A stretch of DNA of 59,694 nucleotides from Candidatus Zixiibacteriota bacterium (GTDB taxonomy: Bacteria > Zixibacteria > MSB-5A5 > DSPP01), in the NCBI GenBank assembly GCA_022614805.1, contig JAKEHY010000027.1, forward strand, positions 1-59,694, given 5' to 3'. The notes beneath the pieces were generated by a model that was not told the origin of the DNA, made no database searches, and saw nothing but the letters and a program-made list of their open reading frames with translations. Of the stretch, positions 1 to 59,694 are shown in pieces. The translations under genes were made by a program, and so were the position numbers. The first letter of the stretch is position 1. Every line of letters begins with the position of its first letter.

Positions 1-47
1 CTACCCGAAACCTTCCGGATCTGAACAGGCATCGTCGCTGTCTCCAT
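1..47 (-). CDS. First 15 codons of an ORF inside the IS-like element (partial)
   Basis: An ATG at 47 reading leftwards follows AAGGAGG with good spacing and opens a frame METATMPVQIRKVSG that leaves the window. It lies just inside the IS3-like end, where orfA of such elements normally starts. Fifteen residues are too few to identify a transposase, so the function is inferred only from position. Confidence 0.4.
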   Translation of the reverse strand, partial: METATMPVQIRKVSG

Positions 48-98
48 TTAACCTCCTTGACCAATTATACCTGTCCAAATCTTAAGTGGGGCACGGCA
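1..98 (-). mobile_element. Terminus of an IS3-family-like insertion sequence (rest lies outside window)
   Basis: Read on the minus strand from 98, the sequence begins TGCCGTGCCCC and continues to TTTGGACA. This matches the general form of IS3-family terminal inverted repeats (TG...TGCCCC...TGGACA). It is followed by a perfect TATAAT (64-69), a strong ribosome binding site AAGGAGG and an ATG at 47, the usual order of terminal repeat, promoter and orfA. The element runs off the left edge, so the transposase and the other end cannot be checked. The family assignment rests on the terminal repeat pattern alone. Confidence 0.5.
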
Positions 99-126
99 AA
101 CTTGGTTTGAGACTTCATTTAATCGA

Positions 127-708
127 ATGAAGAACCCCAATGTTTTGTTGAAGATTGGCAATAGCTATTTGGTCCTAGCCGATACTGCAAATGCATTGAA
201 AAGTTATAACTCGTCTATAAATCTCAATCCTTATCAAAAAGAGGGATATTCAAAAGTGTTTAATATTCATTATAGCAGAAATGACTTTTCCACCGCATAT
301 AACGCTCTCAAGAAAAGCTTCGAGGTAAATCCAAATGATTTTGAAGTTATATATTGGCTTGGCAAACTTGAAAAACATTTCTTAAACAACCATTCGGTAG
401 GTGATAGTTTGCTCAAAATCTTTTACGAAAACTCCGGTGTAAAGGGTGTAATTGCCGACATTAAAGCTGACAAAAGCGATCGTGGTGTATCCGTTAATGG
501 AAGGAGCTTAAATCGAGATGAAATGGAGGAATACTTTATAGAATCTGCACTGGAGAAATTTCCCTATGTGGATGACTTGTATCAAAAAGTTATAGAATTC
601 TATTCGGAAAAACAACAAGTTGTGCGCCGAGATGAATATCTTGGTAAATACATCTATTATAGCAAACTGAATACAGATAGTCTTTTCGTAAAAAAGTATA
701 GCCATTAG
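127..708 (+). CDS. TPR-repeat protein, probably 5'-truncated by the IS element
   Basis: The 193-residue product contains tetratricopeptide-like repeats: GNSYLVLADTANALKSYNSS near residues 12-31 and AYNALKKSFEVNPND near 57-71. TPRs are protein-protein interaction scaffolds. The frame stays open upstream of the ATG at 127 through the presumed IS terminus back to 61, and no ribosome binding site is visible at 127. This suggests the gene originally began further upstream and lost its 5' end. The stretch is clearly more AT-rich than its neighbours, a sign of transfer or of a different origin. There is no signal peptide, no catalytic domain and no functional partner nearby. It may not be expressed. 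Confidence 0.5.
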   Translation: MKNPNVLLKIGNSYLVLADTANALKSYNSSINLNPYQKEGYSKVFNIHYSRNDFSTAYNALKKSFEVNPNDFEVIYWLGKLEKHFLNNHSVGDSLLKIFYENSGVKGVIADIKADKSDRGVSVNGRSLNRDEMEEYFIESALEKFPYVDDLYQKVIEFYSEKQQVVRRDEYLGKYIYYSKLNTDSLFVKKYSH

Positions 709-796
709 TCTGCCTTTTTGCTGCTCCAAAAAGCTCATTCATCACTGAATTCGACGAGCTATCGCCAAAATCAAAGTCCTCTCCCCATATGTCTTC

Positions 797-889
797 GCCA
801 AATTCACCACAACTTCGGAGTGAGTTCCGCCCCATTTCAATGGCACAGCGGAACCAAAATTGCCAAATTCACTACAACTTTCGAGCGAG
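797..889. repeat. Imperfect 28-bp direct repeat pair
   Basis: GCCAAATTCACCACAACTTC starts at 797 and GCCAAATTCACTACAACTTT at 862. The two 28-bp copies (797-824 and 862-889) differ at four positions and are separated by 37 bases. No gene explains them. They may be remnants of a decayed repeated coding sequence or an intergenic repeat family. Confidence 0.55.
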
Positions 890-1320
890 CCTTCCAAAGG
901 GCCTATATATATAGAGGGACGTGTGTGCGGGGCTTTCGGATTTCACTAATCCCTAATCCCCAATCCCTGATCCCTGTATTTGTGCGACGGGTCGGCGTCG
1001 GCGCCGCTGGCGTGCCACAGCCGAACCCCATAAGGGCCAAGGGAGCCGGTATGGCAAAAAACACGGTTCTCCCCCTTGTGGGGTTGATTTCCCCCATTGC
1101 CTGGGGGAAAGAACAGCAGATTTCCTTTTATCCGGAACCCGCTTATCTTTGAAAGGGATAAGCGTCTATAGACCAGTTACGCTGGCGCGGGGCTTGCCGC
1201 GCGTAGGCAGAACAAGAAACAGGCAAGCCGCACGGAGAAGACCTATACACGGTCTGGCTCCTACTTTCACTGCCGTTTTAAAACCCGTTGCGCACAAAAG
1301 AAACAAAAAGGAAAGGCCCA

Positions 1321-1344
1321 GGGGCAGGCCCACCGGCCTGCCCC
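1321..1344. repeat. Perfect 10-bp palindrome, REP-like
   Basis: GGGGCAGGCC and GGCCTGCCCC flank a four-base CACC loop. It is similar in style to the hairpin downstream of tryptophanase at 51352-51372, which shares GGGCAGG...CCTGCCC. There is no T-tract beside it and no adjacent gene end, so a repeat is more likely than a terminator. Confidence 0.5.
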
Positions 1345-1366
1345 TCCCTCTCCTTGATTTAACATT

Positions 1367-1400
1367 TTCCCTCCCCTTGAGGGGAGGGGTAGGGGTGGGG
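1367..1400. repeat. Palindrome plus GGGGTAGGGGTGGGG tail
   Basis: CTCCCC-TTGA-GGGGAG (1371-1386) is followed by AGGGGTAGGGGTGGGG. A similar layout, a CCCCTTCCCGT / ACGGGAAGGGG palindrome followed by an AAAGGGGT tail, recurs at 41459-41496. The two are probably members of one loosely conserved intergenic palindrome class. Confidence 0.4.
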
Positions 1401-1540
1401 TCGAGGACCGCCCGCAAATTCCCCTGCAAAATCCCCCCGATTTTGCAGATACCTCAATTTCCCGCTAAAAATCCGCCCAAAAATTCCAAATTCGCAACCA
1501 AAACCCCATCGTTTTTGCAGGGGCAGACCGAAAATGGTGT

Positions 1541-1580
1541 TTAGAAAATAAAAGAGGGCAGCCGAATGGCTGTCCTCTTT
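1541..1580 (-). terminator. Rho-independent terminator of dnaG
   Basis: On the minus strand AAAGAGGACAGCC-ATTC-GGCTGCCCTCTTT forms a 13-bp stem with one mismatch or wobble and a four-base loop. TTTTATTTTC follows. It lies about 15 bases past the dnaG stop codon, where a factor-independent terminator of the dnaG transcript is expected. Confidence 0.85.
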
Positions 1581-1595
1581 AAACTTTTATGGAGA

Positions 1596-3362
1596 TTAAC
1601 GAATAATTTTGTCCAGCTCGGAAACCAGCTCGCGGGCGCGGTTTTCGTCGGCGGCTTTTTCCGCTTCCATCAAAAGCTGTTTCAACTCCCGCACCCGCTG
1701 GTTTTTCTTCCGCTCCCCAAGCTTGTTTACATAATCCGTCAAGAGCTGCTTGGGGTCGGCCTCCCCCAAATCCCGCTGCGACAAAACCAGAAGATAGGGG
1801 TGAAATTTATCCTCCGGCAACTCGGTCATCAAAACGTCAAAGCCGATTTTTTGCCCCTGCACGTGCCGTCCCAAAAGCACTTCAAAAAGGGAAAAAGAGT
1901 CGTGCTTAGCGAAATACTCCAGCCATTCGCCGGAAGAACCGGCCAAAAGTTCCGGATGGGAGATGAGCAGCGCCAGAAAATCCCCTTCGAGGTCGGCGGG
2001 TGCCGGTGCTCCGAGGGCGGCGGCCGTGACCGCGTTTTTTTTGAAACGCCTCGAATGTCTCTCCAACAACCGCAGGTCCGCCTGTAGAACGTGGGCGGCC
2101 TGATTCAGAAACTCCAAAGCGCGCTGCTCGTCGCGCATGCGGTTGGAAATGCCGGCCAGCTCCATAAACACCTTTTCCTGCTCCACTCCGGGCAAAGATG
2201 AAACTTCCACTCCGATTTGTTTTTTCTTGAAATGCAGGAAATCAACGGATTGTTTCAACAACTCGTCAAACCCTTCCTTGCCGTGGTCGCGCACGAAGGA
2301 ATCCGGGTCATCCCCCGGAGGAAGCTGGACAACCTGCACGTTCAACCCGGCGTCATACAGGTTTTCCACGGCGCGAAAGACGGCCGATTCGCCGGCGGCA
2401 TCCCGGTCGAAGATGATGACGACGTTTTCGGCAAAGCGGGCCAGCAAAACCGCCTGCTCGGCGGTGAAGGCCGTCCCCAGGGCGGCGGCGACGTTCAAAA
2501 TTCCGCGCTGGTAAAGGGAAACCAAATCGATGTACCCCTCCACCAAAATGGCGGTTTTGGTTTTGCGGATTTCTTCTTTGGTAATTGCCAGCCCGTACAG
2601 TTCCTTTCCTTTTTTGTAAATGGGGGTCTCCGGGCAGTTCAGGTATTTCGGCTGGTCTTTCGGATTGACCGCCCGCCCGCCAAAGGCGACGATGCGGCCG
2701 GAAATGTTCTGGATGGGGAAGGTGAAGCGCCGGCGGAAGCGGTCGTAGTAGCCCGTGCCGGTGGGAATGCGGAGCATCGTATCCTTCTTCACCGCCAGCC
2801 CGGCGATGGCCAGGCTGTCGATGGCCACTCCGTTTTTCTTTCCGAAGTCGATGACCCCCTCCCAGCTCATCGGAGCGTAGCCGATTTGGAAAGTTTCTAT
2901 CATCTCCCGGGCCACGCCGCGGCGGTTCAAATAGGCCCACCCTTCCGCCGATGTCTTTTCATCCAAGAGCGACTCGCGGAAGTAGTCCTGCGCCGTCGAA
3001 ACGGCGTGGTAGAGCTTTTCATAATAATCCATCTCTTTTTTGTCCCGTTTTTCCGGCAGACTGATGTTCGCCTTGCGGGCCAGGTAGCGCAGCGCCTCCG
3101 GAAAGGAAAAATGTTCCACTTCCATCACGAAGTTGAAAATATCCCCCCCCTTGCCGCAGCCGAAGCAGTGGTACACCCCTTTTTCGGGGGAGACGGAAAA
3201 AGAGGGGGTTTTTTCCTGGTGGAAGGGGCACAGCCCTAAAAAGTTTTTCCCTTTTTTCTTGAGCGTCAGGTATTCGGAAACCAAATCCACGAGGTCGGTC
3301 GCTTCGCGGACCTTTTCCGTCCATTCGTTGGAGAGGACGCCCTTTTTAGTCTGATTCTGCAT
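1596..3362 (-). CDS. dnaG: DNA primase DnaG
   Basis: DnaG makes the RNA primers for the lagging strand. The product of 588 residues is normal for the family. The N-terminal CHC2 zinc ribbon is seen as C45-x2-H48 and C66-x2-C69. The TOPRIM catalytic core follows with Glu275 in LVEGYIDL and the DxD pair in FDRD at 318-321. The C-terminal part is less conserved, as usual for the helicase-binding end. A sigma70-like promoter lies about 95 bases upstream and a terminator lies just downstream, so dnaG can form its own transcript next to mutS2. The family link of dnaG with rpsU and with hrcA/grpE/dnaJ neighbourhoods is familiar in bacteria. Confidence 0.97.
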   Translation of the reverse strand: MQNQTKKGVLSNEWTEKVREATDLVDLVSEYLTLKKKGKNFLGLCPFHQEKTPSFSVSPEKGVYHCFGCGKGGDIFNFVMEVEHFSFPEALRYLARKANISLPEKRDKKEMDYYEKLYHAVSTAQDYFRESLLDEKTSAEGWAYLNRRGVAREMIETFQIGYAPMSWEGVIDFGKKNGVAIDSLAIAGLAVKKDTMLRIPTGTGYYDRFRRRFTFPIQNISGRIVAFGGRAVNPKDQPKYLNCPETPIYKKGKELYGLAITKEEIRKTKTAILVEGYIDLVSLYQRGILNVAAALGTAFTAEQAVLLARFAENVVIIFDRDAAGESAVFRAVENLYDAGLNVQVVQLPPGDDPDSFVRDHGKEGFDELLKQSVDFLHFKKKQIGVEVSSLPGVEQEKVFMELAGISNRMRDEQRALEFLNQAAHVLQADLRLLERHSRRFKKNAVTAAALGAPAPADLEGDFLALLISHPELLAGSSGEWLEYFAKHDSFSLFEVLLGRHVQGQKIGFDVLMTELPEDKFHPYLLVLSQRDLGEADPKQLLTDYVNKLGERKKNQRVRELKQLLMEAEKAADENRARELVSELDKIIR

Positions 3363-3457
3363 CGTGTATTCCGGTTGTCTGTCTTTTTTGCTTAATGCCC
3401 CGGCTTATTCCCGCAGTGAATTTTTATTGGAGGCCGCCGGTTTTTTTGTACAGGCTC

Positions 3458-3485
3458 AATATAGAGGAGTTTCGGAAAAAGTCAA
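3458..3485 (-). promoter_or_regulatory. Sigma70-like promoter for dnaG
   Basis: Reading the minus strand, TTGACT is followed after 16 bases by TATATT. It lies between mutS2 and dnaG and would give a leader of roughly 90 bases before the dnaG ATG. Confidence 0.6.
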
Positions 3486-3503
3486 TTGTCAAAACAAAAA
3501 AAA

Positions 3504-5864
3504 TTATTTTTTCAGCGTGACCACGGTCACACCCTCTCCTCCTTCACCCATCTCCCCCGGGCGGTAATCGACCACGGCGGGATGCGTTTTCAAAAACTCC
3601 CCGATTCGCTTCTTCAAGGCGCCCGTACCCTTGCCGTGGATGAGCAGGACGAAGGGGTAGTCGGAAAGGAGAGCCCGGTCCAAAAACTTATCCACTTCCT
3701 GCACGGCCTCGTCGCCGGAAAAGCCGCGTAAATCGATTTCGACCGACGTGGCCGGTTCAAAGATTGTGCCCGAGAGGGTGGCCGGAACTTTTTGGGCCGG
3801 TTCCAGCGCCAGCGCTTTCAAGTTTTCCGTTTTGGTTTTATACGTCTTCCCCTCTATCTCCACCGTGGCTTCGGAACCGTCCAGCGCCATCAACTTCCCC
3901 TTGGCGTTGAAAAAGGGAACAAAGACCGGTTGCCCCGGCTCCAGCGGTTGGCCGGAAAAAACCAATTTTTCCCGCAGGCTTTCCTGCTCCCGCTCGATTT
4001 CCCCTCCCCGCGCCGTCAGCTCCCTCCGGACCTGTTCCAAAGCCGCCTTTTCCTTCGCCTGCTTTTTGGCGGCGTCGAGAAGTTCTTCTATTTCCCGTTT
4101 GGCCTGGCGGACAAATTGGGCCGCTTCTTCCAGCGCTTTTTTACGTTTCTCTTTTTCGAATTGTTTGAACTCCTCCCGCTCCAAATGGAGCACCTGTGCT
4201 TCGGAGGATAATTTCTGCTCCAGCCGCTGCAATTCCACAGACTTTTGTTCCAGCAACCGTTCTTTTTCCGCCAGCCGCACGAGCAGGTTGGAGAGCTCCC
4301 GCTCGGAGGTGCCGACTTTCGATTGCGCCTCGGCAACGAGGCTCTCCGGCAACCCGATGCGGGAAGCCAGCTCGATGGCAAAGCTGGCGCCAGGAATACC
4401 AACCCGCAGCCGGTACGTCGGCCGCAGGTTTTGGGTATCGAAATCGAGCGAGGCGTTCTGCATCGCCGGATAAACTTCGGGAAGTGTTTTTAGGCTGGAA
4501 TAATGGGTGGTGACCACCACCTTCGCGCCGGTTGCATGCAGGTGGGCCAGAAAAGCTTCGGCCAGAACGGCTCCCTCCTTTGGGTCCGTGCCGGACAAAA
4601 GCTCGTCGAACAGAAGAAGCGAATCGGGAGTCAAAACCTTCAAACTTTCCTTCAAGCGGACCAGGTGGGCCGAAAAGCTGGACAGGGAAAGCTCGATGGA
4701 CTGCTCATCTCCGATGGTGGCGAAAATTTTATTGAAAATGGGAAGCTTCGTCCCCTCTTTTGCCGGCAAGGGAAAACCGGACTGAAACATCAAAGCCGTT
4801 AGCCCGACCAGCTTCAAGGTGACCGTTTTACCGCCCGCATTCGGCCCGGAAATCAACAAGACCCGGTTCGTTTGGGCCAAAGCCAAATCGCAGGGGACTA
4901 CCCCCGTGGGGTCATATTCCCCCCTCGGAAAAAGCAAAAGAGGGTGCCGCGCCCCCTTCAGCACCAATTCGTCATCGGAAAGCTGGGGAAGGACCCCCTC
5001 CATCCGGTTGCCGATGTTGGCCAACCCCCAAAAACAATCCAGTCGGGCCAATATCTCAAATTCTTTTTCCAACTTATCGTGTCGTTCCACCACGAGGGCG
5101 GATAGATTGGACAGAATCCGTTTGACCTCCTCTGCCTCCGCCAGTTCTGCCTCTTTCAGTTCGTTGTTCAACTCGACGGTCGCCATAGGCTCCACAAAAA
5201 AGGTGGCCCCGGAGGCGGAGCGGTCGTGAACGATGGCCTTTTTCAAATCCGGGTCCTTTTCGCCGAAAGGGATGACGTAGCGCCCTTCCCGCAGGGTGAC
5301 GTACCCTTCCGGCTTCCCCACCAGACCTTTCCGGGCCAGAATATTCCAGAGCTTTTCTTCTATCTTGTTTTTCGAAGAGCGGATTTTCTGGCGCAACGAC
5401 TTCAGAAGTGCGGTGGCGCCATCCTTCACCTCGCCGGAGGGTTCCAGCGCCTTGAAGCAGGCCTCCGGAAAGATTTTATCCGCCTGCAGCGGGGAAAGGA
5501 AATCGGCCAAACCGGAGAACCGTTCCTCTAAATCCTTTCGAACCGAAACCAGTCGGTTTACCAGTGAGACGAAATTGGCAACTTCCCAGAGTTCCATGGG
5601 GGTAAGAATGATGCCTTCGATGCCGAGTTTTGGAAAAAGGGGGGCCAGGTCGTCGAACCGTTGCAAGGGAAAAGAGGTTTTGCTTTTGACAATTTCCAGA
5701 AGTTCGCCGACCAGCTTTTGGCGGAAAAGAATCTCCTCCCGCGTATCCGAGGGCTCCAACGCCAATAACTTCCCGGCCCCCGCCGGCGAAAGGGCAAAGC
5801 CGGCGGCGATATTTTTTACCTTCTCAAATTCTAATGCGTGTTCGCTCGGCTTATCGACAATCAT
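3504..5864 (-). CDS. mutS2: Endonuclease MutS2 (recombination and ribosome-collision factor)
   Basis: The 786-residue length fits MutS2. The MutS-type ATPase has a Walker A at GPNAGGKT (340-347), followed by the Walker B region LLLFDELLSGTDPKEGA and a long charged coiled coil (about 520-640). A C-terminal Smr nuclease domain follows (about 710-786, with the LDLR-like signature IDLRGFSGDEA and the HGKGTGALK motif). The mismatch-recognition domain I of MutS is absent, which distinguishes MutS2. The family suppresses homologous recombination and, in some bacteria, splits collided ribosomes. The gene stands between the RAYT transposase and dnaG; 140 bases with a dnaG promoter separate it from dnaG. 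Confidence 0.96.
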   Translation of the reverse strand: MIVDKPSEHALEFEKVKNIAAGFALSPAGAGKLLALEPSDTREEILFRQKLVGELLEIVKSKTSFPLQRFDDLAPLFPKLGIEGIILTPMELWEVANFVSLVNRLVSVRKDLEERFSGLADFLSPLQADKIFPEACFKALEPSGEVKDGATALLKSLRQKIRSSKNKIEEKLWNILARKGLVGKPEGYVTLREGRYVIPFGEKDPDLKKAIVHDRSASGATFFVEPMATVELNNELKEAELAEAEEVKRILSNLSALVVERHDKLEKEFEILARLDCFWGLANIGNRMEGVLPQLSDDELVLKGARHPLLLFPRGEYDPTGVVPCDLALAQTNRVLLISGPNAGGKTVTLKLVGLTALMFQSGFPLPAKEGTKLPIFNKIFATIGDEQSIELSLSSFSAHLVRLKESLKVLTPDSLLLFDELLSGTDPKEGAVLAEAFLAHLHATGAKVVVTTHYSSLKTLPEVYPAMQNASLDFDTQNLRPTYRLRVGIPGASFAIELASRIGLPESLVAEAQSKVGTSERELSNLLVRLAEKERLLEQKSVELQRLEQKLSSEAQVLHLEREEFKQFEKEKRKKALEEAAQFVRQAKREIEELLDAAKKQAKEKAALEQVRRELTARGGEIEREQESLREKLVFSGQPLEPGQPVFVPFFNAKGKLMALDGSEATVEIEGKTYKTKTENLKALALEPAQKVPATLSGTIFEPATSVEIDLRGFSGDEAVQEVDKFLDRALLSDYPFVLLIHGKGTGALKKRIGEFLKTHPAVVDYRPGEMGEGGEGVTVVTLKK

Positions 5865-5894
5865 AATTGCCTATCAAAAATAAACGCTGTTTAG

Positions 5895-5916
5895 CCCAGG
5901 GGCCTCCGCCCCTGGG
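5895..5916. repeat. REP-like palindrome (copy A)
   Basis: CCCAGGGGC-CTCC-GCCCCTGGG is a perfect 9-bp stem three bases beyond the stop codon of the RAYT gene. Its loop (CTCC) and flanking TTAG match the other copies at 6528, 6661 and 11097. These are the kind of palindromes that RAYT transposases act on. Confidence 0.7.
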
Positions 5917-5919
5917 TCC

Positions 5920-6486
5920 CTATTCTTTGCCTGCTTCGTCCATTTCATAGAGTACATCCACTTTAATCAATGAATGATCCCCCAAATGATAATTGCGCCA
6001 GCTTGAATACGGCCAGTCCTTTTCTTCCTTTGCCAGTCCGGCTTCAACCGGGTTACGGTGAATATAATCCAGTTTTTCCTCCAATTTTCTTTCGGAAAAA
6101 ATGTTATAAACGAAGGTGTCCTCCTGAAAGACCTTGTATAGGCCGTCTTTTCTCCTGCCCTTTTGGCCTGCCCAAAGCTTTTCCAGTAAAGAAGACTTTC
6201 CCTGTTTTAGAATATCCAGGATTTTCTTCGCGGTAAATCCCTTGAAATCCCGCAGAAAATCGGAAAGTTTCTGATTTTCCGGCAGATACCCCAAAATATG
6301 AAAATGATCTGGAAGCAGACAAAAACCGTGAAGCATAAAATCGTATTTTCCCCGGTAAAACTCCAGATTTTCAAGAAAGAATTTAGGAAACCGTCCATCC
6401 ATAGTCAAAACAGGAATTCGTTTATAGGTTACGGCCGTGATGAATTGGATATAATTATGCTGGTCGTACTTCTTCAATCGAGACAT
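5920..6486 (-). CDS. REP-associated tyrosine transposase (RAYT, Y1/HUH family)
   Basis: The 188-residue protein is a Y1_Tnp domain single-strand transposase. The HUH motif is seen in LLPDHFHIL (residues about 57-65), and the catalytic tyrosine lies in the family signature LDYIHRNPVEAGL (about 138-150). RAYTs are domesticated relatives of IS200/IS605 TnpA. They nick single-stranded REP hairpins and are thought to spread them. Here REP-like palindromes sit directly at both ends of the gene (5895-5916 downstream, 6528-6576 upstream), the classic arrangement. The start ATG at 6486 has no strong ribosome binding site. There is no partner TnpB. The gene separates cvpA from mutS2. Confidence 0.93.
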   Translation of the reverse strand: MSRLKKYDQHNYIQFITAVTYKRIPVLTMDGRFPKFFLENLEFYRGKYDFMLHGFCLLPDHFHILGYLPENQKLSDFLRDFKGFTAKKILDILKQGKSSLLEKLWAGQKGRRKDGLYKVFQEDTFVYNIFSERKLEEKLDYIHRNPVEAGLAKEEKDWPYSSWRNYHLGDHSLIKVDVLYEMDEAGKE

Positions 6487-6527
6487 AGAAACCTATAATA
6501 AAGGACAAACCGAAAACCAACATGTTT

Positions 6528-6576
6528 AGCCCCGGGGCCTCTGCCCCGGGGCTTTCCCCCCGGCGGAGGCCGGGGA
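6528..6576. repeat. REP-like double hairpin (copy B)
   Basis: Two successive hairpins: CCCCGGGGC-CTCT-GCCCCGGGG, then CCCCGGC-GGAG-GCCGGGG, preceded by TTAG and followed by CTAAG. It lies immediately upstream of the RAYT start and mirrors copy A at the other end of the gene. Confidence 0.7.
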
Positions 6577-6660
6577 ACTAAGCATTTGGTCCAATTTTAA
6601 CAGGCGCGACATTGCAATCAAATATAATTGGGATGGGGAAAAATGAGAAAAATTTGTGAT

Positions 6661-6715
6661 GTAGCCCCGGGGCTTCCGCCCCCGGGATTCCCCCCGGCAG
6701 AAGCCGGGGGGCTAC
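6661..6715. repeat. REP-like double hairpin (copy C)
   Basis: GTAGCCCC at the left end pairs with GGGGCTAC at the right, enclosing CCCGGGGC/GCCCCCGGG and CCCCCGGC/GCCGGGGG hairpins. It lies between cvpA and the RAYT gene and has the same architecture as copies B and D. Confidence 0.7.
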
Positions 6716-6757
6716 CCGTTTAGGCGGTAATTATCTCAACGATCTCCGGATGCGTTC

Positions 6758-7405
6758 TTACGGATTGTCACCGTAGCGCGCTTCCAAGTTCGCCAGAACG
6801 CGCGACACCCGCTCCCCATAGCGCCCGTCGTCCCGTCCGAATTCAATCCGACGCGTGCCGTTCCCCCTTACAGCCAGGCGCGGGTCGAGGGAGGAACGAA
6901 TCTTCGGCATAAACTCCGGGCTCTGCGGATGCATAAAATCGGTGCCCTCATATATCATCGGAACGGAGCCGGTTAAGGCCGGGGCGAAAAAGGAGTTTTC
7001 AACCGAGTCGTAAAAGCGCTGGGGGAAGGGGAGGTAAAAAAGCAAAAACAAAACGAACCCCACCAAAACCCAACCTCGGACGAACCCGATGAAACCGCCG
7101 CCGACCTGGTCGATTTTTCCCAAGCTGGAAAGGGAAACCGCTTTGTTGAACAACATCCCGAGAAACCGGAAGGCGATGTAAAAGATGGCCAGAATCAAAA
7201 CGAAGGAGATGAACGAAACCACCACGGGCGAGGCCTTCATATGCGAGAGCACCCAGGCGGTGACGGCATCCACCTTGTTGATGGCGACAACGACGCCGAC
7301 AATCAAGCCGATGAACCCCATCACCTCCCGTATCAGCCCCCTCTTGACTCCCAAGGCAATCGAGCCGACCAGAAGCGCCAGCAAAACGAAATCCAACCAG
7401 TTCAT
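6758..7405 (-). CDS. cvpA: CvpA family membrane protein
   Basis: The 215-residue product has the CvpA/colicin-V-production fold: an N-terminal MNWLDFVLLALLVGSIALGV segment and three further hydrophobic helices at about 30-45, 60-85 and 100-125. A Gly-rich QVGGGFIGFVRGW stretch lies between the third and fourth helices. The first 145 residues are membrane-embedded and the remaining 70 form a soluble tail. CvpA proteins are inner-membrane proteins of uncertain biochemical role, linked in some species to biofilm, colicin secretion and envelope stress resistance. The start is supported by GGAGGGG ten bases upstream. It commonly sits beside mutS2 in bacterial genomes, here separated from it by the RAYT insertion. 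Confidence 0.88.
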   Translation of the reverse strand: MNWLDFVLLALLVGSIALGVKRGLIREVMGFIGLIVGVVVAINKVDAVTAWVLSHMKASPVVVSFISFVLILAIFYIAFRFLGMLFNKAVSLSSLGKIDQVGGGFIGFVRGWVLVGFVLFLLFYLPFPQRFYDSVENSFFAPALTGSVPMIYEGTDFMHPQSPEFMPKIRSSLDPRLAVRGNGTRRIEFGRDDGRYGERVSRVLANLEARYGDNP

Positions 7406-7537
7406 AACCCACCCCTCCGTGAGTTAGGGTTAGTGTTTACCCGCTCCGGAGGCTTTTTCCCTCCGGGCGGCGCTCCGATAAAAAAAGCCGCCCTCTTTTT
7501 TCTTCAGGCAACCGGTTTTCCAATCCCCGTACCAACT

Positions 7538-7984
7538 TCAGCCTCCCAGTTGGGAAGCGACAAGCGCGTTGACTTTCTTCCCGTCCGCCCGCCCCCGCAC
7601 CTTGGGCATCAGGCTTTTCATCACCTTCCCCAAATCGGCGTTGGAGGCGGCCCCCACTTCCGCGATGGTCAATTTGATGATGTCGGAAAGCTCGGCTTCG
7701 GAAAGTTCGGCCGGCAGATAGAATTGCACGATGGCCAACTCGGCCTCTTCCTTGGAGACCAAATCGGGCCGGTCCCCCTTTTTAAACTCATGGATGGATT
7801 CCTTCCGCTTTTTCACCGACGAGGAGAGAACCGTTATCGTCTCCTCGTCGGTAAGCGGATGCTTTAAATCAATTTCCTTGTAGCGTATTTCCGATTTCAG
7901 AACGCGCAGGACCCCCGTTTTGACCTTGTCCCCCGCTTTCTGGGCGGCGGTCAAATCGGCGTCCATCCGCTCTTTTATTCCCAT
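7538..7984 (-). CDS. yqeY: YqeY/GatB-like domain protein
   Basis: The chosen start MGIKERMDADLTAAQKAG gives 148 residues, the normal YqeY length. A longer frame reading back to 8110 is a shadow of rpsU. Family motifs are VLRVLKSEIRYKEIDL, the central EEAELAIVQFYLPAELSEAEL, and the C-terminal GKVMKSLMPKVRGRADG, which resembles the tail domain of GatB that touches tRNA. The exact role of YqeY is unknown. Its start codon overlaps the end of rpsU by ten bases, so the two are translationally coupled. The rpsU-yqeY pair is a conserved bacterial arrangement. Confidence 0.92.
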   Translation of the reverse strand: MGIKERMDADLTAAQKAGDKVKTGVLRVLKSEIRYKEIDLKHPLTDEETITVLSSSVKKRKESIHEFKKGDRPDLVSKEEAELAIVQFYLPAELSEAELSDIIKLTIAEVGAASNADLGKVMKSLMPKVRGRADGKKVNALVASQLGG

Positions 7985-8175
7985 TCTTCCATCATTTGCT
8001 GGCGGCGGACCTTGCGGCGGGCCGCAGCCATTTTCCTCTTTTTGCGTTCGGATGGTTTCTCGAAGTGCTGGTGCTTCTTGATGTCGGCCAGTATGCCGCT
8101 CCTTTCGCACGACTTGTTAAATCGGCGCAATGCCTTCTCGAAAGTTTCATCCTCCCGCACTCTAACGCCGGTCAT
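7975..8175 (-). CDS. rpsU: 30S ribosomal protein S21
   Basis: The 66-residue basic protein carries the S21 pattern: VRVREDETFEKALRRFNKSCERSGIL at the start and an Arg/Lys-rich helix KKRKMAAARRKVRRQQ at the end. S21 sits near the 3' end of 16S rRNA and helps mRNA binding. A very good promoter lies 64 bases upstream of the start, so this is the first gene of an rpsU-yqeY transcript. It ends inside the first codons of yqeY. Confidence 0.97.
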   Translation of the reverse strand: MTGVRVREDETFEKALRRFNKSCERSGILADIKKHQHFEKPSERKKRKMAAARRKVRRQQMMEEWE

Positions 8176-8238
8176 TAAATCGACCCCCTTTCACAGTTGG
8201 CGTCGGCGGAAGTTATCGTTAACTTCAGTCTCAAAACC

Positions 8239-8267
8239 AATATAGCCGGTATCGGCACGGGTGTCAA
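8239..8267 (-). promoter_or_regulatory. Sigma70-type promoter for rpsU-yqeY
   Basis: On the minus strand TTGACA, a 17-base spacer and TATATT occur just after the rsmE stop codon and upstream of rpsU. It is the closest match to consensus in the window, as expected for a ribosomal protein gene. Confidence 0.8.
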
Positions 8268-8270
8268 GGA

Positions 8271-9005
8271 TTAAAGTTCCGCTTTAAGGGTTAGCACACG
8301 GGAGAGCAGAACCAGCCCGGCGGTCTCCGTCCGCAGCCGCCGCGGCCCGAGCAAAACGAACCGGCCGCCCGCTTGGCGGAGAGTATCCAGCTCCTCGGGA
8401 GCAAATCCCCCTTCCGGGCCGATTATCCCAATAACTTTACGGCCCAAGGAACGGGTTTCAAAACTGCCGCCAGGCGCTTCAACCGGATGGGCAACCACCA
8501 ACTCTGCATCTCCTTTCCTATTAATAACTTCGGCAAGGTTTGGCAAAACCTCAAGCTTGGGAACGACCGACCGGCCACACTGCTTGAAGGCCGCCAAGGC
8601 AACTCTTTGCCAGCGGGAAACGGTTTTGGCGACTTGCTTCTCATCCCACTTAACTTCCGAATGGTGGGCGAAGAAGGGCCAGATGGCGAAAGCCCCCATT
8701 TCGGTCGCTTTTTCCACCAGCCAGTCCAGCTTTTCCCCTTTCGTCAGCCCGATTGCCAACGTTACCTCTGTTTTCGGTTCGTTCTTCCCGACCTCGGACG
8801 TTAAGATTCTGGCCGCAAGCTCCTTGGATGAAATGGTCAGAACTTCCGCCTCGTAGGTTCTTCCCAGGCCGTCGGAGGCGACGATTCGGTCCCCCTTTTT
8901 ATGCCGAAGAACCTGCACCGCATGGCGGGCCTCATCGCCGGTCAGAATGAACGAATCTCCCCGAACAGCGGTCGGCTCAACGTAAAATTGAGTGATAAAC
9001 TGCAA
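8271..9005 (-). CDS. rsmE: 16S rRNA (uracil-1498-N3)-methyltransferase RsmE
   Basis: RsmE methylates U1498 of 16S rRNA using SAM. The 244-residue product shows an N-terminal PUA-like part (RHAVQVLRHKKGDRI near 27-41) and a C-terminal SPOUT knot with GIIGPEGGFAPEEL (about 193-206) and LGPRRLRTETAGL (about 218-230). These motifs bind SAM and define the family. The start is a TTG two bases after the prmA stop; no ATG is available nearby. It follows prmA and dnaJ in one transcript, a common prmA-rsmE pairing. Confidence 0.95.
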   Translation of the reverse strand: MQFITQFYVEPTAVRGDSFILTGDEARHAVQVLRHKKGDRIVASDGLGRTYEAEVLTISSKELAARILTSEVGKNEPKTEVTLAIGLTKGEKLDWLVEKATEMGAFAIWPFFAHHSEVKWDEKQVAKTVSRWQRVALAAFKQCGRSVVPKLEVLPNLAEVINRKGDAELVVAHPVEAPGGSFETRSLGRKVIGIIGPEGGFAPEELDTLRQAGGRFVLLGPRRLRTETAGLVLLSRVLTLKAEL

Positions 9006-9007
9006 GG

Positions 9008-9859
9008 TCAGGGAGCGATAACCAAAGCCGCCCAGTCGCAGTCCCGCCCGAAGGCGATGAGGCCGGCTTTCTTTTCTTTCAAGAAACGTCCCAGTTCGGG
9101 GAGCTGATAAGTCAAAATGCCGGAGGCGACGAGAAGTCCATCCTTTTTCAACGCTTTCTTGAAACGGGGGAAAAACTCTTTTATCTGGGAGAGCATCAAA
9201 TTGGCAAAAATCAGGTCATACCTTTCGTCTGGCAAGGCTTCTATGGAATCCATAGATAGTTTGACCTTCGAGCTGACTTTGTTCAAGTCCAAATTTTCAC
9301 GGGCATTGTCAATCGCCAGAGAATCGTTGTCAATCCCCAAAACGTTCGAAGCCCCCAGTTTCGTTGTTAGAATCGCCAAAATGCCGGAGCCGGTGCCAAA
9401 GTCCAAAACTTTCATTCCCGGCCGGACCAATCCCAAAGCAGCCTGACAGCAAAGTTGCGTGGTGGCATGCTCGCCGGTGCCGAAGGCCATTTTCGGTTCG
9501 ATGACGATTTCGTTTTTGTGCTTCCCCTTATTCCAGGGGGCCGCCACCCACCAGCCGGGCGCCACCTGCCGAGGCCGGAAGTTTTTTTTGAATTGCGCCA
9601 CCCAGTTGAACTCTTTTTCGTAGCGGACAAAGGCCCGCCCCGGCAGAAAACGGGGATTGGCCGTTTTTAGTTGAGACAGGTACTGCGCCAACCTGTGTTT
9701 TTTCTCCTGAACCGGCAGACGGGGAGAAAGATAGCCGGTCACCCGTATCTTTTCCCCATTTTGCTCCAGCAGCAGATTGTGGGAAAGGTTTTGGATGAAA
9801 AAACCGACAAGGGGGTCTTCCAGCCGTTTGTCAACTTCCGCAACGATGGCGCAATACAT
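9008..9859 (-). CDS. prmA: Ribosomal protein L11 methyltransferase PrmA
   Basis: PrmA methylates several amino groups of ribosomal protein L11. The 283 residues show the substrate-binding N-terminal domain followed by a class I SAM methyltransferase. The signature AFGTGEHATTQL lies at about 130-141, the SAM-binding VLDFGTGSGILAIL at about 154-167, the ribose-binding acid in VLGIDNDSLAI, and FANLM at the catalytic motif IV position. It starts five bases after dnaJ and ends two bases before rsmE, so the three genes are probably co-transcribed. Confidence 0.94.
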   Translation of the reverse strand: MYCAIVAEVDKRLEDPLVGFFIQNLSHNLLLEQNGEKIRVTGYLSPRLPVQEKKHRLAQYLSQLKTANPRFLPGRAFVRYEKEFNWVAQFKKNFRPRQVAPGWWVAAPWNKGKHKNEIVIEPKMAFGTGEHATTQLCCQAALGLVRPGMKVLDFGTGSGILAILTTKLGASNVLGIDNDSLAIDNARENLDLNKVSSKVKLSMDSIEALPDERYDLIFANLMLSQIKEFFPRFKKALKKDGLLVASGILTYQLPELGRFLKEKKAGLIAFGRDCDWAALVIAP

Positions 9860-9864
9860 AAGGG

Positions 9865-11025
9865 CTATACGCCCAACGTTTCCTTCAAGCGCTCCATAAA
9901 GCTTTTATCCTTGGGGGGCTTGAAACCGGGCATTTCCGAAAGCTGCTTTAAAAGTCGTTTTTCCTCGGCCGAAAGGGAGGTCGGCACCCACACCAGCACC
10001 TGCACCAGTTCATCCCCCCTGCCGTAGCCGTTCAAAGCTGGAACTCCCCTTCCACGCATTCGGAAGGTTCTGCCCGATTGCGTGCCGGCTGGAATTTTGA
10101 GCATCGCTTTTCCATCCAGAGTAGGCACTTCCGTTTCATCCCCCAAAGCCGCCTGGGCGATGCTTATCGGCAGCTGAACCAGTACGTCGTTTCCCTGTCG
10201 TTTGAAAATTGGATGCTCCTCTTCCTCGATAAAAACGTACACGTCCCCAGACGGCCCGCCCCGCACCCCGGCATCCCCCTGACCCCGCAGGGGAATGTAG
10301 TTGCCGGTGGCCACCCCGGGCGGAACCTTGACGGTAATGGTGGAGGTGCCGCGTACCCTTCCCTCCCCCCCGCAGTTGGAACAGGGCTTTTCTATAATCT
10401 GTCCCTCTCCTTTGCAGCGCGGGCAGGTGGTAACGGTCATCATCTGGCCGAAAATCGACTGTCGCACTTGGCGGATTTCACCCGCTCCTTTGCACTGCGG
10501 GCAGGTGATGCGACCGCTTCCCCGTTCCGCGCCGCTTCCGTTGCAAACCTCGCAGGGAACCATCCGCTTCAGCTTGATGGTCTTCTCCACCCCTTTGGCA
10601 ATCTCCTCGAGGGTGAGCTGTATTTCAACTTTTAAATCCCGTCCCCGTTCGCCAACTGCGCGCCCCCTCCGGCGGCCTCGGGCCGGCTCGCCAAAAATCT
10701 CTTCAAACCCTCCAAGGCCGCCAAAGTCGCGCATAAAGGTGCGCAGAGCGTCGGAGAGGTCAAACCCGCCGAAGTTGAAATCGGCGTATTGCCCGCCGGC
10801 CCGGGCCCCGGCATGGCCGAACTGGTCGTAGCGGCTCCGTTTTTCGGGGTCGCGCAGAACTTCGTAGGCTTCCGCCAGTTCCTTGAATTTCTCTTCGGCG
10901 TGCTTGTCGCCGGGATTTTTGTCGGGGTGATGCTGAAAAGCGAGCTTTTTGTAAGCCTTCTTTATATCCTCTTCGGAAGCCCCCCGCTCAACGCCCAAAA
11001 CTTCATAGTAGTCCCGTTTGGCCAT
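9865..11025 (-). CDS. dnaJ: Chaperone protein DnaJ (Hsp40, type A)
   Basis: DnaJ delivers unfolded clients to DnaK and stimulates its ATPase. All type A parts are present in 386 residues: the J-domain with HPD (HHPDKNPG, about 32-39), the Gly/Phe-rich linker (about 75-110), four CxxCxGxG zinc repeats ([32 protein letters not shown]; about 158-226), and the C-terminal client-binding and dimerisation region. The gene has no recognisable ribosome binding site; instead a -10-like TATATT lies only eight bases before the ATG, suggesting a leaderless mRNA. dnaK is missing from this neighbourhood, so the partner must be encoded elsewhere. Confidence 0.97.
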
Positions 11026-11033
11026 AGCAATTC

Positions 11034-11062
11034 AATATATCGGGATAAACGAAAGCAGGCAA
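11034..11062 (-). promoter_or_regulatory. Candidate promoter giving a leaderless dnaJ transcript
   Basis: Minus-strand TTGCCT, a 17-base spacer and TATATT precede the dnaJ ATG by only eight bases. If used, transcription would begin at or next to the start codon. This agrees with the lack of a Shine-Dalgarno sequence there. No CIRCE operator is seen. Confidence 0.45.
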
Positions 11063-11096
11063 ATTAAGCACTCAAAGAAACGAATGGATGCTTTGG

Positions 11097-11151
11097 TTAG
11101 CCCCCCGGCCTCTGCCGGGGGGAAACCCAGGGGCGGAGGCCCCTGGGCTAA
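11097..11151. repeat. REP-like double hairpin (copy D)
   Basis: TTAGCC and GGCTAA close the unit. Inside are CCCCCCGGC-CTCT-GCCGGGGGG and CCCAGGGGC-GGAG-GCCCCTGGG. This is the best-formed member of the family and shares its second hairpin with copy A next to the RAYT gene. It lies in the 268-base gap between dnaJ and the metallo-hydrolase gene, which otherwise holds no gene. Confidence 0.7.
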
Positions 11152-11250
11152 AGAATGTTGCTCTTTTTCAAAAATCATTTTAAGAAATCTAAACTGGCAG
11201 GGATGGGAATCCATCATCAATCGACAATCGTCAATTCAACCAAAATGGGG

Positions 11251-11276
11251 TAGCCTCCCAGCCCCTGCTGGGGGTT
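11251..11276. repeat. Partial REP-like palindrome (copy E)
   Basis: TAGCCTCCCAGC-CCCT-GCTGGGGGTTA is a single, shorter hairpin with the same TAGCC lead-in as the other copies. It is probably a degraded half unit. Confidence 0.45.
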
Positions 11277-11293
11277 ATATTTCTTTCGGGAAA

Positions 11294-12154
11294 TTACTTC
11301 GTTTCCCCTTTTAGCTCGTTGTAACAACGGGTAAGGTTCATCGCCAGCCGGCTCTCCCAGCCGGCCAGGTCTTTGTACTTGGAAAGCGAAAAATCTTTCA
11401 AAACCTGCTCGAGGGTTTTCCCCGCATCCACCTCCACTTTCACCGCCCGGATGAAATCAGCGAGGAAGTTTTGAAAATTCAAAAGTCCCTCGTTGCCGGA
11501 GGTCGGCCCGTGCCCCGGCACGACCGTTGTGGCGGAAAGGGAACGGAGTTCCTCCAGCGTCGCGACCCAGTCCCGCAAAAAACCGTCCCGCATAACCCCG
11601 GCCGCGCCGTTGAAATACAAATCACCGGCAAAAAGTATCTTCTCTTTCGGCAGCCAGACGGCGATATCCCCGTCCGTATGCCCCCGGCCCAGGTACAAAA
11701 GTTCAATCGTGCGCTCGGGGCGATGAAATACCAGTTTCCGGTTGAAGGTAACCGTTGGAATGCGGAAAGTTGGCGCCGTATCCGCCGCCATAACCGCCCG
11801 GGTGTTTTCGTGGGAAATGATTTCCACACCCATCCCAAAAGCCGTCGTGCCGCCGATGTGGTCACGATGTTTGTGCGTCACCGCCAGATATCGAATCGGC
11901 TTATTTGTGACCTTACGGATTTCATCCAAGAGCAACCGGGCCATCTCCGGGCTGATGTGGGAATCGATGACCACCACCTCGCTGTCGTTGACGATGAACC
12001 CGGAATTGGAAACCGCCTTCCCGCCCGGTGTGGCGATGGCGGCATAAACCCCGTCCGAGAGTTTCTGAACTTCAAAATCGGCTGCTTGGGCTCCATGGAA
12101 ATAAAAAGAAATGGCGAGAACTGAAACGAAAAGAACTTTATTTCTGAATATCAC
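11294..12154 (-). CDS. Exported metallo-beta-lactamase-fold hydrolase
   Basis: A GTG start at 12154 is preferred because GAGGAG lies five bases before it; an ATG four codons upstream has no binding site and overlaps grpE by 29 bases. The product then begins with a Sec signal peptide (Lys followed by VLFVSVLAISFYFHGAQA). The MBL core carries the zinc ligands HKHRDH (about 99-104), GRGH, FAGD and PGHG in the usual order. The best family match from memory is the periplasmic MBL group that includes quinoprotein-associated hydrolases and B2/B3-like proteins. The substrate cannot be read from sequence. It interrupts the usual grpE-dnaK-dnaJ order and is the only exported protein in this chaperone operon. 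Confidence 0.85.
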   Translation of the reverse strand: MIFRNKVLFVSVLAISFYFHGAQAADFEVQKLSDGVYAAIATPGGKAVSNSGFIVNDSEVVVIDSHISPEMARLLLDEIRKVTNKPIRYLAVTHKHRDHIGGTTAFGMGVEIISHENTRAVMAADTAPTFRIPTVTFNRKLVFHRPERTIELLYLGRGHTDGDIAVWLPKEKILFAGDLYFNGAAGVMRDGFLRDWVATLEELRSLSATTVVPGHGPTSGNEGLLNFQNFLADFIRAVKVEVDAGKTLEQVLKDFSLSKYKDLAGWESRLAMNLTRCYNELKGETK

Positions 12155-12737
12155 CCGGCTCCTCATTGGTTTCGTTTTTGGTTTTCCCCTTCGAAACGGT
12201 TACCCGCGCGGGGCGCACAACCCGCCCTCCCAGGGAATATCCCTTGGTCAGAACCTGCACAACCTCCCCTTCGGGCCGCTCGGATTCCAGATGGGCAATC
12301 GCCTCCGATGTGGACGGGTCGAAAGGCCGTCCGTCCACGCGCAATTCCTCCACCCCCTCTTTTTTCAGAATGGCGTCCAGCTGTCCGGCGATAAGCTCCA
12401 CTCCCCGCCGGAAGCTTTCGTTGTGCGTGGAATTGGAGAGGGCCCGCTCGAAGTTGTCGCGCAGGTCCAAAAGCTCCAGAATCAGCCGCTCATTGGCGGA
12501 TTTGACGACGGCCTGAAAGTCCCGCGCCGTGCGCTTGCGGAAATTGTCGAACTCCGCCGCCAGGCGCAGGTAGCGGTCTTCCAACTCCTTCATCTGGGTT
12601 GAAAGCTCTGCGGCCTTCGCTTCCGCGGCCGCCACCACGGCTTCCGCCTCTTGCGATTCTGTCTCTTGGGCCGATGGCTCGGAGGAGGAAACTTTCTCCA
12701 TCTTTTCGGCTTTCTTTTTTTCTTCAGACATAGGCAT
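12138..12737 (-). CDS. grpE: Nucleotide exchange factor GrpE
   Basis: GrpE releases ADP from DnaK. The 199-residue product has an acidic, low-complexity N-terminus (about 1-45), a long dimerisation helix (RYLRLAAEFDNFRKRTARD near 55-73) and the C-terminal beta domain with the signature VVQVLTKGYSLGGRVVRPARVTV (about 160-182). It follows hrcA after 30 bases and overlaps the start region of the metallo-hydrolase gene, so it is part of the hrcA-grpE-...-dnaJ transcript. Confidence 0.96.
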   Translation of the reverse strand: MPMSEEKKKAEKMEKVSSSEPSAQETESQEAEAVVAAAEAKAAELSTQMKELEDRYLRLAAEFDNFRKRTARDFQAVVKSANERLILELLDLRDNFERALSNSTHNESFRRGVELIAGQLDAILKKEGVEELRVDGRPFDPSTSEAIAHLESERPEGEVVQVLTKGYSLGGRVVRPARVTVSKGKTKNETNEEPGDIQK

Positions 12738-12767
12738 AGCTTTGATTAAACACGCGGGTAAAGAACG

Positions 12768-13799
12768 TTATTCGGATAAAATTTCGGTCAACAATTTAGC
12801 CGTATAATCGACGATGGAAACCAGCTTGGAATACGGCATCCGCGTCGGCCCGATGACTCCGATGGTCCCCTTCAAGTCTCCCACTTGATACGTGGAGGTG
12901 ACCATCGAAAGATTTCTGGTCTCGTCCCTGTCGGTCTCCTTGCCGATGGTGATGACGATTCCTTCTTTTATCCCCTTGGCCGAAACCACCTCCACCAAGG
13001 ACTTCTTTTCCTCCAAAAAATCGATGAGCGCCGACACTTTTTCCTGGTCGCGGAATTCGGGCTGGCGCAGAATGTTGGCCGCTCCCTCGAGGTGAATCTG
13101 TTCGGGAGCGGAGGTGTGCAAAAGCGTTTCCGAGTGGTCCAAAAAAAGCTTGATGAGCCGGGCATCCCCTTCGGAGACCTCTTTGAAACGCTCACCCAAA
13201 GTGGCCCGAATCTCCCCAAGGGAACGGCCGGAGAGCCGTTCGTTCAAAACCCGGCGGGTTTCCTCCAGCGCGACGGAATCGATTTTTACGTCCACTTCCA
13301 GCAAAATCGAGCGGGCCAACCCTCCTTTTACCGCCACAATCATCAAAATCTTCCGTTCCGCCACCGGCACCAGTTCAATCCGTGTCAAAACCCCCCGCTC
13401 GAAACTGGGGGCCACCGAAAGGCCCAGCTGGCGGGTAAGATTCGCCAAAAGCCGGGAGGTCTGGTCCAAAATGCGTTCCACAGCCACGGGGTCGGCCGAA
13501 ATCTCCCTCTTTATTTTCTCTTTTTCCCCTTTCGAAAGCGGCTCCGGCCGCAGCATTTGGTCCACGTAAACCCGATACCCGCTATCGGTCGGCACCCGGC
13601 CCGCGGAAGTATGCGGCTGCTCCAAAAGCCCCAGTTCCTCCAAATCCTGCAGGGTGTTCCGAATGGTGGCCGGGGATAACCCGAGGTTGTACCGGTTGGC
13701 GATAACCCGCGAGCCGACCGGGTCTGCGGTCTGGATGTAATGGGCTATCAGCAGTTCCAATATCCGCCGCTCCCTTTCATTCAGATTCTCAAACGCCAT
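12768..13799 (-). CDS. hrcA: Heat-inducible transcription repressor HrcA
   Basis: HrcA represses class I heat-shock genes by binding CIRCE. The start MAFENLNERERRILELLIAHYI at 13799 gives 343 residues, normal for the family; an upstream in-frame ATG at 13853 lacks support. The N-terminal winged helix contains DPVGSRVIANRYNLGLSPATIRN and the nearby hallmark HTSAGRVPTDSGYRVYVD. The C-terminal GAF-like domain ends with GVIGPTRMPYSKLVSIVDY. No canonical CIRCE (TTAGCACTC-N9-GAGTGCTAA) is visible upstream of hrcA, grpE or dnaJ here, so its operator must be elsewhere or diverged. Confidence 0.95.
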   Translation of the reverse strand: MAFENLNERERRILELLIAHYIQTADPVGSRVIANRYNLGLSPATIRNTLQDLEELGLLEQPHTSAGRVPTDSGYRVYVDQMLRPEPLSKGEKEKIKREISADPVAVERILDQTSRLLANLTRQLGLSVAPSFERGVLTRIELVPVAERKILMIVAVKGGLARSILLEVDVKIDSVALEETRRVLNERLSGRSLGEIRATLGERFKEVSEGDARLIKLFLDHSETLLHTSAPEQIHLEGAANILRQPEFRDQEKVSALIDFLEEKKSLVEVVSAKGIKEGIVITIGKETDRDETRNLSMVTSTYQVGDLKGTIGVIGPTRMPYSKLVSIVDYTAKLLTEILSE

Positions 13800-13862
13800 A
13801 TCAAATAATAAGTTACCTCTAAAATCGGCCTTGTCAACTTCGGAATATGTCAATCCCTTACG

Positions 13863-13892
13863 GTAGCCGACACTTTAGTGTCGGGGGGTTAC
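13863..13892. repeat. Palindrome with GTAGCC...GGTTAC ends (copy F)
   Basis: GTAGCCGACAC-TTTA-GTGTCGGGGGGTTAC has a 7-bp stem CCGACAC/GTGTCGG and the same GTAGCC lead as copy C, but a different stem sequence. It lies between hrcA and tRNA-Leu. It may be a divergent member of the REP-like family. Confidence 0.4.
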
Positions 13893-13945
13893 GACCGAAA
13901 CCGCCGCTGCCCTATTAGATTATACACACAAAAAAAGGATTACCC

Positions 13946-13974
13946 TTGACGATACGGCTTTCAAAAACGATTTT
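13946..13974 (+). promoter_or_regulatory. Weak candidate promoter of tRNA-Leu
   Basis: TTGACG, a 17-base spacer and GATTTT lie just upstream of the tRNA. The -10 box is a poor match, but the position (nine bases before the mature 5' end) is right for a tRNA promoter. Confidence 0.3.
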
Positions 13975-13983
13975 GGGGGAAAC

Positions 13984-14069
13984 GCCGGAGTGGTGAAACT
14001 GGTAGACGCGCGGGACTCAAAATCCCGTGGGGCCTAAACCCCGTGTCGGTTCGATTCCGACCTCCGGCA
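13984..14069 (+). tRNA. tRNA-Leu (anticodon CAA)
   Basis: The acceptor stem GCCGGAG/CTCCGGC, D-arm GGTAGACGCG, anticodon stem CGGGA/TCCCG with loop CTCAAAA (anticodon CAA), a long variable arm GGGG-CCTAAA-CCCC (class II tRNA) and TTCGATTC T-loop are all present. Discriminator A is at 14069; CCA is not encoded. It stands alone between hrcA and the sensor kinase operon and is on the opposite strand to both. Confidence 0.96.
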
Positions 14070-14089
14070 TTTTAAGGGAGAAGGCAAAT

Positions 14090-17000
14090 CTACTTTTTGA
14101 CTGCGGGTTTTCCCGGCTTTTCCGCTTCGGCGGCCGAGGAGGAGGCGCTTTTGGACCCGTCTAAAACTTCTCTCACTTTTTGGGCCAGCACCCGCGGACT
14201 AAACGGTTTTTGGAGCAAAGCGGTCCCGGGGGGCAGAGTCCCTTCCCGAAAAGCGGAATGGTCGGTGTAGCCGGTCATAAAAAGAACCTTCAATCCCTGG
14301 CGCGTCCGACGCAACGCCTTGGCCAGCTCCGGCCCTCCCATTTTCGGCATTACCACGTCGGTCAGAAGCAAATCCAAAGCGCCGGTATGCTTCTTTAATA
14401 CCTCCTGCGCCTCGTGGCCATCTCCGGCTTCCAAAACGGTGTATTTTTTTGCCCGGAGTATTTTAGCCGCCAGCGCCCGCACGGCTTCCTCATCCTCGAC
14501 CAAAAGGATGGTTTCCGTTCCTCCCTCCGTTTTTGCCGGAGCCGTTTTTACCGGCTTCTCGGCGTGCGGTTCAACGAACCGGGGAAGGTAAATCTTGAAA
14601 GAGGAGCCCCGGCCCGGCTCGCTGTAAACGGAGACATAGCCGCCGCTTTGCTTGACGATGCCGTACACGGTGGCAAGCCCCAGTCCGGTTCCCTTTCCCT
14701 TTTCCTTCGTGGTGAAAAACGGCTCGAAAAGATGTTTTTGCACTTCCGCGTCCATCCCGAAGCCGGTGTCCGAAACCGCAAGCAAGGCATACGCCCCTGG
14801 CTGCGCGCCGGCGTGCAGCTGGACGAAACTCTCATCCAATTCCACATTGGCAGTTTCTATCGTAAGCCGCCCCCCCTGCGGCATCGCATCTCCGGCGTTT
14901 AAGGCAAGGTTCATTATTACTTGCTCCAACTGATGCGGGTCCGCTTTAATCGGCGTCAATTGGGGGGCTGGGACGGTCGCGAGTTCAACGTTTTCCCCGA
15001 CAAGCCGGCGAAGCATTCCTTCCATCCCGTTTATAAGCTCGTTCAGATTCAAAACCGCCGGCTGCATCACCTGCCGGCGGCTGAAGGCCAAAAGCTGGCG
15101 GGTGAGCGCGGCCGCCCGCACGGTTCCTTTTTTTATCTCTTCCACGTCCGCTTTTAACGGGCTGTCCGGCTCCACCCGCTCCAAAACAAAATCGGTGTAT
15201 CCGGCAATGGCGGTCAGCAGATTGTTGAAATCGTGGGCAATCCCGCCCGCCATCTGCCCCACCGCTTCCATTTTCTGCACCTGGCGGAGCTGGTCGGCCA
15301 GCTGTTTTTCTTTGGTAATGTCCTCGGCAATGCCGGCGATGCGGTGCACCTCCCCTTTTTCGTTTCGAATGGGATAAGCCCGGTCCCGTATCCAAAGCAG
15401 CGAGCCGTCCGGACGAACAATCCGATATTCCTCGTTAAACTCTCCTTTGACCTGCTTGGTCGTCGCGGCTTCCAAAACCCGCTGGCGGTCTTCCGGGTGA
15501 ATGACATCGACCCAGGACATCGGGTTTTGGTACAGGCTGTCACAGCTACGCCCCCACATTCTTTCGTAGCCGGGGCTGACGTAAATCATTTGATTTTTAG
15601 ACGGATCGGTGAGCCAAAACACCTCCGATATGTTGTCGGCTATCTGACGGAACCGCTCCTCGCTTTCCCGCAGGGCCACCTCCCCTCGCCTGCGCTCGGT
15701 AATGTCCTGGGCGGTTCCGAGCATCCGCAAGGGCCGGCCGCTTTTCTCGTCAAAAACGATGTCGACATGTTCGTGAATGAGCCGTTCCACGCCATCCGGT
15801 CGCAGAATTCGGTGTTCAATGCTGTACGGTTTTTTCTCAGCCAGGGCACGGGATACCGCCTCCCGGATTTTCGGCCGGTCCTCGGGGTGAACCAATTGGA
15901 AAAAGAGGTCATTGGTCACCTCGATTTCTCCCGGTTGGTAGCCGAAAATCCGGAAGGTCTCCTCCGTCCAGCGGAGCTCGTTTTGGTTTATATCCTCCAT
16001 ATTGGAAAGGTCGAGCACCCATCCGCCCAAATGGGCCATCTGCTGGGTTTTGGCCAAAAGCGCCTCGTTTTTTCTTAGCGCCTCCTCCGCCTGCTTGCGT
16101 TGGGTGATTTCGATTACCGTCCCCAATACGGCCGGGCTTCCCTCCAAATCAATGATGCCGGCGGTAAAATCAACCCAGCGCTCCTCCTTGTTTTTGGTCA
16201 GGATTTTGACCTCGTAGCGCTGGGGAACCGCTTCCCCCTTTTGCCGGGCCAGGCCGCGCCCCTTTACCAATTCCCGGAAATCGGGATGAATGACCTCCCA
16301 AAAATCTATTTGTAAAAGCTCTTCCCGGGAATACCCAATGATTCGCTCGGCAGCCGCATTCACGTGGCGCATCTTGGTGCCCTGAAAGATGAAGATGCCG
16401 GCCGAGGTGGCTTCCGCCAGCACCCGAAACTTGTTTTCGCTTTGGCGCAGGAAATCCTCGGCCTGCTTGAGGTCGGAGATGTCGCGGACAAAGCCGGTGA
16501 AAAGCGGCGGCTCGGACAAGCCGATGCGCTGGATGGAGAACTCCACCGGAAATTCCGTCCCGTCGGCCCGCCGGGCGGTCATCTCCAGCCGCTGCCCCAG
16601 GGCCTTTCCCTCTCCGGTGGCCAACAACCGGCGCAGCCCTTCACGATGGGCTTCGCGCTGTGCCGGTGGAATGATTAGCTCCGCCATTTCCCGGCCGAGC
16701 ACCCTTTCCCGTTTGAAACCGAAGATTTTCTCCGCCGCCGGATTGAACTCCACCACGAGGCCGCGGTGGTCGATGACGATGATGCCGTCGATAGCCGATT
16801 TGAGAATGGCCCGGTTCCGGTTTTCGACCTCCTGCGCCAGCTTTTCGGCCCGCTTCCGCTCGGTGATGTCGGCGAAAACCGCCATCGCCCCCGTCACCCC
16901 GCCTCCGCTGTCGTAAAGCGCGGCGGTGGTCAGCGAAACGTCGATCAAGCGGCCGTCCTTCCGTTTTCGCTGGGTTTCAAAAATGGTGGTCGCCTGCCCT

Positions 17001-17620
17001 TCCATGGCCCGTTCGAAAATCTCCCGAAACTCCGGATGCTTGTCCTTGGGAACGATGGGGATGGTTGAACCAAGAACCTCCTTTTCATTCCAGCCGAACA
17101 TCCGCTCAGCGGCCGGATTCCACATCGTCACGTTGCGCTGCAAATCGACGGTGACAATGGCCAGAGGCGAGCTTTTAATAAGCGCCCAGAGAGTCTGGTT
17201 GGTTTCCTTGAGCGCCATTTCCGCCTTGTACTTCAAGTGGCGCCCTTCCGCCTGTCGCAACTCCCGCTCCACGGCGGCGGCAAGTCGGGTCATATTGTTT
17301 TTCATTATATAATCGTGCGCCCCGGAGCGCATCGCTTCCACGGCGATGTCTTCGCCGATGCTGCCGGAGACCACGATGAAGGGCAAATCGACTCCAACTT
17401 CCTGGACAATATTCAAAGCGTCCAAAGCTGAAAAACCGGGCATCGTGTAATCCGCCAGAACAACATCCCAGTGGGAACCGCCGAGTGCGCGCCGCATCGC
17501 TTCGGCGGTATCGACCCGCTCATAGGTGGGGTCGTACCCCCCTCGCCGGAGCTCGTTGACCATCAAAAGCGCGTCGTTTTCGGAATCCTCTGCGATTAAA
17601 ACCCGAAGCGGCTTGGCCAT
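14090..17620 (-). CDS. Hybrid sensor kinase: REC-PAS(x5)-HisKA-HATPase-REC
   Basis: The 1176-residue soluble protein starts with a receiver (LADYTMPG with the phospho-acceptor Asp, about residue 53). Five PAS domains follow (about 145-765), most ending in DITERKRAE-like linkers. Next come a HisKA with the phospho-His in GGIAHDFNNLL, a HATPase with GTGLGLATVYGI, and a C-terminal receiver (LLTDVVMPKMGG). There is no membrane segment, so the stimulus is intracellular or arrives through the N-terminal receiver. It is the last gene of a six-gene kinase/regulator operon, starting four bases after the preceding gene. The C-terminus is a charged tail rather than an output domain. It probably passes phosphate within the cluster; ligands of the PAS domains are unknown. 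Confidence 0.92.
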   Translation of the reverse strand: MAKPLRVLIAEDSENDALLMVNELRRGGYDPTYERVDTAEAMRRALGGSHWDVVLADYTMPGFSALDALNIVQEVGVDLPFIVVSGSIGEDIAVEAMRSGAHDYIMKNNMTRLAAAVERELRQAEGRHLKYKAEMALKETNQTLWALIKSSPLAIVTVDLQRNVTMWNPAAERMFGWNEKEVLGSTIPIVPKDKHPEFREIFERAMEGQATTIFETQRKRKDGRLIDVSLTTAALYDSGGGVTGAMAVFADITERKRAEKLAQEVENRNRAILKSAIDGIIVIDHRGLVVEFNPAAEKIFGFKRERVLGREMAELIIPPAQREAHREGLRRLLATGEGKALGQRLEMTARRADGTEFPVEFSIQRIGLSEPPLFTGFVRDISDLKQAEDFLRQSENKFRVLAEATSAGIFIFQGTKMRHVNAAAERIIGYSREELLQIDFWEVIHPDFRELVKGRGLARQKGEAVPQRYEVKILTKNKEERWVDFTAGIIDLEGSPAVLGTVIEITQRKQAEEALRKNEALLAKTQQMAHLGGWVLDLSNMEDINQNELRWTEETFRIFGYQPGEIEVTNDLFFQLVHPEDRPKIREAVSRALAEKKPYSIEHRILRPDGVERLIHEHVDIVFDEKSGRPLRMLGTAQDITERRRGEVALRESEERFRQIADNISEVFWLTDPSKNQMIYVSPGYERMWGRSCDSLYQNPMSWVDVIHPEDRQRVLEAATTKQVKGEFNEEYRIVRPDGSLLWIRDRAYPIRNEKGEVHRIAGIAEDITKEKQLADQLRQVQKMEAVGQMAGGIAHDFNNLLTAIAGYTDFVLERVEPDSPLKADVEEIKKGTVRAAALTRQLLAFSRRQVMQPAVLNLNELINGMEGMLRRLVGENVELATVPAPQLTPIKADPHQLEQVIMNLALNAGDAMPQGGRLTIETANVELDESFVQLHAGAQPGAYALLAVSDTGFGMDAEVQKHLFEPFFTTKEKGKGTGLGLATVYGIVKQSGGYVSVYSEPGRGSSFKIYLPRFVEPHAEKPVKTAPAKTEGGTETILLVEDEEAVRALAAKILRAKKYTVLEAGDGHEAQEVLKKHTGALDLLLTDVVMPKMGGPELAKALRRTRQGLKVLFMTGYTDHSAFREGTLPPGTALLQKPFSPRVLAQKVREVLDGSKSASSSAAEAEKPGKPAVKK

Positions 17621-17624
17621 CAGC

Positions 17625-18776
17625 TCACTCTCTTTTTTCCAACTTCCGCCCGGAGGAAGTTGTGGAGGGAAGGGGCGGTGGTATTTGAACCGGCAAAACG
17701 ATTCGGAAGGCCGTTCCGGCGCCGGCCTCCGACGAAAAATCTATTTTTCCGCCGTGGGCCTCCACGATTTTTTTGCAGATGGAAAGCCCCAGACCGGTTC
17801 CCTTGGCCTTGCCGTGGCTGAAAAAGGGGTCGAAAATTTTGTCTTGAATCTCTTCCGGTATTCCCGGCCCATCGTTCCAAACCTCAATTTCGGCCCCTTG
17901 CGCGCGGACGGCCGCCGAGACCCGGATGGTGCCTCCGCCGGTTAAGACATCTCTGGCGTTTCCGATTAAATTGGTAATCACACGCCATATTCTTTCCTTA
18001 TCCGCCAGCACAAAGGGGGAGGTATTTTCCTCCGTCCGACCGCTGCAGGAAAGCTGGACCCCCATGCTGGTAAAAGACCGCTCGTAGGTTTCCGCCAGAT
18101 CCCGGCAGAGTTCCAAAAGGTTGACCGGCTCCAAAGCGAGCGGTACTTCCCCGCGGGCGAAATCCAATATCTCCTGGCACATTCCCAGCATCCGCTCCAC
18201 CTGCTTTTCAATGACCCCGCTGTATTTTTTCCGTTTATCAGGAGAGGCGAGCCCTTCAGCGTTGAGAAAATCGAGGTTTCCCAAAATCACCTGCATCGGA
18301 TTTTTCAGGTCATGGATGATGGAGGCAGCCACCTGCCCCACCATCTGCAGCCGCTCGGCGGCGCGCAACTTTTCCTCTGCCGCTCGACGGGCCCGGCGTT
18401 CTTCCGCTTCGGAAAGCTCCCGGGCCACCGCAGGAACCAGACGGTGAAGGTTGTTTTTCATTATGTAATCGCTGGCGCCCGCCTTCATACAGGCCACTGC
18501 AACGTCTTCGCCAATGCTGCCGGAGACGATGATGAAGGGGATATCCAGACCGGTTTCCTGCAAGACCGCCAAAGCCGACATTCCATTAAAATGCGGCATC
18601 GTGAAGTCTGAAATGACCAGGTCCCATTTCGATTTTTCCAGGGCGTTCTTCATCGCCTCGGGCCGGTCCACTCGCAAATACAAGGGGTTGTAATCCCCAT
18701 GCCGGAGTTCCCGCACCAAAAGGACGACGTCGTCTTCGACATCGTCAACGATCAGAACTTTGAGTGTTTTGCTCAT
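17625..18776 (-). CDS. Receiver-histidine kinase protein (REC-HisKA-HATPase)
   Basis: The 383 residues comprise an N-terminal receiver very like that of the next gene (ISDFTMPHFNG with the acceptor Asp; FIIVSGSIGED shared), a HisKA with His in SIIHDLKNPMQVILGN, and a HATPase domain with GTGLGLSICKKIVEAHGGKI. A kinase driven by its own receiver suggests it is switched by phosphorylation from another kinase. Its ATG overlaps the stop of the upstream response regulator by four bases (ATGA), and the next kinase starts four bases after its end, indicating tight co-expression. No transmembrane segment is present. Confidence 0.9.
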   Translation of the reverse strand: MSKTLKVLIVDDVEDDVVLLVRELRHGDYNPLYLRVDRPEAMKNALEKSKWDLVISDFTMPHFNGMSALAVLQETGLDIPFIIVSGSIGEDVAVACMKAGASDYIMKNNLHRLVPAVARELSEAEERRARRAAEEKLRAAERLQMVGQVAASIIHDLKNPMQVILGNLDFLNAEGLASPDKRKKYSGVIEKQVERMLGMCQEILDFARGEVPLALEPVNLLELCRDLAETYERSFTSMGVQLSCSGRTEENTSPFVLADKERIWRVITNLIGNARDVLTGGGTIRVSAAVRAQGAEIEVWNDGPGIPEEIQDKIFDPFFSHGKAKGTGLGLSICKKIVEAHGGKIDFSSEAGAGTAFRIVLPVQIPPPLPSTTSSGRKLEKRE

Positions 18777-19240
18777 ACCTTGACTTTGGCGCCCGATGCT
18801 TTTTGCACCGGCGGCGGCTCGTTCAACAGAAGCCAGTAGAGCCCCAGCTGCCGCACCGCTTCGCTGAATTGATTGAAATCGACCGGCTTGCGGATGTAGC
18901 TGTTGGCCCCCAGGCTGTAGCCGGAAATCAGGTCCTGCTCCTCTTTGGAGGAGGTGAGAATGACTATGGGAAGCAGTCTGGTGCGACTGTCGGCCCGCAA
19001 CCGCTGCAACACCTCCAGCCCGTTCACTTTCGGCAGCTTCAAATCCAAAAGAACGATTTGAGGCATAACGCTCGTATTCCGGCCCGTATATTTCCCCTCG
19101 CCGAAAAGATATTCGAGCGCCTCCGCGCCATCCCGGGCCACCACCACTTCGTTCTGAATGTTGTTCTTTTTCAAAGCCCTCATCGTGAGTTCGACATCGT
19201 CCGGGTTATCTTCCACCAGCAGAATGATTTTCTTGTCCAT
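18773..19240 (-). CDS. Single-domain response regulator, Rcp1-like
   Basis: The 155-residue protein is a lone receiver: acidic pocket VEDNPDD, phospho-acceptor in LLDLKLPKVNG, Thr in VILTSS and Lys in YIRKPVDFNQF. The insertion EYLFGEGKYTGR and the last helix (FSEAVRQLGLYWLLLNEPPP) are typical of the Rcp1 group that partners phytochrome-like kinases. It follows the PAS kinase at 19252-21333 after 11 bases. That kinase has the matching HisKA type, so they are likely cognate. It has no output domain and must act by protein contact or phosphotransfer. Confidence 0.9.
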   Translation of the reverse strand: MDKKIILLVEDNPDDVELTMRALKKNNIQNEVVVARDGAEALEYLFGEGKYTGRNTSVMPQIVLLDLKLPKVNGLEVLQRLRADSRTRLLPIVILTSSKEEQDLISGYSLGANSYIRKPVDFNQFSEAVRQLGLYWLLLNEPPPVQKASGAKVKV

Positions 19241-19251
19241 TTTTCCTCCTC

Positions 19252-21333
19252 TTACAAAGTGAAATGAAAAATCGCCCCTTGTTCAACGGTTCCTTCCGCC
19301 CAGACCCGTCCGCCGTGCCGGTGGACGATGCGCTGGACGGTGGCCAGACCGACTCCGGTGCCCGGGAAATCGGACGGGCCGTGCAGCCGTTGGAAAGCGC
19401 CAAAGAGCTTGCCGGCGTAAGCCATATCAAACCCGGCGCCGTCGTCGCGGACGAAAAACACCGTTTTCCCGTCCGGTTCCCGCCGGACGCCGAACTCGAT
19501 GCGGGCGGACGGGTGCTTGGAAGTATATTTCCAAGCGTTACCCAATAAATTTTCCAAGGCCACCCGCAAAAGGCGCGGGTCGCCTTCCCTAACAAGATTA
19601 TCGGCAATTACGAAAGTGACTTTGCGCTCCGGGGCCTGTTTTTGCAACTCGGAAACGATTTCCCTAGCCAGCGCACTCAAATCCACGCGTTCCACCTGCA
19701 TCTCACTGCGGGAGACGCGGGACAAATTCAGCAAATCGTCAATCAACTGGGCCATCCGCAGACAGGCCCCCCGCACCCGGCCCAAGTAATCCTTCCCGGA
19801 CTCGTCCAGCCGGTCGTTGCAATCCTCCAAAAGGGCCTGCGAAAACCCGTCGATGCTCCGCAGGGGGGCCCGCAGGTCGTGGGAAACGGAATAGGAAAAC
19901 GCCTCCAGCTCTTTGTTGGCCGCTTCCAACTGGGCGGCGTGCTGCCGCAGGGCCTCGTTTAACTTATCGATTTCCCGTTCACCCTGTTTCCGCCCGGTGA
20001 TGTCATTGAAATGAATGGCGACTTGCCTTTTCTCCGGGTCTCCAACCCGGAAGGCGTAAACGTCATACCAACGGGAGAGTTGCGCGGCCTCATTTTCAAA
20101 ACGTTTGGGTTCGCCGGTCAGGGCTATTTTGCCGTAGATTTCGAACCAGTGCTCTTCGTGCAGGGGGGCGATCTCGCGCATTCTTCGGCCCGGCGCGTTT
20201 TGAATCCCCGTCTGTTTTTCAAATGCCGAATTGACTTCCAGAAAGCGGTAATCAACCGGCTTGTTGCTTCCGTCGAACAGCACTTCGATGGTGCAAATGC
20301 CCACGTCCAGGGAGTCGAATAGCGTGCGGTATTTTTCTTCCGACTTGCGCAACGCTTCCTCCGCCCGCTTGCGTTCGGTGATGTCGCGGATGATGCCGCT
20401 AAAAAAGATTTCGTTCTTTGTTTTCCAACTGGTCAAGGACAGCTCCAGGGGGAACTCGCTGCCGTCCTTTCTTATTCCGTGCAGTTCCACGGTCTTCCCG
20501 ACGACCCGGGCTTCTCCTGTTTGCAGAAAACGCCGCAACCCTTTTCGATGGGTATCCTGGTAACGCTCCGGCATTAAAACTGTAAGGGGCTGTCCTAACA
20601 CTTCTTCCGCCATATAGCCGAAAATCCCCTGCGCGCCCCTATTCCAGACGATAATGGTTCCCTCCTGATTGGCCATCACGATGGCATCGTGAGCCGTTTC
20701 GGTAACCGACCGGAACCGCTCCTCACTCGTGCGCAGGGTCTCCTCCGAGCGCTTGAGCTCGGCGTTGGCCTCCTTCAGCTGCCGGCTGGCCTCGGCGACC
20801 TGCCGGGTGCGAAGCAAGACCTCCGATTCCATTTCCTCCACTTTCCCCTGGATTTCTTCGGTGAGCCGCTGCTGCCGGGCGCCCGCCTGCTTCAGTCGCA
20901 CAAACTCGGTAACGTCCTCGACCCGATGGATGATGTAGGCCAGTTCCCCTTTTGAATCGAAAACGGGGGAGTTGACCGGGCTCCAAAACCGCTCTTCAAA
21001 ACCGCCCCCGTCCGCTTCAGGACGCCGGATGTCGTATTTCTGTACCGGCATGGCATCCGCCACCCGGTCCCGTTTTACACGCTCCAGCGAGGCGCGCAGA
21101 TTGCGAACCCCCTCCGTTGCCGGGTCATCCGGATTGTCCGGAAAAACATCAAATATCCCGCGTCCCAGAATCTCTTCCCGTCTGGTCATCGTGGCCCGGG
21201 CGTAGGCCTCGCTCACCGCCACGATGGTCAGCTTTGGGGTCAACACTAAATACAGGTCGGGGGCTGCTTCAAATAGCGCCCTGAAATCCGGCGCTGCCGG
21301 CGCGCTTTTGCGGCTGCCCTTTTTTGTTTTCAC
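19252..21333 (-). CDS. PAS(x3) sensor histidine kinase, phytochrome-type HisKA
   Basis: Translation most likely starts at GTG 21333, which overlaps the stop of the upstream receiver gene as GTGA. The frame continues open to 21825, but that part is only the out-of-frame shadow of the receiver gene. The 693-residue product has three PAS domains (about 15-145, 190-315 and 320-440), a coiled-coil linker and a HisKA (His in [20 protein letters not shown]). The HATPase follows with the N box [11 protein letters not shown] and G box [18 protein letters not shown]. This HisKA type is shared with cyanobacterial phytochromes and pairs with Rcp1-like regulators such as the next gene. There are no membrane segments. 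The stimulus is not identifiable. Confidence 0.88.
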
Positions 21334-21890
21334 CTTTTCTTTTCCACAAGCTGCGCCTTTTGTTTCTCGGCGCACTCCGGGCAGATGGAGTGGCTGAAGT
21401 CCACCTCCGCGTGGGTCTGCAAGTACTCTTCCGCCGTCTGCCAGAGCTGCCGGTCGTTCCGAATTTTTCGGCACCAGGCGCAAATCGGCAGAAAGGTTCG
21501 CAAGGTCTCCACATCGGCGTGCAGGGAGAGAATGCGTTCCGCCACCTTCAGGCGGATCTTCAGCTCGTCGGCGTCGAACGGCTTGGTCAAATAATCGTCC
21601 GCCCCCGATTCCATCCCTTCCATAAAGTTCTCCTTGCCGGTCTTGGCGGTGAGCAGGATGATGTAGGTGTAATCGGAGCGCTCCAAGGACCGAATTTTCC
21701 GGCACAACTCCGGCCCGTCCATCTCCGGCATCATCCAGTCCGAAATCACCACCCGGAACTCCCCCGCCTGGTACAGGCCCCAGGCCGCCTTCCCACTTTC
21801 GCAGGAGGTGACCGAATGCCCCCATCCCTGCAAGGCTTTTTCCAAAATCAGGCGCGAAACCGCGTCGTCTTCCGCCACCAAAATTTTCAT
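21330..21890 (-). CDS. Response regulator with C-terminal two-CxxC (zinc-ribbon-like) domain
   Basis: Residues 1-120 are a receiver: VAEDDAVS acidic pocket, acceptor Asp in [12 protein letters not shown], Lys in [10 protein letters not shown]. The last 60 residues hold [15 protein letters not shown]...EEYLQTH...[12 protein letters not shown], with two CxxC pairs. This small module is seen at the C-terminus of other bacterial regulators and kinases and probably binds a metal; its output is unknown. It overlaps the upstream hybrid kinase by four bases (ATGA) and the downstream kinase by four bases (GTGA), so all three are translationally coupled. Confidence 0.88.
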
Positions 21891-24800
21891 ATCGGCTTCA
21901 CTTTTCTCTCCACCAAAGAGCCGCGTACCCGCTCAAACTCTTTTATCATTTGCTTCGCCAGTTCTCGGCAGCGCGAAAGCGCCTTTTCCCCCGCCTGTTC
22001 CTCCAGTCCCGCCGCGAGACGGGAAAGCCCGGCCGCTCCAAAGTTGGCCGCCGCCCCCTTGATGGAATGCGCCTCCCGTCCAATCCGCTCAAAATTTTTC
22101 GCCCGCAGCGATTCGTTCACCCGCCCCAGGCGGGCCTCGCCGTCGGCCAGAAAAACTTCGGTCAATTGCCGACGGAACGCTGCATCACCCCCCGAGGACT
22201 GCTCCAGCCGGGCCCAATCCACCGGCGGCGCCGCCCCGCTTTCCCCTTTTTCGGAAACCGGTGACAAAGGCCGTCGGGCCATCCAGCGCTCCACCACCTC
22301 CCTCAATTCCAAAGGTTCAATCGGCTTGGAAACGTAGTCGTTCATTCCCGCTTTGAGGCACTTTTCCTTATCGCCGGAGAGGGCATGCGCCGTCATCGCG
22401 ATAACGGGAATTCTCGATTTCGCTCCCGTCATTTTGCGGATTTCCCTCGTCGCCTCCATTCCGTCCATTTCCGGCATTTGCACGTCCATCAAAATCAAAT
22501 CAAAATCCCGCACGGAAAAAACTTCCAAGGCCTCCCGACCGTCCTTGACGCACACGACCGAGTAGCCCGCCCGGGAAAGCACCGCCTCCGCCACCGCCCG
22601 GTTAACCTGATTGTCCTCGGCCACCAGAATCGAACCGCCCCGCTTGGCCTCTTCCAGCCAGTGGCGCGTGATTAACGGCTGCTCTTTCTCTCTTCCTTTC
22701 GAGCGGCTCAATACGGCCGATATCGCCTCCAAAAGCTGGGATTGCTTGACCGGTTTATGCAAATAGGCGGCAAAGCCGGCCTGTTTGGCCCGGAGGGCGT
22801 CCCCGCGCGTTCCCACCGAAGTCAGCAAAACGAGGAACGTCGGTTCGAGAGCCGGATGGGATTTTATTTTTTTCGCCAGCTCTTCCCCGTTTTCCTCCGG
22901 CATCTGAAAGTCGATGATGGCGGCCCGGATGGGGTCTCCCAAAGTCAACTGTTTTTGCAAAACCTTCATCCCCTCCGCCGACCTCCCGGCCGAAAACGCC
23001 CGGCAGCCGAACGACTCCACCATCCGGCAGAGAATGTCCCGGTTCACGCTGTTGTCATCGACCACCAGAATGGCGGCGCTTCGAATGTCCGCGCTTGCGA
23101 GCCGGGGCCGCGCCGTCAGATTTTTGGAAAGGGTGACTTCAAACCAGAACTCGCTCCCCTGGCCGGGCTCGCTCTGAAATCCGATTATCCCCCCCATCAA
23201 TTCCACCAGCTGCCTGGAGATGGCCAGCCCCAAACCGGTCCCGCCGAAGCGCCGGGTGGAGGAACCGTCCACCTGGGTGAAACTCTGGAAAAGCAGATGG
23301 TGCTTGTCGGGCGGAATGCCGATGCCGGTGTCTTTTACCGAAAAGCGGATGCGGGCATTTTTTTCATCTTCAGCCAGCAAACTGGCGCGGATGACAATTT
23401 CCCCCTTCTCCGTGAACTTGACGGCATTCCCGGTCAGGTTAATCAACACCTGCCGCAGCCGGGTCGGGTCACCCTTCAGGGCTAAAGGAACGCCAAACTC
23501 CACCAGGCAGGCCAACTCCAGCCCTTTCTGCTCCGCTTTGGGGGCCAAAAGCGAGGCCGTGTCCTCCACCACCGTACGAAGGTCAAATTCGATGGACTCA
23601 AGGGAAAGTTTCCCGGCTTCGATTTTGGAGAAATCCAGAATGTCGTTGATAATGCCCAAGAGCGTCTCGGCCGAACTTTTGGCCCCCCGAACGAACTCGG
23701 CCATCTCCCCCTCGTCCGCAAAGGCGCGGCTGGAAAGAAGCCCCAGATAGCCCAAAACTCCGTTCATCGGCGTGCGTATTTCATGGCTCATATTTGCCAA
23801 AAACTGGCTTTTCAAATTGGCCTGCTCCAGGGCGGCATCCCGGGCGCAAGCCAATTCTTCCACCGCCCGCTTCCGTTCGGTAACGTCCTGAATGAGCGAC
23901 ACCCCGTACAGCGGTTTTCCTTCCGTGTCGTAAAGCCAGGCGGCCGAAACGTGACCCCACACCACCTGACCGTCTTTTCGGACGTATCTCATTTCGAGCT
24001 CTATGGCCGGGCGTTTTCCCGCGTTGATTTCCCGAAGAACGGAATGGGTTTTCTCGAAATCGTCCAGATGGGTGACGTCCAACACCGCCATCCCTAAAAG
24101 CTCCCTTTCAGAGTATCCCAGCCATCGGCAAAAGGCCGGATTGACCTGCAAATACCGCCCGTCCGACGTAATCGTCACCATCCCAGCCGAAGCGTTCTCG
24201 AAAATGGAGCGGAATCGCTCCTCGCTTTGCAAAAGCGCCTCTTCTGTCCGCTTGCGCTCCAGCTCGGCGGCGGCGCGGACGGCGAAGATGTTTAGTATCG
24301 AGCGCATGTCGAACTCATCCGGCAGGGGCTCGTGATGCAAAACTGCCAAAATGCCGAGCGGTTTGCCGGCCGAGTCAAACAAGGGCGTGCCCAAATAGCT
24401 TTCCGCTCCCATCTTCTTCAGAATAAGGTCGTCGGGAAACTGTTGCTGAATTCCGCTGGCATACAAACACATGCTTTGCCCCACCACGTTTTCGCAGGGC
24501 GTCCCGGCCAGCTCGTATTCAAAATTTTCGTTGAATCCTTCGCCCGACCAAACCGCGATGGTCTGTACCCGTTCCAGCTTCTCGTCCGCTATCTCCCCTA
24601 CGAGCGCATACTTCACCCCCAAAGCCGTGGCCAAATGCCGCACCAGCGAGCGGAAAAAGTTGACCCCGGTGGAAGAAGAAATCCCCACGGCAATCGCCCG
24701 CAGGGCCTTTTCCACCCGTTTTTGTTCGGAAACGTCCACCATACTCCCGACCATTCGGACCACTTGACCGGAGCCGTCCTGCACCACCCGGCCTTTGTCC

Positions 24801-25870
24801 CAAACATCTACGTAATGGCCGTCTTTGTGCCGGAAACGGTATTCGGCTATAAAGTCTTTTCCGACGGTCAAGTTTTCTTTCAGTTGAAGCTGGATGCGGG
24901 TTAAATCGGAGGGATGCAGCCGTTCTTCCCACCATTTATGAGCGGGTTCCACTTCCTCCAACGGATAACCAAAAACGGCTGTTATGTTTTCCGTCCAAAC
25001 GATGCTGTTTTTCTCTATGTCCCGATCGTAAATCACCCCGCTGGTGGCCGAAGCGGCGAGGTGGAAACGCTCGTTCGACTGCCGCAACGCCTCCTCGGTC
25101 GCCTTCACTTCCGCCAGCGTTCGAGACAGGGATTCGGAGACTCCCCGTTCCCGTTTCTGGCCGATGCGCACCCGCATCAAAAGCCAGACCGCCAAAAGAC
25201 CGATTGAAAAAGATATGCCGGCGAGCAAATACAGGTTTTTGAAAAGCCCGGTTTGGGCTTCTATCAGCTTGGCCCGTTCCTGATGGTGTTTTCTCTCGAT
25301 TTTTCGCAGAATTTCAAGAGCGCCGGAAAAATGCTGACCCATTCTGGCCATGGAAGAGCCGGCCAAAGTTTCCATTTCCCGGACTTTCTTCTCCCCCGCC
25401 CCGGCGCGCCGCAGCCGTTCCCTCATTTCGGCTGCGTCCAGAGTTCGCTCCGCTTCGGCCAAAAGCCGCACCACGATGCTGTCCAGTCGGCTCACGGTGA
25501 GGGTCATGGGGGCGTCCATCGATAAAGCGGCCACAAATTCCGAGCGGATGTTTTGAAAATGCTGGCGATAGACCGTAAGGAGTTTGCGCTGTTTGGAAAC
25601 CTGGTAGCTTTCCAAAACGTCGTGAGCGGGGCGGTCCAAATTCCGAAGCGCATCCAGCAGCCGGTCTTCCATTTGAAGCGCTTGGTTCAGATTCTCCCGA
25701 GCGGAATGGATGTCCAGACCGGCGCTGACCACGTCAATGGCCCAAATCCCGAAGATTAAAACGGCCAAAGCGGAAAAAACCACCAGCCACCCTTTCCGGC
25801 TTTCGGGGGGCAGGGGCTGCTGATAACCGGAAATCAGATAGGTATAGCCGTAATCTTTCTCTAATGGCAT
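21887..25870 (-). CDS. Membrane hybrid sensor kinase with full phosphorelay (PAS-GAF-PAS-HisKA-HATPase-REC-REC-HPt)
   Basis: The 1327-residue protein starts with a membrane segment ([21 protein letters not shown], about 28-48). A helical periplasmic region follows, then a second segment ([20 protein letters not shown], about 213-232). The cytoplasmic part has PAS (about 260-385), GAF (about 395-545), PAS (about 555-680) and HisKA with His in [18 protein letters not shown]. Then come a HATPase ([18 protein letters not shown]), two receivers ([11 protein letters not shown] and [13 protein letters not shown]) and a C-terminal HPt with [13 protein letters not shown]. Every step of a His-Asp-His relay is on one chain, but the final acceptor is not; the adjoining receiver genes are candidates. 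It is the first gene of the kinase operon. Confidence 0.93.
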
Positions 25871-25959
25871 CCCTTATATTCTTCGGCAAACAAACGGGAA
25901 TAATAAGCCGGACAAAGGGTTATCTTCAGAGTCTCTCTCTGCGACCCCGAACAAATCAG

Positions 25960-28311
25960 CTACTGAATTTTCGCTGGCCCCACCGTACCCGGCTGGGCTA
26001 TCGCCATCCGGTTTCCGCCTGCGTGTTTGGCGCGATACAGGGCAAAATCGGCCGCCCGCAAAAGCTCTTCTTTGGTCGTTCCGTGTTCCAGAAAAACGGC
26101 TATTCCAATGGATAACGTCAAATATCGGCCATAAGGCCCATTTGAACCTTTTATCATTTCCTCCAGCTTTTCGGCCCTTCGGCCGGCAACTTCCAGGGAT
26201 GCTCCGGGAAGAATAAGCATAAATTCATCCCCGCCGTACCGGCAGGCGATATCTTCTCCGCGGATATTCTGCAATAAAAATTCCCCCATCTGTTTCAAAA
26301 GCTCGTCTCCCGTTTTGTGCCCGAAAGTATCGTTGAAACGCTTGAAATGGTCCAAATCGAGCATCAAAGTTCCCAAGGGCTGCTGGTTGCGGCGGGCCCG
26401 GGAAAGCTCCCGTTCCAATGACTCTTCCAGATAACGCCGGTTGAAAAGCCCGGTCAAGGAGTCGCGGATGGAACGGTTGGAAAGGGTTTCGCGCAGCTTC
26501 AGATTGGCCAGATTCAAAGCCACCTGCTCCCCGGTGATGGCGGCCAGCCGTTTTAAGGCCTCCATCCGCAGCTCCCGTCGTACCGGTGAAAGGATTGAAA
26601 CATCCGGCCCGTTTTGCAGATGCAAAAGCCCCAAGGCCTCTCCGTGGGCCATCATCGGCATACATACATATCCGCCCCACAGGGGATGAGACAAATGCCG
26701 GCAGACGACCTCGGTATGAACATTTCCCACCACGTGCGGCCGCCCCCTGCGCAAGGCCCAGCAGTTCTCCGGCTCAAATGCCTCTTCCCCCAAGAGCGGC
26801 TCTCCCCATATCGCCACCGCTTCCACAATGCGCCGAGAGGAATTTAGCATACAGAGCGCTCCCGGCTCATTCGGGAACAGTTTTTGAAGGGATGGCGCCA
26901 CCACCCGGTATGCCTCCTCCAAAGTCAAACAGGTTTGCAAAAGGTCCCCCATTTCCGAAAGCAAGGATACCTCCCGGTTGTGGAGTTCCAACTCCCGCAC
27001 GCGCAAGGTCAGCCGCTCGTTGGCCTGCTTCAGTTCCTCTTCCAGCCGCTTGCGTTCGGTGATATCCACAATATCGGTCAGGATGAAAAGCCCTTCTTCG
27101 GTTCTAATCGGATTCAGGCCTATCTCGACCGGTATTTCGCGGCCGTCTTTATGCAAACCATATAGGTCCGGGCCGGCTCCCATCGCCCGGGCCTGCGGGT
27201 CGCCAAAAAAATCGGCCCGATGGGCTGGATGGTTTTCCCGGAAACGCCCCGGCACGAGAATTTCAATCGGTTTGCCGATTAGCTCGTCGCGGGCATAACC
27301 GAACAGCTTTTCCGTCTCGGAATTGACCAACACGATTTTTCCATCCTGACTCACGGTTACTATGCCGCTGGGGCTGTGCTCCACCACCGCGCGGAATTTT
27401 TTCTCGCTGGAACGCAGGAATTGCCCCGCCCGTCGGTGTTCGGTAACGCTGGCGGAAATCACCTGGGAGGTCAGGGACACCACACCAATGAACATTTGCA
27501 ACACCAGCAAAGATTCGTTGCTGGATGCCATAACGAATTGCCCAAAATTCCGCAACGTACCCCAAACGGCCATTCCGGCTAAAAGGAAAACGGCTGTGGC
27601 CGTTTCCCGCTGACCGAACCGGAAGGCTATCCATACGATGATGGGAATGGTGAGAAAAGCCATCGGATACCGACCGCTTAGGGCCGGGAACCAGTCGCCA
27701 AAAGCGGCCTGTCCGGCCAAAAAAAGCAACCCCAGTGAAAAGACCCCTTCCAGCACTTGGGCCCCTCGCCAGCGACCCAAGCGACTGGTTCCCCAGAGAA
27801 TCAGAAGGGGGGCCACTACTAAAGCCCCACCCATATCCCCCAACCACCAGGTAACCCAGATGGCCCAATAGTTGGTCCAGTCTGCAAAGCCGCCAAAGGA
27901 GAGGCTGGTGATGCCAAATGTTGCGGAAACGGTGGTAGCAATTATCCCGGCCAAAACCGAAAACTTAAACACCCCTTGGGGACGCTCGAAGGCATTTTGT
28001 CCGCCCGCCAATCGGTTCACCAGATAGGCTCCAATCAACCCTTCCAGCGTGTTTCCAAAAGCGATGGCCAGAGAGGTCGCCAGCGAGCCGAAAGTGGTTA
28101 CGTTGGCCCAAAATGCCCCCAAAAAAATTCCCGGCCAGACCCGATAGCCAAGAACTAAAAGCGCTGCCAAGGCCAAACCGGTCGGCGGCCAGACCGGAGA
28201 GGCGCTGGGATGAAAGAAAGCCAACGACAGGCCCAGCTTGGCGGTGCAGAAGTAAATACCTCCCAACACAAGGATTTTGGCTGCCAACGACAGTGTTTGT
28301 AGGCGCTTCAT
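25960..28311 (-). CDS. Membrane diguanylate cyclase (MASE1-PAS-GAF-GGDEF, intact)
   Basis: The protein synthesises the second messenger c-di-GMP. Its 783 residues start with a MASE1 membrane sensor of about eight helices (10-290; FHPSASPVWPPTGLALA is typical). A PAS domain (about 315-430), a GAF-like domain (about 455-610) and a GGDEF domain (about 625-770) follow. The GGDEF domain looks active: DSLTGLFNRRYLEE, LDLDHFKRFNDTFGH, CRYGGDEFMLIL. The product-inhibition I-site RxxD is present five residues before GGDEF (RGED). It is the nearest neighbour upstream of the kinase operon (89 bases from it) and downstream of a close paralogue. Its leader contains a striking inverted repeat. Confidence 0.94.
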   Translation of the reverse strand: MKRLQTLSLAAKILVLGGIYFCTAKLGLSLAFFHPSASPVWPPTGLALAALLVLGYRVWPGIFLGAFWANVTTFGSLATSLAIAFGNTLEGLIGAYLVNRLAGGQNAFERPQGVFKFSVLAGIIATTVSATFGITSLSFGGFADWTNYWAIWVTWWLGDMGGALVVAPLLILWGTSRLGRWRGAQVLEGVFSLGLLFLAGQAAFGDWFPALSGRYPMAFLTIPIIVWIAFRFGQRETATAVFLLAGMAVWGTLRNFGQFVMASSNESLLVLQMFIGVVSLTSQVISASVTEHRRAGQFLRSSEKKFRAVVEHSPSGIVTVSQDGKIVLVNSETEKLFGYARDELIGKPIEILVPGRFRENHPAHRADFFGDPQARAMGAGPDLYGLHKDGREIPVEIGLNPIRTEEGLFILTDIVDITERKRLEEELKQANERLTLRVRELELHNREVSLLSEMGDLLQTCLTLEEAYRVVAPSLQKLFPNEPGALCMLNSSRRIVEAVAIWGEPLLGEEAFEPENCWALRRGRPHVVGNVHTEVVCRHLSHPLWGGYVCMPMMAHGEALGLLHLQNGPDVSILSPVRRELRMEALKRLAAITGEQVALNLANLKLRETLSNRSIRDSLTGLFNRRYLEESLERELSRARRNQQPLGTLMLDLDHFKRFNDTFGHKTGDELLKQMGEFLLQNIRGEDIACRYGGDEFMLILPGASLEVAGRRAEKLEEMIKGSNGPYGRYLTLSIGIAVFLEHGTTKEELLRAADFALYRAKHAGGNRMAIAQPGTVGPAKIQ

Positions 28312-28320
28312 ATTTTTTTT

Positions 28321-28430
28321 CCAATTCGGCTCTTTCAGCCGCAGAAAGCTCGCGCACGGCCGGTTTAATTACTTTTGGGACATTGAATCGATCGGGGGTC
28401 GACCGGCCCAAAAGTAATGCAAGCCGAACC
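28321..28430 (-). promoter_or_regulatory. Structured leader of the diguanylate cyclase gene
   Basis: On the minus strand ATTACTTTTGGG (28407-28418) and CCCAAAAGTAAT (28368-28379) form a perfect 12-bp stem around a 27-base loop. GGTTCGGCT upstream (28422-28430) can pair with AGCCGAATT just before the start codon (7 pairs plus two G-U). That same AGCCG can instead pair locally with CGGCT in CGGCT-GAAAG-AGCCG. These two pairings exclude each other, as in attenuators or riboswitches. No known riboswitch consensus is recognised. Confidence 0.45.
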
Positions 28431-28439
28431 TGACTTCCT

Positions 28440-28467
28440 ACTATAAAATATCGACATCCCGCCCCAA
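28440..28467 (-). promoter_or_regulatory. Candidate promoter upstream of the diguanylate cyclase leader
   Basis: Minus-strand TATAGT (28440-28445) matches the -10 consensus at five of six positions. TTGGGG lies 16 bases upstream as a weak -35. Transcription would start near 28433, so the inverted repeat falls within a leader of about 120 bases. The rest of this 309-base gap (28468-28620) shows no gene or strong signal. Confidence 0.35.
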
Positions 28468-28620
28468 AAAATAAGCCGGTTCGTTTCCGGCTCTCCCTTG
28501 TCCCCCTTGGAGTTAAATCCCGATTTGTCGGCCGTTCAGGGTGCCGGTATAATGGATGGATTTCTTTGCGTTCGCGCCGAGGACAAACTCATCGGGGTCT
28601 TAGCCCCGAGCCGGCAACAC

Positions 28621-31347
28621 TTATTGCGGGCGGGCCACAGTCACTCGGTTCCCGCCTTCCATTTTGGCGGACAAAAGAGCCCTCTCGGCGGCCTGCAGCA
28701 AAACCTCTTTGGTCAGACCGTGATCTGGAAAAGCAGCGACCCCCACCGAAACCCGGATGGGACTCCCATATGGTACTTTGAGGGTTTTTATTTCCTCCCG
28801 CAGTTTTTCCGCGCGCTGCCGGGTAAGTTCCAGAGAAGCGCCCGCAAGAATAAGGGTGAATTCACCCTCGTCATACCGGCAGGCGACGTCTGCGGCCCTG
28901 GTTCGCCGCAAGAGAAAGTCGCCCAAACCGCGCAAAAGCGCACTCCCGGCCTCCCGGCCAAAAGCGTCATTGAACTCCTGCAGGTGGTCTAAATCCAGCC
29001 TGACGATGCCCAGCGGCTCTCTGGCCCGGTTGGCCCGGGAGAGCTCCCGTTCCAAAGTCTCTTCCAAGTAGCGCCGGTTGAAGAGTCCGGTCAGAGAGTC
29101 GCGAATGGAGCGATGCGTATGGGTTTCCCGTAACCTCAAATTGGCCAGGTTCAAAGCGAGATGTTCGCTCACACTCCGGGCCAGTCGGTAGCAGGCATCC
29201 ATTTGTTGCTCCTGCAAGAGCTTCGGCTGGTCCAGTAATGTGGAACCAACCTGCAGATGCAAAACGCCCAGAATTTCCCCCAAGGCCCGTAAAGGGAGGC
29301 AAAAGTAGCCGCACTCAAGCGGCTGGGAAAGATGCCGGCAGACCAGCCCGGAACGGCCATCCCCCACCATGTGGCCGCGCCCATTCCGCAAAGCCCAGCA
29401 GTCCTCCAGCTGGAAAGAACTTTGGCCTAAAAGCGGCTCACCCCAGATGGCGACGCGGTGCACCACTTGAGCGGATGAGTTGCGCATAAACAAAGCGCCC
29501 GGTGTCTCGGGGAACAGTTTGGAGGCAAACTGGTTGATAATGTGGTAGGCTTCCTCGAGGTTAAAGCAGGTCTGAAGCAAATTCCCCATTTCGGTAAGGA
29601 GAGAAGCCCGTCGGTTGTGCGCTTCCAAGGCCTTTATCCAGCCAGCCATTGTCTCGCTGGCCAGTTGCTGCTTTTTTTCCTTCTCTTTGCGTTCGGTAAT
29701 GTCAAAATAGATGAAATGAATGGCGGGCTTCCCCATAAACGTAGTCGGCCTGGCCGTTCCTTCCACCTCGACGCTCCCCCCATCCAGGCGCGCGAATTTC
29801 ACCTGGATAAGCGGCGCTTCCACTCCCTCTTTCCAGGTCAGGCGCATCCGTTCACCGATAATTTTATGAAAATCGGGGTGAACGATGGCCTGCGGATGTT
29901 GCCCCAAAAGCTCCTCCGGGCCGGAGGCCCCCATCACATTCGCCGCGGCGGAATTGGCGTAAACCACCTGGTTTTCCATATTGACGACAAACATCGGCGC
30001 CGGAGAAAAATCAGCCAGCCGGTGGAAGCGGGCCTCGCTTTCCCGCAACGCCTCTTCCGCTTTCTTCCGCTCGGTGATGTCCACAATGGCGGCCAGGATG
30101 AAAAGTTCTTCTCTGGTTTCAAGCGGATTCAAACCTATCTCTACCGGTATCTCTCGACCGTCCTTACGTAAACCATAAAGGTCCCGACCGGCTCCCATCA
30201 TCCGTGTCTGCGGGTCGGCGAAAAAAACCGAACGGTGGGCTGGGTGAGCGCTTCGGAAGCGCCCCGGAACCAGAACTTCGACCGGCTTGCCGAGCAATTC
30301 TTCGCGCCCGTACCCAAACAGACTCTCCGCATACGCGTTGACCAAAACGATTTTCCCCTCCCCGTTTACTATCACGATGCCATTGGGATTGGACTCCACC
30401 GCCGCGCGAAATTTTTCCTCCGCCCGTTTGTGCCCGGCAACCGTAGCGGCCAAAACCAGGGCCGTAAGCGCCGCCGTGCTGATAAAGACGGGTAAAAGCG
30501 AAAGCCCTTCATTCAGGCTTGCGCCGGCAAACGGACCAGCACCCTGCAAGGTGCCCCAGACAAGGTATCCGGCAAGCAGAAAAGCTGCCGTGGCGGTTTC
30601 GCGCGGGCCGAAGCGGGCCGCTATCCAGACCAGAATCGGAACGGTTAGAAAAAGACGCGGAGAATCCTTAAAGGTGAAGGGGGGCAACCCATAGAGCACA
30701 ATATGGGCCACCGCAAAAAGAAGCATGAGCGCAAGAACCAGCTCCGGCAGCTGGCGGGGTTTCCAGGAAAGCCGGCGGTTGACCGTCCACAAAATCAAAA
30801 GGGGGGCTACAATTATAGCGCCTCCAAGGTTCCCCAACCACCAGGTAAACCAGATGTAACCGTACCCGGCCCACAGGGCATATCCTCCTAAAGAGAGGCT
30901 GGTTACGCCAACACTGGCGCTGACAGCGGTCGCGAGCATCCCGGCCAAAACGGCGAACCGGATGACATCCCGGGGTCGGTTAAAGGCACCCAAGCCGCCG
31001 GCAAACCGGTTCACCAGCCAGGCGCCTGCTATCCCTTCGAGAGTATTGCCAAGCGCTATGCCAAGTGACGTGGCCATCGAGCCTGCGGTGGTGTGGTTGA
31101 CGAGAAAGGCCCCGGCAAAAACAGCCGGCCAGACGCGATACCCCAACAGAAGGAAGGCGGCCAAGGCGATACCCGTGGGGGGCCATATGGGTGTGGCGCT
31201 GGGATGAAGAAAGGCCAGTTGCAACCCCAGTTTCCCGGCCGCAAAATAAACGGCCGTGAGAAGGGCGAGGACAGCGAGCCTTAGAATGCCGCGAGGAAAC
31301 GCCGTTTCAGCACGGCCATCCAGAACTTTTTTAATCCCCAGTTCCAA
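28621..31347 (-). CDS. MASE1-PAS-PAS-GAF-GGDEF-like protein with degenerate active site
   Basis: This 908-residue paralogue of the neighbouring cyclase has the same MASE1 membrane sensor (about 28-310, FLHPSATPIWPPTGIALA). It has two PAS domains (about 335-445 and 455-580) where the neighbour has one, a GAF-like domain, and a GGDEF fold with DSLTGLFNRRYLEE and LDLDHLQEFNDAFG. The signature itself reads CRYDEGEF instead of CRYGGDEF, so the loop that binds GTP is altered and cyclase activity is doubtful. The I-site RAAD is kept, so it could bind c-di-GMP as a receptor or regulator. The start is TTG 31347 with AGAGG five bases before it; no in-frame ATG lies near. Confidence 0.9.
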   Translation of the reverse strand: MELGIKKVLDGRAETAFPRGILRLAVLALLTAVYFAAGKLGLQLAFLHPSATPIWPPTGIALAAFLLLGYRVWPAVFAGAFLVNHTTAGSMATSLGIALGNTLEGIAGAWLVNRFAGGLGAFNRPRDVIRFAVLAGMLATAVSASVGVTSLSLGGYALWAGYGYIWFTWWLGNLGGAIIVAPLLILWTVNRRLSWKPRQLPELVLALMLLFAVAHIVLYGLPPFTFKDSPRLFLTVPILVWIAARFGPRETATAAFLLAGYLVWGTLQGAGPFAGASLNEGLSLLPVFISTAALTALVLAATVAGHKRAEEKFRAAVESNPNGIVIVNGEGKIVLVNAYAESLFGYGREELLGKPVEVLVPGRFRSAHPAHRSVFFADPQTRMMGAGRDLYGLRKDGREIPVEIGLNPLETREELFILAAIVDITERKKAEEALRESEARFHRLADFSPAPMFVVNMENQVVYANSAAANVMGASGPEELLGQHPQAIVHPDFHKIIGERMRLTWKEGVEAPLIQVKFARLDGGSVEVEGTARPTTFMGKPAIHFIYFDITERKEKEKKQQLASETMAGWIKALEAHNRRASLLTEMGNLLQTCFNLEEAYHIINQFASKLFPETPGALFMRNSSAQVVHRVAIWGEPLLGQSSFQLEDCWALRNGRGHMVGDGRSGLVCRHLSQPLECGYFCLPLRALGEILGVLHLQVGSTLLDQPKLLQEQQMDACYRLARSVSEHLALNLANLRLRETHTHRSIRDSLTGLFNRRYLEETLERELSRANRAREPLGIVRLDLDHLQEFNDAFGREAGSALLRGLGDFLLRRTRAADVACRYDEGEFTLILAGASLELTRQRAEKLREEIKTLKVPYGSPIRVSVGVAAFPDHGLTKEVLLQAAERALLSAKMEGGNRVTVARPQ

Positions 31348-31499
31348 ACAGGCCTCTCATGCTTATTTCAGCCCTATGCAGCTTGCCCACCGACTTTTCT
31401 TGCGTCATCAGCTTCAAAAGCGGCCGTTTGGCGTTCTATTGCCGCAAAAAATAGAAATTCATCCAGCTGTCGAAGTCAAGGTACTACGCTCTCCAGACG

Positions 31500-31527
31500 T
31501 TGTCAATCGGGAGCGGGGGCGTATATT
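31500..31527 (+). promoter_or_regulatory. Promoter giving a leaderless lysine-dehydrogenase-like transcript
   Basis: TTGTCA, a 16-base spacer and TATATT precede the GTG start at 31537 by nine bases. Transcription would begin within two or three bases of the start codon, and no Shine-Dalgarno sequence is present there. The 189-base divergent gap back to the GGDEF gene shows no other clear signal. Confidence 0.5.
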
Positions 31528-31536
31528 CCCTTTTCT

Positions 31537-32682
31537 GTGAAACTGGCCGTTTTGGGAGCGGGTAAAATGGGGCGGGCGATTGCTTTTGATTTCTGTCGCC
31601 AAAAGGACGTGAAACAAGTCACCCTTTTGGAGCAGAATGCAAAGATCTTAAAAGAAGCGATTGCCTTCGTCAAAAACTCCAAATTGAAAGCCAAACCCGC
31701 TGACTTATCCAGCGCCGGAAAAATCGCCCACTATATAAGAGGGCATACCGCGGTCGCCTCGGCTCTTCCCTATTTCTTGAATCTGCAAGCCGCCAAGGCC
31801 GCCATTGGGGCCAAGGCCCATTTTGTTGATTTGGGCGGCAACGACGCGGTCGTAGCGCAACAGGAAAAGCTGGCCAGACAGGCCCAAAAATCGGGAGTGG
31901 GAATTATTCCCGATACCGGCCTGGCCCCCGGAATGGCCAATATCCTGGCCTACGGGGCCGTCTCCAAGTTCGATTCGGTGGAAAACCTGCACATTCGCGT
32001 GGGGGGCCTGCCGCTCGACCCCAAGCCCCCCTTCAACTATCAGGAAGTCTTTGCCCTTGAGGGGCTCATCAACGAATACGTGGAACCAGCCCGTATTTTG
32101 AAGGGCGGCCACTTGACAGCGGTGGAACCGCTGGAGGGAACCGAGTCGATTGATTTTCCCGAACCGTTTGGAAAACTGGAGGCTTTCTACACCTCCGGAG
32201 GGGCCGCCGCCCTGCCGGACTTGCTCAAAGGAAAAGTTAAAAATCTGGACTACAAAACCATCCGTTATCCCGGCCATTGCGAGAAAATGCGGGCTTTTTA
32301 CGAACTGGGGCTGGCTTCCCAGAAGGAGGTTGCGGTCGGGAAAATCATGGTCACGCCCCGGGCGGTTTGGATGAAGTTGCTGTCCAACATACTTCCAAAA
32401 ACGGGACCGGATGCGGTTTTAATCCGCATCCGGCTGGAGGGCTTCAAAGCCGGCAGAAAAATGCGTTTGACCTACGAGATGATAGAAAAAGCGGATGCAA
32501 AATTCACCGCGATGATGAAAACGACCGCTTTTCCGGCGTCCATTATCGCTTTGTTTTTGGCGCGTAAAGAAATTTCCAAAACCGGCGTTCTTCGTCAGGA
32601 AGAAACGGTCCCCGCGCAAAAGCTTATTGCCGAACTGGAAACCCGGGGCCTGCGCATCCAATCCAGGCTCGAAGAGGTTTAA
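31537..32682 (+). CDS. L-lysine 6-dehydrogenase / saccharopine dehydrogenase family
   Basis: The 381-residue protein has an N-terminal Rossmann fold (VLGAGKMGRAIAFDF, 4-18) and the family motifs VDLGGND (about 98-104) and GIIPDTGLAPGMANILA (about 122-138). From about 150 to 265 (RVGGLPLDPKPPFNYQEVF, ALEGLINEY, LEAFYTSGG, DYKTIRYPGH) the order and wording follow bacterial L-lysine 6-dehydrogenase, which oxidises the lysine side-chain amine to allysine with NAD. A true saccharopine dehydrogenase is less likely at this length. It starts with GTG. It is the only plus-strand protein gene in the catabolic region and is divergent from the GGDEF gene. The aldehyde dehydrogenase at 39467-40933 could take the aldehyde further, but that is a guess. 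Confidence 0.8.
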   Translation: MKLAVLGAGKMGRAIAFDFCRQKDVKQVTLLEQNAKILKEAIAFVKNSKLKAKPADLSSAGKIAHYIRGHTAVASALPYFLNLQAAKAAIGAKAHFVDLGGNDAVVAQQEKLARQAQKSGVGIIPDTGLAPGMANILAYGAVSKFDSVENLHIRVGGLPLDPKPPFNYQEVFALEGLINEYVEPARILKGGHLTAVEPLEGTESIDFPEPFGKLEAFYTSGGAAALPDLLKGKVKNLDYKTIRYPGHCEKMRAFYELGLASQKEVAVGKIMVTPRAVWMKLLSNILPKTGPDAVLIRIRLEGFKAGRKMRLTYEMIEKADAKFTAMMKTTAFPASIIALFLARKEISKTGVLRQEETVPAQKLIAELETRGLRIQSRLEEV

Positions 32683-32709
32683 TTAGCCATTCAGCAAAAA
32701 TGCTGCTTC

Positions 32710-33561
32710 CTACATTTTCGCTACAAAAAACTGCTCCGCCACCCGGTGCAAAATGTTTTCCTTCGCTTCATCTGAAAGCCCGAGCTGTTTGAAATCATCG
32801 ATATTTTTGACGATTGACGCAACTCCCGGCCCCGGCCAGTCGGTGCCGAACAAAGTTTTCGATGCCACCTCTTCCAGTCGGGGAAAATACTCCAAAAGCT
32901 TTGCCGGCGGTATGCCGGAAATTTCGAGATAAACGTTGGGGTGCCGCCGCACCAAAAAAAACGCCTCCTGCTGCCATAAGGGTCTTCCTCCGTGCGCCAG
33001 GATGATTTTCAGGTTCGGAAAATCGACCGCCACGTCGTCGATGCCGATGGGATTGCCATACCGGCTGCGCGCCCCCGGAAAAATCGAGGTTCCGGTATGA
33101 AACATCACCGGCAGTTTTTTCAGCTCGCAAAAACGGTACAGCTCTTCCAGATTCCGGTGAAACGAAAGGTAGTCGTTGGGGGAAAACAATTGATGGGGCG
33201 GGTGCAATTTGATTCCTCTAATACCCCAGTCCATTATCTTTTTCAAATCATCGGATACGTTCTTTGAGGTGCGCGGGTTGACGGAACCGAATGGAATCAG
33301 CCATTTTGGGTGGTCTTTACAATAGTTGGCACAAAACCGGTTCACCTCGAAGGTAAACCCCATCAAATCGGGGGAGTCGTAATTGATAATCCAAGCCTGG
33401 GCAATACCGACCGAATCCAAGTACTCCACAAACGTTTCCGGCGACTGGATGAATTTTTGTATCTGGTCGTAGTCCTGCCGTCCGTTTTTCATCCGCGCCA
33501 AAACCTCCGGTTTCAGTTGATTCCAGGGCTGAATATGCACGTGGCAGTCGATGACTTTCAT
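32710..33561 (-). CDS. Amidohydrolase-2 family (metal-dependent) hydrolase or decarboxylase
   Basis: The start at 33561 overlaps the crotonase stop as ATGA and gives 283 residues beginning MKVIDCHVHIQPW. TIM-barrel metal ligands are visible: HVH (7-9), His in IKLHPPHQ, His in PVMFHTGTS, His in LAHGG and Asp in LFGTDWPG. The family includes ACMSD-type decarboxylases, gamma-resorcylate decarboxylases and lactone hydrolases. The actual substrate is not deducible. Translation coupling with the crotonase suggests action in the same pathway. It converges with the lysine-dehydrogenase-like gene; a small CAGCA-AAAA-TGCTG hairpin lies between their ends. Confidence 0.82.
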   Translation of the reverse strand: MKVIDCHVHIQPWNQLKPEVLARMKNGRQDYDQIQKFIQSPETFVEYLDSVGIAQAWIINYDSPDLMGFTFEVNRFCANYCKDHPKWLIPFGSVNPRTSKNVSDDLKKIMDWGIRGIKLHPPHQLFSPNDYLSFHRNLEELYRFCELKKLPVMFHTGTSIFPGARSRYGNPIGIDDVAVDFPNLKIILAHGGRPLWQQEAFFLVRRHPNVYLEISGIPPAKLLEYFPRLEEVASKTLFGTDWPGPGVASIVKNIDDFKQLGLSDEAKENILHRVAEQFFVAKM

Positions 33562-34313
33562 TTCCAGCCCCACTTCGGAGCCCGCTTTTCCAGAAAGGCC
33601 GAAAGCCCCTCGGCCATATCCTTTTCTTTAATCAATTCCTGCAAGTATATCGTTTCCGAACGCTTAAGCCGTTTCTCTGTGTTTGTTTTTGGGCTCGCCA
33701 GAGCCCTTTTTGCCAGCTGCAGGACGGCCGGGCTGAAGTGTGAAAGTTTTTCATATAACTTGCGAACCGTCCCGTCCAAGTCCTCTGCAACCTGATTGAC
33801 CATCCCGATTTTGAAGGCTTCTTCCGCCGAAAAACTTTTCCCTTCCAAAATCAACTCCACTGCCGCTCGATGCCCGATTCGGGCCGGAAAATAGGCGGCA
33901 GCAAAGGGGGGAAAGCAGCCGACGGCCACCTCCGGCTGGGCGAACACCGCTTTGGGAGTGGCGAAAACAAAATCGCAAGCTGCCGCCAACTCGCAACCGC
34001 CGCCGAAGACGTAACCATCCACCGCCGCACAGGTGATTAAATTCGAATGCATCACCCGCCGCAAAAGCCCGTGAAAGACCGAAAGCATTTTCCTGACCGT
34101 CTTCGGAAAATGTTCCTTGATTTCCACCCCTGCCGAAAAATTCCCCCCTGTGCCGGAGAAGACGACCAAAAACGGCTTCTCTTTTTCCAGGACGGCAAAT
34201 GCCTTGTTCATCTCCCCCAACGTGGCTGTGTCGAGGATATTCAACGGCGGGCGGTTGATAATAATTCTCGCCAAGTGTTTTTCTTTTTCAACGAGAATAT
34301 TCCGATATTCCAT
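33558..34313 (-). CDS. Enoyl-CoA hydratase/isomerase (crotonase) family
   Basis: The 251-residue protein has the crotonase oxyanion-hole region FSAGVEIKEH and both catalytic glutamates in the usual places: GGGCELAAACDF and FAQPEVAVGCFPP. The latter stretch and the ARIGHRAAVELILEGK that follows recall cyclohexa-1,5-diene-carbonyl-CoA hydratases of anaerobic aromatic degradation. I cannot separate that from a general enoyl-CoA hydratase. It follows hisS after ten bases and overlaps the amidohydrolase by four. Confidence 0.85.
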   Translation of the reverse strand: MEYRNILVEKEKHLARIIINRPPLNILDTATLGEMNKAFAVLEKEKPFLVVFSGTGGNFSAGVEIKEHFPKTVRKMLSVFHGLLRRVMHSNLITCAAVDGYVFGGGCELAAACDFVFATPKAVFAQPEVAVGCFPPFAAAYFPARIGHRAAVELILEGKSFSAEEAFKIGMVNQVAEDLDGTVRKLYEKLSHFSPAVLQLAKRALASPKTNTEKRLKRSETIYLQELIKEKDMAEGLSAFLEKRAPKWGWK

Positions 34314-34323
34314 AGAGCCAATT

Positions 34324-35652
34324 TCAACCGCGTTTCAATTCCACCGGTAACTGCCCAAAGGGCAGTTTCACCTGCTGGCCTGTGGCCATATTCTTGAACG
34401 TCACCTGCCTTTCCTTCATCTCATCCGGCCCCACCGCGGCGGCGAAGGCGACCTTCCGCTTCGACACCCAGCCGAACTTGTCCCGCATTTTATCTTCCGC
34501 AAAAGGATACATCTCCGTCCGAACCCGTTCCTTCCGCAAAAAAGCCGCCACCTCCAGCCCGTAAGTCAAACTCGCCTCATCAAATGGCAGAACGACTACC
34601 TGTGTAACGTTCGCCGTCTCTTCGAGCTTTCCTTTTTCCGCCAAAACGTCCATAATCCGCTCCAGCCCGAACGAAGTCCCCGTCGCCGGGACCTCCTTGC
34701 CGGTGAATAGCCCGACAAGATTGTCGTATCGCCCTCCTCCGGTGACGCTGCCGATTTTCGCATCGCTCAATATCGTCTCAAAAATCGGTCCCGTATAGTA
34801 ATCCAACCCGCGCGCCAGCGACAAATCGTAAGCGGCTGCCTGCGCAGGAACCCCAAGTTTGGTTGCATATTTCATCAGGCACTCCGTTTCATCGACGGCC
34901 CCTTTACCCTTTTCCGTATGGCCCAAAGCTTGTTTCAAAAAATCCAGCGAGTTGGCTTCAATCACCGGCAGAATCTTTTCAATCGATTCCACGGCCAATC
35001 TCCGCGTCTCAAATTCCCTTTTTACGCTCTCCAGCCCGACTTTATCCAGTTTGTCCAGTGCCGCAAAGAAACCCGGCTGCTTCTCTTTCGGGATTCCGGC
35101 CCACTCCGCCAGGGCCGAAAGAATTTGCCGGTGATTGACCCGAATGGTAAAATCGGAAAACCCCAATGCCGTCAAAACTTCATACGTCATCGCCACCAGT
35201 TCCGCATCCGCCAGTGGCGCTTCCTGCCCCACAACGTCCACATCGCACTGATAAAATTCCCGGTACCGCCCCTTCTGGGGTTTGTCCGCCCGCCAGACCG
35301 GCTGGATTTGATAGCGCCGGAAAGGAAAGCCGATTTCGTTCTGATGCATCGCAATAACGCGGCACAGGGGAACAGTCAAATCGTAGCGCAGCCCCATATC
35401 CGCCAATTCTCCCCCCTTTGCCAAGGCTGACTTCAACTCTTCCCCTCGCTTAAGCACCTTGAAAATGAGCCGGTCCGCCTCCTCGCCATATTTGCCCGAT
35501 AGAACGTCGAGCCGCTCCACCGCCGGCGTTTCCAAAGGCAAAAAACCGTATCGCTCGAAAACTTCCTTCATTATACTGATGACCTTCTGCCGGAAAATTA
35601 ACTGCTCCGGCAAAAAATCCCGTGTCCCCGCCGGCAGTCCAATTTTAGCCAT
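34324..35652 (-). CDS. hisS: Histidyl-tRNA synthetase
   Basis: HisRS charges tRNA-His. The 442 residues show class II motifs: motif 1 region GTRDFLPEQ, motif 2 RYQIQPVWRADKPQKGRYREFYQCDVD (about 112-138), and the histidine-binding signature LARGLDYYTGPIFE (about 280-293) with motif 3 SFGLERIMDVL. A C-terminal anticodon-binding domain follows (about 345-430). The gene begins inside the 3' end of hutH (8-base overlap), so the essential synthetase appears to be translated from the same message as a histidine-degrading enzyme. Confidence 0.96.
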   Translation of the reverse strand: MAKIGLPAGTRDFLPEQLIFRQKVISIMKEVFERYGFLPLETPAVERLDVLSGKYGEEADRLIFKVLKRGEELKSALAKGGELADMGLRYDLTVPLCRVIAMHQNEIGFPFRRYQIQPVWRADKPQKGRYREFYQCDVDVVGQEAPLADAELVAMTYEVLTALGFSDFTIRVNHRQILSALAEWAGIPKEKQPGFFAALDKLDKVGLESVKREFETRRLAVESIEKILPVIEANSLDFLKQALGHTEKGKGAVDETECLMKYATKLGVPAQAAAYDLSLARGLDYYTGPIFETILSDAKIGSVTGGGRYDNLVGLFTGKEVPATGTSFGLERIMDVLAEKGKLEETANVTQVVVLPFDEASLTYGLEVAAFLRKERVRTEMYPFAEDKMRDKFGWVSKRKVAFAAAVGPDEMKERQVTFKNMATGQQVKLPFGQLPVELKRG

Positions 35653-37231
35653 CCTGTGTCATCCCGAAAATTTCTTCCGAGCGCACCAACTCAACGGCCT
35701 TTTTAATATCACTCCCTAAATAACGGTCATCCTTCAAATACGGAATCCTTTTGCGCACAGCCGAATGCAAACGGCCCGTCATCTTTCCCAACCGGTAATT
35801 CTTCAAAAACGGCTCGGAAATATCAATCCCCTGCGCCGCCGCCAGAAGTTCCAACCCAACGATTTCCTCCGTGTTTTCCAGAATTTTCTGTGCCTTCAAA
35901 CCGGCCGTCACCGCCAAAGAAACATGGTCTTCCTGATTCCCCGCCGTGGTGATGTTATCTACGGAAGCCGGATGCGCCAGAATCCGATTCTCCGCCACCC
36001 GCGCCGCCGCCGTGTATTGCGTTAGCATAAGACCCGAATTGAGCCCCGGCTCTCCCCCGGTCAACTCCGGCTTGAGGCCGAAGCTCAAGAGCGGAGATAA
36101 AAGCGAAAAAAGCCTCCGCTCCGCCATATTGGCCATCTCGCACAGGGCGATTCCCGTAAAATCAGCGGCCAAAGCCAAGGGCTCGGCATGAAAGTTCCCG
36201 CCCGAAAGCGAAACCAAACCCCCTTTTCCCTCAAAAACCAAAGGATTATCCGTGGCTGCATTCAATTCCCTCGCAATAATCTGCTCGGCGAATGCGAAAG
36301 TGTCCGCCGCCGCCCCGTACACCTGCGGAATGCAGCGGAACGAATAAGCATCCTGAACCCGCGAAGATTTCCCGCTTCTCGAAATGCGCTCATCCGGCAA
36401 GTTCTCCATCCGCGCCGCTTCCGTCATTCGCTGGCTGCCGGAAACGAAGTCCAAAATATCGCGGGCCACCTCCATCTGCCCTTTTTGCCTCCGGGCGGCG
36501 TTGAGTCGGGAATCAAATGGCGAAAGCTCCCCCCGAATCGTCTCCAAACTCAAAGCCGCCACCAGCTCTGAAACTTTCAAAAGTTTTCTTGCCCGATGTA
36601 AAGCGAAAGCCGCCAGAGCCAAACTCACCGCTGTACCGTTGATGAAAGAAAGCGCCTCCTTTGCCTCCAACTGTAAAGGCCGGATGCCGGCCTTTTTCAT
36701 CCCAACCGGAGAGGAGAGCTTACGGCCTCGATAAAAAACCTCCGCTTCCGGCTCTCCCAAAAGACAGGCCGCCATGTGCGCCAAGGGTGCCAAATCGCCG
36801 GATGCCCCCAGCGAACCGACCGCCGGTATGGCCGGCAGCAAATCGGCGTTAAGAAACTCCAGCAGTTTTTCCGGAACTTGCGGCCGAACCCCGGAAAAAC
36901 CGATCAAAAGCGAATTGGCCCGAAAGAGCAGAACCGCCCGGGTTACCTCCGGCGAAAGACATTCGCCGACGCCGGTAGAGTGGGAGACGATGAGATTGCG
37001 CTGAAATTCCTTCTGTTTTTCCGGCGAAAGCCGCCAGTCCTTCAGCCGCCCCACGCCGGTGTTGATGCCATATGCCACCGGCGAGTTCTTGGAAAGAAAC
37101 TGCTTCTCTAATTTTCTGCGGATGTCAATCAGCTTCTTTTTTGCCGCCGGAGCGATTCGCACCTTCGTTTTCCCGGCAAAAACCTCCGGCAAATCGGATA
37201 GTTGAAGCGACTTTCCGTTCAATGTCAACAT
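35645..37231 (-). CDS. hutH: Histidine ammonia-lyase
   Basis: HutH removes ammonia from histidine to give urocanate. The 528-residue protein carries the MIO-forming triad Ala143-Ser144-Gly145 in VGSLGASGDLAPLAH and the active-site Tyr54 in AYGINTGVG. SHSTGVG and the glutamate in NQEDHVS favour histidine over phenylalanine or tyrosine as substrate. Urocanase and imidazolonepropionase are not in the window. It overlaps hisS by eight bases and lies 71 bases after the selenoprotein-like gene. It starts at ATG 37231 with only a distant AAGGA. Confidence 0.94.
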   Translation of the reverse strand: MLTLNGKSLQLSDLPEVFAGKTKVRIAPAAKKKLIDIRRKLEKQFLSKNSPVAYGINTGVGRLKDWRLSPEKQKEFQRNLIVSHSTGVGECLSPEVTRAVLLFRANSLLIGFSGVRPQVPEKLLEFLNADLLPAIPAVGSLGASGDLAPLAHMAACLLGEPEAEVFYRGRKLSSPVGMKKAGIRPLQLEAKEALSFINGTAVSLALAAFALHRARKLLKVSELVAALSLETIRGELSPFDSRLNAARRQKGQMEVARDILDFVSGSQRMTEAARMENLPDERISRSGKSSRVQDAYSFRCIPQVYGAAADTFAFAEQIIARELNAATDNPLVFEGKGGLVSLSGGNFHAEPLALAADFTGIALCEMANMAERRLFSLLSPLLSFGLKPELTGGEPGLNSGLMLTQYTAAARVAENRILAHPASVDNITTAGNQEDHVSLAVTAGLKAQKILENTEEIVGLELLAAAQGIDISEPFLKNYRLGKMTGRLHSAVRKRIPYLKDDRYLGSDIKKAVELVRSEEIFGMTQDG

Positions 37232-37302
37232 AGGTCGCCGGGAAAATATCCTTTATCAGGGAAAGAGGCAACTGCAATTCCCCTTTATTTAGAGTGATGC
37301 GG

Positions 37303-38295
37303 TTATTTTTTTTGATCCAGAAGTTTGCGCGTTTCCTCTTGAAGTTTTTCCTTGTCCAGAAAGGGGGCCTTCCCCTCCGCCGAGCTCAATTGATGCATCC
37401 AGAAGTCCGGCTTGGGAGGTCGCCTCTTCCATTTCGCTTTCGGCTGGTACAGAAGGTAAACGTCCCAAGCGATGCCCGAAAGTCCTAGAATCTTTTGCCA
37501 AGTTTTCGCCGCCAAAAGATTTTCATCCCATACATACGTTATTCTTTTTTCAGGGAACTCGCGGCTTCGTTCCCAAGCCGTCTTTGGGTTATCCACTGTG
37601 CGAATCGGTACCCAAATAACCGTTGCCCGCAATCTTTCGTCCGGAATCTCTTTCAGCACGTTCTGAACGGCGAGGAACCCCCGCCGGCAGGCAGTTCAAG
37701 TGGGTGATAAAAGGGCTATGAGCTGCACCGATCCGCTATTTCCTTCAAACTCCTCCTTCAAGTCATCCAGTTTCTCCGGAGCCAAGAGAAAGGCGTTCTC
37801 GGCGGGTGCCGTCAAAACGCCGAAGCCGGAGTACTTTTCCCCCTCAAATTCCAGCCATTCGATTTGGCCTTCCTTGTTTATCCAAAGCTGCAAATCACGG
37901 CTCCCTTTTTCAAACACCAGCGGCACCTGCACCTGCAACGGTTCAGCTGCTGAAATATCCGTGTATGAACGGATCTGGCCAAATCGAAGGGCAGGACCGT
38001 AAACGCTTCGGCTCTGTCTAAATTCAGTTCCGATAGCCGAAAGCGGGATGGCGGCTTTCAAGTTTTCCGAGAACCGCCCATAGAGTCTCATTGAATCGTT
38101 TTGGTTGTAGTCGTCCACAATTTGCTGGACGAACGACTTCAAGGTAACGATTAATTCCGCCTTTCTTTCGGGAAGACCGCTATCGGTTTGCGCGTTGAGC
38201 GGGCTGGACAAGGCGCAAAAAGCCGCCGCCAAGAAAAGAGTCCTATCAAATTTTAAACCGCAAAAACCAGGCCTTAGTTTAGGGCCTACAACCAT
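37303..38295 (-). CDS. Exported thioredoxin-like selenoprotein (in-frame UGA = Sec, UxxC)
   Basis: A conventional reading stops at a UGA (37698-37696) after 199 residues, but the frame continues for another 130. The join reads ALLSPT-U-TACRRGFLAVQ, so the UGA falls on the first redox position of a U-x-x-C motif (Sec200, Cys203). The downstream part (VIWVPIRTVDN, ITYVWDE, GIAWDVYLLYQPKAKW) follows a conserved thioredoxin-like family that has Cys in this place. A Sec signal peptide (LFLAAAFCALSSPLNAQ) and a 150-residue NTF2/DUF3887-like region precede it. A SECIS-like hairpin follows the UGA. UGA is an ordinary stop in neighbouring genes. The ATG at 38295 with GGAAAGAG upstream is preferred to TTG 38301. 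selA, selB, selC and selD are not in the window. The alternative is a nonsense mutation. Confidence 0.8.
37664..37698 (-). promoter_or_regulatory. Bacterial SECIS-like element at the UGA codon
   Basis: Counting the U of UGA as 1, GGCGGGG (14-20) pairs with CCUCGCC (24-30) in a 7-bp stem with one G-U and a GUU loop. The G at loop position 1 is 18 bases after the UGA. Outside it, UGAAC pairs with GUUCA. A G at the loop start, 16-37 bases from the UGA, is the published form of bacterial SECIS elements. Confidence 0.65.
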
Positions 38296-38297
38296 CT

Positions 38298-39464
38298 TCA
38301 ATCTCTTTCCACCAAAACCGCCATCCCCATCCCCCCCGAAACGCAGAGGGTGGCGATACCGCGCTTCGCGTTCCGCTTTTTCATGGCGTAAACGAGCGTG
38401 GTCAAAATCCGCGCTCCGGTGGCGCCGATGGGATGCCCCATGGCAATTGCTCCCCCGTTGACGTTAAGCTTCTGGCGGTCGAGTTTCAACTCCCGCTCGC
38501 AGGCAATCACCTGCGCCGCAAACGCCTCGTTTAGCTCAATCAAATCGATGTCGGAGAGCTTCCATTTGGTCTTTTCGAGAAGTTTTTGCACTGCCGGCAC
38601 CGGCCCGATTCCCATTATGGCCGGGTCCACGCCCACGGAGGTGAAATCTACAATTCGCGCCAGCGGTTCAAGCTTATATTTCTTTACTTTCGACTCTGCC
38701 ATCAAAACCACCGCCGCCGCTCCGTCCGTGATTCCGGAGGAATTTCCGGCGTGGACCGTTCCGTCCGGCTTGAAAACCGGCTTCAGCTTCGCGAGTGTTT
38801 CGACCGTGACGCCGGTGCGAAAATGCTCGTCTTTCTCAACTTGGACGCCCGCCGCCTCGACCGGCGCCACTTCATCCCGAAAGTCGCACCGGGCCCAGGC
38901 TTGCTCGGCCCGGTTCTGGCTCATCGTCGCGTATTCATCCTGCTCCCGCCGCGAAATTTTGTATTTAACGGCTAAAGTCTCTGCTGTTTCCCCCATCACC
39001 TGCTCGCAAAGCGGACACAAAAAACCGTCCTTGTACATCGCATCCACCAGTTCGGCCGACCCGAGCCGGTATCCCCAGCGGGCTTTAGGCAACAAAAATG
39101 GAACGTTGGACATACTCTCCGTCCCGCCGGTGAGAACGATTTGAGATTCGCCTAACAGTATGGATTGGTAGCCCGAAACGACTCCCCGCAGACCGGAAGC
39201 GCAGGCTTGATTAATGGTATAGGCCGCCTTTTCATCCGGCACGCCCGCCCGATGTGAAATTTGCCGGGCCACGTTGGGGCCGACCCCCGCCTGGCGGGCG
39301 CAGCCGTAAATCGTTTCGTCGATTAAATCGGGGGAAATTCCAGCGCGGGCAATGGCGGCGGATGCAGCTGCGGTTCCCAAATCCGCTGCCGTCAGGGAGG
39401 AAAGCCCCCCGCCGAATTTTCCAATCGGCGTGCGCACGGCGGAAACTATAAAGACCGGTTCCAA
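38298..39464 (-). CDS. Acetyl-CoA C-acetyltransferase (thiolase)
   Basis: The 388-residue thiolase has the nucleophilic Cys88 in NQACASGLRG, the substrate-binding NEAFAAQ, His in GGAIAMGHPIGATGARI and the second catalytic Cys in CVSGGMG. Length and motifs fit the biosynthetic/degradative acetoacetyl-CoA thiolase class. It cleaves 3-ketoacyl-CoA to acetyl-CoA at the end of the pathways encoded here, or condenses acetyl-CoA. It starts two bases after the aldehyde dehydrogenase stop and its own stop lies just ahead of the selenoprotein start. Confidence 0.93.
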   Translation of the reverse strand: MEPVFIVSAVRTPIGKFGGGLSSLTAADLGTAAASAAIARAGISPDLIDETIYGCARQAGVGPNVARQISHRAGVPDEKAAYTINQACASGLRGVVSGYQSILLGESQIVLTGGTESMSNVPFLLPKARWGYRLGSAELVDAMYKDGFLCPLCEQVMGETAETLAVKYKISRREQDEYATMSQNRAEQAWARCDFRDEVAPVEAAGVQVEKDEHFRTGVTVETLAKLKPVFKPDGTVHAGNSSGITDGAAAVVLMAESKVKKYKLEPLARIVDFTSVGVDPAIMGIGPVPAVQKLLEKTKWKLSDIDLIELNEAFAAQVIACERELKLDRQKLNVNGGAIAMGHPIGATGARILTTLVYAMKKRNAKRGIATLCVSGGMGMAVLVERD

Positions 39465-39466
39465 AT

Positions 39467-40933
39467 CTACCCCAAATTAACCCAAACCGTCTTGGTCTGG
39501 GTGTAGGCTTCGAGGGCTGCTTTCCCCAAATCCCGCCCGAAGCCGGACATCTTGTATCCGCCGAAAGGGGCCGCGGCGTCATAATCGCCGTATGTGTTAA
39601 TCCAGACTGTCCCGGCCTTCACCCCTTTGGCAAAGGCGTGGGCCTTTTTCACGTCCTTCGTCCAGATGCCTGCCGCCAGACCATAAACCGTTGCATTCGC
39701 CTTTTGAATCGCTTCCTCCAAACTTTCAAACCGCAAGGTCGCCAGAACCGGCCCAAAAATCTCCTCCTGGGCGATTTTCATATTCTGGTCAACCTTGTCG
39801 AAAACCGTCGCCTCCACAAAATACCCCTTGCCGTTGCCGACGGAGGCCCGCTTTCCTCCGGTCAAAATCGGCGCCCCGTCCGCTTTGCCGGAATCAATGT
39901 ACCCCAACACCCGCTCCATCTGCACTTTGGAAACAAGGGGACCTAAGCGTGTTTTCGAGTCAAATGGGTCTCCCGGTGTCAACTTCTTCGACCGCTCCAC
40001 CAGTTTTTCCATAAACTGGCCGTGAATTTTCTCTTCAACCAACAAGCGCGACCCCGCCGTGCAAACCTCTCCTTTGCCGTAGAAAATGCCGGATACCGCT
40101 CCTTTTACCGCCGCATCCAAATCGGCATCGGCAAAAACGACGTTCGGCGACTTTCCGCCCAACTCGAGAGAAACCTTTTTCAAAGTCCCGGCCGCTGCTC
40201 TCATTATCTCCTGCCCGGTGGAAGTCGAACCGGTGAAGGCGATTTTGTCGACGCCTGGATGCCGCACGAGGGCGGCGCCGGTCGAAGGGCCCAATCCCGT
40301 GATGACGTTAAAAACCCCCTCAGGAAAGCCGACCTCCTGTGCCAATTCTCCCAGCCGCAAGGCTGTAAGCGGTGTTTCTTCCGCCGGCTTCAAAATGACC
40401 GTGTTTCCGCAGGCCAAGGCCGGAGCGATTTTGTATGCCGCCAGCAAAAGCGGAAAATTCCAGGGAACGATGGCGCCGACCACCCCAACCGGTTCCCGCA
40501 GCGTGTAGTTCAAATACGGCCCGCTGACCGGAATCGTCTCCCCTTCAATCTTGTCCGCCCAGCCGGCGTAATACTCGAAACATTCGACCGTGGAGGGCAA
40601 ATCCACCCGGCTTGACTCGAAAAGCGGCTTGCCGTTGTTCAAACTTTCCAAACGAGCAAGTTCCTCAGCTTTTTCGGATATACGCTGCGCCAACTTGTAG
40701 ATGAGGCGGCCCCTTTCCCGGGCGGACATTCTTCCCCAAGGGCCTTCTTCCAGAGCAGCCCGTGCGGCGGTGACGGCAGCCCCGACTTCTATTTCAGTGG
40801 CATCCGGCGCCACGGCAATCACTTCTTCCGTCGCCGGATTGAAAACCTCAAACGTTTTGCCGGTTCCCTCCAGCCACTTCCCGCCGACGAACATCTTTTT
40901 TCTTTCCACCGCCTGCTGCCGAATCACGCTCAT
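39467..40933 (-). CDS. NAD(P)-dependent aldehyde dehydrogenase
   Basis: Starting at ATG 40933, which overlaps the DinB stop as ATGA, the protein has 488 residues. A longer frame back to 41068 is the shadow of the DinB gene. ALDH superfamily features are VGAIVPWNFPLLLA, the NAD-binding FTGSTSTGQEIM, the general-base Glu in VSLELGGKSPNVVF, the nucleophilic Cys in KGEVCTAGSRL and the EEIFGPV motif. It belongs to the broad betaine/phenylacetaldehyde dehydrogenase-like group. The substrate is unknown; amino-acid-derived aldehydes, perhaps allysine, would suit the context. Confidence 0.9.
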   Translation of the reverse strand: MSVIRQQAVERKKMFVGGKWLEGTGKTFEVFNPATEEVIAVAPDATEIEVGAAVTAARAALEEGPWGRMSARERGRLIYKLAQRISEKAEELARLESLNNGKPLFESSRVDLPSTVECFEYYAGWADKIEGETIPVSGPYLNYTLREPVGVVGAIVPWNFPLLLAAYKIAPALACGNTVILKPAEETPLTALRLGELAQEVGFPEGVFNVITGLGPSTGAALVRHPGVDKIAFTGSTSTGQEIMRAAAGTLKKVSLELGGKSPNVVFADADLDAAVKGAVSGIFYGKGEVCTAGSRLLVEEKIHGQFMEKLVERSKKLTPGDPFDSKTRLGPLVSKVQMERVLGYIDSGKADGAPILTGGKRASVGNGKGYFVEATVFDKVDQNMKIAQEEIFGPVLATLRFESLEEAIQKANATVYGLAAGIWTKDVKKAHAFAKGVKAGTVWINTYGDYDAAAPFGGYKMSGFGRDLGKAALEAYTQTKTVWVNLG

Positions 40934-41415
40934 ATTTTCATCGCCTGCGAGGCCTCGTTCAACTTCTGCAACTGTTCCAGGTGTTTCAGGCAATGGGTGG
41001 TATTTCGCACGACCAAATCGTACGCGCGCATCTCTCCGGCTTCTTCGTGAATGCCTTTCTTTTCCCACAATCCCGCCGGAATCTTCTTCAAGAGCCGGAT
41101 GGTTAAATTCCGGTTCGCCTCGAAGCAGCTTTTCAAGAGCGCCAGTTCTTCCAGCTCCGGCGCCAGCGTGGCCGACCAGAGATTCTGATCAAAAGCCTTC
41201 AATTTCGGCTCTGCATCCGAAAGCAAAGTCCGCAGCCGGTAGGCCAAAACAATTTCCGAATCCGTCAAGTGGTGCAGCACCTGCCGGGCCGACCACTTCT
41301 CCGGAGCCGGCTTGAAATCAATGCGGGAGCCGAAGGCGGAAAAACACTCCGAAATCTTCCGCCCGGTCTCCTGCAGAAAAGTTATCTGCTCGTCTATTTC
41401 CCGTGCCGTTGGCAT
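40930..41415 (-). CDS. DinB/YfiT-family protein
   Basis: The start MPTAREIDEQITFLQETGRK at 41415 has GAGG eight bases upstream and yields 161 residues, the size of the DinB four-helix bundle. The metal-site histidines are seen in WSARQVLHHLTDSEIV and NTTHCLKHLEQL. DinB proteins are metal-dependent enzymes of thiol-transferase and related types, often of unknown function. It is translationally coupled to the aldehyde dehydrogenase by a four-base overlap. No link to DNA damage is implied. Confidence 0.8.
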   Translation of the reverse strand: MPTAREIDEQITFLQETGRKISECFSAFGSRIDFKPAPEKWSARQVLHHLTDSEIVLAYRLRTLLSDAEPKLKAFDQNLWSATLAPELEELALLKSCFEANRNLTIRLLKKIPAGLWEKKGIHEEAGEMRAYDLVVRNTTHCLKHLEQLQKLNEASQAMKI

Positions 41416-41458
41416 CTCCGTCCTCAATTTCCGTGTAGGGATGATTCTTGAATCGCCC

Positions 41459-41496
41459 TTCCCCTTCCCGTTACGGGAAGGGGATAAAGGGGTCAG
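41459..41496. repeat. Intergenic palindrome with GGGG-rich tail
   Basis: CCCCTTCCCGT-T-ACGGGAAGGGG (41461-41483) followed by ATAAAGGGGTCAGG fills the gap between the crotonase stop and DinB start. It resembles the layout at 1367-1400. No T-tract follows on either strand, so terminator function is not supported. Confidence 0.5.
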
Positions 41497-41510
41497 GTTT
41501 TTTCCAATCC

Positions 41511-42293
41511 CTATTTTCCCGCAAACTGCGGCGTCCGCTTCTCCACGTAAGCTGTCAGCCCTTCCTTGGCATCCGTTGACATAAACAGCTGCTGCTGCAG
41601 TTCCCGCTCGATGGCCAGTCCTTCGGAGAAGGGAACTTCCACGCCGGAGCAAACCGAGCGCTTGATCCGCCCCACCGCTTTCGAGGCCTTCTTGGGCGGG
41701 GTAAACTGCGAGGCGTAATCCAGAACCTTTTCGAAAAACCCTTCCGACTCGTATACCTGGTTGACGATGCCCAACTGCATCCCTTCCTCGAACTCAAACG
41801 TCCGCCCAGTGGCCATCATTTCGATGGCCTTCGATTTGCCTATCAGCCGTCCCAGCCTTTGGGTGCCGCCCGTTCCCGGCAGGACACCGAGCGTTACTTC
41901 CGGCAGCCCGATTTTTCCCGCTCCCCGGCGGGCGATGCGAATATCCGCCGCCAGGGCGATTTCCAGCCCGCCGCCGACGGTGTGGCCGTTCAAAGCGGCG
42001 ATGACCAGCTTGGGTGTTTGCTCCAGCCGATTCAAGGTCTCGTTGGCATGCAGGCAGAAATAATACTTGAACTCCGGCGTGACCGTGGCCAGCATCTTGA
42101 TGTTTGCTCCTGCCGAAAAGAACTTATCGCCATGCCCGCGCAGGACGATGACGTGCACGGAATCGTCAAAGCGGGCCTTCAAAATGCAGTCGTCCAACTC
42201 CCGCATCATCTCATAGGTGTAGGTGTTGGCGGGCGGGTCGTTCAGCTCCATTACGGCAACCCCATTTTTTACCGAATATTCTACTAAAGACAT
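41511..42293 (-). CDS. Enoyl-CoA hydratase (crotonase family)
   Basis: The 260-residue protein hydrates 2-enoyl-CoA. It carries FSAGANIKML (oxyanion hole) and the two catalytic glutamates in VGGGLEIALAADIR and GLPEVTLGVLPGTGGTQRL. The latter follows the canonical ECH pattern more closely than the crotonase at 33558-34313. GAGGA lies just before its ATG. It sits upstream of DinB/ALDH/thiolase and downstream of the epimerase-mutase genes; the 121-base gap ahead of it holds an AGAGGG/CCCTCT hairpin. Confidence 0.9.
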   Translation of the reverse strand: MSLVEYSVKNGVAVMELNDPPANTYTYEMMRELDDCILKARFDDSVHVIVLRGHGDKFFSAGANIKMLATVTPEFKYYFCLHANETLNRLEQTPKLVIAALNGHTVGGGLEIALAADIRIARRGAGKIGLPEVTLGVLPGTGGTQRLGRLIGKSKAIEMMATGRTFEFEEGMQLGIVNQVYESEGFFEKVLDYASQFTPPKKASKAVGRIKRSVCSGVEVPFSEGLAIERELQQQLFMSTDAKEGLTAYVEKRTPQFAGK

Positions 42294-42414
42294 TTGTTCC
42301 TCCTGTTTTCTACGTTTCCACCGGCTTATTCAAGTTACGCTTTCCCCCCACCGGTGGCAAGAGGGATATACCCCTCTCGACCCTTGGGGGGCAGCAGAAT
42401 AACGCAAAAAGGGG

Positions 42415-42819
42415 TTAATCGGTAATTTCTTTCAGCTCGATGAGCACCCCGCCGGCCGATTTGGGGTGAAGGAAAGCGATTTTTTTCCCTTCGGCGCCGA
42501 TGCGGGGGGCTTGGTCGATAAGTCTAAATCCTTCGGCTTTGAGCCGAGCCAGCTCGGCTTCGACGTTTTGAATGCCAAAACAGAAATGGTGCAGGCCAGG
42601 GCCTTTGGCAGTAAGGAATTTGGCGATGGGGGAATCCGGAGAGGTCGGCTCCAAAAACTCGAGGCGCTGGTGGTCGTAATAGACAAATTGTACTCGCACA
42701 TTATCAGTTTTGGATTCAAAAACTTCGGAAGCCCGCCCACCGAAAGTTTTGAGGAAAAAGGCCACCGTTTCGGAAATACTCTGAACGGCTATACCGACGT
42801 GGTCGATTTTGTAGTTCAC
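42415..42819 (-). CDS. mce: Methylmalonyl-CoA epimerase
   Basis: The epimerase interconverts (S)- and (R)-methylmalonyl-CoA. A GTG start at 42819 that overlaps the mutase stop as GTGA gives 134 residues starting (V)[14 protein letters not shown]. Glyoxalase-fold metal ligands are in DHVGIAV, HHFCFGI and the final LIELKE. The position immediately after the mutase large subunit is the expected one in propionate pathways. A longer frame to 42849 is mutase sequence read out of frame. Confidence 0.93.
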
Positions 42820-44435
42820 AAAACCACCGCTCCGCGGTATTCGCCCCATTCTTCACGCAGAACGGCGCAGATTTCGCCCAAGGTGACGTTGTTTTCGACG
42901 CAGTCGAGAATGACCGGAAACATTCCTTCTGTTCCTTGGGCGGTTTTACGCAAATCTCCCAGTTTTCTCTGAACCATTTCACCGTTTCGGCGCTGGCGTA
43001 ATTGAGCTAATCGGGCAATTTGATCTTCCCGAACCTTCGGGTCGACTTTCAAAATTTTGCCTGAAAACCGATCGTTTTCGACAAATTTATTGACCCCGAC
43101 CACGATTTTTTGTCCGGTTTCGACCTGCTTTTGATACTCGTAGGCGCTTTGCTGAATTTCGCGCTGGAAAAAGCCGGTTTCTACGCAGGCCGCCGCGCCC
43201 CCCATTTTTTCGATTTTATTCAGGTACTCCCAGCTTTCCTCTTCCAGCCGGTCGGTCAAATGTTCGACATAATACGAGCCGCCCAGAGGGTCAACGGTGG
43301 CCGGAGCGCCGGTTTCGTGGGCAATCACCTGCTGGGTTCGCAAGGCCAGCTGGGCCGATTTCTCCGTCGGCAGGGCCAAAGCCTCGTCGTAGGCATTGGT
43401 ATGCAAGGACTGTGTTCCTCCCAAAACGGCGGAAAGCGCCTCCAGCGCGGTGCGGACGATGTTCACCTCCAGCTGTTGGGCGGTGAGGGAGGAGCCGGCG
43501 GTTTGGGCGTGGAAGCGCAGTTTTAGCGAATCCGGTTTTCGGGCTTTGAATTTCTCCTTCATAATCCGCGCCCAGATTCTCCGGGCGGCGCGGAATTTGG
43601 CGACTTCTTCGAAGAAATCCTGATGGGCGTTGAAAAAGAAAGAAAGGCGCGGTGCAAACTCGTCGATTTTCAGGCCAACGGAAAGGGCCGCGCGGACATA
43701 TTCGATGGCATCGGCAAAGGTAAAGGCCAGCTCCTGGGCGGCGGTGGAGCCGGCTTCGCGGATGTGGTAGCCGGAAATCGAGATGGTGTTCCATTTCGGT
43801 AGATAATCTTTTGCGTACTGAAAAATGGAAGTGACCAGGCGCATCGAGGGTTTGGGCGGAAAAATGTAGGTGCCGCGGGCGATGAATTCTTTTAAGATGT
43901 CGTTTTGGACCGTACCGGAAAGTTGGGACAACGGAATCCTGCGTTTTTTGGCAACGGCAACGTAAAGCGCCAGCAAAATGATGGCGGTGGCATTGATGGT
44001 CATCGAAACCGAAACCTTTTCGAGCGGAATGCCGTCAAACAAAAGCTCCATATCTTCGATGGAGCAAATCGCCACGCCGGTTTTGCCGACCTCGCCGGCG
44101 GCGAAGGGGGAATCGGAATCGTAGCCGATTTGGGTGGGCAGATCGAAGGCGACGGAAAGGCCGGTCACCCCTTGGGAAAGAAGGTAACGATAGCGTTCAT
44201 TCGATTCTTTGGCCGTGCCGTAACCGGCATACTGGCGCATTGTCCAGAGCCGGCCGCGATACATATCCGGATAAATCCCCCGCGTGAAGGGAAAGTCTCC
44301 CGGTTTCCCCACCCGTTTTTCCAACGCTTTGAAATTTTTCACGTCGCGCGCCGTGTGCACAATTTTTGGCCCGCGGGTTAACCCCGATGACTCGACTCGA
44401 GGGGAGTGCGGCTTGGCTTTGGCTGCTTTTTTCAA
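42816..44435 (-). CDS. Methylmalonyl-CoA mutase, large (catalytic) subunit
   Basis: This 539-residue TIM-barrel subunit binds acyl-CoA. Two residues decide the substrate: Tyr69 in RQYAGYGT and Arg187 in KEFIARGTY align with Tyr89 and Arg207 of Propionibacterium mutase (same spacing of 118). This marks a true methylmalonyl-CoA mutase that makes succinyl-CoA. Other motifs are [27 protein letters not shown] and [14 protein letters not shown]. The B12-binding domain is absent, so it needs the separate small subunit (50887-51306). It lies directly after the biotin carrier gene and is coupled to the epimerase. Confidence 0.92.
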
Positions 44436-44483
44436 TCTTTTATCCGGTTGTCATACAATTGAATAACAATACACTATAAAGGG

Positions 44484-44996
44484 CTACTCGAATGTTATTA
44501 ACACCTGATTTTGTTCCACCGGCTGGCGCTCGGCAACCTTGATTTCTTTGACTTTCCCCGTCCCTTTGGCCTTGATTTCGTTTTCCATTTTCATCGCTTC
44601 CATAATCAAAAGACCCTGCCCCGGCTCAACAACCTGGCCAACGGCTACCTCAATTTTGACGATTAGCCCCGGCATCGGCGCCCGCGCCTCCTTTTCTCGT
44701 GCCGCCGTTTTCCCGCCGCCGGAGGCAAGCCGGGCCCGGTACGCCCTTTCTTCCTCGACGATCAGGTCAAACTGCTGTCCCAAAGCAAAGACCAAAAGCC
44801 CCTTCTCGCTCTCCTTGACTTCGAGGTCAAACGAGCGGCCGTCCAGCAAAATCGAAAACGCTCCACTGCCGTTCAGCCGGGCCAAATCCACGAACCTTTT
44901 CTTGCCGTCGACCGTGACGCTGGTTTTGCTGCCGGCCTTCTCGACTCCGACCTCGTATGATTGGCCGCCGAATTCAAGGTGGTAAACTTTCACCAT
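44484..44996 (-). CDS. Biotin carboxyl carrier subunit of acyl-CoA (propionyl-CoA) carboxylase
   Basis: The start ATG 44996 overlaps the end of the biotin carboxylase gene and gives 170 residues. The C-terminal 75 residues form a biotinyl domain with the biotin-accepting lysine in EAMKMENE and the APMPGLIVKIEVAVGQVV lead. The first 90 residues are a beta-rich region like the BT linker of propionyl-CoA carboxylase alpha chains. Together with 44990-46489 and 47312-48862 it makes a three-part carboxylase. Confidence 0.9.
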   Translation of the reverse strand: MVKVYHLEFGGQSYEVGVEKAGSKTSVTVDGKKRFVDLARLNGSGAFSILLDGRSFDLEVKESEKGLLVFALGQQFDLIVEEERAYRARLASGGGKTAAREKEARAPMPGLIVKIEVAVGQVVEPGQGLLIMEAMKMENEIKAKGTGKVKEIKVAERQPVEQNQVLITFE

Positions 44997-46489
44997 TGGC
45001 GCAACGCCGCCCTGCGGGCTTCCCCTTTCCATTGAGAGGCCAACGTGGCCGCGGCTTGCCGCAGCCGGGATTCTCCGCGTTTCAATTCCTTGTATAGGAC
45101 GGAGCCGATTAAAGCGACTTCGAGACCCGCCTCCGAGCCGTCCATAATTCCCTTCTCCTCCTCCAGAAAGAAGGTGGAGAAATCGCCGGAAAAAAAGCGG
45201 GGATGATTTACGAGCGCTTTATGAAAAGGGATGTTGGTGGCAATGCCAAACAGGCGAAATTCCTCCAGAGCCCGGCGCATCCGCGCCAAAGCGCCGGCGC
45301 GATCCGGCCCCCAGCATATAAGCTTGGCCAGAAGGGAATCGTAAAACAGGCCCACCTCCCAGCCCTGATAAACGCCGGAGTCCACCCGCACGCCGGGGCC
45401 AGCCGGTTCGCGATAAACATCAATTTTGCCGGAAGAGGGAAAAAAATTCTGGGCCGGGTCTTCGGCGTTGATGCGGCATTCAATGGCCCAGCCATTCCAT
45501 TTTACATCCCCCTGCGCAAAAGGAAGCCTCTCCCCCGCCGCTATTTTTATCTGCAGGGCGACCAAATCCAGCCCGGTGACCATTTCGGTAACCGGGTGTT
45601 CCACCTGCAGGCGGGTGTTCACTTCGAGGAAATAAAAGTTCTTTTTTTCATCGACCAGAAATTCAACCGTGCCGGCGTTCAGATAACCGGCTTTTTGGGC
45701 CAAAGCAGCCGCCGCCCCTCCCAGTTTTTGACGGAGGGAAGCGTCGACCGCCACCGAAGGGGATTCCTCCAATAATTTTTGATGACGGCGCTGAATGGAA
45801 CACTCCCGCTCACCCAAATGAATACAGTTGCCATGTGCATCGGCTAAAACCTGAATTTCAATGTGGCGAGGGCGGTGAAGATACTTTTCAAGATAAACAC
45901 TCCCATCCCCAAAGTACGAACGCGCCTCGGAGGAGGCCAGCTTCAAAGCGGACGGAAAATCCTCTTTCCGTTCGATTTGGCGCATTCCCTTTCCGCCGCC
46001 GCCGGCTTTGGCTTTAATCAAAAGTGGAAACCCAAGTTTCTCCGCCTCGCCTAAGGCATCTGCTTCGGAGCGGCCGGACGGGAACTCGACACCGGGCACG
46101 ATGGGAATACCGGCTTCTTTTGCCAGCCGCCGGGCCTCCACCTTATCCCCCAGAATGCGAATGTCGGCAGCTTTCGGCCCTATGAAAACCATTCCGCCTT
46201 GCTGAACCTGTTGAGCAAAGGCCGAATTCTCTGAAAGCAGACCGTAGCCGGGGTGAATGGCCTCTGCGCCGCACTTCTTGGCCATCTCAATAATTTTTTC
46301 CGCAACGAGGTAGGACTCCTTCACCGGCGGAGCTCCGATGGGGTAGGCCTCGTCCGCCAGCCGGACCGCCAGCGATTTGCGGTCGGCTTCCGAAAAAACG
46401 ACCGCCGACGTGATGCCCAGCTCCCGGCAGGCGCGGATGACCCGCACGGCAATTTCCCCCCGGTTGGCCACAAGAATTTTCTTAAACAT
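44990..46489 (-). CDS. Biotin carboxylase subunit of acyl-CoA (propionyl-CoA) carboxylase
   Basis: The ATP-grasp enzyme carboxylates biotin. The 499 residues hold ILVANRGEIAVRVIRACRELG at the start, the Gly-rich ATP loop KAGGGGKGMR (about 160-169), HIEIQVLAD, GERECSIQRRHQKLLEE, the metal-binding FLEVNTRLQVEHPVTE and ECRINAEDP. It is longer than typical AccC by about 50 residues at the C-terminus, which may contact the other subunits. It overlaps the methyltransferase gene upstream by eight bases and the carrier gene downstream. Confidence 0.93.
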   Translation of the reverse strand: MFKKILVANRGEIAVRVIRACRELGITSAVVFSEADRKSLAVRLADEAYPIGAPPVKESYLVAEKIIEMAKKCGAEAIHPGYGLLSENSAFAQQVQQGGMVFIGPKAADIRILGDKVEARRLAKEAGIPIVPGVEFPSGRSEADALGEAEKLGFPLLIKAKAGGGGKGMRQIERKEDFPSALKLASSEARSYFGDGSVYLEKYLHRPRHIEIQVLADAHGNCIHLGERECSIQRRHQKLLEESPSVAVDASLRQKLGGAAAALAQKAGYLNAGTVEFLVDEKKNFYFLEVNTRLQVEHPVTEMVTGLDLVALQIKIAAGERLPFAQGDVKWNGWAIECRINAEDPAQNFFPSSGKIDVYREPAGPGVRVDSGVYQGWEVGLFYDSLLAKLICWGPDRAGALARMRRALEEFRLFGIATNIPFHKALVNHPRFFSGDFSTFFLEEEKGIMDGSEAGLEVALIGSVLYKELKRGESRLRQAAATLASQWKGEARRAALRQW

Positions 46490-47201
46490 CTTTTTTCTTA
46501 AGGACGGCCGTTATGGCCGAACGAAAAGTATCCAGCGCCCCCAAGCGTGTCAATATATGCACAAAGAAAGATAAATAAAAAAGGGGGCGAAAGTGCAGAT
46601 GCATATCTTCGGACAAAACCATTTTTTCGACCGCAAAAGCGGGAAGCTTTCTAAATTGGCCGGGGCGGTTGAAACGGTGATGGGTTCTAAAAACATCCTT
46701 GGGGGAGACACCGAAAAGCCGGATGAGCAAATGCCGCTTCAGCCGGAAGGGCAAAAGGCGGGGGAAAAAAGAGATGTAACTAAGGAGGTTGGGGGTTTGA
46801 ACCAGCACCCGGCCGCCCGGTTTCAAGATCCGCTGCCATTCCGACCAAACCACCTCCGGCCTTTCGAGATGTTCCAGCACGTAGCGGGCGGAAATGAAAT
46901 CGAAGCTTGCCGGTTTAAAGGGCAAAGCCTCCAGCCGGGCGCGAACAAAGTTTTTGCGGTTGGCCAAAGGGCTTTTGGAATCGACTCCGACTTTGAATTC
47001 AAACGACTCGTATTGTCCGATGATTTTATTTTCTCCGGCCCCGGCATCCAGCCAGAAACGGGCGGCGGCGAGATTTTCTTTGAGAAGCGAAAAGTAGATG
47101 TCCCAGCGGAAGCTGTAATCGCGGGCGCGGCGGGCCAAAAACTCCTTTGCCCATTCGTAGTTCCTCTCGGCATCGCGGGAAAAAAACTCACCCAAAGACA
47201 C
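46482..47201 (-). CDS. SAM-dependent methyltransferase (class I)
   Basis: The 239-residue protein has a class I methyltransferase core: motif I FWLDAGAGENKIIG (about 49-62), an acidic residue in VGVDSKSP, LPFKPASFDFISARYVLEHLERP and a motif near LKPGGRVLVQTPN. These belong to the Methyltransf_11 type that acts on quinones, sterols or other small molecules. It ends in a hydrophobic tail (FYLSFFVHIL). The substrate is unknown. It is wedged between two carboxylase genes and overlaps biotin carboxylase by eight bases, so it is co-expressed with them although no role there is evident. Confidence 0.8.
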   Translation of the reverse strand: MSLGEFFSRDAERNYEWAKEFLARRARDYSFRWDIYFSLLKENLAAARFWLDAGAGENKIIGQYESFEFKVGVDSKSPLANRKNFVRARLEALPFKPASFDFISARYVLEHLERPEVVWSEWQRILKPGGRVLVQTPNLLSYISFFPRLLPFRLKRHLLIRLFGVSPKDVFRTHHRFNRPGQFRKLPAFAVEKMVLSEDMHLHFRPLFYLSFFVHILTRLGALDTFRSAITAVLKKKDV

Positions 47202-47205
47202 TACC

Positions 47206-47272
47206 CCCTACCCAGATTCCTCCCTGGCCGAATCCAAGCTTCGACTCGGGCAGGCGCTGCGCTCGGAATGAC
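47206..47272 (-). repeat. Intergenic repeat of the CATTCCGAGCGCAGC type
   Basis: Read on the minus strand, the gap between the carboxyltransferase and methyltransferase genes contains GTCATTCCGAGCGCAGC, a short palindromic insert with CCGAGTCGAAGCTTGGATTCGG, and then GAGGAATCTGGG. The two ends match a repeat wording I have seen widely in environmental genomes. Only one copy is present here, so it is a suggestion. Confidence 0.35.
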
Positions 47273-47311
47273 AAAGAGACGATTCTGATTTACCAGACGG
47301 AGAGGAAAAAC

Positions 47312-48862
47312 TCAAAGCGGGATGTTGCCGTGCTTTTTGGGCGGATTGGTATCTTTCTTGTTTTGCAAAAGCTCCAAAGCACGGATTAACCGCGGGCGGG
47401 TTTCCTTCGGCGCAATAATGTCGTCAATATAGCCGCGGGCGGCCGCTTCGTACGGGTTAGCGAATTTTTCGCGGTATTCTTCAATTTTTTTATCCAGTAA
47501 TTCCTGCGGACTGGAGGCAGCCTCGATTTCCCGCTTGAAGATGATTTCCGCCGCCCCCCTGGGCCCCATCACGGCGATTTCGGCTGAAGGCCAGGCGTAG
47601 TTGACGTCGCCGCGAATGTGCTTGGAGCTCATAACGTCGTAAGCGCCCCCATAAGCCTTCCGGGTAATTACGGTGAGCTTGGGAACCGTGGCCTCGCAAT
47701 AGGCATAAAGCAACTTGGAGCCGTGCTTGATGATGCCGCCGTGCTCCTGGGCAACTCCGGGCAGAAAGCCGGGGACATCTTCGAAGGTGACCAGCGGGAT
47801 ATTGAAGGCATCGCAAAAGCGGACGAAACGGGCTCCTTTGGCCGAGGAGTTGATATCCAGAACGCCGGCCAGCACCGCCGGCTGATTGGCCACGATGCCG
47901 ATGGGCTTTCCTCCGAGGCGCGCAAAGCCCACCACGATGTTGGCGGCGAACTGCTCGTGAACTTCAAGAAAGTCGTTGTTATCCACCACCCGGCTGATGA
48001 CGTCCCGAATGTCATAGGGCTTGTTAGGATTGTCCGGCACGATACCGTTCAACTCTTCCTCCTGCCGGTCAACGGGGTCGTTCGTTGCCACCACGGGCGG
48101 GTCGTCCAGATTGTTGGAGGGAACAAACGAGAGCAGTTCGCGGACCTTTTCCAGCGCCTGCATTTCATTATCGACGGCAAAATGGGCCACGCCGGAGCGG
48201 GCGGCGTGCACGTCGGCCCCACCCAATTCTTCGAACGTGACGTCCTCGTGAGTGACGGTTTTGGCCACATTGGGGCCGGTGACGAACATATAGCTTGTGC
48301 CGCGAACCATCAGCACGAAGTCCGTGATGGCGGGGGAATAAACGGCACCCCCGGCGCAAGGGCCCAGAATGACGGAAATCTGGGGGATGACGCCGGAACA
48401 GAGGGTATTGCGCAGGAAAATATCGGCATAGCCGCCCAGACTGACCACGCCCTCCTGAATGCGGGCACCGCCGGAGTCGTTCAGGCCTATAATAGGACAG
48501 CCGTTTTTCAGAGCCAAATCCATCACCTTGCAGATTTTTTCGGCGTGGGCTTCCGACAGCGAGCCGCCGAAAACGGTGAAATCCTGCGAGAAAACGAAGA
48601 CCGGGCGGCCGTCGATTTTGCCGTGACCGGTGACCACGCCATCGCCGAGATATTTCTGCTTTTCCAGTCCGAAACCGGTGGAGCGGTGACTGACGAAGGC
48701 ATCGAACTCCTCGAAGCTGCCTTCGTCCAGAAGCAAATCCAGCCGTTCCCGGGCGGAAAGTTTCCCTTTCTTATGCTGCTCCTCCAAGCGGGCCTCGCCC
48801 CCCCCAAAAAGGGCCTGCCGGCGCATCTGCTCCAAAAGTTTTAGTTTTTCCTTCAAATCCAT
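47312..48862 (-). CDS. pccB: Propionyl-CoA carboxylase beta (carboxyltransferase) subunit
   Basis: The 516-residue subunit transfers CO2 from biotin to acyl-CoA. It has [17 protein letters not shown], the acyl-CoA site [14 protein letters not shown] with [12 protein letters not shown], and the C-terminal [34 protein letters not shown] and the near-invariant end [17 protein letters not shown] has Asp where propionyl-preferring enzymes have it. With the epimerase and mutase nearby, propionyl-CoA is the most likely substrate. It follows the metallo-hydrolase gene directly. Confidence 0.93.
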
Positions 48863-48863
48863 A

Positions 48864-49706
48864 TCAGTTTAGGCTGACGGGAACCGCCACCAACCGGCCA
48901 TCTTTTTCTTCGAGTCGTCCGATCTTGACTTCCAGATCGTGGTCGAAGGCAATCAGGGTGCCCTCGGAGGCAAACTGGGGCACCAACTCCCGTTTCACTT
49001 TCATTGTTTCCCGTGGGTAAAGGTCAACTCCAGCGACGTAGGCTGTGCGGACGTGGTAGCGGGTCGGAAAGATATCGGCGTAATAAACCAAAGTCGAGCC
49101 GCCATCGGTTATCACGCAGCCCTGATGGCCGGGTGTGTGGCCGCCCGTCAGCCGCAGGGTCATTCCGGGAATTACTTGTACCTCACCATCGAAAAATTCA
49201 ACCAGTTTGGCCTCCTCCAAGGTTGCCAAATCATCCGGCAGGTATACGGCTCCCGTGCGCTCGTCCGGTTTCTGAGCATCCTGCCATTCTTTTTTTTGGA
49301 TTAAGTGGCGGGCTTTGCGAAAAACCGGGACTTTGCGGCCGTTTTCAAAGCGAACCGCCCCTCCCAGATGGTCGGTGTGCAAATGCGAGAAGAAAACGAA
49401 ATCGATTCCCTCCGGAGAAAAACCGATGCCTTTCAAACCGGCAAGCATATTTGAAGGGGTCCAGCAGTTGTAAACTTTCCGGTCCTGTTCGGTGAGGGCA
49501 TCGCCCAGACCGGTATCAAGCAGGATGTTTTTTCCGTGAGCGCAGACAACGTATAGGTTATTGTCCATCGGAATTAGGTTTTTCTCGTCTGGAGCAATCA
49601 ATTTCTGCCACATCATCTTGGGGACGACTCCGAACATCGTCCCGCCATCGAGGTGGAAGCGGTTTTCGATAAAATGATAGACCTCGAACCGGCCGACTTT
49701 AACCAC
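48864..49706 (-). CDS. MBL-fold metallo-hydrolase (cytoplasmic)
   Basis: A GTG start at 49706, sharing one base with the stop of the acyl-CoA dehydrogenase gene, gives 280 residues; the frame further upstream is only an antisense-type shadow. The zinc motif [12 protein letters not shown] (about 98-109) is the classical HxHxDH. Later ligands are in GGHTPGHQG and the Asp in VYYADIFP, with a final His in AFDHD. This is the lactonase-like/AttM-type group, so a thioester or lactone substrate would be reasonable. There is no signal peptide, in contrast to the MBL protein at 11294-12154. It is embedded in the acyl-CoA operon and may clear a CoA-thioester or act on a lactone by-product. Confidence 0.82.
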
Positions 49707-50866
49707 TACCTTCCGCCCAGATAATGCCCGGCGATGACCAGCCGCTGAATTTCCGAGGTGCCTTCGTAGATTTCGGTCAGCCGTTGGTCGCGGTAAAGCT
49801 TTTCCATTATGGTGAACTCGCCGATGTAGCCGTAGCCGCCATGAACCTGCATACCCCGGTCGACGCAGAATTTGGCCGTCTCCGTGCCGTAGAGCTTGGC
49901 CTGCGCAGCCTCGATGGTGAATTTTTGGCCGGAATCGGCAAGCTGGGCCGCCTTGTAAGTTAAAAGGGCCGCCGCCTCGATGCGGGTGGCCATATCGGCA
50001 ATCATCCACTGGATGGCCTGAAGCTTGGCGATGGGTGCGCCGAAGCAAACTCTCTTTTTGGCGTAGGCCACGGCTTCATCCAACGCCCGGCGGGCGATGC
50101 CGACCCCCTGGGCGGCGACATCGATACGAGCCCCGTCCAGTGTGGAGAGGGCGTAACGGAAGCCTTTGCCCCGCTCCCCCATAAGCGCGGAAGCGGGCAC
50201 CTTGCAGTTTTTGAACCATTGACGCCCGGTGGTGGCGGCTTTCATTCCCATCTTATATTCGAGCGTTTTGGCGGAATAGCCTTCCAGCCCTTCCGTTTCT
50301 ACGATTAAAGCCGACATCCGGCTCGACTCGGAACCTTCCTCTGCAATTTTGCAGAAGACCACGCTCAAGGTGGAAACGTCGCCGTGCATAATGAAGATTT
50401 TTTCGCCGTTCAGGATGTAATGGTCGCCTTTAAGGATGGCGGTGGTTTTCTGGTTGCCGGCATCCGAGCCGGCTTCCGGCTCGGTCAAGGAAAAGGCGAT
50501 GACCGTCTCACCGGTGATGGATGGGGGCAAATATTTTCTTTTCTGCTCCTCGGAAGCGAAGAAGGTAATCGGGTGCATCGCCAGCTCGCTGACGGCGGCC
50601 AAGAGTGAAGTGGGGGCATCCCAATAGGCCAGTTCCTCGATGAGGGTGGCATATTCCAAGGCGCTTCTCCCCTGTCCGCCATATTCCTTCGGCTGGACAT
50701 AGCCCAGATAGCCCACTTTGCCCAGCATGCGAAACAATTCGTAGGGGAATTTTTGCGGTTCGGGGCGGCGGTCCAATTCCCGCGCGACGGGCAAAACCTC
50801 TTTATCGCAGAAATTGCGGACTTCCTCCCGGATTGCCTGCTGGCGCGGGTCTATGTTATACGGCAT
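49706..50866 (-). CDS. Acyl-CoA dehydrogenase
   Basis: The FAD enzyme oxidises acyl-CoA to 2-enoyl-CoA. The 386-residue length is typical. Motifs are AFSLTEPEAGSDAGN (FAD/substrate region, about 124-138), a hydrophobic core and the C-terminal signature MQVHGGYGYIGEFTIMEKLYRDQRLTEIYEGTSEIQR with the catalytic Glu in IYEGTSE. It is of the short-chain/branched-chain ACAD type. It lies after the B12-binding subunit by 20 bases and overlaps the metallo-hydrolase by one base. Confidence 0.94.
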   Translation of the reverse strand: MPYNIDPRQQAIREEVRNFCDKEVLPVARELDRRPEPQKFPYELFRMLGKVGYLGYVQPKEYGGQGRSALEYATLIEELAYWDAPTSLLAAVSELAMHPITFFASEEQKRKYLPPSITGETVIAFSLTEPEAGSDAGNQKTTAILKGDHYILNGEKIFIMHGDVSTLSVVFCKIAEEGSESSRMSALIVETEGLEGYSAKTLEYKMGMKAATTGRQWFKNCKVPASALMGERGKGFRYALSTLDGARIDVAAQGVGIARRALDEAVAYAKKRVCFGAPIAKLQAIQWMIADMATRIEAAALLTYKAAQLADSGQKFTIEAAQAKLYGTETAKFCVDRGMQVHGGYGYIGEFTIMEKLYRDQRLTEIYEGTSEIQRLVIAGHYLGGR

Positions 50867-50886
50867 TCATCCCCTCCAAATAGTTG

Positions 50887-51306
50887 TCAAAACAAAGCTT
50901 CTTCTTTGCGTTTTTGCCCGGGCAAAGCTTTTTTCAGATAATAAATAATGTCGTTGACCGAACTGCCGGGACCGAAGAGTTTTCCCACCCCCAGCCTTTC
51001 AAGTTCATCCATTTCCTCCTTGGGAATGATGCCGCCGCCGAAAAGCAGGATATGCGAGCTGTTGCGTTTTTTCAAAAGCTCCAGCACTTCCGGGAAAAGA
51101 GTCATATGGGCGCCGGAAAGAATGGACATTCCGATGGCGTTCACATCCTCCTGCACGGCGGCCTCCACAATCATTTCCGGCGTCTGGCGCAGGCCGGTGT
51201 AAATGACCTCAAATCCGGCATCCCGCAGGGCGGCGGCGATGACCTTGACACCCCGGTCGTGGCCGTCCAAACCGGGCTTGGCCAGCAAAATCCGGTATTT
51301 CTTCAT
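50887..51306 (-). CDS. B12-binding (small) subunit of acyl-CoA mutase
   Basis: The start [19 protein letters not shown] at 51306 gives 139 residues, the usual size of the separate cobalamin domain. DGHDRG holds the lower-ligand His of the DxHxxG signature, followed by SILSGAHM and the conserved FGGGIIP. It completes the active enzyme with a large subunit; two large subunits (42816-44435 and 53489-55261) are present but only this one small subunit. A longer frame back to 51378 has no support. Confidence 0.93.
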
Positions 51307-51351
51307 AGCCCGCAAAGATAATGGCAAGGGGGCACTTGCGCCACAGGAAAA

Positions 51352-51372
51352 GGGCAGGCACGAGACCTGCCC
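51352..51372 (-). terminator. Hairpin downstream of tryptophanase (terminator or REP-like)
   Basis: On the minus strand GGGCAGG-TCTCGTG-CCTGCCC is followed by TTTTCC, 17 bases after the tnaA stop. The short T-run makes termination plausible. The stem is shared with the palindrome at 1321-1344, so it could equally be a dispersed repeat used as a terminator. Confidence 0.5.
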
Positions 51373-51388
51373 CTGCAATAAAACAAAT

Positions 51389-52768
51389 TTATTTTACCGG
51401 TTCAAAATGGGCGGTGAAGTGGCGCAGAAAGGGAGGTTCCTTGATGATTTTGAGACCGCGAATTGAATTTCGGCGATTCCAAATGTTTTCGATGATTTCG
51501 ACGCAGTAATCGACATGGCTTTGGGTGTAAACCCGGCGGGGCAGGGCCAGGCGAACGAGTTCCATTTGGGCCGGCACGAGTTCTCCGGTTTGTTGGTCTT
51601 TTTTGCCGAACATCACGCTGCCGATTTCAACGGCGCGGATACCCCCTTCAATGAAGAGCTCGGCCACCAGCGCCTGGCCCGGATACTGTTCGACCGGAAT
51701 ATGCGGCAGCATTGCTTTGGCATCGATGTATATGGCGTGTCCGCCGGGGGGCTGGAAAATGGGCACGCCGATGGCGGTCAGCTTTTCCCCGAAATAGGTG
51801 ATGGAACGGATGCGATATTTCAGGTAATCTTCTTCTAAAACTTCCCGCAGGCCAACGGCGATGGCATCCAAATCCCGTCCCGCCAAGCCGCCGTAAGTGG
51901 CGAACCCCTCGGTTAAAATCAAAAGATTGCGAGCGGCGGTGGCCCATTCTTCGTTGTTCAAAGCCAGAAAGCCGCCGATATTCGCGAGGCCGTCTTTTTT
52001 GGCGCTCATTGTGCAACCATCGACGTAGGAAAACATTTCGCGGGCGATGTCGTAAACCTTTTTATTGGCGTACCCCTCTTCGCGCAGTTTGATGAAGTAG
52101 GCATTTTCGGCAAAGCGGCAGGCATCGATAAAAAGCGGGATGTTATGTCGTTCGCAGATTCCCTTGGCCTTGTGGATGTTAGCCATTGAGACCGGCTGGC
52201 CGCCGCCGGAGTTGTTGGTGACCGTCAGCATTACCAAAGGAATATTCTCCGGGCCGATGCGCTTGATGGTTTCTTCCAGCTTCTGTAGGTCGATATTTCC
52301 TTTGAACGGGTGAATAGCGGAGGGAATTTTCCCTTCCGGAACAACCAAATCAACTGCCTCGGCACCGGTGAATTCTATATTGGCGCGGGTGGTGTCAAAA
52401 TGGGTGTTGGAGATAATGGTTTTTCCCTTCCCCCCTATTATGGAGAACAGAATTTTCTCTGCCGCCCGTCCCTGATGGGTGGGTATTATATGCTTGAAAC
52501 CAAAAATTTCCTTGACGACCGATTCAAATCGGAAAAAACTCTGCGCCCCGGCGTAGGATTCGTCGCCGCGCATCATTGCCGCCCATTGTTCGGAAGACAT
52601 CGCCGAGGTGCCGCTGTCGGTCAGCAAATCAATGAGCACGTCCTCGGCCCGGATGAGAAACGGGTTGTAGTGGGCGGTTTTGATGATTTCCTCCCGCTGG
52701 TTGCGGGAGGTCATTTTAATCGGCTCGACCGATTTGATTTTAAACGATTCGATGATGGTTTTGGTCAT
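51389..52768 (-). CDS. tnaA: Tryptophanase (beta-eliminating lyase family)
   Basis: The PLP enzyme splits tryptophan into indole, pyruvate and ammonia. The 459 residues carry the PLP lysine (Lys258 in SAKKD) and [10 protein letters not shown] for phosphate binding. Tyrosine phenol-lyase is the close alternative, but two positions argue for tryptophanase: Asp125 in HFDTT, and IRAVEIGS where the lyase has an Arg that binds phenol. No tnaC-like leader is seen; upstream is a RAYT gene that overlaps it as ATGA, with GGGGAGGGG as binding site. This ties its expression to the transposase message. Confidence 0.9.
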
Positions 52769-53433
52769 TTAACACCCCTCCCCGGGCGACCGCCGGTCGC
52801 CCCTACGTGAGGGTTTTCCGTGTCCTGCGCCCATTTGAGGGGATTCAACGAGACGTATTCCCGGACTTTATTTAAATCGTCATCCGTGCGAATAATATGC
52901 TCGTAGTAGTTTCGTTGCCAGACGACGAGCCCCGGTGTTTTTCGGAATTCGTTTACCCGTTTAGTGACTGAGGATTTGAAACCGGCGATGAACGATGATA
53001 ACGATAGCGGTTTGGGACCCTTCGGCCTGAGGATTCTACCAACATTGGAACCCGTAGGGGCGAACGGCGTTCGCCCTCCCACGGCCACAGCGGCGGGCGA
53101 GGTTTTCGTGGTTGTTTGCGGCCGGGCGACCGGCCGGTCGCCCCTACGGCCGTCTGTTATGACAACTATGCCATGAAAATGATTCGGCATTACCACCCAT
53201 TCGTCTAATTCAATCTCCACCCGGATTTGTTTTGAATGAACCCATTCCTCGGCAACAATTTTCCCCAACTCGTTCATTCGCATCTCGGCGTCTACAATGT
53301 TCCCAAACAGGCACACTCCGCCGTGCGTGCAGATGGTGACAAAATACCGGCCAGGCAGGGAATAATCGTAGGCGGGCAGACGGAGGGAGCGGCGGTGAAA
53401 TTTTGTGGTATCCGTTTGGGTAAATTTATCCAA
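52765..53433 (-). CDS. RAYT-type transposase with REP palindromes inside the ORF
   Basis: The 222-residue Y1/HUH transposase has the HUH motif in VVMPNHFHGIVVI (about 80-92) and the C-terminal signature VWQRNYYEHIIRTDDDLNKVREYVSLNPLKW (about 170-200) that carries the catalytic Tyr region. Between them a low-complexity stretch (GRRGDRPVARP...GGRTPFAPTGSN) is encoded by two REP palindromes. The last residues (GATGGRPGRG) come from a third. The N-terminus RRSLRLPAYDYSLPGRYFVTICT is the standard one. The start is TTG 53433 with a weak binding site. It lies between the icm-type mutase gene and tnaA and overlaps tnaA by four bases. Confidence 0.9.
   Translation of the reverse strand: MDKFTQTDTTKFHRRSLRLPAYDYSLPGRYFVTICTHGGVCLFGNIVDAEMRMNELGKIVAEEWVHSKQIRVEIELDEWVVMPNHFHGIVVITDGRRGDRPVARPQTTTKTSPAAVAVGGRTPFAPTGSNVGRILRPKGPKPLSLSSFIAGFKSSVTKRVNEFRKTPGLVVWQRNYYEHIIRTDDDLNKVREYVSLNPLKWAQDTENPHVGATGGRPGRGVK
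52784..52806. repeat. REP palindrome at the 3' end of the RAYT gene
   Basis: GGGCGACC-GCC-GGTCGCCC followed by CTAC. It encodes part of the transposase C-terminus and lies just before the tnaA start, close enough that the hairpin could affect the tnaA ribosome binding site. Confidence 0.75.
53054..53077. repeat. REP palindrome inside the RAYT gene (middle copy)
   Basis: GTAG followed by GGGCGAACG-G-CGTTCGCCC. It encodes GGRTPFAPT in the transposase. Orientation is opposite to the two CTAC-ended copies. Confidence 0.75.
53124..53147. repeat. REP palindrome inside the RAYT gene (20-bp perfect)
   Basis: GGGCGACCGG-CCGGTCGCCC is perfectly self-complementary and is followed by CTAC. It encodes RRGDRPVARP just after the HUH motif of the transposase. 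Confidence 0.8.
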
Positions 53434-53488
53434 TCAGGATATCCGATGGCTTATTAGGAACAAAACAGAACTCGATTTCATCCAGAAA

Positions 53489-55261
53489 TCAAATCATCGC
53501 CGGTTCGGTGTATTCGCCGAAGACCTCTTTCAGGGCATCGCAGATTTCCCCTTCGGTGGCGTAGGCCCGGGCGCAGTCCAGAATACGGGACATTGTGTTT
53601 TCCTTTCCGGCGGCGGCTTTTTTCAACGCCGAAAGCGTTTGCCGGACGCGGTTGTTGTCCCGCTCGGCGCGGAGCTTGGTAATTCCTTCGCACTGCTCGT
53701 GCTCCACCCGCGGCTCGATTTTTAGAATGGGGATTTCGATTTTTTCGTTTTCGAGGGCGAACTCGTTCACCCCGACTATGATGCGCTCTTTTTTCTCGAT
53801 TTCCTGCTGATACTGGTAAGCGGCGCGGGCGATTTCCCGCTGGAAGTACCCTTCCTCAATGCCTTTCAAAACGCCGCCGCGGCGCTCGATTTCCTCAAAG
53901 TACTTTTCAGCCTCCTCCTCCATCTTGTCGGTCAGCGATTCGACGTAGTAGGAACCGGCCAGGGGGTCAATGACGTTGGGAACGCCGGTTTCGTAGGCCA
54001 GAACCTGCTGGGTGCGCAGGGCGATAAAGGCCGCCTTTTCGGAAGGGAGTGCCCAGGTTTCATCCATCGAATTGGTGTGAAGGGATTGCGTTCCGCCCAG
54101 AACACCGGCCAGGGCTTCGTAGGCGGTGCGGACGATGTTGTTTTCCGGCTGCTGGGCGGTGAGGGAGCAGCCCGCCGTTTGGGTGTGGAAGCGCAGAAGC
54201 CAGGACTCTTCTTTTTTGGCCTTGTACTTCTCGCGCATACGCCGGGCCCAGATTCTCCGGGCGGCGCGGTATTTGGCAATTTCCTCGAAAAAATCAATGT
54301 GGGCGTTAAAAAAGAATGACAAACGGGGGGCAAAGTCGTCCACATTCTGACCGGTGGCGATGGCCGCTTCCACATAGGCAAAACCGTCCGCCAGCGTGAA
54401 GGCTAGCTCCTGCACGGCGGTGGAGCCGGCTTCGCGAATATGATAGCCCGAAATGGAGATGGTGTTCCATTTGGGAACGCTCTCCGTGCAGAAGGCCATC
54501 ATATCGGTAATCAGGCGGATGGACGGACGGGGCGGATAAATCCATTCTTTTTGGGCAATGTATTCTTTCAAAATGTCGTTTTGCAGCGTTCCCCGAAGCT
54601 TCGTGAAAGGCACCCCCTGTTTTTCCGCCACGGCTAGATACATTGCAAAAATGACCGAGGCGGGGGCGTTGATGGTCATCGAGGTGGAGACCTTTCCCAA
54701 GTCGATGCCGTCGAAAATGATTTCCATATCCCGCAAAGAATCAACGGCCACGCCGCAGACGCCGACCTCTCCTTTAGAACGGGGATGGTCGGAATCGTAC
54801 CCCATCAGGGTGGGCAAATCAAAGGCGACCGAAAGCCCGGTTTGGCCGTGCTCCAGCAGGTAATGGTAGCGCTGGTTGGTTTCCTTGGGGGTGCCGAAGC
54901 CGGAAAACTGGCGGATGGTCCAGAGCCGGCCTCGGTAGCCGGCCGGGCGGATGCCGCGGGTGTAGGGATAAACGCCGGGGAAGTTCAGTTTTTCAAAGTA
55001 GTCGAAGTCCTTCAAGTCCTGCGGCGTGTACAGCGGTTTGGGCTCATCGGAGGAAACCGAGATGAATTTTTTGGAATAATCCGCCTGTTTGGCGTACTCT
55101 TTTTCCCATTGGGCTTTGGCGGCGGCGACTTTCTTTAACAGTTCCGGAGAATGGTACGGCAATCCTTTGGAAGTTCTTTTATTGGAAGCGCGGGCGCGGG
55201 CCACCGTCGATATTTTCTTGAGTTTGGGTTTGGCCGCAGGTTTTTTCTTGGTTTTAAGCAT
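53489..55261 (-). CDS. B12-dependent acyl-CoA mutase large subunit, isobutyryl-CoA mutase type
   Basis: The 590-residue catalytic subunit aligns with the mutase at 42816-44435 but differs at the two substrate-defining positions: Phe119 in RQFSGFGT and Gln237 in KEYIAQKEW. The spacing is again 118. Phe and Gln at these positions characterise isobutyryl-CoA mutase (Phe80/Gln198), while methylmalonyl-CoA mutase has Tyr/Arg. It would interconvert isobutyryl- and n-butyryl-CoA. A Lys-rich N-terminal extension of about 70 residues is unusual. No B12 domain is fused. GGAGG is well placed before the ATG. It directly follows meaB. Confidence 0.88.
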
Positions 55262-55288
55262 CTATTCCTCCATTTGCCCGCATACAAG

Positions 55289-56254
55289 TTAACGTAACTG
55301 GCCGTCTGCCGCCAGCAGTTCCTCGACCGCAGAATAGGGGTCCACTTCCCGTTTCCAAACCTTCTCTACCAGCGTTTCAAGTTCTACTTTCAATGCGGCT
55401 TCGGCCCGGTTGCGGATTTTGCGTTCCACCATACCTAAAAGGGAAGCCTTAATCTGCTCCCTGCGTTTTTTTTCAAACAAATGGTGCTCTGCGGCAAACT
55501 TACGGTATTCATCCATAGTGTCCAAAAGCACATCAATGCCAACGTTGTTGACCGCTTCGGTCGGCAGCACGGGATAGCGCCACTCCCCTTTTTTGCGTTT
55601 AAAATTCAAAACCATATCCAACTCCGCGACCGTTTTTCTGGAACCTTCGCGGTCGGCCTTGTTGACCACAAAAATATCGGCGATTTCCATAAGCCCCGCT
55701 TTCATCGCCTGAATGGAGTCCCCCGATTCGGGAACCAAAACCAGAAGGGTGACGTCCGCCTGCGAGGCGATGTCCAACTCCACCTGGCCGACGCCGACCG
55801 TTTCCAGGAAAATGTAATCCTTGCCGAAGGCGTCCAGAACGAGGGCGACATCCCCGGTGGCGGCCGCCAGCCCCCCCTGCGAGCCGCGGGTGGCCATCGA
55901 GCGAATGAAGGCGGCTTTGCGTTCGGAGGTTCCCTGCATCCGGATGCGGTCTCCCAGCAGGGCCCCGCCGGTGAAAGGGGAAGTCGGGTCGACGGCGACG
56001 ATGCCGACCGACTTTTTTTGGTTGAGATAATGGCTGGCGAGCTTATCGACCAACGTGCTTTTTCCGGCTCCCGGCGGGCCGGTGACGCCAATGCGGAAGG
56101 CCTGGCCGGAAAGGGAGAAAAGCCCGGCCAGAATTTTCTCATAGTCTTTTTCGCGGTTCTCCACGAGGGAAATCAGACGGGCCAAAGCAACTTCATCCTT
56201 CTTCTTGAAACGCTCCAGAACGGTTGGGGAGCCCGGGCGGGAACGGATGGTCAT
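55289..56254 (-). CDS. meaB: MeaB-type G-protein chaperone of B12 mutases
   Basis: MeaB is a GTPase that loads and protects cobalamin in acyl-CoA mutases. The 321 residues have the P-loop GVTGPPGAGKST (about 56-67), the switch region VDPTSPFTGGALLGDRIRM, ETVGVGQVELD and the guanine-specificity motif NKAD. C-terminal helices for dimerisation follow. The gene overlaps recJ by four bases and is followed after 27 bases by the Phe/Gln-type mutase. Confidence 0.94.
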   Translation of the reverse strand: MTIRSRPGSPTVLERFKKKDEVALARLISLVENREKDYEKILAGLFSLSGQAFRIGVTGPPGAGKSTLVDKLASHYLNQKKSVGIVAVDPTSPFTGGALLGDRIRMQGTSERKAAFIRSMATRGSQGGLAAATGDVALVLDAFGKDYIFLETVGVGQVELDIASQADVTLLVLVPESGDSIQAMKAGLMEIADIFVVNKADREGSRKTVAELDMVLNFKRKKGEWRYPVLPTEAVNNVGIDVLLDTMDEYRKFAAEHHLFEKKRREQIKASLLGMVERKIRNRAEAALKVELETLVEKVWKREVDPYSAVEELLAADGQLR

Positions 56255-57984
56255 TGAAGCAGGCGGATGTCTTTTAGCTGCAGCTGGATTCTTTTTTGGC
56301 CGTTCCAGGCGTTAAAATCAAGGGTGTAGGCCAGGTCCGCAAAACCGGCCCGCTCGGCAACGGAAAGCACCCGGGGCAGACGATTCCCCATCCCGAAACC
56401 GATCGTCTCAAAAACCTGCCCCCCCTGCCTGACGCGGAACTTGAGGTGGTTGTTCCCCACCAGCACCGGCAGGCCGGCAAATTCCAACCCCCGGGTAACG
56501 AAGACGGGCCGGGAGTTGGCCGGGCCGAAAGGGGCGAAAAGCTGGAGGGTTTCAACCAGACGGTCGTTGATTTCGTGCAGGCCCAACTCGGCATCCACTT
56601 CCAGCCGGGGAATCAAATCCTCATCCGAAAGCAGCCGGGACGAAACCTCGTTGATTTTTTGGCGGAAACCTTCGATTTCCGAACGGGCGATGGAGAGTCC
56701 GGCGGCATATTTGTGGCCGCCGTAGCGGAGCAGATGGGCCTCGCACGCCTTCAGGGCCTCGGTCAGATGAAAACCGTGAATGGAGCGGGCCGACCCCTTC
56801 CCTTCTTCCCCCTCGACGGCAATCATTATGGTCGGGCGGTGGAAACGCTCCACCAAACGGGAGGCTACGATGCCGATGACCCCCGGATGCCAGCGGTCGG
56901 AGGCCAGAACGATGGCACGCTCCCTGGAAAGGTCGATTTCACGCTCGACCAGCGCAAGCGCCTCCTCCAGCATGGCTTCGTCCAGGCTGCGCCTCTTGCG
57001 GTTTTCGCCGTCCAGAAGCCGGGCGATTTCAGAAGCGGCCTTCTCATCCCGGGTGGTCAATAGCCGAATCGCCTCCGTAGCGCTCCCCAGACGGCCGATG
57101 GCGTTGATGCGGGGAGCCAGAACGAAAACCACCTGGCCGGCGGAAATTTCTTTTCCGAGAAGACCGGCCACAAAAGCGAGCGACTTCAACCCCGGCTTGT
57201 TGGTGCGGCCGAGGGCCTGGACGCCGAAACGGGACAAAATCCGGTTCTCGCCGGTCAAGGGGACGATGTCCGCCAGCGTGCCCAAAGCGACCAGGTCAAG
57301 GTGCTCTTCCACTTCCTCCTGCCCCAAATGGGCGTAAAGAGCCTGGGCGAATTTGTACGCGATGCCGACGCCGGAAAGCTCCTCCCCCACCGGCGAATCT
57401 CCAAGTTTCGGATTGACGATGGCGGCGGCATCCGGCCGCACGGAAGCCGGTTCGTGATGGTCGGTGATGATGGTGCGAATGCCCAGGGAGTTGCCGAAGG
57501 CGACCTCGGAAACGGCGGTTATGCCGCAGTCAACCGTAATAACCCAGGAAGCGTCTCTTTTCTTTGCTTCCTGAAACCCCTCCTCCGAAAGCCCGTAACC
57601 TTCGACCAGCCGGTTGGGAAGATAGTAGCTTACCTGGGCTCCCAGCCGTGAAAGGACCAAAAACATAAGTGCCGTGGCGGTGATGCCATCCACGTCGTAG
57701 TCACCAAAAACCATTATCGGCTCTTTCTCGCGGATGGCCCCGATGATAAGCTCCACGGCCGGTCGCATCGAGGGAAGCAAAAACGGGTCACAAAGTCCCT
57801 CCAGTTTGGGATTCAGGAATTTATCGGCCCGTTCCGGATTATCAAAGCCGCGGTTGGCCAGAATTTTGGCAAGGGGGGCGGGAATATCCAGCTCCCGGAT
57901 AAGGGGCTGGACCAGCGACCAAGGTGGTTCGGGTGGGAAAACCCAACGGTTGGTGCCGGTTTTTTCGGTTGTCTCCGCTCGCAT
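56251..57984 (-). CDS. recJ: Single-stranded-DNA-specific exonuclease RecJ
   Basis: RecJ degrades 5' single-stranded ends in recombination and mismatch repair. The 577-residue DHH phosphoesterase shows motif I VFGDYDVDGITATAL (about 92-106), motif II ITVDCGIT, motif III TIITDHHEP and motif IV ALGTLADIVPL. The DHHA1 region has GxxRSxxGFHL-like GSARSIHGFHL and RYGGHKYAAG, then an OB-fold (FGPANSRPVF to the end). GGGGATTGG is the binding site. It overlaps meaB, so a DNA repair gene leads the mutase operon. Confidence 0.95.
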   Translation of the reverse strand: MRAETTEKTGTNRWVFPPEPPWSLVQPLIRELDIPAPLAKILANRGFDNPERADKFLNPKLEGLCDPFLLPSMRPAVELIIGAIREKEPIMVFGDYDVDGITATALMFLVLSRLGAQVSYYLPNRLVEGYGLSEEGFQEAKKRDASWVITVDCGITAVSEVAFGNSLGIRTIITDHHEPASVRPDAAAIVNPKLGDSPVGEELSGVGIAYKFAQALYAHLGQEEVEEHLDLVALGTLADIVPLTGENRILSRFGVQALGRTNKPGLKSLAFVAGLLGKEISAGQVVFVLAPRINAIGRLGSATEAIRLLTTRDEKAASEIARLLDGENRKRRSLDEAMLEEALALVEREIDLSRERAIVLASDRWHPGVIGIVASRLVERFHRPTIMIAVEGEEGKGSARSIHGFHLTEALKACEAHLLRYGGHKYAAGLSIARSEIEGFRQKINEVSSRLLSDEDLIPRLEVDAELGLHEINDRLVETLQLFAPFGPANSRPVFVTRGLEFAGLPVLVGNNHLKFRVRQGGQVFETIGFGMGNRLPRVLSVAERAGFADLAYTLDFNAWNGQKRIQLQLKDIRLLQ

Positions 57985-58043
57985 TCCAATCCCCGTCCGC
58001 TAAATTGGAGGGCTACTTTCTCTATGATTTTTAGCCAATAAAC

Positions 58044-58058
58044 CGGGCCCAAAGCCCG
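58044..58058 (-). terminator. Hairpin after RNase P RNA
   Basis: On the minus strand CGGGC-TTTGG-GCCCG is followed by GTTTATTGGCTAAAAATC. The T-run is interrupted, so termination of rnpB here is plausible but weak. Confidence 0.4.
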
Positions 58059-58072
58059 ACCCTGAAAAATCC

Positions 58073-58420
58073 AACCGGCCGGGTGGTAAGCCGGGTTCGG
58101 TTCTATGCCGTCATCCATCTGGGGTCTTTGTTGCCAAAGACCTCAAGCGGCCTACCCGCGGCAATGGGCGAAGCACCCGCCGCTGCGTGGCCTTGCTCCC
58201 AAGCGGGTTTTCCCTGCCGTCCCGATTACTCGGGGCGCGGTGAGCTCTTACCTCACCATTTCACCCTTACCCCGATTGCTCGAGGCGGTATATTTTCTGC
58301 GGCACTCTCCGTTTCGCCCGGCTTTCGCCAGACGAACCCCCGGCTAAGGGGACTTGGCTTCTCTGGAGCCCGGACTTTCCTCCCCCCGATTTTCGGGGAG
58401 CGACGGCTCACCCGGCCGGC
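58073..58420 (-). ncRNA. rnpB: RNase P RNA (type A)
   Basis: The catalytic RNA matures the 5' ends of tRNAs. Read on the minus strand, P1 (GCCGGCCGGGTG with CACCCGGCCGG at the other end), the conserved P4 half GAGGAAAGTCCGGGC, the GGGTAAGGGTGAAA-like core and the 3' conserved block ATAGAACC...AACCCGGCTTA are present in the right order over about 348 bases. The GGGTGCTTCGCCC and ACGGCAGGGAAAACC stretches agree with the bacterial type A fold. Its 5' end abuts the stop codon of lemA, so it may be processed from, or transcribed within, the lemA message. Confidence 0.95.
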
Positions 58421-59001
58421 TAAAATTTTACGGTTGGAAGCTCTTTTTTGCCTTCCTCAACCTCAAAATAAGTGGCTTGCGAAAAACCGAACATACCGGC
58501 CAAAAAATTGGTCGGAAAGCGCTTGATTCTTTGGTTGTAACCCAAAACGATATCATTATACCGTTTCCGTTCCACGGCAATCCGGTTTTCCGTTCCGGCC
58601 AGCTCGTCCATAAGCCGGTTAAAACTTTCATTGGCCTTCAAGTTCGGGTAGTTTTCGGCGATCGCCAAAAGCCGACCCAACAAGCCGGACAGCTCCGTAT
58701 TGGCACGAATCTTGGCCTCCGGGCTGGGGGCGGAATACAAAGCGGCCCGGGCGGCCGCTATTTTTTCAAAAAGCTCCCGTTCGTGGGCGGCATACCCCTT
58801 TACCGTTTCCACCAGGTTGGGAATTAAATCCCCGCGGCGCTGAAGCTGGTTATCCACCTGCGCCCAAGCCGAGCGGACCGACTCGTTGGAGTTTACGAGC
58901 CCGTTGTAGGTACCCCAGAGCGTTCCGCCGACAATCAAAACGAGAAAAAGCAGAATGCCCGCAACGACCAGGGTGGTCAACAGACCTTTGTTAACCGGCA
59001 T
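58420..59001 (-). CDS. lemA: LemA family membrane protein
   Basis: The start MPVNKGLLTTLVVAG at 59001 gives 193 residues; a longer frame to 59133 overlaps the tRNA-Tyr promoter and the tRNA. One N-terminal membrane helix (about 7-30) is followed by the LemA coiled bundle: VRSAWAQVDNQLQRRGDLIPNLVETVKGYA, LGRLLAIAENYPNLKANESFNRL, ENRIAVERKRYNDIVLGYNQRIKRFP. The cytoplasmic N-terminus and external helical domain are family features; the biochemical role is not known. It ends exactly where rnpB begins. Confidence 0.92.
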   Translation of the reverse strand: MPVNKGLLTTLVVAGILLFLVLIVGGTLWGTYNGLVNSNESVRSAWAQVDNQLQRRGDLIPNLVETVKGYAAHERELFEKIAAARAALYSAPSPEAKIRANTELSGLLGRLLAIAENYPNLKANESFNRLMDELAGTENRIAVERKRYNDIVLGYNQRIKRFPTNFLAGMFGFSQATYFEVEEGKKELPTVKF

Positions 59002-59078
59002 CTTGTTAAAAATATATCCTGCTTCGACAAATAAGTCAAAGCCCCCAACCCGGAATCCTTTCCAAAACCATATATTTC

Positions 59079-59105
59079 TTGACAAAAGGGTGGTATTTTT
59101 ATTAT
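59079..59105 (+). promoter_or_regulatory. Promoter of tRNA-Tyr
   Basis: A perfect TTGACA and TATTAT with a 15-base spacer end 14 bases before the mature tRNA 5' end. Confidence 0.6.
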
Positions 59106-59119
59106 TCGCTGGTGAAGTC

Positions 59120-59202
59120 GGAGAGGTACCCAAGCGGCCAACGGGAGCAGACTGTAAATCTGCCGGCTTACGCCTACGGAGGTTCGAATCCTCCCCTCTC
59201 CA
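59120..59202 (+). tRNA. tRNA-Tyr (anticodon GTA)
   Basis: The acceptor stem GGAGAGG/CCTCTCC, anticodon loop CTGTAAA (anticodon GTA), a long class II variable arm (CCGGCTTACGCCTACGG region) and T-loop TTCGAATC are present. Discriminator A is at 59202 and CCA is not encoded. The length and arm pattern fit bacterial tRNA-Tyr. Confidence 0.95.
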
Positions 59203-59261
59203 GAAAGTTGGATTTTTCCCTTGTTCCCGGATTGCCCGACTGTTTGCCTGATGCCGAGGAA

Positions 59262-59336
59262 ATGAAAACGGGCTCTCGCACGATTTTATTGGCGTTAGTC
59301 CTGCTTGGAGCCGGAATACTGCTTTACGAGGTGTGA
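59262..59336 (+). CDS. Possible 24-residue membrane peptide
   Basis: An ATG after GAGGAA opens a 24-codon frame MKTGSRTILLALVLLGAGIL... that is basic at the start and hydrophobic over about 17 residues, like a single-span small membrane protein. The binding site is very close to the ATG. It follows tRNA-Tyr on the same strand. No homologue is known to me, so this is only a candidate. Confidence 0.25.
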   Translation: MKTGSRTILLALVLLGAGILLYEV

Positions 59337-59382
59337 TGAATCATACTTCGGAAGTTTCACACTCCCAAAACCGTAAACCGAA

Positions 59383-59694
59383 TTACTTCAGGTACAACCC
59401 TTTCACCACGGAGCTGTAGGTGCCAGCCGCCGCTTTGAAGAAGTAGACACCCGAAGATACAGCCGTTCCGTTGCGGTCGGTGCCATCCCAAACGATGGTC
59501 TTATTCCCGGCCGGAGCCGAACCTTCAAAGGTCTTCACAACCTGGCCGGTCACGTTGTAAACCGTGACCGTGTAGTCGGAAGCCACCGGCAAAGCCAGAA
59601 CCAGGCTGGTCCGGCCGTTGAACGGGTTCGGATAGTTCTGCGACAGGCCAAACGCCCGCGGCACGACCGAAGCCCTGGTCAAAGTCGGCAAAGC
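59383..59694 (-). CDS. C-terminal part of a surface/secreted protein with FlgD-like Ig tail
   Basis: The frame enters from the right edge and ends at 59383; the first in-window TTG is not a credible start. The 100 visible residues hold LSQNYPNPFNGRTSLVLALP, then YTVTVYNVTGQVVKTF, WDGTDRNGTAVSSGVYFFKA and a final VVKGLYLK. This is the FlgD-Ig/type IX-like C-terminal domain typical of large secreted proteins in FCB-related bacteria, probably acting as secretion or anchoring tail. The function of the missing N-terminal part is unknown. Confidence 0.85.
   Translation of the reverse strand, partial: ALPTLTRASVVPRAFGLSQNYPNPFNGRTSLVLALPVASDYTVTVYNVTGQVVKTFEGSAPAGNKTIVWDGTDRNGTAVSSGVYFFKAAAGTYSSVVKGLYLK

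Follow-up and report, generated by a model that had tools for sequence, protein, structure and literature searches.

A probable exported selenoprotein with a thioredoxin-like domain, encoded across an in-frame UGA in a Candidatus Zixiibacteriota genome

Introduction

How should the single in-frame TGA within an otherwise open gene of a Candidatus Zixiibacteriota bacterium be read? Standard annotation splits such genes or labels them pseudogenes, and a mechanical list of open reading frames (ORFs) divides this one in two, at 37696 to 38301 and 37303 to 37659. The gene lies in the window, by which we mean the whole stretch of DNA that was analysed (59,694 nucleotides); it is contig C27 of a genome of 2.56 Mb that is 93% complete. 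From the letters of the DNA, the two abutting same-frame ORFs, with only a UGA between them, had been predicted to encode one exported thioredoxin-like protein with selenocysteine (Sec) at the UGA. As a whole, the best explanation is that the gene encodes an exported selenoprotein in which the UGA at codon 200 is read as Sec, to which we assign a probability of about 0.93. This supports the interpretation given in the original prediction, which nevertheless missed both the DUF3887/NTF2-like N-terminal half of the protein and the mercury-operon context of its relatives.

Results

One frame with one TGA

When TGA is translated as a residue, a single frame of 330 codons runs from 38295 to 37303 on the minus strand. 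Its sole interruption is the TGA at codon 200, in the context LLSPT-U-TACRRGF, and a TAA terminates it. In this translation nothing but the UGA parts the two halves, and the codon at 37698-37696 fits the predicted position, the first of a U-T-A-C motif. The features of the gene are as follows.

37303 to 38295, minus strand: complete gene of the probable selenoprotein, 330 amino acids in the TGA-as-residue translation; ATG at 38295-38293, TAA at 37305-37303; homologues align over residues 58-330
38188 to 38295, minus strand: probable signal peptide, residues 1-36; hydrophobic stretch ending SSPLNAQ, by eye
37858 to 38127, minus strand: DUF3887-like N-terminal region, residues 57-146, NTF2-like superfamily; Pfam E 1.6e-05, 25.9 bits
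37306 to 37812, minus strand: C-terminal thioredoxin-like domain, residues 162-330; low-confidence model, fold matches and weak profile matches
37696 to 37698, minus strand: in-frame TGA, predicted selenocysteine 200 of U-T-A-C; from translation and an identical TGA column in ten genes of nine genomes, the window's included
37668 to 37686, minus strand: bacterial SECIS-type hairpin of 8 bp (one G.U) with loop GUU; apical-loop G at 37678, +18 from the UGA; geometry like that of selD

Same-frame open stretches parted by one TGA, with at least 100 codons on each side, occur as twelve pairs in the window. The pair at 38295-37303 is the only one of the twelve that is not covered over at least half its length by a larger ORF in another frame. 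Elsewhere the window holds an ordinary RNase P class A RNA (58071-58419, minus strand) and two ordinary tRNA genes (13984-14069 and 59120-59202), all found with Rfam.

The TGA column in homologues

A search with the full-length protein found relatives in six of 58 related genomes, its own included, and a profile of the C-terminal domain found eleven genes in 10 of 132 genomes of the phylum. Ten of these eleven genes carry one in-frame TGA, and in all ten it falls on the same motif codon, LLSPT-U-x-x-C or a near variant. A search of genome contigs returned a single relative, and none was found in viral contigs or in plasmids. The original prediction had proposed looking for Cys or Sec at residue 200 of homologues, and both occur: beside the ten TGA codons, a homologue from a gammaproteobacterial metagenome-assembled genome (L007) has Cys in the motif GDT-C-GIC (CGIC), the only Cys homologue found. 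The eleventh gene of the phylum, in genome G019, has Ser (SPTSASS), so that the tally in the phylum is ten Sec to one Ser.

The genes selA, selB and selC were not found in the G019 assembly, and this block is either missing from the assembly or was lost recently. We considered the Ser form as evidence of loss of the machinery and rejected it: since the selD of that genome (L038) retains its in-frame UGA and hairpin, G019 is not a clean loss-of-machinery control.

Two further observations concern individual family members. Genome G078 has two UGA-bearing genes of the family, L027 and L035; the latter is short, so that the DUF3887-like half would not fit, and its N-terminus is lipobox-like. The homologue of G023 (L046:5665-6557) has its N-terminal part split by a frame change relative to that of G046, which may be an error in sequencing or a true frameshift.

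Selenocysteine machinery of the genome

All four of the genes that the original prediction had said to look for, selA, selB, selC and selD, are present in the genome. The tRNA-Sec gene (selC, anticodon tca), selA and selB stand together as one block on contig C12, and selD, matched with 351 bits, lies on contig C32. A Sec UGA inside selD, in the motif SGG-U-AGK, is well known. Here, too, selD (L037, G000:C32:18000-20500, about 863) has its own in-frame TGA in SGG-U-AGK and is thus a second selenoprotein gene in the window's genome. Its UGA is followed by an 8-bp hairpin whose loop, GGU, starts at +18 with the loop G at that position. SelD is an enzyme unrelated to the window protein, but the arrangement of a UGA, then a hairpin with a 3-nt loop and a G at +18 is the same, and selD served as an internal positive control, since it is a textbook case of a selenoprotein gene from this organism and its SECIS has matching geometry.

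SelB scored above its curated cut-off in all nine UGA-bearing genomes. The tRNA-Sec was not found in two of these assemblies, G079 and G112, both of which are fragmented, and the aminotransferase-family search of the genomes was too broad to pinpoint SelA.

The hairpin after the UGA

The GUU loop and the G at +18 of the predicted hairpin were borne out, but the stem has 8 bp with one G.U pair, not 7 bp. A hairpin stands in register in seven of the ten UGA genes, with 8 bp in the window gene and 7 bp in the six others. Of the remaining three, L002 has a GUU-loop hairpin at +21, following the insertion of one codon, the stem of L004 has 6 bp and closes the 6-nt loop CGGGUA, and L034 has a partial hairpin only. 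The hairpin is absent from the Ser (G019) and Cys (L007) forms. Within the stem, pairs vary yet stay paired, as G-C, A-U or G-U at two positions and as C-G or U-G at one.

Taken alone, the hairpin is weak evidence. A stem as long as that of the window gene arises at about 6% of background positions, and synonymous-shuffle tests of each gene gave modest results: the window gene had a p of about 0.01, some clear hairpins had values as high as 0.3, and L034 had 0.58. Because a single hairpin is not rare and the per-gene tests are modest, we place the weight on conservation across diverged genes. Among seven distant homologues, compared in pairs that are not independent, identical residues are encoded by identical codons in 66% of cases under the hairpin versus 35% elsewhere, and synonymous sites beneath the hairpin thus appear conserved.

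Domains, fold and export

The N-terminus, read by eye, resembles a signal peptide, hydrophobic and ending LNAQ, and the window protein is on this reading probably exported. Several homologues have, again by eye, lipobox-like N-termini (LIGC, MCSC, LVAC). The region that follows matches DUF3887 (PF13026) at a score under the Pfam gathering cut-off of 31.8, and this model matches five of seven family members at E up to 1; DUF3887 is covered by PMC3924330, whose subject is the NTF2-like superfamily.

For residues 162-330, no Pfam or NCBIfam model scored above cut-off and no PDB sequence family covers the domain; single homologues match PF08534 or PF13462 weakly. The best three PDB profile matches (3gyk, TlpA 1jfu and 2l5o) are weak, with E 0.08-0.4, and are thioredoxin folds aligned across the CxxC. 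An AlphaFold model of the C-terminal domain, built from a two-row alignment, has thioredoxin-like topology at low confidence (pLDDT 56, pTM 0.54). With this low-confidence model, the best Foldseek match was ResA 2f9s (E 8.8e-04), and VIA-align returned 50 rows of thioredoxin-fold proteins, with a best Z of 7.5 over 101 residues, where a Z under 8 may mean a shared arrangement only. The single-sequence model of the full-length protein (pLDDT 40) was uninformative. The predicted thioredoxin-like character thus draws support from the order of secondary structure, the fold matches of a low-confidence model and weak sequence matches that span the CxxC, and the nearest relatives of the domain would, at low confidence, be ResA, TlpA and DsbE. 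That the protein is an exported thioredoxin-like oxidoreductase we consider likely.

Discussion

A model for the window gene

We consider it very probable, judging from the DNA and its homologues, that the gene encodes a selenoprotein. In our model, the ribosome would decode the UGA at codon 200 as selenocysteine by means of SelB and Sec-tRNA(Sec), the latter made by SelA from the selenophosphate of SelD, and the hairpin immediately downstream would direct this decoding. The product would begin with a signal peptide, followed by an NTF2-like (DUF3887-type) half and, at the C-terminus, a thioredoxin-like domain in which the U-x-x-C pair forms the redox centre. Most likely it would be an extracytoplasmic thiol/selenol-disulfide oxidoreductase of the ResA/TlpA kind, with a U200-C203 selenenylsulfide forming while a substrate is reduced. 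In some relatives, this redox role may be tied to mercury-type metal resistance operons.

Genomic context and a possible metal link

A reading that keeps the selenoprotein but departs from a general redox role is that U200 and C203 serve to bind a soft metal, Hg(II) for instance, in periplasmic metal detoxification. We regard this as possible but tentative. In three relatives (G046, G023 and G079), the homologue lies downstream of genes for a MerR-type regulator, a MerT/HMA fusion and a DF-family (seleno)protein; one unassigned ORF intervenes before it in G046 and G023, and in G079 it begins before the DF gene has ended. A fourth relative, G113, has a cluster of a MerA-like reductase, a MerT/HMA fusion and a MerR-type regulator about 7 kb from the homologue, and a MerR-family regulator lies about 0.8 kb upstream of the Cys homologue, on the opposite strand. 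Against this, the MerR-type and MerT-type matches of these neighbours are below the curated NCBIfam cut-offs, and the window gene is flanked by a thiolase, whose stop lies 2 bases ahead of the ATG of the window gene, and by an aromatic amino acid lyase, within a series of genes for CoA and amino acid metabolism. None of the neighbours examined in the window places the gene in a mer-type operon, and the MerT-like gene of its genome is on a different contig. The conserved block itself, of MerR-type regulator, MerT/HMA fusion, DF-family (seleno)protein and UxxC selenoprotein, was observed at L043:731-2936, L041:5028-8717 and L046:5275-8975.

The operon context of the relatives suggests a role in handling soft metals, but as the role of the family this link is, in our judgement, doubtful. 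More speculative still is the fuller scenario of an uncatalogued family of exported NTF2-thioredoxin fusion selenoproteins, mostly with Sec in this phylum, which would ancestrally have been encoded at the end of MerR-MerT/HMA-DF operons, have detoxified mercury or soft metals in the periplasm and have been redeployed elsewhere later, as in the window.

Other readings of the TGA

The three remaining readings deny that the codon encodes Sec, and each of them is very improbable. The first is that the gene is a decaying pseudogene or that the TGA is an error of assembly or sequencing. A stop in the middle of a frame is the usual mark of either, and the gene is lacking altogether in G001, a sibling genome of the same genus. 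However, this reading is contradicted because the TGA is conserved: it is identical in genes from nine separately assembled genomes, in homologues down to about 30% protein identity. Moreover, among close relatives the part downstream of the UGA has a dN of 0.03-0.04 and a dS of 0.33-0.68, giving a dN/dS of about 0.06-0.09, of the same order as for the part before the UGA, which indicates that it is under strong purifying selection as protein.

That the frame simply runs on past the TGA would also fit a code in which this lineage reads UGA as an ordinary amino acid (Trp, for example), or low-level read-through without selenium, but UGA is the stop of 14 of the 38 ORFs that were counted as genes in the window, the thiolase directly upstream among them, as had been predicted for the neighbours; the homologue L007 has Cys, not Trp, at the column, and the genome has selA, selB, selC and selD and a SECIS-like hairpin. 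Nor is the UGA plausibly a genuine stop between two proteins of one operon: mechanical ORF calling does give two ORFs with possible GTG or TTG starts, but the first listed start after the UGA (GTG, 37659) would remove C203 and most of the following helix, conservation is unbroken across the TGA, and in L007 one ORF spans the position. On the conserved TGA, selection, the sel genes, the normal UGA stops and L007, we reject the pseudogene, error, code-change and two-protein readings, and return to the exported selenoprotein.

Relation to known proteins

The exported thioredoxins ResA, TlpA and DsbE (PDB 2f9s, 4txo, 3gl3; cd02966 group) have features that are also predicted for the window protein: the thioredoxin-like order of strands and helices, a CxxC (here UxxC) that opens the first helix after the central strand and an extracytoplasmic location. 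In contrast to them, the window protein would have Sec at the first position of the motif, lacks a significant Pfam or NCBIfam match, differs in its C-terminal part (with a conserved P-x-F-W-M-H-Q) and carries a fused NTF2-like N-terminal half.

Of the same kind are the catalogued UxxC redoxin, Prx-like 3 and TlpA-type selenoproteins (PMC2398784, PMC9312934, PMC13188914), with UxxC in a thioredoxin-like fold, as predicted for the window protein, and a bacterial SECIS just downstream. These are tied to PF08534, PF00578 or cd02966, whereas single members of the window family match PF08534 or PF13462 weakly. The 2022 and 2026 catalogues hold 'Redoxin family' entries (PMC9312934, PMC13188914) and 'Prx-like 3' UxxC entries appear in the GOS list. 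No entry of the 2022 and 2026 catalogues could be matched by motif or domain, in a comparison by description under which identity with 'Redoxin family' or 'Prx-like 3' is possible, and a literature search on the motif letters returned no relevant paper. The DF family (seleno)protein NF049942 and the MerT/CopZ-type selenoproteins resemble some members of the window family in their metal-linked operons, as small Sec/Cys proteins beside MerT-like transporters, but they are not homologous to the window protein; they are neighbours in relatives and were not found beside the window gene. The kind is thus ordinary, a UxxC thioredoxin-like selenoprotein with a bacterial SECIS, and the family within it is probably new, set apart from catalogued entries by descriptions of motif and domain.

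The window gene adds a probable selenoprotein family that has no Pfam or NCBIfam model. As the family is mostly Sec in this phylum, a search built on Cys/TGA pairs could overlook it. A part in soft-metal resistance is already suspected for several other selenoproteins (PMC13188914), and the operon context of the relatives offers a link between Sec and such resistance that can be tested.
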